From Bisporella sp. PMI_857 (lineage: Eukaryota > Ascomycota > Leotiomycetes > Helotiales > Helotiaceae): a DNA stretch of 64,000 nt. Both the position numbers and the translations under genes were made by a program. Of this stretch, positions 1 through 64,000 are shown piece after piece. The stretch lies in NCBI GenBank assembly GCA_021307315.1, contig JAJSPD010000022.1:310001-374000 (forward strand), in the 5' to 3' direction. Position 1 is the first letter of the stretch, and every line of letters starts with the position of its first letter. A model generated the notes under the pieces. That model was not told the DNA's origin. It saw nothing but the letters and a program-made list of their open reading frames with translations, and searched no databases.

Positions 1-1131
1 TCAATTGCAGAGCTAACTCGGCTAACTGCCCAATTAGTCCAAGATCAGAACAGACGCCGACCCGCTGTGGATCCGTTGCATCACCAAGATGAAACGCCAC
101 GTTCCAGAGCTTCAAGCTTGCGACAACTATCAAGGGATGGTTCTCCACACGGAGCCAGCCATTCAAACCACTCTCAGGATCAGCCACAAAGAACTCCTGA
201 CGCTGATCAGACCTCTACCCTCTCTCGCCCTAGAAAGACGGAGCTGACGGAAAAGATAGATCCCCTAGACAAAGGAGATAGTCCTACTTACCATCAATGG
301 GAAGCTTCTATCCGGGATCGTTTAGTAGTCAACTCTGACCACTATCCGACAATTCATTCTCAAAGAGCTTTAGTGTGGGGAGCAACCAAAGGACGGGCCA
401 AAGGATACTTGGAAGACATTTACTTGTCTGAAGAAGGTTTCAACAACGCGGAAGAGATGTTAGAGCTTTTGGCTACTTACTATCTGACCGGGCATGAAAC
501 AGAGGAAGCGCGGAACGAGTTTCATGATATGAGGATGGGAAGCGCTAGCTACGCTGGTGAAACGTTCCCCCAGTTCAAGGCCAGATTCCTCAGTCTAGCT
601 ACCAAAGGAAAGATAAGCAAAGCGGAATGGTTCTCCTTTATGTGGACCAAAATATCGAACTCCCTCCGACTCGCCTCCGTGGGTTTCAAGCACCAATGGA
701 AGGGAGATTTCACGGAGATGATACACGCTTTGACAGCTATTGACATGGAGACTCGTAGAATCGCTCAGCTGAACACTTTCTACACCAAAAGAGCTTACAA
801 AACGGAAAAGCCAACTGCGGAAAAACCTTCATCAACACCAAAAACTTCGGTTGTAGCTACCACGGGTGCACGGAACCCTGGATCGGGTACTTATCCCTTC
901 CGACACAGATCTTCTACCCCTGCTGGAAAAACTTCTGCTACTCCTTACTCTACCGACTCGCCCAAGGCAACAACAGAGAAGACGTGTTTCAAGTGCGGAA
1001 AGCCTGGACACTTCGCCAATGAATGCCCACAAGGACCTGCGATCAGAGAGATTGTCGGAGAGGATGCGGAACAGGAAGGACTAGTGGAGGATGAAGAGCA
1101 TGGAGATCAAGAGGAAAACGACGAGGCCTAG
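1..1131 (+). CDS. Gag polyprotein, 5'-truncated by the window
   Basis: Capsid/nucleocapsid protein that packages the retrotransposon RNA in the cytoplasm. The frame is open from base 1. The first internal Met at 67 is not the real start: the related copy at 15449 (minus) starts 84 residues before the residue encoded at base 1. A zinc knuckle (CFKCGKPGHFANEC, C-X2-C-X4-H-X4-C) lies at about 985-1026, followed by an acidic tail. The middle (about 270-800) matches the Ty3/gypsy gag type in layout and in alignment with the copy at 13833-15449. Gag stops at 1131 and pol opens in another frame at 1182, so pol expression needs frameshifting, reinitiation or a separate start. Domain order is seen; the function is known for the family. 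Confidence 0.9.
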   Translation, partial: SIAELTRLTAQLVQDQNRRRPAVDPLHHQDETPRSRASSLRQLSRDGSPHGASHSNHSQDQPQRTPDADQTSTLSRPRKTELTEKIDPLDKGDSPTYHQWEASIRDRLVVNSDHYPTIHSQRALVWGATKGRAKGYLEDIYLSEEGFNNAEEMLELLATYYLTGHETEEARNEFHDMRMGSASYAGETFPQFKARFLSLATKGKISKAEWFSFMWTKISNSLRLASVGFKHQWKGDFTEMIHALTAIDMETRRIAQLNTFYTKRAYKTEKPTAEKPSSTPKTSVVATTGARNPGSGTYPFRHRSSTPAGKTSATPYSTDSPKATTEKTCFKCGKPGHFANECPQGPAIREIVGEDAEQEGLVEDEEHGDQEENDEA

Positions 1132-1181
1132 GCAAAGGCTCGTTCCTAGGCCTACGCAAATGTGATCTGTCAAAGCTGGAC

Positions 1182-4100
1182 TTGACAAAATTGATGGGTG
1201 GCAAACAGTTTTTAGTTTCTTGCAAGCTTAGCATGAATGGAACTGGAATTTCATTGCACTCATTGGCAGACACAGGAGCAAATGGTTACCTTTTCATCAA
1301 TCGTCCTCTTGCAATACGTTTATCTAATGCCCTTAGCACTCCTATCCGACAACTACCCTACTCTGTGCCAATCAGAGGATTTCAGAAGAAGATATCTAGT
1401 CGCGTGTCTCAATACATTCGCCTACACCTGACTATTGATGGTCGGCGGATATACAATTGCCCCTTTGTGATTCTGGACCTGGGAAATCAAGACGCTATCA
1501 TCGGTAACAAGTGGTTGAGTCATTTCAAGATCAAATTGGACTCAGCTCGGAGTCGACTTATTTGGCCTTCCGAATACCCCCCGACCAAGTTGTGGTCCAG
1601 GGAACTGATGATCCCTTATGAATCCCGGAAACTTATCAACAGTCATAGCGATCACCAAGTGGATGCAGACAGAAGAAATCAAGCGCTAGAAGTGGAGGAA
1701 GTGCGGCGGATGAGAAGATCACGTCCTATCCCAATAGCACTCATCCGGAGCTCTGTACTCCGAGCCCCCTCCGAATCCTATACGAGAACCCTCCGACTCC
1801 AAAGGAAGGTGAAAGCACAATCCCCAAAGCCTTCTAAAATAGTCGACATTTGTCAGATTAGCGCCAACGCGCTACACTTCAACATGAAATCAAGTGGCAC
1901 TGAGTTCTTCCAAACCAGCCTGTACGAGATAGATCGGATTATTGAGGAATTGGAAGCTGCGGAGGATATAGAAACCGAACAGCTGATCCGTCTCAGACTA
2001 CCAAAATTATATGATCTGTTTCGAGACGCATTCTCCAAGATAGCATCAGACAAGCTACCTCCTCATCGCCCGTATGACCACAAGATCCAGTTGGAAGCTC
2101 CTTTGCCCAGCCATTTCTCTCCTTTGTACCGACAATCCGCGGAAGAGCTGAAAGCGGTAAAGAAGTATTTGCTAGAGCACCTGAGCAAAGGTTTTATAGC
2201 TCACAGCAAGAGCCCTTTCGCGTCCCCTGTCTTATTCGTCAAGAAGCCTAACGGTGGTCTGCGTTTTTGCATCGACTACCGGAAGCTCAATGCTCTGACC
2301 CGAAACGACCCCTACCCCATTCCGAGGATTGATGAATTGTTGAGCCGAGTGTCAAAAGCTAAGATATTCACAAAGCTCGACATCCGTCAGGCCTTCCACA
2401 GAATCCGAATAGACCCTGAGTCTGAAGAATACACCACGTTCAGAACCCGCTACGGATCCTACAAGTGCAAGGTGCTACCTTTTGGCCTTACTAATGGACC
2501 TGCCACGTATCAGCGGTACATGAACGACGTCCTGATGGAATATCTAGATGACTTTTGCATGGCATACCTCGACGATATTCTCATTTATTCCGAAGACCCC
2601 ACTACTCATGTCGAACACGTCAAGAAGGTGTTGCAAAGACTTCAAGATGCCGGACTCCAAGCTGACATCGCCAAATGCGAGTTCCACGTCACTAGAACTA
2701 AGTATTTGGGATACATCTTGACGACTGAAGGACTAGAGGTAGATCCTGATAAGACTGAGCCGTTGCGGAACTGGGCTCGACCTACTACTGTTACAGGTGT
2801 GAAATCCTTTCTAGGATTTTGCGGATTCTACCGTCAATTCATTCGCAATTTCGGCTTGATAGCTAAACCACTGACAACGATCACACGCCCCACTGAACCG
2901 TTTGTATGGTCTAAAGAGTGTGATCAAGCGTTCGAGGATTTGCGAAAAAGCTTGCTGGCGGCTCAGGCCATTCACCACTTCAACCCCGAACTCCCTACGA
3001 AGCTGGAAACGGATTCCTCAGACGGAGTTATCGCTGGTGTCATTTCTCAGGAACACTCTCAAAGCCAATGGTACCCTGTCGGCTTTTATTCGCACGTTCT
3101 GTCAGGCCATGAAGTGAACTGGGAGATCCACGACAAGGAGCTATACGCCATTGTGGAGGCATTCCGCAAGTGGCGACCCGAGCTTATGTCGGTTCAGGGC
3201 CAGGTCAGCGTTTACTCGGATCACAGGTCATTGGAATACTTCATGACGACCAAAGTGCTCACAGCCAAACAAGTACGCTGGATGGAGTTCCTTTCTGACT
3301 TCAACTTCAAGATTATGTATACGTCAGGCAAAAACAACCTTAAGGCTGATATCCTCAGCCGAAGAGAACAAGACGTAGCTGCACAGGAAGAAGCTAAGAA
3401 GGACAGCCGTTCTAGAGTGCTTCTCGGACCCCATCGCCTCGATTCTCAAATCAATGCCGAGCTGGCCGAGCTATATGTGTCCGCTATAGACATATCTTCT
3501 TTGGATCCCGAAACCCCCCCGAAACCTCTCCTAGACTCCGTGGAGTTGGTGACCAAACTACGACAAGTCAACCGTGAGTCCTTTCCTGACTTACGAAGAA
3601 CCTTACCTGAAGGTTATCACATCGAGGACGGGCTGCTACTACACAAAGGAAGGCTGTGTGTGCTCCGAGACACCCTTCTATGTACCCGCCTCATTCAGGA
3701 AGCGCATAGTCAACCCTCCAGCGCACACCCAGGTGGAACTAAGACCTACCAGTTGCTTGCTCCAAAGTACTACTGGGTCGGCATGGGTGCGGACTGTAAG
3801 CGATACGTTGCAAATTGTAAGGATTGCAGAGCAGCCCACTCTAACCAGACCAAGCAACAAGGTCTATTACACCCTCTACCGGTGCCCGCATACCCGATGC
3901 AGCACCTTTGCATGGACTTCAAAGAGTTCCCCAAGGATAAGCACGGCTTCGACACTATTCTGGTCTTTATTGATCGGTTAGGGAAAGATGCGGTAACGAT
4001 TCCTTGTCACAAAAATATCGACGCCCGTGGCGTGGCAACTCTTTTCCTTCAGTGGATATATCGATTCGGACACACTCCGGAGTCGATAGTCTCTGATAGA

Positions 4101-5054
4101 GGTCCTCAATTTGTATCTTCTTTCTGGAATGAGTTTTGTAGAATTATTGGAGTTAAGATCAAGCTCTCGACGGCTTACCACAAGCAAACAGACGGCCAGA
4201 CCGAGATCATGAACAAATATATCGATCAAAGACTCCGACCTTTTGTCAATTACTATCAAGACAACTGGAGCGAATTGCTTCCTATGATTGACAGAGCACA
4301 GATGACTCTTCCGCACTCTTCTATTGGAATGGCACCGTACCGGCTCAAGTTCGGACTTGACCCTAGAACGAGCTGGGACTGGAATACGCCAAAGGCCAAT
4401 ACCCCATTAGAGAAGCTCAATTACGAAGATGCACGGAAACTGGCTGAACGCATGAAGGAATCATGGGAGTTGGCCAAAGCAAACATGCTGAAAGCTCAGG
4501 AACGCATGTCTCGTTCGGTGAACAAGCACCGAAGAGCCATCGACTGGAAGGTTACGGATAAAGTCTACTTGTCGACCAAGAACCTGAAGAACTATAGGCC
4601 TAGCCGAAAGCTGGCCGAACAGTGGATAGGTCCTTTTGAAATTACCGAACAAGTAGGCAACGCTTACAGGCTTGCTTTGCCTGTTGGATCTAAAATCCAT
4701 GACGTCTTTTCACCCGACGTATTGACTAAGGATCCAGACAATCCGTTACCCGGCCAAGAGAACCCTAAGCCAGAAGCAGAGCTGATTGCTGGAAAGGAGG
4801 AATGGGAAGTCGAAGATATCAAAGCGGTGCGCAAGATCAGGAACGTTCTGAAATATCAAGTGAGCTGGGTCGGCCACGATCCGGACCCAGAATGGTATCC
4901 TGCCTCCAACTTTATAGGTTCACCACACAAGATCCGCGACTTCCATACAAATAACCCTCAACTGCCAGGGCCCCCTCGGAGGCTTGCAGAGTGGATTACA
5001 GCTTGGGAATCTGGCCAGGAAGACTACGATCACTTGGCAGATGACCGGGCGTAG
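1182..5054 (+). CDS. Pol polyprotein: protease-RT-RNase H-integrase-chromodomain
   Basis: 1290 codons without a break. It copies the element RNA into cDNA and inserts it. Visible in order: aspartic protease (DTGAN, about residue 30); reverse transcriptase from about residue 345 with the YLDDILIYS active site near 461; RNase H near 610 (TDSSDG); integrase HHCC zinc region near 845-890; integrase core Asp residues near 911 and 971 (SDRGPQF) with the downstream DGQTE near 1005; C-terminal chromodomain near 1207-1257 (EWEVEDI...VSWVGH...EWYPASN). Chromodomain gypsy elements target chromatin carrying particular histone marks (family knowledge). All catalytic motifs appear intact, in contrast to the decayed copy at 9988-13773. 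The Met at 1182 may be internal if translation comes from gag by frameshifting. Confidence 0.95.
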   Translation: MTKLMGGKQFLVSCKLSMNGTGISLHSLADTGANGYLFINRPLAIRLSNALSTPIRQLPYSVPIRGFQKKISSRVSQYIRLHLTIDGRRIYNCPFVILDLGNQDAIIGNKWLSHFKIKLDSARSRLIWPSEYPPTKLWSRELMIPYESRKLINSHSDHQVDADRRNQALEVEEVRRMRRSRPIPIALIRSSVLRAPSESYTRTLRLQRKVKAQSPKPSKIVDICQISANALHFNMKSSGTEFFQTSLYEIDRIIEELEAAEDIETEQLIRLRLPKLYDLFRDAFSKIASDKLPPHRPYDHKIQLEAPLPSHFSPLYRQSAEELKAVKKYLLEHLSKGFIAHSKSPFASPVLFVKKPNGGLRFCIDYRKLNALTRNDPYPIPRIDELLSRVSKAKIFTKLDIRQAFHRIRIDPESEEYTTFRTRYGSYKCKVLPFGLTNGPATYQRYMNDVLMEYLDDFCMAYLDDILIYSEDPTTHVEHVKKVLQRLQDAGLQADIAKCEFHVTRTKYLGYILTTEGLEVDPDKTEPLRNWARPTTVTGVKSFLGFCGFYRQFIRNFGLIAKPLTTITRPTEPFVWSKECDQAFEDLRKSLLAAQAIHHFNPELPTKLETDSSDGVIAGVISQEHSQSQWYPVGFYSHVLSGHEVNWEIHDKELYAIVEAFRKWRPELMSVQGQVSVYSDHRSLEYFMTTKVLTAKQVRWMEFLSDFNFKIMYTSGKNNLKADILSRREQDVAAQEEAKKDSRSRVLLGPHRLDSQINAELAELYVSAIDISSLDPETPPKPLLDSVELVTKLRQVNRESFPDLRRTLPEGYHIEDGLLLHKGRLCVLRDTLLCTRLIQEAHSQPSSAHPGGTKTYQLLAPKYYWVGMGADCKRYVANCKDCRAAHSNQTKQQGLLHPLPVPAYPMQHLCMDFKEFPKDKHGFDTILVFIDRLGKDAVTIPCHKNIDARGVATLFLQWIYRFGHTPESIVSDRGPQFVSSFWNEFCRIIGVKIKLSTAYHKQTDGQTEIMNKYIDQRLRPFVNYYQDNWSELLPMIDRAQMTLPHSSIGMAPYRLKFGLDPRTSWDWNTPKANTPLEKLNYEDARKLAERMKESWELAKANMLKAQERMSRSVNKHRRAIDWKVTDKVYLSTKNLKNYRPSRKLAEQWIGPFEITEQVGNAYRLALPVGSKIHDVFSPDVLTKDPDNPLPGQENPKPEAELIAGKEEWEVEDIKAVRKIRNVLKYQVSWVGHDPDPEWYPASNFIGSPHKIRDFHTNNPQLPGPPRRLAEWITAWESGQEDYDHLADDRA

Positions 5055-5325
5055 CAATATCGAATCCCCTCCGACAACCCTCCGACCTCATTTCACTTCA
5101 GATTATAGTCACAGACTACGATACAAGTATGACACAAGCAAAGCAATTCAATTGGGAATCTGATACCCTCTGATCCAAGGCCCAAGTCAACGATCCTTGC
5201 GATACAGACCCTCCAATAACACTAGACCGATTTCGTCACAGGCAACTACTCTCGCGAATAGGTATTGTCGAAGTCTGTATCACGAAGGTGCCGACTTGCC
5301 TTCCGAAACAGGGCCTAACACCCTT

Positions 5326-5900
5326 CTACTCAGTTGCAGGATCCTCCCCCTCCGCCGGATCCTCCACCTCTCCCTCATCCTCGTCCTCGTCCTCATCCTC
5401 ATACGGGTTGGTAGCCCGGGGAGGACTCACCCGACCACCCTTCCGCCCTTTTCCCTTGGTGACACGACCGGTGGCACGCCGGGCGGCAGCTATGCTGGCC
5501 GCGAGGCCTGCACCGCAACCACAATCTTCTTGAGCTCATAGAGCTCCTGAATGGGGTCAGACCGAGTTCGGATAGGATACGGACGACTTACCATTGACAT
5601 GTCCGCCACTTCGGGCCGGAGAGCACGAGTCTCCTCCAACAATGCAAAGCTCATGTCGAGCTGCGTCCTAGGCATAGACGCCGAACTAACCGACACGATC
5701 TCATCTAACGCTGCTGCCGCAGCACTGATTTGTACACCTTGTGCTACCTGAAGGGCAGCAAATTTGGTGGAAACGTACCACGGGATCTATACCAAAAGTG
5801 AACAAAAAGGAGATACGGATAGGATTCGGGACTTACGGGCACGCAGAGAGCATTCTGTGCAGTACAATGACGACAATTCTTTGATGAGGGCCGACTCGCC
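5326..5900 (-). CDS. Antisense spliced accessory ORF of the gypsy element (Cys-rich, acidic tail)
   Basis: Read on the minus strand, opposite to gag-pol. A first exon segment ending at 5837 carries a C-X2-C-X6-C motif (NCRHCTAQNALCVP). A GTAAGT...TTCAG intron of 89 bp follows (5748-5836), then exon 5592-5747 (Ala-rich, then a helical stretch around LLEETRALRPEVADMSM). A second GTAAGT...TTCAG intron of 45 bp follows (5547-5591), then a last exon to the stop at 5326 with a basic patch and an Asp/Glu run ending DPATE. One base-level frame break is needed near 5500-5515, so this copy may be slightly damaged. The other family copy (9150-9715, plus strand) keeps the cysteines, both introns at the same length and the same ending. 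No 5' start is assigned. Function unknown; it may be a captured host gene or an antisense regulator. Confidence 0.45.
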
Positions 5901-5931
5901 TCATTTCGAAGCTTGAGGACAAGCTTCCTCT

Positions 5932-5942
5932 AAGAAGGGGGG
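5932..5942 (+). other. Polypurine tract
   Basis: Purine run aagaagggggg ends 3 bases before the 3' LTR, the expected place for the plus-strand priming site of an LTR retrotransposon. Confidence 0.7.
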
Positions 5943-5945
5943 TAA

Positions 5946-6205
5946 TGTAACAACCGGTATGCCCAAGGTGCGGCACGAAGGTCATGGCACAGGAGCAAAG
6001 GATGGCGATCAGGGTATGAGGGGTTTCAGAGCCGATACGGGGGAGAGTTGGAGTCGCCTACATAAAGGGCCTGCTCCCACTCTCTACCGTGGTTCCTCAT
6101 GTTTTTGTATCCTTCGTAGGTAGACCTATAAGGCAATCACTATCAGCCTATTGTACGCACTCCCATATGCCTCTATTCTAGCCCGTGATTCCTTGCGTCG
6201 TTACA
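5946..6205 (+). repeat. 3' LTR of element 1 (260 bp)
   Basis: Begins TGTAACAACCGG and ends CGTCGTTACA. It aligns along its length with the LTRs at 8424-8684 and 15795-16055 (both inverted) and with the solo LTR at 60153-60401. Confidence 0.95.
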
Positions 6206-7728
6206 TCGGCCAGCGAGCTGTAAATTAGAAAAGAAGCGTTTGCTCCGGTATCGATAAAGCCGGAAGTGCTGTAACAATATCCATTCTTTATTAAACTACA
6301 AGAAATTGTAAAAGCATCTCCGCCTATAAAGCGACGTAAGTCGAGAATAGCACGATTTTTATCCTTTCTTTTAGTACGCTCTAAGAAAAAGACTTTTCTC
6401 AAAGCTCTTCTTTTCCCGACTTTTCCTCATTTTCCGAGCTTAAGCTAAGCGACTCTGGTCTTGCAAAGTCCTCCGCTAGGCCTAAAAAGCTCAGCTCCAG
6501 GAGCTTTAGCGCTGTGTCTGGCTTGCGCGGCAAAAGACAGCCTGTAGCGTAATGGCCTGGTTCTCCGCAGTTGTAGCATGTGTTTGCAGCTGCTACTTTT
6601 AGAGTTGACGAGCGTTCTTTGCTTAAAAAGGCCGAGCTTTGACAAGCTGGAAATGAAGTGGCGGCGGTTAGACTTTTGCTCGGCTTTTAGCTTTTCCGAA
6701 ATGTGCTAGCAACAGCTTGAAAAAGAGATTGCCGAGATGAAAATTGCTGAAAAGATTGCCGAGCTTAGCGAGTACAAAGCCGCTGCTTGGCTGTAGCCGA
6801 GTCCTGGTACACACCGTAAGCCAGGCTGCAAAAACTAGCAAAAGTAAGTTTTGTTGATCGACGGATAGGAGCTAGTTGTAATTGAAAGCTCGGCTTTAGC
6901 TTCTGGAACATGTCTTCTTGCCGCTCCGAAACTGGGATGTTAGCTTTATTTGCACAAAAAAGAAACCTGTGCTTAAACTTAGCGAAACTTTCTGAATTTG
7001 TCATGTAAAGCTTGTAGTATTCCTTCCGCTGCTCGATTTGCTCGTTAGCGTCGACTATGCCCATAATAAGCGTTTCGAGCATTTCAGCCACTGTTGTGTA
7101 GCGTATAGGCGACAAATGGCTCATTCTGTTCTCCAAAAAGCTTTGAGCTAGGCCTGTTGTTCCCCGAAATACGTACTCCAACTTGTTTTGCTCTGTTTCG
7201 AACATTTTGAAGTAACGCCGGAAAAAGCCGAACAGCTGAATCTCCCAGCTCTTGTATGTAGGATTTATTCCGTCGTCGAGCTCCTGAATATCCCTGACAC
7301 GAGCAAAGGTAGAAAAATAAGCGGAGCGTAGCGTCTCCACCGTTAGTTCCCGCTCTACCGTACGGAAAAGAGTGTCCGAGCTTAAAAGCTGAATAAAGAG
7401 TGATTCCGAAGTAAACCTGCTTCCTGTTGCTAACTGTTTTTCAGGTCGACGAACTGCGCAGCTTGTAGTCGAGCTTGCTTTTTGCTGGTGGCCAGCTTTT
7501 CTTGTATTTGCTGTAAAGTGGCCTGTATTGCTATCATAGCAAAGTTCTCAGAAAATAATAGTCCTGCTTCGTCGCTTTAAAGGAAGCCGGGGTTTTGAGC
7601 ATGTAGTGCTCCCGAAATAGTTGCTGCTGCTTTGCCCTTAGCACCGCGTCGTGTGCCTGTAAAATCAGCCATTGTCGTGCTTGTAACAAAATAACAAAAT
7701 AAATAGAATAACAAAATAAGTAAATCAA
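6206..7728 (-). pseudogene. Remnant gag and protease of a second Ty3/gypsy element, cut by element 1
   Basis: On the minus strand: a short N-terminal Gag-like reading near 7690, a 191-codon Gag capsid ORF (6765-7340), a zinc knuckle in another frame (C-X2-C-X4-H-X4-C, TCYNCGEPGHYATGC, about 6537-6578), and a retropepsin start (GFIDTGAN, about 6230-6262) that runs straight into the LTR end at 6205. The rest of its pol would lie beyond the window start, on the far side of element 1. Frames are broken between segments, so this copy is dead. Order and strand show that element 1 inserted into it. Confidence 0.75.
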
Positions 7729-8423
7729 AGGATGGATATAGTATCGAGAGCTCTCTGATTGCGCGGAGCGTAAGCTTACGAGCCGCGACTTTTTCGAAAA
7801 GGGAGGAGGTAGGCGAGCGCTGCTGTAAGTCGTCGAGAGCTCCTCGAGCTTCCGGTACGATATTCTAACCTTCGTAAGGGGTAAGTATTCGAGCCTCCTC
7901 AGGAGAATATTAGGCCTTCCTAGGCTGTTGATTAAAAAGAGCTATAGATAATGTCACGGCACGAGCTGTGGATCTACAAATACAGAGAGCAGCTGTGGTA
8001 CTATACGAGAATCTATAGCTAAGGAAGGAAAAGGAGCTCGAGGAGAGCAGGCTATATATACACGAGGCGCTCTGAGAGCTCGCCTAATATAGGTCACGTG
8101 TGCTTGGGAGCACGGGACGTGACAATAAGCAACAGTAGTATAATACGAAAAAATTAAAGCTAAAAAAAAAAAGCGAAACTCGAAAAAAGCGGGATTTATA
8201 TACGTGAAAAGCTCCGAGAGCTCGGCTACAGTAAGTCACGCGTTATTCAAGGATAAAACGTGACACTATATATAAATAATCAAAATCAAAATCAAAATCA
8301 ATGATTACAATTAAGTATAATCAAAATAAAATCGAAAATCACTAAATCAAAATCAAAATCAAAATCAATAATTATAATTAATTATAATTGATTTTTTTGA
8401 TTTTTTCTTACTACACTGCTTGT
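7729..8423. other. 5' leader/LTR region of the second gypsy remnant and AT-rich filler
   Basis: No gene seen. It holds an LTR-like block (7962-8124), A-rich sequence, and from about 8277 to 8400 an irregular run of tcaaaa/aatcaa units resembling the low-complexity stretch at 38050-38400. The 5' LTR limits of the gypsy remnant could not be fixed. Confidence 0.5.
7962..8124 (+). repeat. Solo-LTR-like element, TGTCACG family (163 bp)
   Basis: Starts TGTCACGGCACGAG and ends GGGACGTGACA, flanked on both sides by ATAA. A related, interrupted copy is at 52807-53165 (same ctgtggatctaca, ggagctcgaggagag and taatataggtcacgtg blocks). Confidence 0.6.
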
Positions 8424-8684
8424 TGTAACGACGCAAGGAATCACGGGCTAGAATAGAGGCATATGGGAGTGCGTACAATAGGCTGATAGTGATTGCCTTA
8501 TAGGTCTACCTACGAAGGATACAAAAACATGAGGAACAACTGTAGAGAGTTGGAGCAGGCCCTTTATATAGGCGACTCCGACTTTCCTCCGTATCGGCTC
8601 TGAAACCCCTCATACCCTGATCTTCAGCCTCCTGATCCCGTGCCATGGCCTCCGTGTCGCACTTTGGGCATACCGGTTGTTACA
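8424..8684 (-). repeat. 3' LTR of element 3 (261 bp)
   Basis: TG...CA ends, inverted relative to element 1. Followed by the reverse-complement polypurine tract (ttaccccctttct). Confidence 0.95.
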
Positions 8685-9149
8685 TTACCCCCTTTCTAGA
8701 GGAAGCTTGCCCTCAAGCTTCGAAATGAGGCGATTCAGTGCTGGTTCGGTGTGGTTTCGGTGTAGGAGTGGTTTATCGGTACTACAATACTAAGCGAACG
8801 CGGAAAACAATAGGAACTCACAACAATAGTAACGCTTGTGAGTTACTACTTTCAGTCAGATCCTATTCAGAATCACTTTTGTATTGTTTCTATTTACAAT
8901 GAGTTCTTTGTGGGCCCTTAAATTATAAATATCCGCTTTTTTCTCAACTTTTTCCAAGCAACGACCACCACAACTATCACCGTAAGTAGTACTGTTCAAA
9001 GAGGCTTCGGCATGAATTCTCAATATTGATGCTTCGCAGATCATGCTTTTACTTACTTTTTCCGGTGCGTTGGCTGCGGCTTACTGTGTGTGCTGTCTCC
9101 GCTGCTTTCGGGCAAAAAAGAAGAACGAGGGGCACTAATGCTCATTTGA

Positions 9150-9715
9150 TCGGCCTTTATCAAAGAAGTGTGGTTATTGTACCGTACAGAATGCTTTTTG
9201 CGTACCTGTAAGTTCCGAATCTTATCCGTATTTCCTACTTGTTCACTTTTGGCATAGATCTCGTAGTACGTTTCTACCGAATTTGCTGCTTTTCAGGCAG
9301 CACAAAGTGTACAAGTCCGTGCTGCGGCAGCAGCGTTAAATGAGATTGTGTCGGTTGGTTCGGCGTTTATGCTCAGGACGCAGCTCGACATGAGCTTTGC
9401 TTTGTTGGAGGAGACTCGTGCTTTTCGGTCTAAAGTGGCGGACATGTCAATAGTAAGTCGTTCATATTTTATCCGAATTCGGTCTGACTTTATTCAGGAG
9501 CTTTATAAACTCAAGAAATTGTGGTTGCGGTGCAGGCTTTCGTGGCCAGCATAGCTGCTGCTCGGCGTGCCACTAGTCGTGTCACTAAGGGAAAGGGCGG
9601 AAAGGGGTCGGGTGAGTTCTTTCCGGGCCACTAACCCGTACGAGAATAAGGACGAGAATGAAGGAAAAGGTGGAGTGGAAGATCCGGCGGAGGGGAGGAT
9701 TTTGCAACTGAGTAG
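9150..9715 (+). pseudogene. Second copy of the gypsy antisense spliced ORF
   Basis: Counterpart of 5326-5900. The C-X2-C-X6-C motif is kept with changed neighbours (KCGYCTVQNAFCVP, ending 9207). The intron 9208-9296 (89 bp), exon 9297-9452, intron 9453-9497 (45 bp) and last exon to the stop at 9713-9715 match element 1 in position and length, with GTAAGT and TTCAG retained. The last exon is frame-broken and many codons carry transitions, so it is called a pseudogene. Retention of both introns in two diverged copies supports a real spliced transcript in the ancestor. Confidence 0.45.
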
Positions 9716-9987
9716 GGAAGTGTTAGGCCTTGTTTCGGAAGGCAAGTCGGCACTTTCGTGGTATAAACTTCGACAATACTTATTCACGAGAGTAGTTCCT
9801 TGTAACGAAATCGGTCTAGTGTTATTGGAGAGTTTATATCGCAAAGATCGTTAATTTGGGCCTTGGATCAGAAAGTATTAGATTTGCTAATTGAATTGCT
9901 TTGCTTGTGTTATGTTTGTACCGTAGTCTGTAACTATAATCTGAAGTGAAATGAGGTCGGAGAGTTGTCGAAGGGGATTCGGTATTG

Positions 9988-12900
9988 CTACGCCCGATCA
10001 TTTGCTAAGTGATTATAATTTTTCTGGCCAGACTTTTAAGCTGTAATTTACTTTGCAAGCTTACGAAAGGGCTTGGCAGTTGAGGGTTATTTGCATGGAA
10101 GTCGCGGATTTTGTGCGGTGAACTTATAAAGTTGGAGGCAGAATACTATTCTGGGTCCGGATCGTGGCCGACTTAGCTTACTTGATATTTCAGAACGTTC
10201 CTGATTTTGCGTACCGCTTTAATATTTTCGACTTTCTATTTCTTTTTTCCAGCAATCAGCTCTGCTTCTGGCTTAGGGTTTTTTTGGCCGGTAACGGATT
10301 GTCTGGATTTTAGTTAATACGTCGAGTGAAAAGACGTTATGGATATTGGATTTAGCAGGCAAGGCAAGTTTGTAAGCGTTGCTTACTTGTTCGGTAATTT
10401 CAAAAGGACTTATTTACTGTTCGGCTAGCTTTCGGCTAAGCTTATAGTTCTTCAGGTTTTTGGTCGACAAGTAGACTTTATCCGTAACTTTCTAGTCGAT
10501 GGCTTTTCGGTGCTTGTTTACCGAACGAGACATGCGTTCTTGAGTTTTAGTATATTTGCTTTGGCTAACTTTTATGATTTTTTATGCGTTTAGCCAGTTT
10601 CCGTGCATTTTCGTAATTGAGTTTTTTTAATAAAGTGTTGGCTTTTGGTGTATTTTAGTTTTAGCTCGTTTTAGAGTCAAGTCCGAACTTGAGCCGGTAC
10701 GGTGCTATTTTAATAAAAGAGTGCGGAAAAGTTATTTGTGCTTTGTCAATTATAAGGAGCAGTTCGCTCTAGTTGTTTTAATAGTAATTGACAAAAGGTC
10801 GGAGTTTTTGATCGATATATTTGTTTATGATTTCGGTTTGGCCGTTTGTTTGCTTGTGGTAAGCAGTCGAGAACTTGATTTTAACTCTAATAATTCTACA
10901 AAACTTATTCCAGAAAGAAAATACAAATTGAGGACTTTTATCAAAAACTATCGACTCCGAAGTGTGTTCGAATCGATATATCTACTGAAAAAAAAGAGTT
11001 GCTACGCTACGGACGTCGATATTTTTGTGACAAAGAATCGTTACCGCGTCTTTTTCTAATCGATCAATAAAGACTAGAATAGTGTCGAAGCCGTGCTTAT
11101 TTTTAAAGAACTTTTTGAAGTTTATGCAAAAGTGCTGCATCGGGTATGCGGGCACCGGTAAAAGTGTAATAGACTTTGTTGCTTAGTTTAGTTAAAGTGG
11201 CTGCTTTGCAATCTTTACAATTTGCAACATATCGCTTACAGTCCGTACTTATACCGACCCAGTAGTACTTTAAAGCAAGCAACTGATAAGTTTTAGTTTC
11301 ACTTGAATGTGTGCTAAAAAGTTGACTATGCGCTTCCTGAATAAAGCGAGTACAGAAAAAGTGTCTCGAAGCACACACAGTTTTCTTTGTGTAGTAGCAG
11401 CTCGTTTTCGATGTAATAACTTTTAGGTAAAGTTTTTCGTAAGTCAAAAAAGACTCACGGTTGACTTGTCGTAGTTTGGTTACTAATTTCACGGAGTTTA
11501 AGGCAGGTTTCGGGAGGTTTCGGGGTTTAAAAAAGATATGTCTATAGTAGACATATATAACTCGGCCAGTTCGGCATTAATTTGAGAATCGAAGCGACTA
11601 GGTCCGAGAAGCACTTTAGAACGGCTGTTTTTTTTGGCTTTTTCCTGGCAGCTACGTTTTGTTTTTTCGGCTGAAAATATCAGCTTTAAAGTTGTTTTTG
11701 CTTGACGTATACATAATTTTGAAGTTGAAGTCAAAAAAGAACTTTATTTAGCGTACTTGTTTAGTTGTAAGCACTTTAGTCGTTATGAAGTATTCCAATA
11801 ACTTGTAATTCGAGTAGACGCTGACTTGGCTCTGAACTGATATAAGCTCGGGTCGCTACTTGCGAAATGCTTTACAATAACGTATAGCTTTTTGTCGTGG
11901 ATTCTTAGTTTACTTTATAACTTGACAAAACGTGCGAATAAAAGCCGACAGAGTACTATTGGCTTTGAGAGTGTTTTTGAAAAATACACTAGCTATGACT
12001 TCGTTTGAGGAATCCGTTTTTAGCTTCGTAGGAGTTCGGGGTCGAAGTAGTGAAAAGCTTGAGCGGCCAGCAAGCTTTTTCGCAAATCTCGAACGCTTGA
12101 TTACACTTTTTCGACTACACAACGGTTTCGTAAAGCGTGTGATTGTTGTTAGTGGTTTAGCTATTAAGCCGAAATTGCGAATAAACTGTCGGTAAAATCC
12201 GCAAAATCCTAGAAAAGACTTTACACTTGTAACGGTAGTAAGTCGTGCTTAGTTCCGCAACGGCTCAGTTTTATTAGGATTTACTTCTAGTTTTTAGTCG
12301 TTAAGATGTATTTAAATATTAGTTTTCGTACGTGAACTCGCATTTAACAATGTTGGCTTGAGTCCGGCATCTCGAAGTTTTTGCAACACTTTTTTAACGT
12401 GTTCGATATAAGTAGTAAGTTTTCGGAATAAATGAAATATGTCGAGGTATACTATGCAAAAGTTATTTAATATTCATAAACGTGTTTATGTATGCTAATA
12501 CGTAGCAGTCTATTAGTAAAGCTAAAAAGTAGCACTTTGCACTTGTAAATCCGTAGCAGTTCTAAACGTTGTGTATTTTTTAGACTTAAGTTTATTCGGA
12601 TTCTGTAGAAAGCTTGACGGATGTCGAGCTTTGTGAATATTTTAGTTTTTGATACTCGGCTCAACAATTCGTTAATCTTAGAATAGAGTAAAAGTCGTTT
12701 CGGGTCAAAGCATTAAGCTTTCGGTAGTCGATGCAAAAACGCAACTACTGTTAAGCTTTTTGACGAATAAGACAAAAAACGCGAAAAAGCTTTTGCTGTA
12801 GCTATAAAACTTTTGCTTAAGTGCTTAGCAAATACTTTTTTACCGTTTTTAGCTTTTTCGCGGATTGTCGGTACAAAGAAGAAAAATAGCTGAGCAAAAA

Positions 12901-13773
12901 AGCTTTCAACTGGATTTTGTGTTATACGGGCGATAAAAAAGTAGCTTGTTGATGCTATTTTAGAGAATACGTTTTAAACAAATTATACAATCTTAGTAGT
13001 CTGAGACGGATTTGTTGTTCGGTTTTTATATTTTTGCAGCTTTTAATTCTTTAATATCCGATTTATTTCGTATAGGCTAGTTTAGAAAACTTAGTGCTAC
13101 TTGATTTTATGTTAAATGTAGCGCGTTAGCGCTAATTTGGCAAATGTCGACTATTTTAGAAAGCTTTGGAATTGTGCTTTTACTTTTTTTTGAGTCGGAG
13201 AGTTTTCGTATAGATTCGGAAAGCTCGGAATACAGAGTCCGGATAGTGCTATTAGAATAAACGTGATTTTTTTTTCGCCGCACTTTTTTACTTTTAGCGC
13301 TTGATTTTTTCTGTTTGCATTACTTAGTATCGCTATAACTGTTAATAAGTTTCCGGGATTTATAAAGATTATTAGTTCTTAGACTACAATTGGTCGGAGT
13401 ATTCGGAAAGCTAAATAAGTCGACTTCGAGCTAAGTTTAATTTGATCTTGAAATGACTTAACTATTTGTTACTGATAATAGCGTTTTGATTTCTCAGGTC
13501 AGAATCACAAAAGGCAATTGTATATCGCCGACTATAATAGTCAAGTGTAAGCGAATGTATTGAGACACGCGACTAGATATTTTTTTTGAAATTTTTGATT
13601 GCACGAAGTAGAGTAGTTGTCGGATAAAGTGCTAAAAGCATTAGATAAACGAATTGCAAAAGACGATTTATGAAAAGTAACTATTTGCTTTGTGTTTGCT
13701 AACGAGTGCAATGAAATTCCAGTTTTATTTATGCTAAGCTGGCAAAAAACTAAAAACTGTTTTTTACTTATCA
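9988..13773 (-). pseudogene. Decayed pol of element 3
   Basis: Aligns end to end with pol 1182-5054 but is shattered. Recognisable pieces are RT (12467-12667, LSRVSKTKIFTKLDIRQAF), RNase H and integrase zinc region (11103-11492) and the integrase core (about 10700-11060). Differences from element 1 are mostly C-to-T and G-to-A on both strands, with a few 1-bp deletions (for example near 11160). Not functional. Confidence 0.9.
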
Positions 13774-13832
13774 ATTTTGTCAAGTCCAGCTTTGACAGAT
13801 CACATTTGCGTAGCCTAGAAACGAGCTTTTGC

Positions 13833-15449
13833 TTAAGCCTCGTCGTTTTTTTTTGATTTTTATGCTTTTTATTTTCCACTAGTTTTTTTTGTTCTGTTCG
13901 TATCTTTTCCGACGATCTTTTTGATCGCAAGTTTTTGTGGCATTTATTAGCAAAGTGTCCAGGCTTTCTGCACTTAAAACACGTTTTTTTGTTGTTGCTT
14001 TGAGCGAGTCGGTAAAGTAAGTAACAGAAGTTTTTTAGCAAGAGTAAAAGATTTGTGTCGGAAGAATAAGTACTCGAACCAGGGTTCCGTGCTCTGTGTA
14101 GTTACAGCCGAAGTTTTTGGTGTTGATAAAAGTTTTTCCGCAGTTGGCTTTTTCGTTTTGTAAGCTTTTTTGGTGTAGAAAGTGTTCAGCTGAGCGATTT
14201 TACGAGTTTCTATGTTAATAGCTGTCAAAGCGTGTATTATTTCGTGAAATCTCTTTTTTATTGGTGTTTGAAACCCACGGAAGCGATTCGGAGGAAGTTC
14301 GATATTTTGGTCACATAAAAGAGAACTATTTCGCTTTGCTTATTTTTCTTTTGGTAGCTAGACTGAGGAATCTAGCTTTGAACTGAGGGAACGTTTCACC
14401 AGCGTAGCTAGCGCTTCTATTTTTATATTATGAAACTCGTTCCGCGCTTTTTTTGTTTTATGCCCGGTCAGATAGTAAGTAGCTAAAAGCTTTAATATCT
14501 TTTTCGCGTTGTTGAAACTTTCTTTAGACAAGTAAATGTTTTTCAAGTATCTTTTGGCTCGTCTTTTGGTTGCTTTTTACACTAAAGCTTTTTAAGAATG
14601 TGTTGGTATCACTCTCTGTGATACCTTCTTCGTATTGATGACTTGCAATAGCTTAAGTCGGTTACCCACGGGCACGTAGCACCGCGATCTCAGCGCAGTG
14701 CTATATATGCTCGTTGTAGGTGGTTGACTTGTTCTTGATTGTTCTAAGTTACGTCCTACGAGCGAGAACTTAAATACATTCAGGTGGTGGCCTGTGCGTC
14801 ATGGAGCGTTCACATGACTTTATACCAACAGAATGAATTGTCGGATAATGGTCAGAGTTGACTACTAGGCGATTTCGGATAGAAGCTTTTTATTGATGGT
14901 AAGTAGGACTATCTTTTTGTTTAAAGGATTTATTTTTTCCGTCAGCTTCGTTTTTCTAAAGCGAAGGAGAGTAGAAGTCTGATTAGCGTCAGGAGTTCTT
15001 TGTGGCTGATCCCGAAAGTTGTGAGAATTGTTTGAATAGCTAGTTCCGTGTGGAGAACTATTTTTTGATAGTTGTCGCAAGCTTGAAGCTCTGGAACGTA
15101 GCGTTTTATTTTAGTGATGCAACGGATCTACAGCGAGTCGGCGTCTGTTTTGATCTTGGACTAATTGGGCAGTAAGCCGAGTTAGCTCTGCAATTGAGTT
15201 TTGCAAAGCAAGGAACTCCGCGCGATTGTCCTGCTGTATGCGTTCCGCGTCGCTTGCTTTTGTTTCCAATGATTGAATAATGCCGCGCATTTCATCAGGA
15301 TTGCTGTAGTTGCGAAGATCTCGCGCACGTTGAGTTGTACGGGATCTAGATGAAAAGGGCATTTGAGTAGAGGTTGACTTTCTTGTAAAAGTCTGACTGT
15401 CCTGCGCTCCGTCGGCTGAAACGTAGTCCTGTGGTTGTGATGCCGACAT
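13833..15449 (-). pseudogene. Decayed gag of element 3, N-terminus preserved
   Basis: The first 112 codons (15111-15449, starting MSASQPQDYV) are intact and show the true start of this Gag family. After a stop at codon 113 the rest is in pieces: 14865-15080, 14358-14546, 13974-14228 and the altered zinc knuckle CFKCRKPGHFANKC near 13940-13985. Acidic residues have become Lys/Asn throughout, as expected from G-to-A change on the coding strand. Confidence 0.88.
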
Positions 15450-15794
15450 AATGACCTATGTCGGTGGGGATTCGGTGGTGAGTATGAGGTGTATAGAAGA
15501 ACAAGTTTCCGGTTAGCCTGTTGCTGCCTGTCTTTTGTCCGCAATTTCCTTTGCGCAAAGAGGGTTCTTGAAGGATCTCTGATATTCTTTTTGACGTCTT
15601 CACGACGATTTTTACTGGCTGTACGCGCTGAACCAAACCCAGGCTTACCAGCTGTCCGAGAGATCTCTGGAATCTCGGCTATTTGAGGATATCTGATATG
15701 ACTTGCACCGAATCAGGTCCGGTATAGTAGAATAAACTCGAAAATGGGATATTATAAAGAGGCCGTCCCCGGCTGACTTGATGTTTTTGTATAA

Positions 15795-16055
15795 TGTAAC
15801 GACGCAAGGAATCACGGGCTAGAATAGAGGCATATGGGAGTGCGTACAATAGGCTGATAGTGATTGCCTTATAGGTCTACCTACGAAGGATACAAAAACA
15901 TGAGGAACAACTGTAGAGAGTTGGAGCAGGCCCTTTATATAGGCGACTCCGACTCTCCTCCGTATCGGCTCTGAAACCCCTCATACCCTGATCTTCAGCC
16001 TCCTGATCCCGTGCCATGGCCTCCGTGTCGCACCTTGGGCATACCGGTTGTTACA
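15795..16055 (-). repeat. 5' LTR of element 3 (261 bp)
   Basis: Same ends as the 8424 copy. Followed by the second CTTGT target copy (16056-16060). No convincing tRNA primer-binding site was identified just inside it. Confidence 0.95.
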
Positions 16056-16435
16056 CTTGTAACCGAGAGGTACTTTACAGGGCAGAAATTCGCACTGACC
16101 CTTCTATTCTTCCTTCCCCTCTTTTTCCCACCTGCCAAAGTCAATAAAGTTTATTGTTGTTAGTACCCATTTATATGTATTTATGATCATGTGACTAGCA
16201 CCTGAAACGTGGGACCTCGATCCTACTCAACCCCTTAGAACAAGAGCACACAACAATAAAGGCGCTCGTTAGGTGTAACAATCGAAAATAGAAAGCTTGC
16301 TTTGTAATTCTATAAGTTTATCACGTATTTATATGGGGGCCAGCCCCCAAACCCCCGATCCTCGCTGCGCTCGAAAGACTTTACGGCTGGTATTTGGTCT
16401 GTAACTACCTGAAAACTACGTTACAGGCCCGAAAA

Positions 16436-17381
16436 CTAAGAAATATCACCATCCTCATCTAGTCTACTAGCCTCCTCCGCATATAACTCCGCCAGCTGGG
16501 CATGGTGGTTCGAGATTTCTTTGTGATGCTTTGCAATTTGATGCATACGTTCTGCACGAGAACGACGGGGAACTCGAATTTGACCTGTAGTCTCAGCTTA
16601 CAGGTGAAAATCATTAGTTACAAGCTACTAAAATGTATATACCAAGTGTAAACTTACGAGCAACCCGGCTACGAGGTACCGAAGATATATTAATAGGAGC
16701 AATACGCCGAAGAGGACGAGCAGGAGAACTTCCAGTGGCCGAAGGAGCAACAGGAGCAACAGGATCAGCAGCTGCAGCTGCATTTACGGCCGCGGCAACT
16801 GTAGCAGCTGTAGCTTGACCACCTACGGGTCCGTAACGTTAGTTATAAATCGAAAAGCAAAGAAAACAACTCGTAAACTTACGAAGACTGCACCGGATTC
16901 CTTCATTATTATAGTGGCAATTGGCACAACTACCCCCGAAATACCCATTTACCGTAACACAAGCAGCCCAAACTCCAGCCGGCCGAGCGCGAGTACAGTG
17001 TTTACAGCCTGTAGCCTCTTCCTCTCCAACTATATGACCTAATAGCGCCTCTATATTTGAAGGGCGACCTGTATTGGCAGACCGATTCGGGCGCAAAACG
17101 GGATTTCGAACAGTTGGCATAGCAGCCAGAGCAACCATAACGGCGGTAGGGTGAGCCGGAAGAGCAGGTTTCGGGTCTAATACAGTTAATAATGATATAA
17201 TCAATCTAAACAACACCCGTAAGCTTACTGTAGCTATCGATCTCTTCATCTTCGTCTTCATCTTCATCTTCATTTTATCACCACCAAGCCGAACTTGAGT
17301 TGGAACAACAGGAACAAAGTTTCCATCTTTATCTTCTTCCTCAGAATAGTAAAATGGGGAATTTGTAAGAGGAGGAGGCAT
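16436..17381 (-). CDS. Helitron passenger gene, four exons, DUF3716-like Cys motif
   Basis: Exons 17229-17381, 16883-17176, 16658-16822 and 16436-16584. Introns of 52, 60 and 73 bp all start GTAAG and end AG; the middle one has an AACTAAC branch site. Exon 2 encodes two cysteine clusters (GCKHC...AAC and SCANC...RC), the pattern I associate with fungal DUF3716 proteins. Exon 3 is Ala-rich then basic, and exon 4 ends in a helical, acidic tail. The last three exons join in one frame (phase 1). Exon 1 joins only if read in the frame giving an Asp/Glu run, which needs one extra base near 17273, so a 1-bp deletion may have broken this copy. Role in the Helitron unknown. A separate transcript is inferred from the introns. 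Confidence 0.6.
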
Positions 17382-17639
17382 TGCGATAGTGTTATTGATT
17401 GATTTTAAGTGGTTGTGGTAGTGGTTGTGGTGGTGGTTGTATGAAGAGAAGTTGAAAAGTTGAGGTTATTTTGAAATAGTAAGGCTGAGGAAGTGAGTCA
17501 CAAACACCTCTTGCCTTTTACAGTTACGGGTGTTACAGGTCTTACAGGCGTATAACTATAGTAATTGTGCATTTCTACAGGTAAAATCTAGCTCTCGATT
17601 TTGAAAATAGCTGATTCTTTGCCTGTAAACTGCTCAAAG

Positions 17640-18896
17640 TCAAAAGGGCTTTCGAAAAGCAAACTGTTTAAAGTTTTCACCCGTGAAACCGCAATATATG
17701 AAAGGCCGATACAGTGCTCTTTTTGATTTAAGTTTAGTACAACTTGAGAGAGAGTTAATCCCTGACTTTTGTGAACTGTAATAGCGTAAGCAAGCCGTAA
17801 AGGAAACTGGGTCCGTGAGCAAAAAACGCTTTATAATCATAAGTATGAAAAGAAGGTAAAATAGGAACAACTCCGGGCGGACAGCTTGGAAAATCCGGGC
17901 CGGTATAAGTGTCAAAACGAATAAGCAATACCGAAGGCATAGCTGTAAGAGGCGTTGCACCCGTAGACCAAGATATATCAACAATAGTTCCCATAGAGCC
18001 GTTGACCAAGCTATGTTCGGTCCATAAATTGGCTGTAAGCATAACACGAGCGTTAATACACACGTAAAGTTTGATGACAGGTTATCGGCCTCTTTTCTGT
18101 AGCTCGAGCAGCATTGCGGCCGGTATGTCGAGCTGTGATCTTGATTACGGGCTGTTGTAATCCCGCTAAAGAAGTAAAGTTCCGTTCCGCGACTTCGTTC
18201 TTAGTGTAATAGAGCCGCAAAGCAGTCGCAAAACTTTGGACTTCGGGCGCGGAAAGCGTATTTGCTACGCGTGTACAAAGCAGTTCCCAGCTAGCAATTG
18301 ACAACTGAGAAACCCGTAACTCACTTAAAACAGCCCGAAACCTGGTTGAAAGATCGTCTTTCCTTGTTGCCGCATAACCTGAGTTAGTCGAAGAGATCGA
18401 TCAAAAGCTCGATATAAGTACTGGCCTTTAATGGCATGAGGCTCAGTTTGAACAGCCGAAACATATAATGGCTTTCTCCTACAGGCGGCAATTGAAAGAA
18501 ATCTTACACAACAGAATGTTTATACCTCCGAAAGGAAGTGTCGTGAAGGAAAAATCGCCCGTAAACGATCGTCAATCAGCGACAGAGTTTTCAAGTTATT
18601 ATGGATTTTTCATCAATAATTAGAAATTGACAATCCCGAAACCGACTTTGTAAAGCCTGTAAAGTCGACGTACTAATATCAGATCCTTTGCTTTTGACTG
18701 GAAGCTGAAGTAAACTATGTAATGTCTGGCCCGTAATATTGAAAGCTGCTACACCTGTAGGAGCACTTCGGAATACCGGATCACTTTTTCCGGCTTCGAT
18801 TGCAAGCTCTAGAAGGCGAGCACAGATTTTCAACAGTGTATACGTCTTTCCGGACCCGGCAACGCCATCCACATTTAATAGTAGTTGAGAAGGCAT
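17640..18896 (-). pseudogene. Helitron Pif1-type helicase domain, broken
   Basis: C-terminal half of RepHel, which unwinds DNA during rolling-circle transposition. Walker A (GVAGSGKT) lies near 18840-18870, followed by a Walker B-like LIIDEKS, then broken segments 18053-18304 and 17755-18063. The latter holds the helicase signature VNGSMGTIVDI. Several frame changes and stops separate the pieces. Confidence 0.8.
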
Positions 18897-19705
18897 AGGC
18901 CTCCTAGTGCTGCTGCACTGAGCTCGTGAGCGTACTGAGAAACAACTGTATTGTAAAGCTTCAGCTGCTCCGCATTTAAAGTTTCGGGCGAAGAATCAAC
19001 CGTAACAACTTGTGCAGCCTGATTATCATCCTTAAACTGCTTCCATATATCCGGGCTTATATTGCAGCGACCGATATGTGCAGACCAGTCATATTCCCGA
19101 TCAAGTAAACGTTGACCCAGCCCAGTAGTGTCGACTTGTGAAAGATCATGACCTGGGCGCCGGCGAGCTAAAAGCTCAAATTCATTTAATAGAGCATCGT
19201 CTTCTTCTTCTGAATCTAGCTCAATATACTATCATCGGACTCTGAGTCTTCGTCAGATACCGGGTCGGTATAGTAGTCCGAGGGATGAGAATGCGCCTGT
19301 ACACAGGCCGAAAACGCGTCGCTGTAAGACCCGTAAACTTGCCCGTCAACCGAAAGTAAGTATCCCATTCTGTAAAAGGATGGTGCAGCATGAGTTTTAC
19401 TCGGCAATAGTCTGTATACTCAGGCGAGGCTGGGTGGCTTGAATATCGTGGATAATAGTTAATAACACGAAGCTTAGCTCGAGGCCGGCGTAACACTTGA
19501 TCCAATCCCAGCCCTGTAAACACTCAAACAAAGAAAGATTAACAAGCGCAAGATCGACCGAATCCTGACGCCGTTCTCGATATCGCCGTAAAGTAGAACG
19601 CTGTGCGGAAACTTCTCCAGATTCAAGAAATATCAAATCTTTCTGTTGCTTTCCGGGCGGCAGTCAAGATTTACAACTTGCCGGGTGGATTCTTGCACCG
19701 GCAGC
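18897..19705 (-). pseudogene. RepHel linker between Rep and helicase, frame-broken
   Basis: Three overlapping short frames (19216-19407, 19221-19523, 19397-19636) continue one another with small shifts. No catalytic motif seen. Confidence 0.5.
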
Positions 19706-20998
19706 TTAATAGGATATGAGATACCTTTGAGCAGACCAGTCACGTTCCCCAATTAGCTTATTAAGCAACCGAGAAACAAAAGACAGCAAAGGAGCGCGGT
19801 CATTAATATAAGGAAGAATTTGGGCCTGAAGCTCTGTATATGACACCGAAGACTTTTCGGCTTTCGAAACGTATTTCCCTAAATAAGATAACACTGCGTG
19901 AATTGTAACAGGCGGCTGAATATCGGTATTGGCCAACCAGCCTAGCGTGATTACAGGTGCTACCTGGTTCAGAATAGCATGGTTTCGGGCGGGAGAAAAA
20001 ATCAAATCTTTGTGGTTGATATCTTTAGTTACTACCGCAGTGTCGAATAGAGGTCTCGGGAAGAAAAACCGACAAGTTGGAGGAGCTAACGAGCCTTTTT
20101 TCGCCCGTAAACAGTAGCTCTGGGTACAAGTGCTGTGGCGTTGAAGGCGATTAATTAAAGCCGTAAATTGATCTGCGGTGTTTTCTACATCCGCAAACGC
20201 AAGAGACGCTGGATTCCGAGCATCCGGAAGCCGTGCTTGATTCGGGTTTTCTGCTGTAATTCGCGCGCCCCAGTATTGAGCAAATTCCTCTAGTCTTACA
20301 GGCGTAACTGGGTCAAGTTGAGGTGCGTCTGGGATCCAAAACAGTCCGTGAAAGTGGCCCGACCCGCGATCTTGCCATTCAGAACGATCCCACGCATCCG
20401 TAAACCCCAGAAATGGCTTAACAACGTGCTGTACAAAGGCGGTAAACCGAATGTAAAGGTAGTGGGCGATAATATGAGGGCATGCCTGAACACTGTCCCA
20501 TATCCATTTCCGTACTACGATTTCATTACCTGTAGGAAGCTCGTTTCGGCCCGGCAAGTGACGGTGTAGGTCATCCCATTGCATATCAGCCGAACTAAAC
20601 GTAAGGAAAACAGGTGCTGCGTCAGAGCTAAGAAATCGAGCTTGAGCCTGTAAAGCATTGCTTCGATTTCTCCAGAATGGGCGTGTGCCGGTTAAACAGC
20701 TACCTTGACGAACAATTTGAGGCAGGATATGATCCGAATTGTTGACCAACGTTTCTACCAGCTCTTCACGGGTAAGATCTTTGGTTTCCGGGTGCTTAGA
20801 AACATAAAACCGGGCCGATTTGCTAGCTTTTCGCCGCATCAGAATATTGAAAACCAAAAACCGCCAGCGAGGGTGCTGGCCAAATCTGCCATCCTTATAG
20901 CAGAGTAAATGCCGCGCATACTCCGCCAGGCTGACTTTACGGATCCGTGAAGCGTTGAACTCTGCGCGGCCGGTAGGATAGAGAGTTGGAAAAGCCAT
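19706..20998 (-). pseudogene. Helitron Rep (HUH nuclease) domain
   Basis: 430 open codons. It has the Helitron-like N-terminal region, an HUH motif (GHFHGLFW, about residue 214) and the paired catalytic tyrosines YLGKY near 370-374, which nick and join DNA ends. The ORF ends just after RDWSAQ, a conserved Helitron stretch that normally continues; the following bases carry it on in two other frames. The Rep chemistry residues are intact, but the full RepHel protein is not encoded. Confidence 0.85.
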
Positions 20999-21117
20999 AG
21001 CAAACAGCCTATCGTTTCCGGCTGCTTCATCTAAAGGAGTCGAACGAATAGAGGGTGCTGGCAGCCCGTAATCTGATGGGATTTGAGCTGTACGCTCGGC
21101 TGTAAGGCTTGCTAAAA

Positions 21118-22181
21118 TTAGATCAACTTCTGTAGCGTCGACGCCAATATTAAGAACATTGATTGAGAATTTGGAGGGGGCAGTTCGCTGTCTGTAACAG
21201 GCGGTACAGAATCCGGATTCAAATCACTATCAGAGTTATTATTTTCAACAATAGAAAGAATAGAGGAAGAAACATCACCGTTTTCCGGAAGCGTATCAAT
21301 ACGGGCTGTTGAAATTGTAATATCTTTGTAATCTGGATGGTGAGCCTGTAGAAACCGAAGCCAAGTTAAAACTCGATCTTTACGGACCCGAAAATCCTTT
21401 GTGTACTGGCGAGAATATCGAGAATCGGCTTGTATAACACTGTCGGAAGGCCGTAAAAGCACTATATCTAAGTCAGCAGGCAAATTAGGTAATATATCAA
21501 CCGTTTTGACAATATTTTGCGTAAAGCTCACGCAATGGCCCGAATAGTGATATTGATGGCCGCGAACGCGATGAACAACCATTTGAACGTGTGAACGGGC
21601 TATAATCATTCTTCAACTTGACTTAAAGCTGGCAGATAAGAAGGAACTTCCCCGGGATCCATATCATTATCCACGCTCATCAGAAAAGGCAACTGGTTGT
21701 TTTTGTCCCGTAGAGAACACCGCCGACAAAGTCCGGCCCGTAAGTGCATTTCAAACCAGCGTTCATTACACCGGCTACAGGTTTCCATTTCTATAGCATT
21801 CATAGCTTCGTGGAAGTTCTGAATATACTGCCATTGCTCTGCAGATATAAATCCCGGCTCTGCTGCAGGTTGTTGAGGAGGTTGTTCAATAGTAATTTCG
21901 GGTACGGAAGGAGGCGGCGGCATTGTTTCTGGGCCTGTAACAGGTGTTTCCGGGCGTGTACCAACGCTGGCAGATCGATGGACACGTTTTCGGGGCTGTA
22001 TATTAGAGTCGACAGGCTGTAAAGCTCGTTTTTGGCGATATTGAGAACGTTTTGTACGGCATTGAATACAGGTAGCCAAAGCTTTACTAGCAGAATTAGT
22101 AGGATCTTGAAGGAATAGAGAGAGTTCAAGCTTTTTAAGGCACGCCACACAGTATTTGGAAGACATTACAAGTGATAACAC
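21118..22181 (-). pseudogene. RepHel N-terminal region (two overlapping frames)
   Basis: 21606-22181 encodes two Cys pairs (YCVAC, CIQC) and a further Cys cluster (CSRCNERW...CRRC). 21118-21609 continues it in a frame overlapping by 4 bases and resembles the region just before Rep in fungal Helitrons (VRGHQYHYSGHC). A further shift lies between 20999 and 21118. Interpreted as one ancestral N-terminus broken by small indels. Confidence 0.65.
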
Positions 22182-22440
22182 TAATAGCTCAGCAAGTACT
22201 GTAATTGATTGATTCTTTGAGAGATTTTAGTAAGTCTGAAGTTCAAAAAGTTTACAGGTCCAAAAAAAGTTCCGTAGCAAACGCACGAGCCTGTAAACGC
22301 TCCGTGCAAAAGTGCAGTCACGTTACACACCTTTTTTAAGTCACATGATTCTTTTTGAGCCCTCAACCACCAATTTTCGGCATCACGTGCCCCCACACAC
22401 TGGGTCCTGACTTTAGTAAGAAAGCAAGCTTTCTAATCAA

Positions 22441-22857
22441 GAATCAACCAACAATCAAGACTTATCCACCAACCTCAACGAGTACTGCGCATGAAACACA
22501 TGCGTGCGTGCCCTCAGGTTAAAGTATAAGTAATTATTCCGACCCGAGTGTTCCCACAATTGTATTTTTATGTAATAACTGTGGCTACTAAATAAGTGGA
22601 TGCGAAGCTTGTGGCTGGGTATGGCGGATCTTGCCGGAAAATTCCCGTGTCCCGACATGCTTTTGTCATGTCGAACTTTCGGCTTTTTTAACATCAGGCT
22701 TTTCACTTCTGTCCTTTCCCTTAAACTGTTTTGTGCTCTGCTTACAGTCGCCAGCGAAATCGGCTTCCGCCCAGACATACTCTTTTTCAAATTTCGGCCC
22801 GCTTCTTGACCCTGGTCCGAGTAATAAATAGCCTTACCGCTCTGTCAAAGACATAAC
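22441..22857. other. Intergenic, putative promoter region of the HET gene
   Basis: No gene or repeat recognised. It lies directly upstream of the HET ORF at 22858. Confidence 0.4.
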
Positions 22858-24069
22858 ATGGACAGGCGAACTCATCGACCCCTTCCTGGAGACAGCATCC
22901 GTCTTCTAATCCTTCAACCGGGCTTATTCAACGACCCTATTCGCTGCCAGCTTGAACAGGTTTCCCTCAGCGCTGGGCATACCTACGAAGCCTTGTCATA
23001 CATGTGGGGAAACGCTGGAGACACTTCGCCCATGATTCTTGATAGGACACCATACCATATCACGAAAAATCTAGAATGTGCATTGCGGTATTTGCGATAC
23101 AGGGAATCTTCAAGAGTTCTTTGGGTGGATGCTATCTGCATCGACCAGAATAACCCAGACGAAAAGTCAGAGCAAGTGCCGATGATGGGAGAGATATATA
23201 GCAGGGCCACAAAAGTCCACGCCTGGCTAGGAGAGCCAGATCACGAGGTTGATTGCGTCTTTGATGTTCTGCAGGAGTTTCGGGATCGCAAGAGAAAAGC
23301 GGAAGTTCCGACTCATTTTGACGCTGCTGAACAACTTTCTTTCTATAGGCAACTGTTTCGCGATATTTATCAGGATAAAGCCGGTAGTTTACCCGAAAAG
23401 AGCGATTTGGATGATGACATGTTGCATGAGGAATTTAACTGGCTTTGTCCCTTTTATACGCGACCTTATTGGCGCCGTGTCTGGATTGTTCAGGAGCTTG
23501 TCCTGGCAAAGCTGGTAGTCGTCTATTGTGGAAACAAATCTATTGATTTTGACGATATTTATGGACTTAGCCTCGATTGGGGCTCATTCGAGCAAGGCTT
23601 CGATACTGGGGCTTATCAATTACTGAAACCACACATGAGGGGATGGGCTACTATCCAGACGATTCGCGGGCTCCGGCGGCGGAGAGAGGAAGTAGAATGG
23701 GAGATGGGAGAAGAGCCCCCGTATCTGATGAGCGTTAAGATGTTAGAGAAGGGTGATGTTTATTTCGATGAAGTGATTAGAGTATTCTCCCAATACCACG
23801 AATGCAGTCTTCCAAAAGACAGAGTCTACGGTTTCCGTGAGCTTGTCCAGCAATGGAGGGAAAACCTTATAGTAAATTATCAACAGTCAGACTTGGAAGT
23901 TTTTTTGGACGTTGCGAAGCTTGATTTATTCGAGTCGGAAAAGCATGGGGGATTGCACGTAGCATTTTGTTTGTGGTTAGCAATGGGATTGGGAGATCGT
24001 GAGAAGTTTAATGATTGCCTACGGCAACATTTCCCAGCTACAGCTGACTCCTGGCGCCTGAGGCTTTAA
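22858..24069 (+). CDS. HET-domain protein
   Basis: 403 codons, ATG to TAA, no intron needed. The HET domain (PF06985 type) spans roughly residues 40-190, shown by YEALSYMWG, ILWVD-like VLWVDAICIDQ, QVPMMGEIYSRA and VHAWLGE. HET proteins trigger cell death when incompatible strains fuse (family knowledge). The C-terminal part (about 190-403) has no motif I recognise and is shorter than in many HET proteins (600-700 residues), so it may be a short form. First of a series of HET/NLR genes reaching to 59 kb. No lesions seen. Confidence 0.9.
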   Translation: MDRRTHRPLPGDSIRLLILQPGLFNDPIRCQLEQVSLSAGHTYEALSYMWGNAGDTSPMILDRTPYHITKNLECALRYLRYRESSRVLWVDAICIDQNNPDEKSEQVPMMGEIYSRATKVHAWLGEPDHEVDCVFDVLQEFRDRKRKAEVPTHFDAAEQLSFYRQLFRDIYQDKAGSLPEKSDLDDDMLHEEFNWLCPFYTRPYWRRVWIVQELVLAKLVVVYCGNKSIDFDDIYGLSLDWGSFEQGFDTGAYQLLKPHMRGWATIQTIRGLRRRREEVEWEMGEEPPYLMSVKMLEKGDVYFDEVIRVFSQYHECSLPKDRVYGFRELVQQWRENLIVNYQQSDLEVFLDVAKLDLFESEKHGGLHVAFCLWLAMGLGDREKFNDCLRQHFPATADSWRLRL

Positions 24070-25022
24070 TTATACGGCATAATTTGATCAGGCTAATGTA
24101 TGGCAATGGACGCTAATAGGCACTAAATCCTGAAGCTCAAATATGTAGCGTTTATGCCCCTCTCCTGACACCGGAGTAACTCCTAGACTGCGATATTTTC
24201 TTTTTAAGTGTCTTTAAAACTTGGAGCCATATTCTTCCTTAATAGAACCTCACCCAAGTGCTCCGAATTTTGAAGAGACTTTGATAGCCATGATTAAGCA
24301 GGGGGGACAGCCGAAGTAGCAATTAGTGACGTGATCGAAAGGATCAACAGTATAATCAAGCGCAGTCTTTTTCTTGCTGCTAAGGAGGTTGTTTGTACGT
24401 AGGTCAGATTAGCTAGCTAGTATCGCGTGATTCTATCACGTGATCTGGGATGGGTATATCCTCATCCCACTTTACAGACTACAAACAAAAAACCACATTC
24501 AACCTAAGCATACCACGTATAACGTTACGTGGTCTGCCACAGGTAGAGTGATTCCACAGAGGTGTTGGAACGTATGTAACTAGTCACGTGAAGAGTTGTT
24601 GGTCCTCTCGGACTACAACCTCTTCGCGACACGTAGCTTAGAAGAATCAATCATCAATCAACCAGAACCGCAATCACACCAACAAAAGAGTAGTTAATAG
24701 CTACTACGCCTTTAGCTAGGTAATAGGCATTCCGACACTGTAGGCAACCGACAGGAGTCTCCTTAAGGAGAAATAGTTAAGGAAAGTGACATATTAATAA
24801 CAACTTCGTAGACTTACTAAGAAAAAAAAAAATGATTGCTAAACTATAAATTTGTCTCGTGGCAGGGTGCGTCTCGGGACGCAGGGACAGACGTTATGCC
24901 ATCTTGTCCACAAGTCATCACTCGTCCCATCCTTCATCCTCGTTTTTCAACCTACCAGAGCTAGCGCTTTCGTGCAGCCACGATCATGGCGCCGCAACTG
25001 AATGCTGCACCGCATATTTTGA
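24070..25022. other. Gene-free stretch
   Basis: Only a degenerate inverted copy of the 182-bp LTR family (24563-24737) is recognised. Confidence 0.5.
24563..24737 (-). repeat. Degenerate solo LTR, TGTCGGAAT family
   Basis: Starts tgttggaacgtatgta, ends ggcattccgaca, and contains cgtagcttagaagaatcaa and agctactacgcctt as in the inverse of 30156-30337. No matching flanking duplication, so probably an old copy. Confidence 0.65.
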
Positions 25023-25472
25023 TCAACACATTGCCAAAAGAAGGGTTTGAACCCAAGCTAATTGCCTGAAAAGCCTCATGCAGCGTGCGCGCTGTCCTGC
25101 GTTGATGTGGTAGGTGACGACAATATTAACATCGACGTCCTCCTCTTTATTTTCTCCTTCCTTCATATTGCCTTTAATGTGAAAGATAATCTCTTCTAGC
25201 TGACAGGGCAGCAGTTTATGGTGGTTTCCTCGTTCGTCCGACCAGCAGTAGGGCATTTGCTTGCAGTGTTTGCCTCTGCAACAATAACGTTCGTAGACTC
25301 GGGTCCAAAGACCAGCGTCGGCGGCTCTCTGAAGCTTTTGAGCCTCTGTAGCGTTTTTCTTCTTTTTCTTGCACTTTGCCGTTGTAGACTCACAAGCGAC
25401 TTCCTTGTACACAAACTCTATGCTAAAGGGTATCTTCCTCCCTTTGCTAAAAAATTCACCAAAACTTTCCAA
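25023..25472 (-). CDS. Small Cys/Trp-motif protein, uncharacterised fungal type
   Basis: 149 codons. A Lys-rich segment is followed by a motif with spaced cysteines and a CW pair (YCCRGKHCKQMPYCW), then a predicted helix and an acidic stretch. The arrangement (C-X4-C-X4-CW, then HHKL) resembles a domain I have seen in uncharacterised fungal proteins often found near repeats, but I cannot name it. The 5' end may extend further or include an intron. Moderate composition and the patterned motif argue against a chance ORF. Confidence 0.4.
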   Translation of the reverse strand: MESFGEFFSKGRKIPFSIEFVYKEVACESTTAKCKKKKKNATEAQKLQRAADAGLWTRVYERYCCRGKHCKQMPYCWSDERGNHHKLLPCQLEEIIFHIKGNMKEGENKEEDVDVNIVVTYHINAGQRARCMRLFRQLAWVQTLLLAMC

Positions 25473-26099
25473 GTGAATGTCAACCAGCTGCTAATCAATC
25501 TCCAGCTTCTTGTGTCATTTCGTTAAACCGCGCTGACGACTCTGCTCGATAGGCGTTTCTTCACACGTATAACTACCTCCTGGAAACTTATTCTCGTCTT
25601 ATTGAAAACGCTAAAGCTGTGCCTGGAAGTTGACCTTCTAAAATTCGCTCAGAGGCAGGACGAGATCGGGATTTGTGTCTGAACAAACATGCCAAGCTCT
25701 AATATTCTCGCGTTGGGGGGTCTTCCACTGGGAGTCATAGTGGGTGCATATAAGGTTATTATTGTCATATTGCTTGTCACTTTTCCAACTACTCAGTCGG
25801 AGAAGTGGTAATGCATGTTCGCTGCTTACCTGGTCGACTCATTCGGCTGCTGGGCTGGCTCCGAGGCTGCCAGAAGTGGAAAACAACCCGGGGGCTCTAT
25901 AATTTAAAGCATAATTGCCGTCCAGCACGTCGGGGTCGATGTTTTCTATGATAGCTACCTCCCAAGCAAATAGTGACGCAAGAAGGCAAGATTGTTGCCG
26001 CATTGCCTCTCCGCCAGGTGCTAGCAAGGACATATGGCCATTTCCTCAGAGTTTCTACAGGTTTCTACGGGCTTCCATAAGAGTCTCTCTGTTTTCTAA
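25473..26099. other. Gene-free stretch
   Basis: Nothing recognisable on either strand. Confidence 0.4.
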
Positions 26100-28310
26100 T
26101 TATTTAACATGGCCACCTGTTGGGTATGGCTGGTCATTTACAGGAAGCGAATTATATTTGTTCATGAGCTTTTTAAATATCGTCCCAGTCTCAAGGACCA
26201 TATGCAAGTGACCTATATACATATCTGCATTGTCAAAGTCTGCTGAAGCTCGTGCCACACGCACCGCATTTTTGATCTGGTGGAGAAAATTAGTTAGCGA
26301 AGATAAGTGGGCTCGGCTTATACATGAAGACAGCTTACTTGCCGGCCATAACACGTTCAACAGCTTTATATGCTTAGTTATCCTCAAGATACGCGCGGGC
26401 GAGCTCGCGCTCTGATGTTAATCGTGCGTGATCTTCCTCCTCGAGCGTTTGCTTTCTAATTTCTACCTTATGCTCGAAGATTTCAATCGCGTTTTTAACC
26501 TGTTTATCCTTAAAATACGCGCTTGCAAGCTCATGCTCTGACGTTAATCGTGCGTGATCTTTTTCCTCGAGCGTTTTTCTTCTAACTTTTACCACATGCT
26601 CGAAAATCCCAATCGCCTCTTTAATCCGCGTATCCTCAAGATACGCGCTTACAAGCGCATGCTCTGACTTTAATCGTGAGTGATCTTCCTCCTCGAGCGT
26701 CTTTTCCTCAACTTCTACCACATGCTCGAGAATCTCAATCGCCTCTTTAATCCGTCTATCCTCAAAATACGCACGTGCAAGTTCATGCTCTGACGTTAAT
26801 TGTTTGTGATCCTCCTCCTTGAGCGTCTTTCTCCCAACTTTTACCACATGCTCGAAAATCTCAATTGCCTCTTTAATTCGTCTATCCTCAAAATACGCGC
26901 GAGCAAGCTCATGCTCTGACGTTAATCGCTCGGTCTCTTCTTCTAAAAAATGCACCTTCCTCCACTCAAAGACCTCCTCTAGACAGTTTATGGCGTCCTT
27001 AAATCTTCGGTTCCGTCCTAAGCATAACCCGACTTGAAAGAATAAATCAAACCTCTCATTAGTTTCGTAAGCCTTGCTCCGATAAAGCAGCCGGAATGCA
27101 TGCGGAGTGTAGTTTTGCCACACCTGACGATTGGCACGATCAGTAGATGGGAAGACTGCTTTGAGATGCCAAAGAGCCTTAGTTGTAATCTCCTCTATAC
27201 GCTCCTGTTTTCGAATCCAGATCCAAGTTGCCAAGTGCACAAGATTGTGCATATCATAGGTCTCATTATCCTCTCGAGGAATCAAATACGCATAGCTCAA
27301 AAGAGTGCCGATAGCGTGTGTCATTTCCTCTTCTGACGTCAATCTTGGTAGGAGTGATCGTGGAATAGCTTTAGGTTCAATACATGAGATAAACGATAGC
27401 AAGTCAGCTGCGGCATTATCAGACTTCCGAATCTGGTCGAAAGAAACAATCCAAGTCGTTGCTACCGCATTTTGTGACCCTCGATATCGCGTGCTGTCCC
27501 GAAACTCCCGGCTCATCAGACTTACTAGCTCTTGCTCAGTGCTTCGTAAGATCTCCAAATATTTCTGGATAGTCGAATGGTTTCTATTTAGATAGGCCGC
27601 GGCTTGAGCAATTGCCAAAGGAAGATATGTCAATTCACGTAGAAGCTCCATCGTTATTGCTCTATCTCGAAGCAACTTCTTGCGAATGAGCGAGTTGTCC
27701 AAAAAAATTTCAGCATCTTTTATATCCATCTCGTGCAGCTCGATAATGTCGCTTCCAGCCACCCATTGGCCCACTTCCCCCGATCGTGTTGTGAAGATCG
27801 CCAACCCTGTCTCGCTCTCCGGCAGGTATTCGTGCATACTATCAGGCGGTTCAAACAGAATCTCAGGATCGTCCGCATTGTCAACAATTAGTAACCATTT
27901 CCCCGTATCTTCCGAGCTCAAACATTTCCGCACCGACACCTTTGGATCTTCTTCATCGATATTCATACTTATCCCAATATTTTTCCCTATCTCTAAATAA
28001 GCCTGCTCGAAACTTTTTGGCTTAACATCGGTACCCAAAAGACACTGTACTCTGGTCGATTGTCCTTAACCCAGTAAGCAAACTGCAGCGCAACCTGAGT
28101 CTTGCTAACGCCGCCCAGCCCAACTATTGCGAGCTTCTGGCAATCCTCGACGAACAACTTTTGTTTAAGACAGTCTAGAATCTCACTCCGGCCAGTAAAT
28201 TTTCTATTCCGAAGGAAAGGGATGTGATGTTGACGGATGGGATCTATCCTGCTCTTATGATGTCCTGAATTACCTAAATAATCATTATTAGTAAGCGCAA
28301 TAATAGCCAT
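26100..28310 (-). pseudogene. NB-ARC-TPR NLR-like gene, frameshifted
   Basis: 27993-28310 encodes the start of the nucleotide-binding domain (linker FLRNRKFTGR, then P-loop GLGGVSKT). 26374-28038 continues with Walker B LLIVDNADD, the rest of NB-ARC and 4.5 TPR units of 42 residues (SEHELARAYFEDRRIKEAI). The two frames meet at a T5 run on the plus strand (28014-28018): one extra base restores the join, so a 1-bp deletion is inferred. The P-loop has Ser where the intact paralogue at 44712-48513 has Gly (GLGGIGKT). A last segment (26100-26387) follows a stop and a plausible intron with a CGCTAAC branch site, but its phase does not fit. Such proteins act as cytoplasmic switch sensors that oligomerise on ligand binding. 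This copy is probably dead. Confidence 0.8.
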
Positions 28311-28394
28311 TAGCGAATCACTCTAATATCAGTGACTCGCAAAAATTTGTGGTAATTTGTTTATTAACTGGAGATATAGTATCATAGTAGCACT

Positions 28395-29532
28395 TTACAT
28401 TCTATCCCCTTGCAACCTAGCGAACCGCTCTTCTAGGCTATCCCCAGCTGCCGCATTGGCATCCTGGACAGTCGATAACGGAGCAGGGAACTCACTTTTC
28501 TTAAGCGCAATGTCGTAAACATCACTAATGTTTCTCGTTACAAGCTGTGGGTTCACTCTAAATACGGGGCACCACCACGTTCCTGACGTGAGTGCTATTG
28601 TATTCTTGAGTGAGTGATTGATTGAGTGTTAAGTTCTAACTACGGTGAAACTACGAGTTATATAACCCCGTTCCGGGTCACGTGAACGACACCCTTCGTT
28701 CGAGTGCGTGACCACATGACCTCTCTAGTTAATTGTACTAACACAAGCTTCAGGTTATCTTGATCGGTCTGGCTCGTTCCAAACTTGCACACACCGCCAT
28801 GGCCCGCATTTAATTTGACCACGTTCTCTCGAATACCTGGCAAATCTAGCCGCGCACTCTCTCGTGGCACAATCTTTAGAATAGTTAGTGTAAGCAGTTA
28901 TCTAACACTAAGGTTATAAGGCTCACGTCATCAAGGCGCCCCTAGAAAGAGATAATGTCGTAATCGAATAGTTGCTGCCGCCAATGCTCGTGCATGATAT
29001 CAGAGAAAATGCTGCCACCTTTCAGCACCTCCATCACGTCATCGCCCTTTTGAAATCCCATGGTCGTCGCAATGTTCGATGCTATCTTTCCTAGGCTCAC
29101 CAGTTTCCAGTCTCCACCTTTATGTGGTGTCGCAAAGAAGGCCAACCCCAAGGTCGCAGTTTTAATCAATGTGTACTTTAAGTTATTGTGTGCATTAATC
29201 AGTGCCTGCTTTACGAGCAAGCCCCCCATACTATGGCACAGGAAGATGATCGGTCGCGTCTCGTCCCTGGCTCTTTCAACTCGAATTGCCTCGAGCAACT
29301 CGTTCGCCTTACCGATGAAAGTGTCTTGGTCTTTCCCATAGACAACCGTCGCATTGTATTCGTATAGGAAGATTCGCGAGTTGGGAACGTGACGGGGAAG
29401 ATCATCGCGGAGCCACAGCCGGCCATGGGGTCCATCAGATGTGCGCCAAGTATCCCAGGCGTGGTCGGCGCCACTCTTACTTCGCGGGTTCAGGCCGTGC
29501 ACAGCAATAATACTAGGCATCTTAGTATTCAT
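28395..29532 (-). pseudogene. SesB-like alpha/beta hydrolase, one premature stop
   Basis: Exons 28927-29532, 28743-28873 and 28395-28557. Introns are 53 bp (GTGAGC, ACTAAC branch) and 185 bp (GTTAGT...TTTAG). All phases agree, giving 299 residues. Features: VHGLNP near residue 11, nucleophile elbow CHSMGG (Ser about 101), ATPHKGG, acidic LDD, and a conserved His in NAGHGG. The only lesion is TAG at 28942-28944, where related proteins have an aromatic residue. Such hydrolase domains form the N-terminal effector of fungal NLRs (SesB type). Here the hydrolase has its own stop 85 bp before the NB-ARC gene, whereas at 44712-48513 the two are fused. Could be a true stop-gain allele or a sequencing error. 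Confidence 0.8.
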
Positions 29533-30155
29533 ATTCGAAAGGGATGATCAGACTGGTTGAGAATCTTGCTTACTCGACTTTCTAGGCGTCGCTGGGGTCG
29601 TCTATGCTTGGAAACAGCTGGCGCAGTGGCTATCCTTCCGTTAGCCAATACGTAAAAGAGGCATGAAACGCCTACCATATCTCTAATACTCGCCGCTGAA
29701 ATGAAACGAGACTTAAGGAATCCGTGCTCGGTGAGGTTGATATCGGATGAAGAAATAAGATAAACTGAGAATACAATCATGGTGCAGCCGCCAGCCTCGT
29801 GCGGCTGATGGTGCTGAAGCATGGCGCTCGTCTATGGAAGCCCCCGCATCCAATTGACGTACACTCCGCGAGTAACCCTTATCGTCGAAGCTAGGTTCGG
29901 TTAGATCCGTCCCATGGTACAATTGGGCAGGGGTGCACAGCCACAAGCGTCTGGAAATGGACCCCGCTAAAAATAATTATCTAAAAAAAATAGCACACCA
30001 AATTCGCTTTTTACGGTATTTATCGAAGCAACTGAACAACAATTTTTACTTCTGAATAACACTACATATACTCTGAATCTGGGTACACCGACTTTAAAAT
30101 CAACTTGGAGCAGCTTAAGCGAGTGTTTTATTTTTAAATTAAAAAACAAGCTAAC
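29533..30155. other. Intergenic with a dispersed short repeat
   Basis: No gene seen. 29926-30030 matches blocks at 41676-41770, 44290-44376 (inverted) and 48690-49140 (gtgcacagccacaagYgtctg ... gctaaaaataatta). Confidence 0.5.
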
Positions 30156-30337
30156 TGTCGGAATACCTACCACGTAGCAAAAGGCGTAGTAGCTGTGACT
30201 ACGCTCTTGCTGGTGTGGTTATGATATTCGTTGATTTTTCTAAGCTACGGCCTATTGCCAGGTAGTTATATAGATGGTAAAGGGCCCACAATCCTTGCGA
30301 TATGGAACGCGTGAAGCTATGTACATGCATTCCAACA
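30156..30337 (+). repeat. Solo LTR, TGTCGGAAT family (182 bp), TSD CTAAC
   Basis: TGTCGGAATACC...GCATTCCAACA with CTAAC at 30151-30155 and 30338-30342. Contains the internal hairpin gcgtagt...actacgc. Other copies: 24563, 33214, 37842, 62601 and 62836. Confidence 0.85.
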
Positions 30338-30342
30338 CTAAC

Positions 30343-30514
30343 CGTAACAACTCAAAGCGAACAGAGATTTCGATCTGTAAATCTCAGGGAGAAAAAAGCA
30401 AAAATGTGAACAACTATCAATTGTCATAACTAAAAGAACAAGCTACAGACAGAAGAAGGGAAGGAGAGCAGTGCTTTATATACAGGAGGCTAGCCAGGGG
30501 CCAAGGCCGTGGCA
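30343..30514 (+). repeat. Solo LTR, TGTAACAACTC family, TSD CTAAC
   Basis: Starts CGTAACAACTC (first T changed to C) and ends GGCCGTGGCA. It shares CTAAC with the preceding solo LTR and has a third CTAAC at 30515-30519. Family members: 36756, 37561 and 59425 (inverted). Confidence 0.75.
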
Positions 30515-30659
30515 CTAACTAGAAACTACAGGTGCTGATTTATGACGGCATTGGAACATACAAAACTTTCGAAGTTTTAAAGTTTTGTTTCGAAAACAAC
30601 ATCATTTTGTGTCGCTTTCTTTTTTATACTTCCCACAAGCTCTAGCTTTGTAGCGTCGG

Positions 30660-31625
30660 AGTTTTTGCAGTTTGAAAGCAGCCTACCGCAACAAAGCTGA
30701 CCGACTGACTCGAGGAAGTACAAATACATTTGGTAAAGAGCATTCCACTTTTTGTATTCCCTGCAAAAAAAAAGCGTTGACGAAAAGAAATATCATGGCC
30801 GCATCGGCGGTCTGTGGTTGCTTCCGTTTAACCCAAACAGAGTTTTTAGGGTAATACTGAAACCTTTCTGTCAGGTGCCAAATTACCACATGTTAGGATC
30901 AGGTTCTAGGCTACGTATCAAGAGCTCGGTGAATGGATAAAGGTTTTACGTGGAGATCAAGGTCCTCAGCTACATAATACACCAAGGGCTCAACAATTGC
31001 TCAACATTATTAGAGTTCTAGATCACGTAGAGAGCTGATAGGGGCTTGAAGGGTCCAAGTAGAAGGCTCGGGGCTGTAGTAGAGAAAGTAGAGATTAGTC
31101 CTTGTATGAATTGGAGTTGACTCGTGCCACACTACATATTTTGCACCTTACACTTTCGCCCAATCAACTGTTCCGACGGCCGATAAAGGTAAAGTGAGTT
31201 TTTGATATTAAAACGAAGTATTACAAACGCCTGTGACGCCAGTGTCAGCAAAGGCTCTTGCATCGCTGCATAACATAATCAAACAGGACGTTTTTGCACT
31301 TAATAAAACGAGTATGCCGCGTTTACAGAGGCACGTACAAAAGCTTGCCAATGCCACCCAAATGTCTTTTGCTCAACGTGCCTTTCTCGATAATCAAAAT
31401 CAACTTTTAATCAGAATAAACAACGAAGCCAAAGTTCGTCGATCAACCAAGTCAGTCGTGCTAGGAAAGGCGAAAGTAATGAGCTTTAAGGACATCGAGG
31501 TGGCACGAGCAGCGCGTACTACGAAGGAGGTCATCAAGGGCAAGGGGAACGGGGTCAGAAGTGTAAGAGTGCTATGCTAGAGGCAGATGAGGCAGAGCCA
31601 GAGCCAGAAGTGGCGCGGATGATCT
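30660..31625 (+). pseudogene. pogo/Fot1-like DDE transposase C-terminus, interrupted by a solo LTR
   Basis: 30672-30860 gives frame-shifted traces of the end of a pogo-type transposase (LKAAYRNKADRLTR, then a frame with LLPFNPNRVF). A solo LTR follows (30869-31152), and 31233-31580 continues with the tail (LHNIIKQDVFALN, RLQRHVQKLANATQ, RSTKSVVLGKAKVMS). The catalytic DDE part is absent. Relation to Fot1/pogo is from remembered tail motifs, not from a search. Confidence 0.6.
30869..31152 (+). repeat. Solo LTR, TGTCAGGTGCC family (284 bp), TSD CTTTC
   Basis: TGTCAGGTGCCA...GCACCTTACA, flanked by CTTTC at 30864-30868 and 31153-31157. Other copies: 36347-36628 (inverted) and 37220-37422. Confidence 0.85.
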
Positions 31626-31731
31626 AAGCGTAGGTTGCAGAGAATTAGATTGCTATAGAGAAATAGGAAATTATTGCCCTGTTCTTCAGTTCAAATAGGC
31701 CCTTTCAAACAAGCTCGCGTAGGCCTCGCGG

Positions 31732-33171
31732 CTAATCTGACCAAGGGTCATATCCAGTATCAGGATGTGGCCACCCAAGATCCTCTGCGATGTCAGACCA
31801 ATGCAAAACCTCTTCGCCTTCGTCGTCTGAGTCAGGGAAGGTGCGATAGCTGCCTCTACCCCTGGCCGTCACCATGTCATTCTTGGATTGCTTCTTTTGC
31901 CTTATTCTTTCCCGTTCTTTCTCTAACCGCAGCTCCTCGACTTTCTTGGCTTCAGCCCAGGCCTGGAATGCTTCCTTTTTTCGGGTACAGAATAGCACAA
32001 CCTCTCTCGTAGCCAAGACATCCTCCAAGCAATCGTGGATGGCCCCCTTATTCTTCCGGATTTCAACATTCACCAGTTCAGAGCAGAGTGTCTGTAATCC
32101 CCATCGAATGCGATGAATGCCAACAGCTTTTCTCGACAAGATCCCAGAATCCACAATACGGGGATGGATCATCCTCAAGGCATCTAGGTCGTGCTCTAAT
32201 GCATGGCCGACAATGATAGTATTGCTATCAATATACTTCCACAGCTCTGACCGAGCTCCTTCCCAGCCCCACAGCGCCTGCCCTTGCCGAATCGCATTTT
32301 CAAGTGTACTCTTCGATATGCCATGAATTGAAGACCGTATTTGGGTTATGGGTTCTCGGGGACACACATATCGGTTAAGAAGTACCGCGCCAGTAAAATA
32401 GTCAGTAACGCAAAGTAAAATCGCTTCACTCGCTCCACCAGCAACCCCTGCCATTTCACAGTCAAGGGCCACCGCAAGGAATTTTGGCTCCGCGGAGGCT
32501 GGTGGGGTTTGCCGGAAGTCTTCGTGTTTAATCGCGCGTAGAGGTATTTGGAAATCGTGCGTTGGTGAGGTCTTACAGCCTCGTCCCCCGTTACTGCAGC
32601 ATTTATACGGCCTTTTTGAGTTCTGCAACATTTCAAAGTATAAGCATTTTCTGACATTGACCCTTTTACAATAAAACGCACCCATTTATTTCGCTTGTAT
32701 AGGTGGAAGATACACTCTCGACCGGCCGCGTTCTTTTCTTGGCCTATACTAATTTAGTTCAACCGCTATAGTCAATAGGGGAAACCTACTATTGCAGCGC
32801 TTGCATTTCCGTGAATTGGCATAATCTAACGAATTATATGAATGTATAATATAGCCGTTCTGCTCGAGCTCTATCGGCGTATGGCAATGTGCCGATAACG
32901 CATTGAGCACTGTAACATATTCAGACTCCACAATCACAGACCAGGGCACACCTTGAGGGGCGGTCTGAACCGCAGGTATTACTATCTGGGGAGTACTAGA
33001 GCTGGATATGATTACGCTTGGCGGTCGCCCATGTTCACGTGCCTGGGGCGTGGCCGGTTTAACTAGAGAAGCCGCTTGCTGTTTCTTGTGTATAGAGGAG
33101 TTTCGGATATGTTGATCTAGTTCTGTCTGTCCTTTGAACGACCTGTTACACGGCGCACAGTAGGCTAGCAT
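31732..33171 (-). CDS. DEDDh 3'-5' exonuclease with N-terminal zinc fingers
   Basis: RNase T/REXO-like RNA exonuclease. The 5' exon (Met at 33171) has a C2H2-type finger (YCAPCNRSFKGQTELDQHIR) and a later Cys pair (CKRC). The 3' exon starts near 32622 after TTTGAAATGTTGCAG and holds the exonuclease: ExoI ALDCEMAG, ExoII GHALEHDLDALR, ExoIII HDCLEDVLATRE, then a Lys/Glu-rich helix and an acidic C-terminus. The donor between them is not settled (about 32740-32800), so the middle of the model is uncertain. The longer upstream reading to 33297 runs into a solo LTR and is not part of the gene. Catalytic Asp/Glu/His are all present. Substrate unknown. Confidence 0.75.
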
Positions 33172-33213
33172 CGTAGTTGTATGGAGCCAGATTTGAGGTA
33201 CTAGTTTAGTTCG

Positions 33214-33396
33214 TGTCGGAATACCTACCACGTAGCAAAAGGCGTAGTAGCTGTGACAACGCTCTTGCTGGTGTGGTTCTGATATTTGTTGATTCATTCT
33301 AAGCTACGGCCGATTGCCAGGTAGATATATGTGATAGAAGATCCACAATTCCCTCGATCCGGTGGATCGCGTAAGCCATGTACATGCATTCCAACA
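33214..33396 (+). repeat. Solo LTR, TGTCGGAAT family (183 bp)
   Basis: Flanks gttcg and gtttg match at 4 of 5 bases. It sits directly upstream of the exonuclease start (33171), so it may affect that promoter. Confidence 0.8.
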
Positions 33397-34310
33397 GTTT
33401 GAGAAAGGATGTGAAGCTCTGAGCGGGCGTCTAGTTGTCTTACGCAAGGGGTGGTGCGTCCTTGCGTCAGTCACAATCAAGCCAAAGCCTGCCAAATGAT
33501 TACTGAAGGCGTGCGGGGTTATCTGTCACTAACCCAAAACCGTTAGTCAGTTCGAGTACGAGGCAATGTATCACGTCTGATCTGATCAACCTAGTCCCAG
33601 CCTCATTTGACGCTGGCGCGATTTGTTCCCACCCTCCCCTGTCTCCGCGATTGGGGCGTAGATTGCGCTAACCAACCCCCACAAAAAGAAACTTCCCCTG
33701 ACCACGTTGCACTTCTTAAAAATTAAAATTGAAATCATTTCTTGACCAGACCTACCTACTCTCAAGTCGCAAAGTCTTGTCGCAGCTCATTTCTACTTAC
33801 AGCTTCGCTGCGGGGACTTCAGGGAAAGACACGGTGACTTTGATGAACCAACTCTGAGGTGTTGGTGTTTTGCATTCGTCCGCTACCTGGCCGCCTGCAT
33901 ACAAGCCCTCCTGGACCTCCAACGAGACGATAGCTTTAGCGCCAGGTCTCATACGTACTACGTCTCCAACTAGTCAAAATAATGCAGATATTAAGTCGCT
34001 ACCTCAGAATCAGCAAATCAGTCGAGGAGAAGATACAATGCCTTATGTTGCATTTATTAATGTGGAAACCCGTCGGATTATCAAATGGATGCAGTCTCTA
34101 CGACGACCTGTCTTGCATATCATCCGTAATGCGCTGCATCTGTTAGAACATGGAATTCATAGTGACGATCAGAAGGTATTGGTAATGCAATTCAGGCTCT
34201 CTACCGCATGTGTCCGGCATACAGATCCGTAGTAATTTATGTGAGAAAAGTCTTCCGCGCTAGTGTTCTCTGCTTAGTCGGAGACATGTCAGCTACTTAG
34301 ATCCTCAAAT
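33397..34310. other. Intergenic; uncertain ORF and a repeated block
   Basis: An ORF at 33870-34232 (plus, 120 codons) has no recognised motif. Its 3' part lies in a block (about 34140-34310) repeated in inverse at 61490-61655, so it is probably not a gene. Confidence 0.4.
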
Positions 34311-35454
34311 CCAACATACATGCTTGGGACAGTGAATGCGAAGCCCCACCAGAGCAGGCAAATTGGCCCCAAACAAGGCAAGCACCAACTACATGACCAT
34401 AGACAGAGGACATGCGACAACAACAATTTTACGGAATGAACTGCCCAAGAACTAGAGCATAATAATTCCATTCGCGCTTCCGTCCATGTCGGTGATTGTG
34501 ATGGATCTCTGACTACCATGTTTCCTGTAGCGTACCCCAAGTATCCGTGCCATAATGAGCAATTTTACGGGCAATTGGATGTTGATTCCGCATACTTCAT
34601 AGTAGCGACATCTAATCGAAAAGTTCTCATCCAGCAGATCCCCGCTATGCTCTTCTAGAATTGGGATTCGCAACGCTGATTGTCTTATTCCCCCTTACCT
34701 TTTTCTACCGAGATTTTCAAAGAATACGTAAATGTGAAAGCCATCCATAATGATCTTGGCCGTCGTTTAAAAGTCGTTTTTGCTGCAGAATGACTGGATC
34801 AACTGGGGTGCGTAATCCCCTACCTGTCCTTAAACATTCTTTTCGCCGAGTTGGTTGCGAGCTGCTTCCACTCCAACGGTTCATCAAATCCAATATAGTA
34901 TATTGGCATCTCATCGCCATAGATAGCTTACACAAGACTTAGGTTAGGTTTGTCTTTGTAGCATTGAGTAATCGCCTTAATTCTAAGCTTACTGTTGCTG
35001 GGACAAGACGGAATTCTCGGAGCAACAGCACGCTTTCTTATCTCACCAACAAAAAGTAGGCGGGTTGTAGGCAACTGCCAAGCAATGGCGCTTCAGTTGC
35101 GGGGCCTGATTGCGCTTACCGAATATGGACGCCGATTTCAGTGAAACCGGCCTCCGCCTTACATAGAGGAGTGCCAGGGTGATGTGTCGAAAAGGAGCAA
35201 TATTATTACGATTGAGGATGAATTTCAAAGCGTTAGGCCCGGGTAGCCAGCGGAATTATTAATAATTCATCCCTTGTCGTGAAAAAACATGTGATGACTT
35301 AACTCGGCTCTCAACTACTCAAACACGTGATTTAGCCGCTTCCGGCTTGGCATTCGATTAATCCCGCGATTTTCAGCCACAAAGCCCCACCATGAAACTT
35401 TCTCCACCAACATATTGTTCACGGATTGTGGCCATATACTAAGATCTTAGATTA
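34311..35454. other. No supported gene
   Basis: Short minus-strand frames at 34289-34540, 34452-34673 and 34717-34935 do not join into a gene I can recognise. They may be remains of a decayed minus-strand gene. Confidence 0.35.
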
Positions 35455-35552
35455 TCGGATGGTAGGATTATAAGAAGGTGGGATTATAAGAAAGTAGGAT
35501 TATAGGAAGGTAGGATTGTTGGAAGATAGGATTATAGGAAGGAAGAATTACA
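35455..35552. repeat. Minisatellite of a 15-16-bp unit
   Basis: About six imperfect tandem copies of tagGATTATAgGAAGg with single-base variants. The sequence beyond (to about 35820) resembles LTR-like DNA but its ends were not fixed. Confidence 0.75.
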
Positions 35553-35889
35553 GTGCACAGACTCCTTTTAATGATAAAATGGAGAGTCTAGTCTTTTTAG
35601 TCTTTTTCTATTAATAAACATACGCTTTTAGTGGCCTAGGAATAGGCACCTTATATATATGAAGGCCCTTATATCTATTCTCTGCATCTCTTTGTTGATT
35701 GGTCGCTCTACTACATTACTTATCGTATTAAGACTTATCAATTTACAATATCTCGTCCTCTTCACAAGCCTCCTCTCAGTATTATCGGGGAAAATTCTAT
35801 TAGCGACTATATAGCCAAGCTGTCAAAATGAGATTCTTTGTTTTGCATCGATCACCTCTTTCCTCCTCCTCGCATCGTCTTCTACAGCG

Positions 35890-36087
35890 ATGACTCTCGA
35901 AACACGAGGTCGAATTTGCGGTCGTCAGATCCCCAATAGTTCAAAGGTAGCAATTGCTCTCCCGCACCTATATGGGATTGGGTGTTCGGTGGCCACGGCC
36001 ATCATACAGAAATGTGAGACTCAGGCCCCTCAATTGACTCAAGAAGAGATCGCAATGATTACAAAGGCAATTCAAAATACTAAGTAA
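35890..36087 (+). pseudogene. Possible fragment of a uS13-type ribosomal protein gene
   Basis: 65 codons. The spacing of G--IP, AL, YGIG and A--I (GRQIPNSSKVAIALPHLYG) followed by a Leu-X2-Glu-Glu helix matches the N-terminal half of uS13 (S13/S18) proteins. The C-terminal half with the basic tail is missing, so this would be a truncated duplicate, or a divergent organellar form whose remaining exons I cannot find. Assignment rests on a short motif only. Confidence 0.4.
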
Positions 36088-36346
36088 ACCGGATCAGCGG
36101 AAGGCGCAGCGCTTCTATCATCAAAGATTAAATAGACTTGAAAAAGGCAAAAAAACGTTGTTAGAGGTTGGATATGTACATTTTTACAGTTTTTATGCAG
36201 TTCAAAAATGCTTGCAAATTCAGAAAAGCATAGTGTTATACACCCGCGATCCGTGCAGTAACGTCCATCCCTGCGTGCCGGAAAAAATGACAGGTACTTT
36301 GACTTTAAGCATCTTAATTCTATTCACACCTCAATACCTCCTATAA

Positions 36347-36628
36347 TGTAAGGTGCAGAATATGTAGTGTGGCACAAGTCAACTCCAATTCATACAAAGA
36401 CTAATCTCTACCCCCTCTACTACAGTTCCAAGCCTCCTACTTGTACCCTTCGAGCTCCTGTCAGCCCTTTACGTGATCTAAACTTTAATATTGTTGAGCA
36501 CTTGTTGAACTCTTGGTGTATTATGGAGCCGGAAGCCTTGATTTTCACGTATAACCTTTATTTCCTCACCAACATATGATATGTAGCCTAGAACCTGATC
36601 CTTACATGTGATAATTTGGCACCTGACA
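36347..36628 (-). repeat. Solo LTR, TGTCAGGTGCC family, inverted
   Basis: Reverse of 30869-31152 along most of its length. No matching flanking duplication found. Confidence 0.75.
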
Positions 36629-36755
36629 TGACATGCTGTACGTCCTGATCTTGATGCTCGGGTACGTGGTTTCGGCTTAGAATTGCTTGATATTTCACCC
36701 AAAATTTGGCGCTTTCTAGGTACCCTTTCATGCTTTCTCTCTTTGCAAGCATAAC

Positions 36756-37002
36756 TGTAATAACTCAAGCTGAACAGGGATCTCGATCCGTAGATCCAGG
36801 TGGAAGGACTCAAAGGTGTGAACAACTATCAATTGCTATAACTAAGAGAACAAGCTACAGACAGAAGAAGGGAAGGAAAGCAGCGCTCTATATACAGGAA
36901 GCTGGCCGGAGGCCTGTATAAGCGAGCTTTTAGGATGTCCGGTGCGTCCGAGCTATGGGGTGTCCGGTGCTGAGCTCCGTCTAAAGAGTCAGGGCCGTGA
37001 CA
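36756..37002 (+). repeat. Solo LTR, TGTAACAACTC family (247 bp), TSD ATAAC
   Basis: TGTAATAACTCAAGC...GGCCGTGACA, with ATAAC at 36751-36755 and 37003-37007. Confidence 0.88.
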
Positions 37003-37148
37003 ATAACAGTCTTGACAACCACCTAAGTATTTTAATTTGTGCTCTGAATCGAGATTTTGTAGTATTTGAGCTTTCCTTTTTCGTAGAGCCTGCTGAGCTT
37101 TTTGTAATAAAGCTGAATGCAGCTCTTTCCTGAACGCTTGTTGCGTAA

Positions 37149-37219
37149 TTGTAATAGTTAGGGTCGGTTACAGGCTGTAAGCGAACCATCAGGGAAACGA
37201 AAGCTAGATGATGGCTAGC
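37149..37219 (-). repeat. Partial LTR related to 59703-60079, cut by the next LTR
   Basis: tgtaatagttagggtcggttacaggctgtaagcgaaccatcag is the inverse of the right end of 59703-60079. It is interrupted at 37220. Confidence 0.55.
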
Positions 37220-37422
37220 TGTCAGGTGCCAGGATGTCATGTGCTAAGGGGCAATGAAGGGGGCTCGGTAAAGGCACTGAGACTTGGCATGTATGGGCAC
37301 GTGAGGAGTCGCCAGGGGTTTGGAGGGTATAAGTAGAGGACTCGGGGCGTATTAGGAAGGGTAGAGATTAGTCTTCGTATCAATATAAGTTGATTTGTGC
37401 CACACTACTCCAGCACCTTACA
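37220..37422 (+). repeat. Solo LTR, TGTCAGGTGCC family (203 bp)
   Basis: TGTCAGGTGCCAGG...AGCACCTTACA. Flanks ctagc and ctcag do not match exactly. Confidence 0.7.
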
Positions 37423-37560
37423 CTCAGCTAGTGGCGAAATAAAGAAATTTCGGTTGAGCTTTGTAGTAAACTGAACGTACGCTTGCGAAATGTTACGCGA
37501 ATATACCTTAGTTTCGGTATTTAAAAATATAGCTGCAAAGCAAAAGATAAAGCGCTGACT

Positions 37561-37783
37561 TGTAACAACTCAAGCTGAACAGGGATCTCGATCCGTAGAT
37601 CAGGTAGAAGGACTCAGAGGTGTGAACAACTATCAATTGTTATAACTAAGAGAACAAGCTACGCACAGAAAAAGGGAAGGAAAGCAGCGCTCTATATACA
37701 GGAAGCTGGCCGGAGGCCAGTATAGGCGAGCTCTAGGGTGTCTGGTGCTGAGCTTCGTCCGAGAAGAAGTCAGGACCGTGACA
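37561..37783 (+). repeat. Solo LTR, TGTAACAACTC family (223 bp), TSD TGACT
   Basis: TGTAACAACTCAAGC...GGACCGTGACA, with TGACT at 37556-37560 and 37784-37788. Confidence 0.88.
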
Positions 37784-37841
37784 TGACTGACGCATTGAAT
37801 AGTTGGTGATTGCGTTTGTACGAGACTTTTTTCTAGGTCAT

Positions 37842-38021
37842 TGTCGGAATACCTACCACGTAGCAAAAGGCGTAGTGGCTGTGACTACGCTCTTGCTTGT
37901 ATGGTTATGATATTCGTTGATTCCCCTAAGCTACGGCCTATTGCCAGGTAGATATATGTGATAGGAGACCCACAATCCTCGCGATATGGAACGCGTGAAA
38001 CTATGTACATGCATTCCAACA
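37842..38021 (+). repeat. Solo LTR, TGTCGGAAT family (180 bp)
   Basis: Nearly identical to 62601-62782. Flanks do not match, so a rearranged or truncated insertion. Confidence 0.8.
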
Positions 38022-38049
38022 AGAGAGGACTGTGAGAAGAAATTCATCA

Positions 38050-38400
38050 ACGTTGGTTAATATTTGATTTTGATTAATACTAGCTTTGATTTGATTTGAT
38101 TAATAAGTTAATTAATCAAATCAAATCAGAACGGTAATCAACTTTTTATAAATAAATATTTAACTGGTAATTGTATGTTATAAATATACTGTTAAGTCAC
38201 CTGACTGATCAGGTGACGCATAGTTGCGGTTAGCATGTTGTCCGTGCGTAAAGAAGCATTTTACTCGCGCACAAAATCTTGACCGCCTTTTTAATTTGGT
38301 CACCGCCTTCCTAATTTAGCATTAATCAATGATTCATCTGATTTGATTTTGATTGACAAGCCTATTAATCAATTAATCAAATCACTTCTCACACTGTTCA
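38050..38400. repeat. AT-rich low-complexity tract
   Basis: Irregular repeats of tttgat, gattaat and aatcaaat with inverse pairs. No coding potential. Confidence 0.6.
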
Positions 38401-38475
38401 GAGAGGAAAATGGGATCTGGGCTCACGGGTGTACGAAGAGGGTGAATGCAGCGTGTCCCCCATCTTCATCGGCCT

Positions 38476-39294
38476 TTATACATCGAGTACCGTGGTGCTC
38501 TCGCAGTTTGTCTCCGTTGTCGTCGTTGCATTTTTCGGCATGTATTTAAAGTCGTTTGGCAACCACCCAAAATGGCCTTTGGGACTCGTTCCTAGTCCGC
38601 CGCCTTTCTCTTCCGTTGACTTCCATTCCACAAGTCCCAACCCATTCTCCTCAAAATCAAAAACTCTGTAATCTGCATTGCCGAATTTCCTTTGGCAAAT
38701 TCCCACCCGCATGAAGCCGTCATGACTTATTACAGCAATCACTTTCTCCTTACGCTCGTATAGCATTGTTCTGGCCACAATCCCTCGCTCAGTCAGCGCC
38801 TTTTGTGAGAATTCGTAAAGTCCTTCCTTTGCTGGAAATACAGGATCCATTTGCGTCCAGTCGAACTGTGGAAACCCCTTCTCAAGTTCAGCCACTGGCC
38901 GTCCGATGTCGATGTTGTTTACTGTGTTCTCCTGCCACTCTGCTTGGGGGATTGCAGGAACGCCTTCTTTCATCAGCCAGCCGAGAGAGTTGTCTGCGGT
39001 TTGAAGAGCCCGTGTCATCGGGGACACGACTATGAGGCCTATTTCTTGCGATAGAGGAAAGGCTTGAAGCGACTCAGAGAGTGCTGCGCATTGCGTTTGT
39101 TTTCCGAATTCTGTGAGAGGCGGGTCGCGAACAGTGTAGTCCTGTGAGGGATGGTTAGATTTCTATACATCGGCGTAGAGGGAAAAACTTATTCGAGATG
39201 TCTGTCATGGTCAGCAGGCATCTCCAATTAAAGAATGATGGCATGTACTATGTAAAGCTTCAGCATGTCTGATCAAGATGATGGTTGGAGGCAT
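38476..39294 (-). CDS. Histidine phosphatase (phosphoglycerate-mutase-like) protein
   Basis: Exon 1 (39249-39294) encodes the start MPPTIILIRHAEALH, with the catalytic His in RHA. Exon 2 (38476 to about 39141) holds DPPLTEFG, the SPMTRALQTA segment and the second active-site His (VISHDGF). Likely a broad-specificity phosphatase of the two-histidine superfamily. The proposed intron (39142-39248, GTACAT...CTCACAG) joins in the wrong phase (1 to 0), so the true splice site differs or a small indel broke the gene. RHA instead of RHG is common in fungal members. Substrate unknown. Confidence 0.7.
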
Positions 39295-39672
39295 CTTGAT
39301 CGTGGTTCCGAAAAAGCAGATAGTCGGCTGCTGGAGAACAACAAATAGCACAAGGTTGATTTTGCCAAGAATGCGAATATTCAAATATGAATTAAAAATA
39401 TGGCCTTGGACTGGCTGCATTTCATGGCCTTTTGGGACGATAAAGAAGAACAATTAAAGCGGTTGGTGCTGCAAAGCGTGAAAAGTTCTATGCATGGAAG
39501 TACAGCATATACGTAGCGCGCAGGTAGATTTCATCCTGCATCGTATGCATTGCTCTTTCGGCTCCATTCCCTTCCTTAACGCTTGACCTATTTGATGCTC
39601 ATTCTCTCCAAGCGTTCGAGAGCAACTCCGTCGATTTTCTGAAGCCGGCCTGTCCACGAAGAAATTTCCAAG

Positions 39673-41574
39673 ATGCCTCCTCCTTCATTGGCCAATAATC
39701 ACGTGTCAAACGAACCATCCCGTGATAACGCTAGCCTGAGATCAGACTTCGAAGTGTACAAGGAACTGCAGCAAAACGAAATCAGAATCGTAGAGATCGA
39801 TCCAGTTACAGCAGACTCTCGGTCTGAACAAGTCTCAGGTCGCCTTACCCACGTCCCACGGGACAAACCTCCCGCTTACCAAGCTTTATCTTACGCCTGG
39901 GGAAGGCCATCTGAGCGAGAGAAAGGTTATATCCTTCTCGATGGGATCAAACACCCGGTCACTAGCACCTTGGAGGCTGCTCTTCGCAGACTTCGGCACG
40001 AGGATGGTCAAAAGAAGTTGCTCATCTGGGTAGATGCACTCTGTATCAACCAAAAGAATCTTGGCGAAAAGGCCAGAGAGGTACAAAGGATGCGGCCAAT
40101 CTACCAGCGAGCAGAACAAGTTTCGGTCTGGCTGGGCGAACACTCAGAGAATAGCCCACTCGCATGGAAGCTTTTGAAGGAGCTTCATGTCACATCGGAT
40201 CTAACGACGGTCATACAGAGTCCCAGGCTGAGAGCATTCGACGCTTTAAAAGACCTATTCCGTAGAGAATATTGGTGGCGAATTTGGGTTGTGCAAGAAG
40301 TCAATTCGAACGAGAACACTGTTGTGTATTGTGGAGAAGATCACATGTCCTGGTCAGATCTCTTGCAGGTTTCCGGAAGAATTGAGAAAGCTACGAGAAT
40401 TATATTGGATGCAGTTTATCACGATCAGCCTCACTCCGTCTACATTCTTACATCAGGTGGCCCCAGGAACCTAAGGATCCAAAGGCACTCAAATACCACA
40501 GCGGATGAGACGAAACTGCCTCCATTGGTTGATCTACTATACTTGCATGAGAGTAAGTTTTCTTCTGAGGATGTCGACAAAGTATATGCCCTAGTTGGAC
40601 TGTCATTAGATCGGGAGACATTTGGGGCCATTGACTACAGCCTTCCAGCACGCCTTGTATATATTCACACTGCTAAATACATCATCACCCAAACGAAGTG
40701 CCTCAATGTCATTTGTCGTCATAACAATGATGGCAACCCCTTGTCGCTTCCATCTTGGGTCCCGGACTGGCAGCGTAGACTTCTGTTCCCCCATCACCGA
40801 GTCATGCACTTGCAAATTCGAGAGCCTCCGTATGAAGCGGCTGGAGCAACGAAAGCTAAATTCTCTTGGCCGCCATGGGTGAATAACTCGGAGGTCTTAC
40901 AAGCATCAGGCTTCACAGTCTGTACCATCAAGGACGCTGCGCACCCTTTCTATTGCCCAATCGATGAACGAGATATTGGACCGACGTTGGCAGCATTTCA
41001 TGGCTGGTGGGAGTTCTTCGCCAAAGCCAAAGGCTCCACTATCGATGACTGTGAAGCATTCCAGAGGACCTTCTGTGGTGGAGCGTGGGCACCACGATAC
41101 GAGGAGTTTCGACGGGAAGATCCTTCTCAACGTGTTTCCCAGTTCGTCAGGCTCCTTTTGAAAATGTTCCCACGCCTAACAGATGGTATGCCTCCTATAC
41201 CGACCACGCCTCTCGAAGAGGGAATCGATGAAGTTGAGCTTGAGAAAAGAGCGAAAGGGACAGTGGCAGCGGCTGCTCTTCGAATGCATGGTAAGCGGCT
41301 AGTTGTGACCGAGAGCAAGCTGGTCGGTTTCGCACCAATGGCAGCTAGAGCTGGTGACAAGATTGTGGTCTTGTTTGGGTGCAACTACCCTGTAGTTCTG
41401 CGCCAAATGGAACCGAAAGTGAAAGACTTGCAAGTGGATGGCAAGTTCTATAGAGGTGAATGTATGAGCTGGGCACTGATAGGTGAGATCTATGTGGATG
41501 GGATTATGTATGGTGCAGCTATGCGGAACTTAAATGCTGGAAAATATATAGAGGAAAGTTATTACATCCATTGA
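39673..41574 (+). CDS. HET-domain protein, full length
   Basis: 633 codons, single exon, intact. HET domain about residues 70-220: YQALSYAWG, LIWVDALCINQ, EVQRMRPIYQRAEQVSVWLG, then REYWWRIWVVQEV and the VYALVGLS segment that often follows HET. The C-terminal half (about 350-633) is typical in length for the family and contains a Trp-rich stretch and a closing region (GDKIVVLFGCNYPVVLR), common in HET proteins. Expected role: incompatibility-triggered cell death effector. Distinct from the shorter HET gene at 22858, so not a recent tandem copy. A copy of the dispersed short repeat lies 100 bp downstream. Confidence 0.93.
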   Translation: MPPPSLANNHVSNEPSRDNASLRSDFEVYKELQQNEIRIVEIDPVTADSRSEQVSGRLTHVPRDKPPAYQALSYAWGRPSEREKGYILLDGIKHPVTSTLEAALRRLRHEDGQKKLLIWVDALCINQKNLGEKAREVQRMRPIYQRAEQVSVWLGEHSENSPLAWKLLKELHVTSDLTTVIQSPRLRAFDALKDLFRREYWWRIWVVQEVNSNENTVVYCGEDHMSWSDLLQVSGRIEKATRIILDAVYHDQPHSVYILTSGGPRNLRIQRHSNTTADETKLPPLVDLLYLHESKFSSEDVDKVYALVGLSLDRETFGAIDYSLPARLVYIHTAKYIITQTKCLNVICRHNNDGNPLSLPSWVPDWQRRLLFPHHRVMHLQIREPPYEAAGATKAKFSWPPWVNNSEVLQASGFTVCTIKDAAHPFYCPIDERDIGPTLAAFHGWWEFFAKAKGSTIDDCEAFQRTFCGGAWAPRYEEFRREDPSQRVSQFVRLLLKMFPRLTDGMPPIPTTPLEEGIDEVELEKRAKGTVAAAALRMHGKRLVVTESKLVGFAPMAARAGDKIVVLFGCNYPVVLRQMEPKVKDLQVDGKFYRGECMSWALIGEIYVDGIMYGAAMRNLNAGKYIEESYYIH

Positions 41575-41675
41575 TATAATGAAACTTCCTCATAGTATGT
41601 ACTGTAGAGTGTGCACATCTAATACTGTAGCTTGGCAATTAGCAGTGGGTACGGAAGTACCTTAAGAGTATAACG

Positions 41676-41770
41676 GGGGCAGGGGTACACAGCCACAAGT
41701 GTCTGAAAATGGACCCTGCTAAAAATAATTAACTAAAAAACTAGCGAAACTCAATTCGCCTTCTACTGTA
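41676..41770 (+). repeat. Dispersed short repeat
   Basis: Shares gtacacagccacaagtgtctg...ctgctaaaaataattaactaaaaa...aattcgccttctactgta with 29926, 44290 (inverted) and 48690/49106. Confidence 0.65.
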
Positions 41771-41953
41771 TATTACCTTATTTTATTTTTCAGCGTACAG
41801 GAAGGGCAAAGTCTCTATATTTATCAAGATACTAAGGAGAGTTATGGCATATAGTTATTCCGGGCCGACGACCATCCTTAAACCACTTCTAATTAATCTT
41901 GTTTATTATAACTCGTACCGTATACCTCAAAAACATTATCAACCATTCCAGTC

Positions 41954-43347
41954 ATGGGTGACTCTTGCCGTATATGTGGCGTGATTTTAGCGCCCCGTGA
42001 CAGCGACCATCCTCCTTGGAGCAAATATATCCGCGCATGTTCGTTTCCCATTGATCAAGAAAGATAACCTACTTACGTCAACCTCTAACAGTATGTTCTT
42101 TTCAATCTCTTCAAATCTTGAGCGACAAGGGCTACATTGAGGACGATGAATTTTACTTTTTCTACCAATATGAAAACCAACGATTTGAAGATGGACGCGC
42201 TGTACTAGGCACAAACGATCACTTTTGCTATCCGTTTCATGCCGCTTGCTGGACTCTACTCAAGGAGAGAGACAAAAAAGGACTTCTTAATTGTAATATT
42301 GTGGCCTTGTTTAGCATATTTTGGAGTGCTCATTATCACGCACCTTCCCGTGCCCTGAGGTGGGGACACGACTATCACTTCCAAGATATTTTAAATGCTT
42401 GTTCAAGCGAAGAAATCAAAAAGATTGTCAAGAAGACATCATAGCCAAATATAAGGCCAACGTGGCCGACCCTCTAAAATTTAGCTTTCCGAAAGAAGCG
42501 GCATGGAAGCAAAGGCGGACGCGCTTCATTTACAAGAAAGTCGATTTCCTTCTTTATATTGGCGTTGACATTCTAACGTCTCGTAGTTTACCACAAACTA
42601 TATTACAAGTAGTCGGTTTCCACAGCTGCTAACTAATCCAGAATCATCACTGGACTGCGTTTCTTATGAAGCTTCGAGCGGCGGTTATATAGCTGGTTTT
42701 TGCGGCAGCTTTTCGGTAAATGGTCTATATTCTCCTAGTTCAAAACATGAAATGGCTAATCTTCGCCGCAGGATCCACGTAAACAATTACATTGCTTTGG
42801 GATCACTTCAGCGACCACGGGAATCTTCTAAGTCTGCCTGGTCACTCCCAAAGACCTTCTTATCTTCTCAAACCCAGCTCTAAGAAATGCCCCTTGATGA
42901 TTTCAAGAGCCACGGCCAGCAAAGATCCTGCCTCTTGCTTAATATGGTATACCATTCGGTTCAGGCATCTGTAATCCAGTCGTGATAAGGTACCGGCGTG
43001 CCGGACAGGTTACTGGGATCCTCTTCCGCTCAAGCAATGATAAGAGCCACCCCGACCTCTTTAGCCAATGGTCAGGTCCTGGGAGAACATATGATCTTGA
43101 AGAAAACGAATAGATTGTGAGCTTGGGCATAATTATGGCTGAGCCTACCAACAAACCAAAGGCACGCCTCAGGCTGCTGCAGATCGCAGGGATAACTGTG
43201 GTGACAAAGCAAAGGAGTATTAGCTGGAGGCCGGGTGGCTTGTTTGTTTTTGAACGAAAGCCTAAAAACAACGAGGATCAAGTGGTAGAATTAGTCTGGG
43301 ACTATAACGCTGTGTTTGACCGGGTCAAATGTATACACGACAAGTAG
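41954..43347 (+). pseudogene. Decayed fungal gene of a C..CG / PFH-CW family (F-box-like)
   Basis: 41954-42070 gives MGDSCRICGVIL...W, and 42118-42444 gives GTNDHFCYPFHAACWTLL. This pairing of a Cys pair with PFH-CW is seen in many fungal F-box-type proteins (from memory). Between them the same frame carries TAA at two places where CAA would fit (RxPTYVNLxQ), as expected from C-to-T change. Later frames (42449-42632, 43117-43347) may be its tail but match nothing I can name. Confidence 0.4.
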
Positions 43348-43404
43348 AGCAAAATAGCCCATTGAAACACAATCAGATAAGCCCCTCTTCTATCATCCTT
43401 TTAA

Positions 43405-44132
43405 TTATATCTTTATCTTGAAATCCACATTATAATTCCTTTTTCTTTTGCACCAGCCTCCCCAATACATTTCCTCCGCTGAAGACGGCTGCTGGCTCGC
43501 TGATATTGAACCTTTTTTCCCTTCCCTCCCACATTCGCCATTAGCACTCATCTCCTCCGCTCCATCTATTTTCATTGTAAACCCATACGTGCTTGGGACG
43601 ATCACCCAGCTGGGTAATGACTCCTTTCTCGTGACATAAAGGTACACCTTATCTTTGACATAGTAGTACGGATTCACTGACCCCGTTTGCGACGCTCCAG
43701 CTGGAATTGTCGAGTCTGAGGCAGGAATGCTTGGGACCGAGCTGCTAGATGATGCGACTCCATATCCAGCCGCTGCCACCGGTGAGTGGATATAGGTTCC
43801 ATGGTTCACGGTAGTCGATGTTGATAAAACTGCGGCTACAGTTCCTTGAGGATGACTTTGGGATAGATTGGATTTGGCGTGATTGTACCATCCTTGAATG
43901 GTCTCTGCGTTGTCTATGAGATAAAGAGTGTCCTTATGTGTCAGCTGTATTGCACCTGCAGAAGTAATTTTTCGTAGAACCTGATATACAGTCCGATTCC
44001 GACATCGCCGATTAACTTTGTGCCATTACTATTAGCCGACTCTGCCATAACCTCACCGAGCAAGTTGTAAGCAACTTTGTTAAAAGTTTCGCTTGAGATG
44101 TTTTCCTGATGGCGATTAACCTCGTTCATCAA
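43405..44132 (-). CDS. Unidentified minus-strand gene or remnant (two frames)
   Basis: Frame 43941-44132 (NRHQENISSETFNKVAYNLLGEVMAE) and frame 43405-43809 (SLPSWVIVPSTYGFTMKIDG) look protein-like and follow each other on the same strand, so they may be exons of one gene. I do not recognise the family, and the join is not established. Confidence 0.3.
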
Positions 44133-44289
44133 TACATCTATCCCCGCCTATCCAGTTGTAAACTCGATATATTTCGATGTTCTGTTGTCAGGCTCGGTCG
44201 CCCCTTGTCTTGATTTAGTCACGGTTGAGTAATGCTGACTAGTAGGGAAGACAGTCCACAAAATGTACTCATGGAGGCCTTGCACTTGT

Positions 44290-44376
44290 ACAGTAGAAGG
44301 CGAATTGGGCGTCGCGAGTTTTTAGTTAATTATTTTTAGCGGGATCTATTTCCAGATACTTGTAGCTGTGCGTCCT
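44290..44376 (-). repeat. Dispersed short repeat, inverted
   Basis: cagtagaaggcgaatt...ttagttaattatttttagcgggatc is the inverse of 41676-41770. Confidence 0.65.
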
Positions 44377-44711
44377 TGCTCGGTTGTAGTTCAAAGGCAC
44401 CGCTGCTAACAGTGGAGCAGAAATTTGCGGTTTACCTCCCCATCACTCCTCCAATCCTTCCTTCATCTTTTTCTGGTGCTTTCATGTTAGCGAATATGGC
44501 GCCAAACGAGCTTGTAGGACGACGTTTGAGCCTTAGTCTATTACAAATGTACACGCGATTGTAACAGTATAATAAGCTCTTAAGCATTTCGAGCTACTCG
44601 CTTAAATAAAATATTATATTCCCCTATCGGGATTTTTCGCTATGTAGTAAAAAGAAGCTTATTTCTTGGCTATACTAGCATATACGCTTGAAACGGCTTG
44701 AGTACGAGGCT

Positions 44712-47700
44712 CTAATCAGGTCTAGAACCGGATTCTAATCTCGTATACGCATCTGTAAGCAAGTCCAGCGACACAAGTCGATCAGGATCGTCTTCTTCAA
44801 ATAGGTCCTCCTCCACAGCTACTACATGCTTAAGTAGCTGGATTGCTTCTTTTACCATTTCATTGTCCAGATATGCCTTTGCGAGTGCGTGCTCCGATGC
44901 CAGTCGATCATAGTCCTCTTCCGCTAGCGTCCTTTCCCCTACCGCCACCACGTGTTCAAAGATCTCAATCGCTTCTTTGATCCGTTTGTCATCTTGGTAT
45001 GCCCTTGCGAGTTCGTGTTCTGACGCCAGTCGAAAGTAGTCCTCGTCTGCCAGCGTTCTTTTCCGTACCGCCACCACGCGTTCAAAGATCTCAATCGCTT
45101 CTTTGATCCGTTTGTCATCTAGGTATGCCCTTGCGAGTTCGTGTTCTGACGTCAGTCGAGAATGGTCCTCGTCTGCCAGCGTTCTTTTCCCTACCGCCAC
45201 CACGTGTTCAAAGATCTCAATCGCTTCTTTGATCCGTTTGTCATCTTGGTATGCCCTTGCGAGTTCGTGTTCTGACGTCAGTCGAAAGTAGTCCTCGTCT
45301 GCCAGCGTTCTTTTCCGTACCGCCACCACGCGTTCAAAGATCTCAATCGCTTCCTTGATCCGTTTGTCATCTAGGTATGCCCTTGCGAGTTCGTGCTCCG
45401 ACGTCAGTCGAGAGTGGTCCTCGTCTGCCAGCGTTCTTTTCCGTACCGCCACCGCGTGTTCAAGGATCTCAATCGCTTCTTTGATCCGTTTGTCATCTAG
45501 GTATGCCCTTGCGAGTTCGTGTTCTGACGCCAGTCGAGAATGGTCCTCGTCTGCCAGCGTTCTTTTCCGTACCGCTACCACGTGTTCAAGGATCTCAATC
45601 GCTTCCTTGATCCGTTTGTCATCTAGGTATGCCCTTGCGAGTTCGTGTTCTGACGTCAGTCGAGAGTGGTCCTCGTCTGCCAGCGTTCTTTTCCGTACCG
45701 CCACCACGTGTTCAAGGATCTCAATCGCTTCCTTGATCCGTTTGTCATCTAGGTATGCCCTTGCGAGTTCGTGTTCTGACCATAGTCGAGAATGGTCCTC
45801 GTCTGCCAGCGTCCTTTTTTCTACCGCCACCACGTGCTCAAAGATCTCAATCGCCTCTTTAATCCGTCTGTCGTCCAGGTATGCCCGTGCGAGTTCGTGC
45901 TCCGACGCCAGTCGATTATAGTCCTCGTCCGCCAGCGTTCTTTTCCGTACCGCCACCACGTGCTCAAAGATCTCAATCGCTTCCTTGATTCGTCTGTCGT
46001 CCAGGTATGCACTTGCGAGTGCGTGTTCCGACTCCAATCGAGAGTCGTTATCTTCAGTAAAATGCTCCCTCCTCCATTCGCTCGCCACTTCGAAACATCT
46101 TATTGCTTCCTTAAATCGTCTATCCAGATCCAAACACAACCCAACCGTCATAAACAGATCGTACCTCTCCGCTATTCGACACCAGCCACTTCTATTTAGT
46201 GCCCGGAGTCCGTGGGGTACATACACTCTCCATTTTTCGCGCCTCGTCTGACCATTAGGGGGGAATGCCTTCTCGATGTGACGTATCGCATCTATCATTG
46301 TCTGCTCTATAAGCCCCTCGCTTTCCAGCCATACCCAAGTCGCCACATGCACGAGACTATGCATATCGAACATCTCCTCATCTCCTCGCTGCGACAGGAA
46401 AGCATACCCCCGGAGAGTCCCGATCGCATGCTCCATTTCTTCCTCCCGCTCCACCTCCGGCAGAATCGACCGCGGGATCGCTTTCGGTTCGATACAGGAC
46501 ACAAAGCCTAATATGGACGCTGCAGCCTTGTCATATCTTTGGATCTGAGCAAATGACACAAGCCATGTCGTCATGACCGCGTTTTGCAAACCTTCGTACC
46601 GCGTCCGGTCGTGGAACTCTCGGTTCAATAGGCTCACCTTGCTCTGTTCCGTTCCCCGCAACAGTGCCAGGTATTTTCGAACTGAGATTTGATTCTGGTT
46701 AAGATATGCCACCGCCTGAGCAATAGCTAGTGGAAGATACGTAAGTTCCTGAAGGAGTTCTACAGTTGTTGCCCTATCCTGAAGCAGTTCCTTCCGAGTT
46801 AGTGATGTCTCCACGAAGGCCGTTGCCTCTCCTTGGGTCATCTCTCGCAGATCAATAATATCGCTCCCGGCCACTGCCACAGCCACTTCTCTCGATCTTG
46901 TCGTAAATACCACTCGGCCACTCTCGCTCTTGGGAAGATATCGATATATGCCGTGCTTCCCATTAGATCCTATCACCACCTCCATATCATCCGCGTTGTC
47001 TACTATAAGAAGCCACTTTCCAGCTCTCTCCGAATGGAGGTGATAGTGAACCAGATCCTTGATGTCTTCGTCCTCTTTACTTTTTTTTACGCCAAGCTCG
47101 TGAGCCAACTCTGCGTACGCCTTCTCAAAACTCGCTTCACTCAATGCTGCCACCCAGAAGATCGAATATTCTAGTTTGTTCGCCTTAACAGAATACCCAA
47201 ACTGCAATGCGACTTGGGTCTTTCCAATGCCGCCCAGGCCAACGAGTGCCACTGTTTCGCTCTGTTCAATGAATAGCTTCTTCTCGAGTGCTTTGAGTAT
47301 AGTGGCTCGTCCGACAAACTGTCGATTCTTTCGGAACGGCAAATAGTAACATGGTCGGAAGATCGCATCTGATATATTCGTTAGCAATGATAGGAGAGGA
47401 TAAGAGATCCCGGCTGTACTTACTACTGTAAGCTCCGTCTGTCCCTGTTGCCAGAATTTCTTTGCTCGCTGGTATAACCTGACCTTCCAACCTTGTTAGA
47501 TCTGGAATGTACTCAGATCTCATCGGGTTCTACGCACCTGTAGATAACGAAGGGACCCACCTCATCAGGTCTCCAACCAGTCGCTTAAAGCCATTCTCGT
47601 TCTCCGACCGGAACTTAACCATGTCCCTATGGTTAGCATGCACACTAACTGGCATGTAGCCTTCGATCGTTGCCGACTCCTTGGAAACGACTTTGCCAAC

Positions 47701-48513
47701 TACTGGTAGTGGCAGCTCTTCGAAGAAACATGTGATCTCCAGCCGTCTACCGCTTTCCCGCTGTTCTCGAACCATCGACCAAAATCTGACTTGGATCGAC
47801 TGAAGTAGCTGGTTGTCCGTCCCTAGGACTTGTAGCAGTGACTTGTTCGTCGACTTCAAGACTCCCAAGCACGAAGCCGGAATCTTCATCCAGTCCGCTA
47901 TCCATGATCCTCGATGTGGCGTACCCATAAATATGATCCCGGCCGTGTGTTCGAAAACATTGCAAAGATGAGGTTCGGGATTGTTACGCGACAACAGAAT
48001 AGCTTCCTTGCAGACAAGACCGCCGAGGCTGTGCGCAACGAAAATGAGCGGACGGCCGGACGCGTCACGGGAGTCTCGGTCGTTGGTTAGATCGATGAGG
48101 AGGTTCATGGCATGGTCGGTCAGCCGGTTCTTCGAAGCGACAGAGGCTCGCACAACGTATGCGTCGTATCCCCATGCGAGTAAGCGGGCACGGGGAAGCT
48201 TGGGTGGCAGGAGCATGGTCGGCCATGGCTCGGACTGTTTTGAGGCTGTCCATGTGCTGTCTCGGTTCCCTGTGAGGCCGTGGACAAAACAGATGTCGAC
48301 CGTAGCATCAGGACAGTCGTGCCACACTTTGATGCCGTCTGGAAACGAGGCCGAAGGGTCAGACGTTGTGGGGTTAGGTGGGTCTGAATCAGATGGAGAC
48401 CGCAAGGCAGATGAGGCTGCATTACTGCTCGTGCGCTGGTCGCTTACCAGTCGATCAGCACGTGGCAGAGCGCTCCTCTCGACTCTTAAGAAGTCTTTAA
48501 GTCGTCGTCGCAT
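44712..48513 (-). CDS. Intact NLR: SesB-like hydrolase, NB-ARC, high-identity TPR array
   Basis: Exons 47538-48513, 47424-47501 and 44712-47368. Introns are 36 bp (short, tentative) and 55 bp (GTAAGT, branch TTGCTAAC). Phases agree. The hydrolase has CFVHGLTG near residue 77, nucleophile AHSLGG (Ser about 162), GTPHRGSW and HANH near 293. NB-ARC has P-loop GLGGIGKT and Walker B LLIVDNADD. Then come ten 42-residue TPR units plus a partial (about 44780-46040). Units 6 and 8 are identical and 7 and 9 almost so, showing a two-unit duplication. Fungal NLRs of this type are cytoplasmic NTP-dependent sensors. The hydrolase would be the effector and the TPRs the recognition part (inference from family). 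Regulation not visible. Confidence 0.88.
44780..46040 (-). repeat. 126-bp tandem coding repeats (TPR array)
   Basis: Ten units encoding SEHELARAYLDDKRIKEAI-type helices. Nucleotide identity between neighbours is visibly very high, including silent positions. Confidence 0.9.
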
Positions 48514-49738
48514 TTAGGCCGAGATCAATGAGTGCAAATAGTGTCTCTTCAGTAAAAATTGAGTGTCAATATGCTAGTCCTCGACGCAAGCACCTTCACC
48601 TCGCAAGGCGGCCGGTCAGCCGCCACTGGAAGCATTTCCGTGCACGGACCATTAACAATTGTCTGGTACTTGTATTCAGCAGGGTGGAGTGCACAGCCGC
48701 AAGTGTCTGTGCATGAAGGCACCACTAATTGTCATCCAGAGCGGAGCCATTTCAACGTACTATTGTCTCTACCAGTCAAAGTCTTTGCGAACACAACATA
48801 TATACGGCTAGATGCCACGAAACAGTCTATAAGCTGCCCCATCCACCCTTATCGACTTAATAACAGCAGTTCTGGAATCGAGCACGAGGTATTAGCTTGG
48901 TCTCAAACCTTTTTATATAGCAAAGTTTCGATTAAAATATGCTGTGCAGCATCCAGTTGCGGTGCCATGGTCGTGGCCGACACAAAAGCGGCTGACTCTG
49001 GCGGGTTGGAAAAGAGGCAAGGAAGAAATAAGTCATCGCCAATTCTGCCGCTGTCAAGTACCCCCCTGTTACAAGCCACAGCCCACCCCGCCCCGCGGGA
49101 TGAAAAAAGTCAACTAAAAATCTAGCGATGCGCAATTCACCTTCTACTCTAATAGAACCTCTTTACTAGTTTCAATAGCGCCAGGATTTGGATTCGCGAC
49201 GGCAACTTTCTAAATAGTTTTAACAATTAAATTAATACCACTCTTTTAACTACCGTAATACAGCAAACTTTGCATACAATACAAGCTTTTTTTTATTACT
49301 ATTCTCAATAAATTATAAGCCCGGGTTAGCACCACAAATGTACGAACCCCCCCCCCCCCAAAAAAAAGAAACAGCTTATTAAAATTAGAGTAAACTGTTA
49401 AAAAAGACAACTTACAGCTTGACAGACCTATTACGACAATAAAATCTATACAATAAGTAACGGACAGCCAATACGACAGCCTACAGACTGCCAGTCGATG
49501 AGATAAGATGTTGTGGGGTGCACGGCGAAGTGGGGTTTGGCCCCCTGCCCCTCACGCCTTTTGCCTTATGCCTTATGGACCGTCCCAAAAACTATCTGAA
49601 CAGACTCTTGACTGGTATACTAATTATTAAGAGCGATGACGCGCTTCCATTCACCAACCCTGGCAAGCCTCCCATTTGACCCGCCTAGTCGCAACGTGCA
49701 GCATGTATGCAAGTATTGCGAGGCGATAGTTCACCGAC
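48514..49738. other. Intergenic; split copy of the dispersed short repeat and a poly-C run
   Basis: 48690-48720 and 49106-49145 carry the two halves of the short repeat, separated by about 385 bp of unrecognised DNA. 49347-49359 is a run of 13 C followed by A. No supported gene. Confidence 0.5.
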
Positions 49739-52063
49739 TTGCCTGGCGAAGATGAGCCAGGTTTTCCCCACCAACCCAGCTTAAAGGCGCTGGAGCACTC
49801 TGCAAACGAGTGCGCGCCTGCACTCTCATCCTGGATGCCGCATCCGAAGTTCGCAAGAGCATTGGCTGCAACCATAAGGAGATCAGAAGGGGAAGTTTCA
49901 TGGAGCATCAACAGGCGAGCTTCCAGATGGAACGCAAGTTATGGGGCATTTCCAACCTGGCGACTCTGGCCCTGGATTTTGCATCAAGTAACCCTAAATG
50001 CCCCGCACAGCCTGCAATCGACAGGTCCAGCTATCTTTTCGCCGATGATGCGCTTATCCGACCTTGGCTTTTTGGAAATTGGTGGAAGTCGAGAGGCTCG
50101 GGTGGTCTGTTGCAATTGATTGGGTTGGGCGTTCGGCTGGCTGCAAACGCCGAATATTGTGGATGCCGAAGGAAACGGGAAAGAAATCCTTTATGAGGAA
50201 GGCACCGCTCGAGTTGACCTGCACCATCATGGTACATTTTTACGTATACGCACGGAAGATGGCTTGTTAGGCTCTGTTATGCGATCACCAATGCCTGCTA
50301 AGTTTAGAAATAGATGTTTCTATGGCAACAACTACAGCGCCGGGTAGGTTACGTGCAAGTGATTCAGCATCAGGGTTTGGCTTCCGTCGGTTGATGAAAT
50401 GGATCGGATCATGCAATAGAGAACATGGCCGTGTATGCGCCGGCTGGACTTTGCTTTCGGCAAAGCTCCCTACTCGTGTTCTCGATGTGGAGGTCGATTC
50501 CAAACATATCAGGCCTGTGGAAACATTCGACCAACGGGGAGCATACATAGCTCTAAGCCATCGATGGGGCGGTTCGGGACTGATCATGACGACCTGGTCG
50601 ACGATAGAGGCTCGGAAAGATGGAATTCCCCTAACTTCCCTACCGCGAACATTTGTAGACGCTGTTCTGATCGCGAGGCGCATCCAAATTCGCGACTTAT
50701 AGATTGATTCTCTCTGCATAATTCAAGACAGCATTCTTATTGGGAGCGCGAGGCATCTAAAATGGCTAACATTTATGCAAATTCATGCTTGGCTATAGCA
50801 GCAGCAATGGCGGATGCTTTCCTAGTTGGAACAGGCGATCTAAGATCCCTCATGCTTCGCCAAATTCAGATTCATTGGGAATGCCAGTTTTGGCAAACGT
50901 TGCGCCCTGGCTAGACACTCGAGGAGATCCACTTGGTCCCTCCTGGCTTTCTAAAAAGAGATTTTTATTTCTTGACACTGTTCATGGTGGCCAGCCCTCA
51001 AGGCTATATATACACGTAGAGTGGATGCCTTCATCGATAAAGGAAATCCCAAGACCTTACTTTATTGGAGGCTTTGGTCAAAGATTCGACCCTCTAAGAT
51101 ACGAAACGCTCTACTCAAGAGGCTGGACTTTGCAAGAACGTCTGTTGTCGCCACGCATTATTCACTATGCTGTAGACCAAATATACTGGGAATGCGGAAA
51201 GGAATTTTTCGCCGAGGACGGTCCTGCCTTTGACCCTACGTCCTTTGGCTTCAGTTTTGCTATTCACAGGCAGGAGATTTCACTATCTGAGCATGGGTTT
51301 GGTCAACATGGCAATATGTCGTTCATTAAGGGGTTTCCCCCTCCAATCGGAGTACCCAAGGTCGCTGGAGACGTGGTTGGCTTGCACATATCGAATCATA
51401 CAGCAGGCGCAACCTAACACGTGGTGAAGGCAAATTGCCGGCGTTGTCTGGATTGACGACTTTCATCGTAAACCGAACCCGTGATGAATATTATGCCGGG
51501 CTACGGTGAGATCATATCATAGAGGATCTTCATTGACAGGTGAGTGCCCTAGAAAACTTCTGGCAAGGAGTTTCTAAATTAGGAACGGATGAATGCACCA
51601 TTTTCTACTTTTCTGGTGAAAGGTTTAGGATAAAAACCGGTCAGAAAATCTGCGACATGGTCGTCTTTTCGTGGTCCTGGGCGTCTCTGGATGCGGATAT
51701 CAAGTTCATTCCGCTTAGCTTAGCAAAATTAGGATATAATTTATATTCTGCTACATTCGCCCGGTTGGAAGTGATACTTTCGGAAGAGTAGCTGGTGGTT
51801 GGATTAAGCTTTGGGCGAGTCCGATCTCTTTCTCTCCATGACCTCTTTCTGACAGTCATCCGAAGGGCTCACTAGTGGAGATCCATAGAGCAGATCCTAG
51901 CCATGAATATGATAAACGCGAACCTCTCGGCCACGGGGTGCTTACGGAGCTCCATCTGGATCACGGCGTCTCCTTGGGTGAGGTCTACTTTGACGATCAA
52001 ACTCACTTTCCTTGCTTGGTGTCACAAATACAGACCTACGAGCTTGTGAGAGCTGTTTGTTAG
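49739..52063 (+). pseudogene. HET-domain pseudogene
   Basis: Pieces in order on the plus strand: possible N-terminus (49739-50196), HET core (50322-50702: YIALSHRWGG, SLPRTFVDAVLIARR), a stop TAG at 50700-50702 where IDSLCIIQD normally follows a Trp (TGG to TAG), then DSLCIIQD, a frame with REASKMANIYANSCLAIAAA, and 50785-51417 with LYSRGWTLQERLLSPRIIHY and IYWECG, the usual downstream HET-family block. Further traces: LPALSGLTTFIV (about 51440) and 51540-51791. Several frameshifts and at least one G-to-A stop make it non-functional. The true start is unclear. Confidence 0.75.
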
Positions 52064-52067
52064 GTGC

Positions 52068-52661
52068 TTCAATTACGAAAATATTAAACTAAAGAGAAAA
52101 AGTAGAGCTCGGGAGCTGTCTGCTAAATCAGGTTCCCAGGCCATTGGCCACTACAGTCGAACCTGGATATTTCGGAACTCCTTATATCGGAAACCTCCTT
52201 ATATCGGACAGATAGCATGGAACGCTCGATTTTTGGCTGGGTATATCGGAATCCTCTTTATTTCGGATCGGAATGAAGTACCAGGAAATTTGGTGCATTC
52301 CGATATAAAGTTGGAATGGGGCCAGGTATTTAATTCGAGATTAGCAGTACTAAAGCGTGAATTTGAGTGGAAAAGTGCTAGGCAAGCTGATCTTAAAGCC
52401 TATTTTTCTAGGGCTGAGAATTAGAGAAGGATAGTGATGCTTTAGCCATTTAATTTGTTGAACTGCAGACAATTTTGGTGTATTTACTGCCGAGGATAGC
52501 TTCAAGGAATCAATATATTGTTGCTTACATAATACCTCTTTACATCGGAAACCTCTATATATCGGAATATAGGCATGGAACCGAGAGTTCCGAAATATCC
52601 AGGTTCGACTGTAGTCCCAATTAAGGAATACACGCGAACTGGTACGTGCTACCGTGCCAAT
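52068..52661 (+). repeat. Older repeat carrying a MITE; second copy at 60620-60766
   Basis: Flanks aggtgcttcaattacgaaaat...ggccac and gtcccaattaagga match 60628-60740. The match is broken only by the 458-bp insert at 52154-52611. Confidence 0.7.
52154..52611. mobile_element. TA-flanked MITE (458 bp) with about 28-bp terminal inverted repeats
   Basis: Begins CAGTCGAACCTGGATATTTC and ends with its inverse. TA on each side (52152-52153, 52612-52613). The related copy at 60704 has a single TA at the same point (gctactagtccc), an empty site. Sub-terminal tatatcgga repeats. No transposase; mobilised in trans by a Tc1/mariner-pogo type enzyme (inference from the TA duplication). Confidence 0.9.
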
Positions 52662-52806
52662 GCCTCCTTTTTCAAAGTAAGCTCATCCTCGAGTTTAATA
52701 ACCGTATTGCGAACACTGTATAAAACTATTTTCTCTCAAACCGTTTTTAATTTTTTGGCAATAGCGCTTCCAGGGGCGTTGTCGTTTTTTCTCGGCTCAA
52801 GGTATT

Positions 52807-53165
52807 TGTCACGACACGCGCTGTGGATCTACAGATGCAGAGTGCAACGGTAGTATCATACAGAGAATCTAAAGCTAAGGAAGGAAGAGGAGCTCGAGGA
52901 GAGCGGGCTATGTATACACGAAGCGCTCTGGGAGCGTCAGGAATCGGCTTACGTAACTAGGCCAAGGAGCTAGAAATCATTTCCCCTCATTTACGGCTCA
53001 GAACTGTAGACAATATCATCATCCGTAACGCTCTTACAAGCCTGTATTTCCATCGCCGTGATACCCTCACAGATCCTCTAATTGATTCCCTGCCTAATAG
53101 AACCCATTTCTGACAGAGAGCTCGGCTAATATAGGTCACGTGTGCTCCAGAGGAGGGCTGTGACA
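52807..53165 (+). repeat. Solo LTR, TGTCACG family, interrupted
   Basis: Outer parts match 7962-8124. About 180 bp (roughly 52937-53117) is inserted, bounded by gtcaggaat and its near-inverse atttctgac, possibly a tiny MITE. Confidence 0.6.
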
Positions 53166-53499
53166 AGTGATAAAGTTGCACGAAATTGCAACATACTATT
53201 TTCACTAAGTTCCGCACCATCGAAATAAAAGCGGCATGCCATTATTTTTAGTGTGTTGGTGCTAATAGGTGCCGTTTCAATTGTACCCGTTTTTCGCAAT
53301 AGTCCAACAGGTAATCTTCTTGCGTATAATAGAAATTTGGTTCTAGCGTCACCCAAGCGTCTGTTTCCTCTTGCGGCAGAGCTGTGTGGCTAAGATGTAA
53401 CCCGTAATTCTTCGCGCCAGTCTGCAACATAATTCTTTGAAGCTTAATACCAACACTCGGCATCATTCCTTCTGAGGCTTGGCAAGCATTCACGACCAT
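53166..53499 (-). pseudogene. Fragment of a PRISE-like/SDR reductase gene
   Basis: 83 codons with LQTGAKNYGLHL and EPNFYYTQEDYLLDYCE, the active-site neighbourhood of progesterone 5-beta-reductase/iridoid-synthase-like NAD(P)H reductases (from memory of the family, with the catalytic Tyr expected in the NFYY segment). The N-terminal Rossmann part is absent. Downstream the frame breaks, and a Trp codon appears as TGA (NGYN*N), consistent with G-to-A decay. A remnant, not a working enzyme. Confidence 0.5.
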
Positions 53500-54074
53500 A
53501 GCGTTTAGTTTTCAAAAAGGCACTAACGTACCTTTTACGTAACGTGAATTTTATTTGCTACACAGCAACTTCGCCTCCACAATTTTCTTGGCCCGACTCG
53601 CTCTCAAACAACACTTCATCCACACAATTCTGCCCGCCTCCCATTGCTGAATCCATACGGCTCTCGCCTCAGGCCTGAAATCACAAGAGGAGATAGTTCT
53701 AAGAATAGAAATTACAGACATCAAGCAGTGCCTACTTCTCATTGGAATGCGATAGCCTGTGCACGTTCCCGTTTCCATTTTTCTCCGCCCTAATTATATC
53801 ACCAATCAGAGGAGTGACCTGTGTTCAAAAGCTTGATTTTCGGCTCTTTGAGATAGATAACAGCACCACTATAACACTTTGCTTATCTCCAGTCAGGTGG
53901 TAATTCCTTCTCCTCACCTGGGCGACTTCTTTCCATTTGGGACTTGTGCTTAACCGCCGGGGAATCTGACACGATCTCCCCACGGCCCACGTCTCTGGCG
54001 AAGCTGTTCTGAGCGGTGAGCAACAAACTGAGCCAAGGCCAAACTTTTACAAACAATTGACCCCGCGCGGGGAG
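53500..54074. other. Upstream region of the NACHT-WD40 gene
   Basis: No recognised gene. It probably includes the promoter and 5' UTR of the gene starting near 54075. Confidence 0.4.
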
Positions 54075-57000
54075 ATGGACAGTGCAAGGATTGCGGCTCT
54101 CACTGCTGGGAAGAGATATCAAGATATCAATATTTATGGCAGAGCGCATCTTGGAGATGTCTTCCATTTCGGTATGTCTGTCCCAAGATTGTGTCGAGTG
54201 AGGATGCAGTGCTGACTAGCTATTTAGGACCAGGAGACTTGTTGAGTCGTTTACCATACGCTGGAGATGCAGCGTTCAACTCTTACAACAAGCAGTACGA
54301 ACCTACCTGCTTAAAAAACACTCGCGATGATGTTCTGAAGGAGATTTACACTTGGGCTGAAAGAGCAGACGACTGCTTTATCTATTGGCTGAGCGGCTTG
54401 GCTGGCACCGGAAAGTCGACAATTGCCCGCACTGTTGCCCGTAGTAGGTTTGATAAAGGCAATCTAGGAGCCAGTTTCTTCTTCTCGAGAGGCGGAGGAG
54501 ACACTGGCCATGCCGGCAAGTTCGTGACTACCATTGCTGTACAACTTGCAAGTAATGTGCCTCCACTACAGCAGCATATCCGCAATGTATTTGCTGAACG
54601 CACCGAAATTACAAGTCAATCTCTCCGCGATCAATGGCAACAACTTGTTCTTCTCCCACTATCAAAACTCAAGGATCGCAAATGGAAGTGTATTGTGCTT
54701 GTAGTGGACGCTCTTGATGAATGTGATGACGAGAGAAATATTCTCATTATTCTACAGCTATTAGCCGAAGCTCGACTCACAAAAACGGTGCGTCTCCGAA
54801 TCCTCTTGACGAGTAGACCTGGGAACCGAATTCGACATGGATTTTCTCAAATGTTAAGCAGTCAGCATAAGGATTTGGAACTTCATCACATATCACCAAG
54901 AGTCATCGATCACGATATTACTATATATCTCGAGCATGAGCTTCAAATCATTAGGCAGGAATATGACTTACATGGTGATTGGCCTGGGCAAGAATCCATC
55001 CGCAGTCTTGTCCAGCGTGCTGCGGGGTTGTTCATCTGGGCCGCAACAGCCTGTCGTTTCATTCATGAAGGGGGGGAATTTGCTGAAAGAAGGCTCTCCA
55101 ATATCCTCCAGAGTGGGAGCTCCGTTGTAGCTCCAGAAAGGCATCTCAATACAATTTACTTCACGGTTCTCCAGAATGCCAGCAGTCATACTTTCAACGA
55201 CGATGAGAAAGAAGAGTACCTGACTAGACTTCGCAAAGTGATAGGATATATCATTCTTCTACTATCCCCACTCTCAGTCAACTCTATTAGCAAGCTTCTT
55301 GGTGTCAGTAATCGGCAGGTTAATCAGACACTTCATCGACTTCACGCGATTCTGGATATCCCTGAGAATGCCACCCGCCCACTACGTCTGTACCATCCTT
55401 CATTCCGCGACTTCCTTCTTGACAGAGAAAGGTGCAATGACCCAAACTTTTGGATAAACGAGAAAGAAGCACAGCAAAGCCTAGCCATAAGCTGCATTCA
55501 ACTTATGTCAACATCACTTAAGCAGGACATCTGTGAACTAGGCTCTCCAGGATTCCTTGTGTCTGACATTAATGACGGTCAAGTCAACAAATATCTTCCT
55601 CTGGAACTTCAGTATGCATGTCTCTACTGGATCCAACATCTTCAGAAGAGTTATACCCAACTTGATGACCATGGCACAGTTCATCAATTTTTGCAAAGTC
55701 ATTTCCTTCATTGGATTGAAGCCCTAAGCTGGATCCAGAAGATTCCCGAGGCTCTTCGTATGATTTCCACCTTGGAGTCAATTGCACTCGTATGCTCGTT
55801 CGGTCCCATATATAGGGACGCCTTTGGCTAAAATCTGTCTAGGGTAGAAATTGCCCTGATTTGCAAATGTTCATCCACGATATGAAGCGATTTGTATTAT
55901 TCTGCCGACCAGGCATCGAGCAAACTCCTCTCCAGCTCTATTACAGTGTACTTATATTTGTACCAACGCAAAGTATAGTAAAACGCCAGTTCGATCATCT
56001 AGTACCAAGTTGGATTCACAGATCTTCTAACGTAGAAAATGATTGGAGCATGTTACTACGGACGCTCAGCACTCATCAAAGTTCATATGACAATGTGAGT
56101 GATGCCAAATTTTCAGCAGATGGCAAGCTGCTTGCGTCGATTTCGGGGAGCACAATCTACATATGGAACCCAGGAACTGGCAACTGTCTTCACACGTTGG
56201 AAGGCCATCGGAAAACTGTGCAAGCTATTGTATTCTCGCGAGATAATCATTTACTTGCGTCAGTATCAAGTGATAGAACGGCTGTGATCTGGGATACCAG
56301 TACCGGAAATGCACTTCACACGCTTCATGGACACACATCCTATGTCTACGGCGTTAGTTTCTCGCCAGACGGCAAGCTTATAGCATCCGCATCCTGGGAT
56401 CGTACAATAAGAATATGGAGCTCTAGTTCTGGAGCAGGACTTCATACAATCCTAAGCGGCCATGATGGTTATCCCTCTGTAGTCGTCTTCTCACCCAACG
56501 GCAAGCTCTTAGCGTTGCCATCATTGAAGACGTCAATTATGCTTTGGGATGTAATTACAGAAAGAACGTTTTACACCCTAACTGGTCACTCGTCATCTGT
56601 AACATGCATTGCCTTCTCAACAGATAGTAAGCTGGTGGTGTCGGGATCAACTGATAAAACAGTTAAGCTTTGGGATACAAGTACTGGAGCATGGCTTTTC
56701 TCGTTTCAGCATCCTTCATCAGACCTGTGTACAGTCGCTTTCTCCCCGAATGACAAATTCCTTGCTTCAAATTCGGGATATGGGAGAATTACGCTCTGTG
56801 ACGTTGAATCTAGGAAAACGCTTTTTACAATGCCTGGAGGTTCATATCGCAACTTAGCCTTCTCACCTGACAGTAAACTGCTGGCATCGGCATCTTACTC
56901 TGGCATCAATCTGTGGGATACCGACACGGGGTTAGAGCGTCGCGTCCTGGAATCAGGAGATGCATCTGCGGTTGCATTCTCGCCAGATGGCGAGCTTCTG

Positions 57001-59190
57001 GCCACAGCGTCTCAAACTGGTAATGTCAAACTGTGGGACATCGGCTTAGTAACGAGAACCTATCCTTTACACGGTCACACTGGACGTGCAACCGCTGTCG
57101 GTTTCTCGTTTGATGGGAATCTGCTGGCATCTGGATCGATTGATGCAACAGTTCAGCTATTTGACTTCAGCACTAGAGTAATGCTGAAATTACGGGGTCA
57201 TTCAAAATCTGTAACTGCACTGATTTTCTCTTCACATAATACATTACTAGCATCAGCTTCGGACGATGGAACAGTTGTACTGTGGAACTGTAATACGGGA
57301 ACTGCGCTCCATCAATTATGCCACTTGGCGACCGGGGTTGACGCAATCACCTTCTCACCAGACGATAGGCTCCTGGCATCCGCGTCTGGTTCTGGAGTAC
57401 TCAGAGTTTGGGACACCGGCAGTGGAACGACTTTTTGTGTTTTCAAAGGCCATTCGTACGGCATTACCACCATGGTATTTTCACCTGATGGCAAAGTGTT
57501 GGCATCAGCGTCATATGACAAAACAGTGGTGTTATGGAACGTTGAAACAGGAACGGTACTTCATCAGATCCTCAACCAACCAGCTCCTATTAGAGTACTT
57601 GCCTTTTCACCGGACGGTCAGCTGCTATCATTCGCGTCACACCAAAACATAGTCCAGACGTGGGATGCAATTACAGGTGCACAGCTCAATATGCTTGAAG
57701 ACACGAAATCCTTGGCGCCTGTTATTTTATCTCCTAACGGCAAGCTTGCTGCCTCCAAACTGGATGACCATACAATCAAGGTGTGGGACGCTAGTACAGG
57801 GATGACGATTCGGATGCTTCAGGTAGATTCACCATTAAAATCTACAATCACTTTCTCACGGGATTGCAAGCTTCTTGCGGCAGTCAGTGATGAAAAAACG
57901 GTGAAACTATGGAACATCAGTAATGAAGAAGGGCCATATACGCTTCCGATCGGTTCTGATTCTTTCGAAGTCTTTACCTTCTCGCCCGACAGTAAGCTTC
58001 TAGCATTAGGATTGCAATCTGGGACAATAAAAGTGTGGGACACTAGCACAGCAGCGTTGCTCCACATAATCCAGGGTAGTTCGGATCCTTGGATGGGTGA
58101 TCGGAGCAGCTCTGGGGGCGTTGTGACCATCTCCCCAAACGGTAAGCTGCTCGCATCATCATCGAATCCCTCGAGAAGAAGGCGCTGGCCAGGAGGCCTT
58201 GGGGACACTGTTAAGCTCTGGGATTCCAAAACGGAGGAGGAGCTTCACAAGTTCAGCACCACGAATGGTAATCTAACTGCGCTTGCGTTCTCTCCAGACA
58301 GCGGACGTCTAGCCGTAGGAAGCTATAAAGGGGTTATTGAGTTATGGGACACTGTTACTGGGGACGTGATTCACACACTAAAAGACCATAAAAACTCTGT
58401 CTGGGAAGTCACCTTCTCGCCGAACGGTGACTTGCTAGCATCAGTTTCGTGGGATAATAGTGATACCATGATAGGAAGTCCAACGTTAATTCTTTGGAAC
58501 TCTATAACTGGTGTAGTACTTCACACATTTGAAGGCACTACGGCCCACATGAAGTCGATTACATTCTCAGCAGACAGCAGGCTGTTAGCTCTTGATTCGT
58601 TGAGTGACATAGCGCTTTGGGACGTCAATGATGGAAAAGTATTCAAAAAGCTGAAATCCAATGGAGCAAGGTCTCCTAGGATTTTAGCTTTCTCGCCAGA
58701 AAGTAAGTGGCTAGCTTCAGGAAGCTACAGTGGCTTTTTTGAGATATGGGACGTTGAACGTGGTGCACAACTTCGTAAAATCCAAGCTCATCAGCACAAT
58801 ATTTCTGCCCTCGCCTTTTCCGCCCAGGGCATGCTACTAGCCTCGGCCTCCGATGACAAAACTATCAAGATTTGGCTAGCCGCCAAGGGAACAATGCTTG
58901 AGAAGATTGAAATTGGCATCAGTATCCATAAGATGTCCTTTTCTAGCGATGGGACATTCCTCGAAACCGAGAGAGGAGTTTTACAGACTATATCTTCGTC
59001 GAATAATGCAGCCGGTTATTCTGAAAGCCCACGAAGCATATTTGTGAAGGGAGAATGGATAACAAGAGACCGGGAAAATCTTCTTTGGCTCCCTTCCAAT
59101 TACCATTCCAAATGCATCGCAGTTCATAGTAGTATGGTCGCTATAAGCTATAAACCTCATCGGATTTTCTACTTAAAATTTAGTAATTAA
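54075..59190 (+). CDS. NACHT-WD40 STAND protein (NWD type), three exons
   Basis: Exons 54075-54171, 54228-55789 and 55843-59190 give about 1668 residues. Introns are 56 bp (GTATGT, branch GCTGAC) and 53 bp (GTATGC, branch GGCTAAA). Phases agree and remove an apparent stop and frame change near 55829. N-terminal lead (HLGDVFHFGPGD), then NACHT with P-loop GLAGTGKST, VVDALDECDD and LLTSRPG, a helical linker, and 23 WD40-like units (FSPDGKLLASAS...LWD). The units are divergent, unlike the near-identical repeats of some incompatibility NWD genes. Such proteins couple ligand sensing by the propeller to NTP-driven oligomerisation. No effector domain is visible at the N-terminus; an upstream exon could exist, as the start at 54075 is the first Met in frame I can defend. 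Confidence 0.9.
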
Positions 59191-59424
59191 TTTATCTCAG
59201 GTTAATATAAGAGATATCATACAAAAGTAGAGTAGAGGAATTACGCATTTAATCTTCAATTGTTGCGCTCTTAATGTCTAACTCCTTGGTATTGAAATCA
59301 CTTTTGTGAAGTAATTTTAACTATAGGTTAATTGCGTAAACCGTGGCCAGCGATAAACTTGAGCGACGGTGACTTGGACTACTACCAGGTTGTCTTATGC
59401 TCTTTGACAGAAACGTGAGCATAA
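59191..59424. other. 3' flank of the NACHT-WD40 gene
   Basis: AT-rich and gene-free. No clear polyadenylation signal chosen. Confidence 0.4.
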
Positions 59425-59628
59425 TGTCACGGCCCTGGCCCCATCTCGCTTAGGGCCTCGCTTACACTGGCCCCTGGCCAGTCTCCTACACATAAAGCGC
59501 TGCTTTCCTTCCTTTCTTCTGTCTGTAGTCTGTTCTTTTCGTTATAACAATTCATAGTCGTTCACACCTTTGAGTCCCTCTCCCTGAGATCTACGGATCA
59601 AGATCCCTGTTCGCCTTGAGTTGTTACA
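59425..59628 (-). repeat. Solo LTR, TGTAACAACTC family, inverted (204 bp)
   Basis: TGTCACGGCCCTGG...GAGTTGTTACA is the inverse of the 36756/37561 type. Flanks do not match. Confidence 0.8.
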
Positions 59629-59702
59629 AAAACGCGCGGGGAAGCTCAACCGAGCGGAAGCTCAAGTATACGCGCAGAGAATACACAGAGCATAGAAGAA
59701 AG

Positions 59703-60079
59703 TGTAACAGAAAGAGGGCATCAGGAGGGATTGCAATATAACAGGCAAGAATACGTGACTAGCGATGTGGTTGCTGTAGTGATGTATTGATATCAAAAGT
59801 ATGCTTGTAAGTCTGGAGAGAAAAACTCAAGCTTGCCCTTCTCCAAAGAGCTCGAGCTTTTCCTTATATCTTTTAACTGTGCGGTATCCTTAACTTACGG
59901 AGCCACCGAGCTCTAGAAGTCGGTATCCCCGAAAAGCATTCTATCAGTCGGAACCCACGATAGTCTAGACTATACGCCTTCATAGTGGCTGTAAGCCTTC
60001 GGCTGGCTGTCGGCTAGCCTTCGTTACTGATGGTTCACTTACAGCCTGTAACCGTCCCTAACCGACCCTGACTGTTACA
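59703..60079. repeat. Solo LTR (377 bp), TSD GAAAG
   Basis: TGTAACAGAAAGAGG...CTGACTGTTACA with GAAAG at 59698-59702 and 60080-60084. A relative of its right end is at 37149-37219. Confidence 0.85.
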
Positions 60080-60152
60080 GAAAGCCGGAGAGTGCTTGCA
60101 ACGAGCACAGGAAGTCCACGCTAAAAGCGCTAACAGGCGCCGCTGCTCTGTG

Positions 60153-60401
60153 TGTAACAACCGAAGCGTAGGCAAAGGCCATGGCACAGGATTAAGGGGT
60201 TGACAAGCAGGGTATGAGGGGTTACAGGGCTGATACAGAGGAGAGTCGGAGTCGCCTATATAAAGGCCCGCTCCTACTCTCTGCAGTTGTTCCTCATGTT
60301 TTTGTATCCTACGTAGTAGACCTATAAGGCAGTCATATTCGGCCTATTGTACGCACTCCCATATGCCTCTATTCTATCCCGTGACTCCTTGCGTTGTTAC
60401 A
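60153..60401 (+). repeat. Solo LTR of the element 1 family (249 bp), TSD CTGTG
   Basis: TGTAACAACCGAAGC...GCGTTGTTACA with CTGTG at 60148-60152 and 60402-60406. Same family as 5946-6205, so element 1 relatives have transposed here and been reduced to one LTR. Confidence 0.92.
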
Positions 60402-60586
60402 CTGTGGACTTCGGGGTAAACAATTACGTTTACGCGTTGTTAAAGAACTAGCGCAGAAAAAGCCTAGCGCTAAGCTCGACTTTCAAATAAAAAGTCCTTG
60501 GCTTATTATCGCTCAAAAAAATACTTTTCCGAGTAAAGCTTTCGAGCTTTATGAAAATATACTCCGTGTTTTCAGCCGATCGGTTG
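60402..60586 (+). pseudogene. Remnant of an older element around the solo LTRs
   Basis: A short frame (KQLRLRVVKELAQKKPSAKL) appears to continue DNA lying before 60152 and before 59702. Family not identified. Confidence 0.3.
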
Positions 60587-60766
60587 TGTCACGAACATGG
60601 TCCTATAGACCCGGAAAGGCGGTTTGCAGGTGCTTCATTACCAAAATACTAAACTAAGGAGAAAAAGTAGAGCTCGAGAACTGTCGACTAAGTCAGGTTT
60701 CCAGGCCACGGGCTACTAGTCCCAATTTAGGAACACACGCGAAGTGGTCACACGCTAACCGTGACA
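60587..60766 (+). repeat. LTR-like element, TGTCACGAAC...CCGTGACA (180 bp)
   Basis: Its 3' two-thirds matches 52068-52661 without the MITE. No flanking duplication. Confidence 0.6.
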
Positions 60767-60988
60767 TTTAGGCATCATTTTTAGAATCGTTTTTATTTAT
60801 TTTATGGCCTTTTGGCTACTAACTTATCTCGCGTCCAGAAAGCCGAGAAACCTGTAGACTATTGGACTGTTATTTCATCTATTACTTTCATCGCCGGGTT
60901 TATTGTACTCACCGGAAAACAAAGCCTGACAGTAAGTTAGCTGATTAGGTAATAAAGCAGCCGGAGGTGGGCTTTGTACACTTGGGTA

Positions 60989-61150
60989 TTATTTACTATG
61001 GCCTGGGCAATTAGGTGCCGTGCCGGACACATAATTCTCCTCAGAAATAGATGGGCTTCCACTGCCGGGGCAGTTCCGCCCATTACACTCAACCTTGACG
61101 GGTTGGGTTCTGCATCCGCACTCGTACTTGTCATATTCGTAGCCACACAT
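60989..61150 (-). CDS. Small Cys-rich protein (53 residues)
   Basis: Starts MCGYEYDKYECGC and has further cysteines at ECNGRNC and NCPGH. No signal peptide in this reading. The upstream extension to 61267 is only the translated GT microsatellite and is excluded. The MCxYxxxxYxCGC start resembles small fungal proteins that I recall as uncharacterised, perhaps metal-binding. Lies alone among repeats. Confidence 0.5.
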   Translation of the reverse strand: MCGYEYDKYECGCRTQPVKVECNGRNCPGSGSPSISEENYVSGTAPNCPGHSK

Positions 61151-61160
61151 CTTGCTTGGT

Positions 61161-61211
61161 AGGTGTGTGTGTGTGATGTGTGTGATGTGTGTGTAATGTG
61201 TGTGTAATGTG
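61161..61211. repeat. GT microsatellite
   Basis: Interrupted (gt)n with gat/aat interruptions, directly upstream of the small Cys-rich ORF. Confidence 0.85.
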
Positions 61212-62600
61212 TATGAGAGAAAGAGATAAAATGAAAGCAAAAGGACAAAGGCCTTATTTATACTCATTCTTGATGAATGTCACCCAGAAAAAAAGAAAGC
61301 AAAAGTCGGAAAATAGATTACTGTGCAGTTACACTGCTAGCTATTTCTGTGTTACTATGGAATGCGCATTATCCGAGACTTGCCGCGCAGGTTCTGTTTG
61401 ATTAGGTACTATTTGATCTCGTAACTTTGATAATTGTATTTGTAACGGGTTAAACCCGTAAGGATTACTCGGCTGGCTCGTGCCTTACGTTAGGATTCGA
61501 GGATCTAGGTAGCTGACATGTCTCCAACTAAGCAAAGGACACTAGCGCGGAAGGTTTTTCTCACTAGAGATCCGTATGCTAGATACATGCTAGAGAGAGC
61601 CTGAATTGCATCACGAATACCTTCTGATCATTACTGTGTATTCCATGTTCTAACACTAATGGCGGCTAATAGCTCGCATAAAAGCTCGGCTAAGTAATCT
61701 AGTGAGAGTTATAGGATCACGTGCAAAGCTGAGTTTGTGACAACTTGTCCGTTGGCTTACATAATAAAACGCCAAGGAACAACGCTTTCAGGGTCCTCTT
61801 TTTATTACGGTTACCATTTTTGTTACGGTCATATAAGGATGATAGACTGTGCGTAGAATGAGCTGCATTAGCAATTCGAATACCACATATATATATACAC
61901 TGAAAGCTCTATGTTTTGACTTAGTTGTAGATTTTGATTCCTGACACATTTTTCTGCCTAGATTTCCACTTATGCAAGCGCAGATCTATCCAGCAAACAC
62001 CATTTGATTTATACCAACCACATTTACTATACTGAGTAAAACATATGAATTCGCTAGCTACATGCTTCACCAACAACGCTATTGCCAACACACTTGGTGT
62101 CTGCATATGGAATTAACTCATAATGAGTAGGTGGGGATGCTACCAATGAACGGTGACTCGTTCTCGGCATACAAAATGATTGGCATTTCGATCTTCTGGC
62201 TGAATCATTTCCAAACCACAATTATGGCCCAATCGTGAGATTATCTGGCGCTTATTGTGTAATGAGGGAACACTAAGTCAACCGTTTTCAATTGGTAGTT
62301 GCCTAGCGGCTTTGCATTAACTTATCAAAACCCCACCAATGTTTAGCATCCGAAAGCAAATACTACTTTGCTGAAAAAGAAACTACACAGGAAAGGACCT
62401 AAAGACTAATAGTTGTCATGTCCTATCCCTGAAAAACACGTAGCTTATATAGCCGGGCTACCAGAGCTCCTTCCTTTTCTTTAGCTTTGGATTCTCTTGT
62501 ATTATAACGTCTATCCCTACGTGGCGAGAACCCGCTAGTATCTCTCAACGCAATAAAGCCAATAGCGAGCCAGAAGCACACATGTTTTCGGGATAGTAGC
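61212..62600. other. Gene-free stretch with a repeated block
   Basis: 61490-61655 is the inverse of about 34140-34310. 61670-61745 resembles the right end of the TGTCACG LTR family. No supported gene. Confidence 0.45.
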
Positions 62601-62782
62601 TGTCAGAATACCTACCACGTAGCAAAAGGCGTAGTAGCTGTGACTACGCTCTTGCTGGTGTGGTTATGATATTCGTTGATTCTTCTAAGCTACGGCCTAT
62701 TGCCAGGTAGTTATATAGATAGTAGGAGACCCACAATCCTCGCTATATGGAACGCGTGAAACTATGTACATGCATTCCAACA
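62601..62782 (+). repeat. Solo LTR, TGTCGGAAT family (182 bp), TSD GTAGC
   Basis: TGTCAGAATACC...GCATTCCAACA with GTAGC at 62596-62600 and 62783-62787. Confidence 0.88.
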
Positions 62783-62835
62783 GTAGCATTAAATTATAAA
62801 CTTCATCTATCCTTAATTTAGTTCGCGGGTAACTC

Positions 62836-62930
62836 TGTCGGAATACCTACCACGTGGCAAAAGGCGTAGTAGCTATTGACTACGCTCTTGCCAGTGTGGT
62901 TCTGATATTCGTTGATTGATTCTAAGTTCT
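62836..62930 (+). repeat. Truncated copy of the TGTCGGAAT LTR
   Basis: Left half only. It then joins DNA (about 62941-63000) that is the inverse of 16160-16235. Confidence 0.7.
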
Positions 62931-63000
62931 AGTTCTACGGAGTTGAGTAGGATCGAGGTCCCACTGTTTCAAGTGCTGATCACATGATTATAACTACATG

Positions 63001-64000
63001 CAAACAGCTACCAACAAACTCCTACTTACCGTGCAATGCTACTATTCGTTCTGGATATAACAAAAGCACCACTCCGGATATCCATGTATTTATCGGAAAG
63101 TTCATATATCACCTCAAATATCTCATTAAGTGGTAAAAAGAACTGCAGAGATTCCATCCCGAGAGAAGCAATTGGATCCTGTATATAATCTTATTATAGT
63201 GACTTAATGCCCTATTAGCTGGGTTTGACAAATTGTGACTTGTACCCATTAACTGTATGGAAAAGCTGGGAGCAGAATAGCCGTAATTTAGTGCTGCGGA
63301 CACTTGATGCTTGGGTTTCTAGCGTTCACACGTGGTTCGAGTATGCGACAAGTCTTGAGGCCTGCGTTGAAGTTCACGTTGAGCCTTGTTTGGGCGTGAG
63401 TCTTTCAGACACCAACTTAATTGCGATGCACACTTTGTAGCAGCACAATACGCCCCTGTTCTTACAGCAGGAAGACTCCGTACTGCGCGCTTATTATATA
63501 CAGAAACTCATTATCATTTATAGACTTTCCAGCGTCTAATATCTATCTACGCTAGCCTACGCTACAACTTTGAAACTTTAGCAAGCCGGCTTTGCTATTG
63601 CGATGCAAGCATTTAAAAATAGTTTTTGGGGCACGCGAGTGCAGTCGGATGAGTGTTTTTAAAACGGCGCTGTATCCTGCGCAGGCTCTCTTATATAGAG
63701 CAGCAAATTCATTGTAGCGGTGATAATTTTCTAGGAGATGAGCGAGGCAGAATTTGAGATTCATCATGGCATGCATACACGAGTACCAGCTCAAAAAGGC
63801 AAAATGCTAGCCACATCTAGCAATTTGATCTGCGTACTCAGATTCACCGTATGTGAGAAGGGCCGTCGGCATAATAGTATTCACGGCGTCTTCCCTAGGC
63901 ATCGCAAAGATAGGAGATCTCAATTTCACAAATAATTAAGGCAGTTTCACTAAGTAGTTCATGATTCATTCTCGCATCCCAAAACCAAAAACAGCTCCAA
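63001..64000. other. No supported gene
   Basis: Short frames (63225-63440, 63552-63794, 63738-63935) have no recognised motif. Confidence 0.4.

What the first reader, a model, noticed from the sequence alone, without database searches (positions are those of the whole stretch)
5326..5900. Spliced antisense gene inside a Ty3/gypsy element, kept in two copies
On the strand opposite gag-pol, between pol and the 3' LTR, an ORF with a C-X2-C-X6-C motif, a helical segment and an Asp/Glu tail is interrupted by two GTAAGT...TTCAG introns of 89 and 45 bp. The decayed copy (9150-9715) has the same introns at the same lengths and keeps the cysteines while much of its surroundings mutated. LTR elements replicate through RNA, so introns can persist only if they lie antisense to the genomic RNA. 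That fits an accessory gene transcribed from its own promoter, possibly a regulator or a captured host gene.
Basis: partly seen in the sequence, partly recalled or inferred. Interest (0 to 1): 0.8.

Follow-up and report, generated by a model that had tools for sequence, protein, structure and literature searches.

The report
Spliced antisense gene in fungal retrotransposons
A fungal jumping element carries, on its opposite strand, a small gene that appears to have introns and probably makes a zinc-binding regulatory protein; a gene of this kind was already reported in a grey-mould fungus, and the copy first pointed out is itself broken.

Summary
Real, but known in kind and misdrawn. Between pol and the 3' LTR of a Ty3/gypsy family lies an antisense, intron-containing gene. 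The copy pointed out (5326-5900) is a remnant: a deletion of about 414 bp removed the candidate promoter, the start codon and half of a six-cysteine cluster, and a one-base shift breaks exon 3. The complete layout survives in 10 of 15 genomic copies, among them the decayed window copy (8924-9715); two copies (L012, L014) have an uninterrupted 193-aa frame. Introns are 58 (leader), 50 (not 89) and 45 bp. A second, distinct gypsy family in the same genome carries a related three-exon gene with identical cysteine spacing. Relatives occur in Pseudogymnoascus; the genome is inferred to be Bisporella sp. PMI_857. The same position and strand are published for brtn of Boty-like elements (Zhao 2011, not held). 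DUF3716 is not met; this window's DUF3716 gene sits beside Helitron ORFs. The remnant copy has identical LTRs and open gag and pol, so it jumped recently without an intact gene of its own: the gene is dispensable or supplied in trans. Most likely role, inferred only: an HBZ/GENE23-like nuclear regulator.

The parts
67..1131 (+). gag-like ORF of copy A, uninterrupted 354 codons, zinc knuckle
   Evidence: zf-CCHC 33 bits
1182..5054 (+). pol ORF of copy A, uninterrupted 1290 codons: protease-like, RT, RNase H, integrase, Tf2-1-like SH3
   Evidence: scanned in three pieces; the protease match RVP_2 is just under its cut-off, 19.6 against 20.3 bits
5326..5546 (-). exon 3 remnant of the antisense gene in copy A (basic stretch, then Asp/Glu tail); one base short against 11 of the other 14 copies, so out of frame after exon 2
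5547..5591 (-). intron 2, 45 bp, GTAAGT...ATTCAG (a multiple of three, open in copy A, so retention is possible)
   Evidence: family 2 has an intron at a nearby place
5592..5786 (-). exon 2 (IPWYV..., helical segment, LLEETRALR)
5837..5893 (-). exon 1 remnant of copy A: second half of the cysteine cluster (C-x2-C-x6-C-V-P); 5' part and start codon deleted (upper border approximate)
5931..5942 (+). polypurine tract next to the 3' LTR (approximate, by eye)
   Evidence: sequence
5946..6206 (+). 3' LTR of copy A, 261 of 261 bases identical to the 5' LTR just upstream of the window; 5-bp target duplication TCGGC read by eye
8424..8684 (-). 3' LTR of copy B (copy B lies on the minus strand)
8924..8931 (+). 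TATAAATA, candidate TATA box of the antisense gene, copy B; present in 10 of 10 copies that keep the leader
8982..9039 (+). leader (5' UTR) intron, 58 bp, copy B
9043..9207 (+). exon 1, copy B: ATG and full six-cysteine cluster (one RIP-type stop inside)
9208..9257 (+). intron 1, copy B, 50 bp
9258..9452 (+). exon 2, copy B (stop in place of the Trp of IPW)
9453..9497 (+). intron 2, copy B, 45 bp
9498..9715 (+). exon 3, copy B, frame broken
15795..16055 (-). 5' LTR of copy B, 99.2% identical to its 3' LTR (2 mismatches in 261)

Best explanation
It looks like, and most likely is, a brtn-type antisense accessory gene of Ty3/gypsy elements. In intact form it lies between pol and the polypurine tract/3' LTR, is read opposite to gag-pol, starts from its own internal TATA promoter, and is spliced three times (58-bp leader intron, 50-bp and 45-bp coding introns). 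It makes a protein of about 193 aa: a six-cysteine cluster (C-x2-C-x11-C-x9-C-x2-C-x6-C), a helical middle, a basic stretch and an acidic tail. Most likely mechanism (inferred): a nuclear zinc-cluster protein that acts on the element's own transcription or chromatin, as HBZ does for HTLV-1 or as proposed for GENE23 of Grande. Introns survive replication because the genomic RNA carries them in antisense, where they are not splice sites. Copy A in the window belongs to a recently jumping sublineage that lost the gene and lives without it or on protein made by other copies. Shown: position, strand, open frame and splice-site pattern, conservation in two element families and other fungi, loss in copy A. 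Inferred: promoter use, transcription, splicing, zinc binding, nuclear role, trans supply.
For: Uninterrupted 193-codon frame in L012 and L014 once GT-AG introns are removed, 2 of 15 copies. Intron 1 borders: in 6 of 6 relatives whose models run on past CxP (P0002, P0003, P0005, P0006, P0007, P0009) the next residue is V, as GT demands, and in 5 of 5 of these that reach [LI]P the residue before it is Q, as CAG would give; 19 of 21 Pseudogymnoascus models in A5 go straight from the last-cysteine region to LPWF/LPWY. Family 2: all seven loci share a 47-bp intron 1, GTAAGT at both donors and the six Cys; intron 2 is 60 or 47 bp in the five of seven translated. A public gene model, P0030, agrees with my intron 1 acceptor and with both ends of intron 2; it is inferred to come from this same genome, so it is an independent model, not an independent species. 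Six Cys invariant in the 8 proteins of A3. TATAAATA in 10 of 10 leader-bearing family 1 copies, 119 bp before the ATG in L012; TATAAATA or TATAAGTA 84-105 bp before the ATG in five family 2 loci, inside the element and outside the LTR. dN/dS 0.22-0.29 between the two family 1 sublineages over 154-156 shared codons (four pairs), 0.15 for family 2 L024 against L028. Antisense brtn in Boty-like elements of Botrytis and Sclerotinia.
Against: No RNA data. The 45-bp intron is a multiple of three and open in copies such as L012 and L014, so it could be retained; read-through models place intron 2 at the same residue in P0002 and P0024 but about four residues earlier in P0005 and P0012, and P0006 shows no GT there (by eye). 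L012 has lost one motif cysteine; only L014 is open with all six. Full motif in 20 of the 39 proteins returned; some of the other 19 are fragments, others have lost cysteines, such as P0007. L012 against L014 shows dN/dS 0.75 over the shared part and 0.49 over all 193 codons, on few changes; RIP biases all these ratios. A sublineage with identical LTRs, open gag and open pol lacks the gene, so it is not needed in cis. No Pfam match above its cut-off; only weak matches, mostly to the acidic tail of family 2. The model is of low confidence (mean pLDDT 64) and has no Foldseek match at E under 0.001.
Confidence: 0.6

Rival explanations
1. The antisense RNA itself is what matters: it pairs with genomic RNA and feeds silencing or tunes copy number; the ORF is secondary.
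For: Transcript-level roles are proposed for antisense regions of plant elements (PMC7264820 passages). The candidate promoter points towards pol.
Against: Purifying pattern in codons between sublineages and in family 2, conserved cysteines and frame-keeping introns in two families and other fungi point to a protein.
Confidence: 0.15
2. A captured host gene, derived from the DNA-binding region of a fungal Zn2Cys6 transcription factor.
For: The CxxC...C...CxxC-x6-C order resembles Zn2Cys6 (recalled); the UniRef name of one relative, P0017, begins Zn(2)-C6 fungal-; the low-confidence models put short helices after each CxxC.
Against: The first loop is 11-12 residues against 6 in the canonical motif (recalled); no Zn_clus match for family 1 or 2 at E up to 10; three protein queries of this genome found no clear relative outside the two element families (one weak match, C189:136933, E 0.017, not examined).
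Confidence: 0.2
3. A decaying passenger with no present function for the element.
For: 13 of 15 copies give no open full-length frame; the youngest sublineage deleted the 5' half, and its member copy A has identical LTRs with open gag and pol. Absence of the start of brtn is also reported for one Botrytis consensus, P26.1 (PMC8365987 passage).
Against: Conservation in two families and other genera; dN/dS well under 1 between sublineages.
Confidence: 0.2

Closest known systems
brtn of Boty-like retrotransposons (Zhao et al. 2011, Virology 417:248; known here only through citing papers)
   Same: Additional antisense gene between pol and 3' LTR of a Boty-like element in Botrytis and Sclerotinia; its 5' part is absent from one Botrytis consensus, as in copy A here
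   Different: Cannot be compared by sequence here; whether introns, cysteine cluster or promoter were described for brtn is unknown to me
GENE23 of maize Grande and other aORF-3R genes of plant elements (PMC7264820, passages)
   Same: Antisense, between pol and 3' LTR, promoter upstream of the gene, nuclear protein in Grande
   Different: Plants; no similarity tested; the word intron does not occur in that review
HBZ of HTLV-1 (PMC10186651, passages)
   Same: Spliced antisense retroelement gene encoding a small regulator; a works-like comparison only
   Different: bZIP protein, promoter in the 3' LTR; here a candidate internal promoter and a cysteine cluster
DUF3716 (PF12511)
   Same: Small cysteine-rich fungal domain, in this window also next to a mobile element
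   Different: No match to the model; the DUF3716 gene at 16839-17381 is separate and sits beside Helitron ORFs

Membership tests
brtn-type antisense gene | antisense to gag-pol, between pol and 3' LTR of a Ty3/gypsy element | tested here: met
   family 1; family 2: (pol recognised by eye in six of seven loci)
brtn-type antisense gene | sequence homology to BRTN | not testable with these tools
   Zhao 2011 not held; no record named Botrytis among the listed hits
brtn-type antisense gene | transcribed | not testable with these tools
   no RNA data
DUF3716 (PF12511) | match to the Pfam model | tested here: not met
   not among matches at E up to 10 for families 1 and 2, P0002, P0003, nor at E up to 1 for ten relatives; 0 of 12 genome matches lie at these genes
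Zn2Cys6 zinc cluster (PF00172) | Pfam match and canonical loop lengths | tested here: not met
   no such Pfam match; first loop 11-12 residues; canonical spacing recalled
Zn2Cys6 zinc cluster (PF00172) | binuclear zinc fold | tested here: inconclusive
   low-confidence model; no PDB match at E under 0.001; VIA-align rows cover mainly residues 100-167
HBZ-like antisense retroviral regulator | promoter inside the 3' LTR | tested here: inconclusive
   candidate TATA lies inside the element, outside the LTR; start site unknown
Grande GENE23-type | own promoter, nuclear protein | tested here: inconclusive
   candidate TATA box found; localisation not testable

The most novel reading that the evidence does not exclude
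A Leotiomycete family of retrotransposon-borne, multiply spliced antisense genes that encode a new six-cysteine zinc-cluster regulator, shared by at least two separate gypsy families and turned into a common good that deletion-bearing copies exploit in trans.
Probability: 0.3. Interest if true: 0.65.

Novelty: new member of a known kind. Interest (0 to 1): 0.45.

Why it matters
Antisense accessory genes recur in elements of plants and fungi, but their function is unknown (PMC7264820 passages). A gene model with a conserved cysteine cluster, splice sites and candidate promoter in two families of one fungus, plus a natural sublineage that jumped without the gene, makes need in cis against help in trans testable. 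It also suggests that some orphan 'hypothetical proteins' of Pseudogymnoascus are such genes, though their DNA context was not seen here.

Tried and rejected

Corrected on the way: intron 2 of family 2 was cut one base short and set right. The first dN/dS table included a non-homologous part of exon 1 for copies with the deletion and was replaced. The E-values of P0002 and P0003 and of P0005 and P0010 are inflated because they were in the query alignments.

Full report
What is there. The window is G000:C135:310001-374000 of a 55.6 Mb genome. Copy A runs from a 5' LTR just upstream of the window to a 3' LTR at 5946-6206; the two LTRs are identical over 261 bases, and TCGGC flanks both ends (read by eye). 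Its gag (354 codons) and pol (1290 codons) ORFs are uninterrupted and carry a zinc knuckle, RT, RNase H, integrase and a Tf2-1-like SH3 domain; the protease match is just below its cut-off. Copy B lies inverted at 8424-16055 with LTRs 99.2% identical and a decayed interior.

The observation. The region 5326-5900 finds 15 places in the genome (a lower bound). All 15 were fetched with flanks and aligned. Ten (L012, L014-L019, L021-L023) keep a stretch between the polypurine tract and the gene that four others (L009 = copy A, L010, L011, L013) have lost; L020 is truncated. The loss is 414 bp, L012 against copy A. A search with the leader stretch gives the same split: ten places over the whole or nearly the whole query, four that begin only inside it, and one further fragment. 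The stretch holds a TATAAATA (10 of 10), a leader, a 58-bp GTAAGT...GCAG intron, the ATG and the first half of a cysteine cluster.

The gene model. With introns of 50 and 45 bp removed, L012 and L014 are open for 193 codons; the other 13 of 15 are not. L014 has all six motif cysteines, L012 has five. In the six relatives whose protein models read through this intron (P0002, P0003, P0005, P0006, P0007, P0009) the residue after CxP is always V, as a GT donor demands, and Q precedes [LI]P in the five that reach it, as a CAG acceptor would give. Intron 2 is less firm: it is a multiple of three and open in L012 and L014. Counting by eye from the EE of LLEETR, its donor stands after 15 residues in family 1; the read-through models P0002 and P0024 show VS at the same count, P0005 and P0012 after 11, and P0006 shows no GT there.

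The tree of the shared stretch (14 copies, L020 left out) groups L009-L011 with L013 (support 1.0), next to L012 and then L014. L013 has the deletion but not this gap, so I infer that the gene broke in steps while the lineage went on jumping. Absence of the beginning of brtn is reported for the Botrytis consensus P26.1 as well (PMC8365987, passage).

A second family. The 193-aa protein also finds weak matches elsewhere (seven places, 28-34% identity, E 4e-4 to 9e-3). These seven loci were fetched, and six more after a search with the family 2 protein. In six of the first seven a gypsy pol ORF is seen by eye on the other strand (L026 is cut by its contig end). All seven hold an antisense gene with exon 1 VC[LF]RC..CCSF..KCSRC..KCLP, a 47-bp intron, exon 2 and a second intron; in the five translated that second intron is 60 or 47 bp and an acidic exon 3 follows. 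Of these five, three are open (L024, L025, L028; L025 has a shorter exon 2) and two have a stop. The polypurine tract begins about 350-365 bp before the ATG, and TATAAATA or TATAAGTA lies 84-105 bp before it. Cysteine spacing is C-x2-C-x11-C-x9-C-x2-C-x6-C in both families; the Pseudogymnoascus proteins with the motif have x12 and x8. The six cysteines are invariant in the 8 proteins of A3, but not in wider sets: P0007 lacks one, and 20 of all 39 proteins returned show the full motif, the rest being fragments or changed. Intron 1 sits right after CxP in both families; intron 2 is about five residues further along in family 2, by eye.

Distribution and host. Three protein searches gave 4, 12 and 30 proteins at E up to 1, the last two with query alignments that held some of the earlier hits. 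They are from Pseudogymnoascus destructans and P. sp., from unnamed entries, and P0030 from Bisporella sp. PMI_857. P0030 sits on a contig of 185,844 bases; contig C269 of this genome has the same length and carries L036, whose one-base difference in exon 1 explains P0030's odd peptide. I infer that the window is from Bisporella sp. PMI_857 (Helotiales). P0030's protein agrees with my intron 1 acceptor and with both ends of intron 2.

Selection and decay. Over 154-156 shared codons dN/dS is 0.22-0.29 between the two family 1 sublineages (four pairs), 0.43 for L009 against L013, and 0.75 for L012 against L014 on 13 changes (0.49 over all 193 codons); for family 2 L024 against L028 it is 0.15 over exons 1 and 2. 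Decay of the older copies is RIP-like: in L021, 127 of 128 differences from L014 are C>T or G>A. RIP biases these ratios, so they support rather than prove selection. The motif cysteines are kept in 57 of 60 codons of the ten leader-bearing copies, which are related by descent, so this is weak evidence.

How it may work. The protein has a cysteine cluster, helices at 61-154 of P0013's model, a basic stretch and an acidic tail; both models are of low confidence. A nuclear regulator of the element is the best guess by analogy with HBZ, a spliced antisense product (PMC10186651, passages), and with GENE23 of Grande, which has its own promoter and a nuclear product (PMC7264820, passages). Nothing here shows it.

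What is known. PMC7264820 and PMC8365987 (passages) cite Zhao et al. 2011 for an additional antisense gene, brtn, in Boty of Botrytis and Sclerotinia; PMC5987419 (passage) reports a Monilinia transcript with similarity to truncated Pol and BRTN. The Zhao paper is not held, so I cannot say whether introns or cysteines were described, nor test homology. I therefore file the finding as a new member of a known kind.

DUF3716. The best of the 12 is in this window at 16881-17048 on the minus strand, beside Helitron_like_N and PIF1 ORFs.

Noticed in passing
window 16839-17381 (-), with 18591-20998 (-): A DUF3716 gene (PF12511, 55.6 bits), the best of 12 DUF3716 matches in the genome, lies next to PIF1-like helicase and Helitron_like_N ORFs on the same strand: a Helitron that seems to carry a cysteine-rich accessory gene. 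None of the ten other DUF3716 stretches fetched matched the Helitron ORFs.
   Followed up: partly
window 6178-6402 and 6765-7340 (-): Protease-like (DTGA) and gag-like ORFs, by eye, of another degraded gypsy element; copy A seems to have inserted into its protease region.
   Followed up: no
L024-L030, L033-L038: A second gypsy family with a related antisense gene; L025, L026 and L027 share the same in-frame 144-bp shortening of exon 2. The element context of L033-L038 was not checked.
   Followed up: partly
G000:C135:378298-378510 (L031), 4.3 kb beyond the window end: A fragment of the family 1 leader and exon 1 ends abruptly in unrelated sequence (by eye).
   Followed up: no
window 5946-6206 as query, genome-wide: 40 LTR matches were scored out of 188 candidates, 18 of them 98% identical or more, more than the 15 places of the gene: probably solo LTRs and a recent burst.
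   Followed up: no
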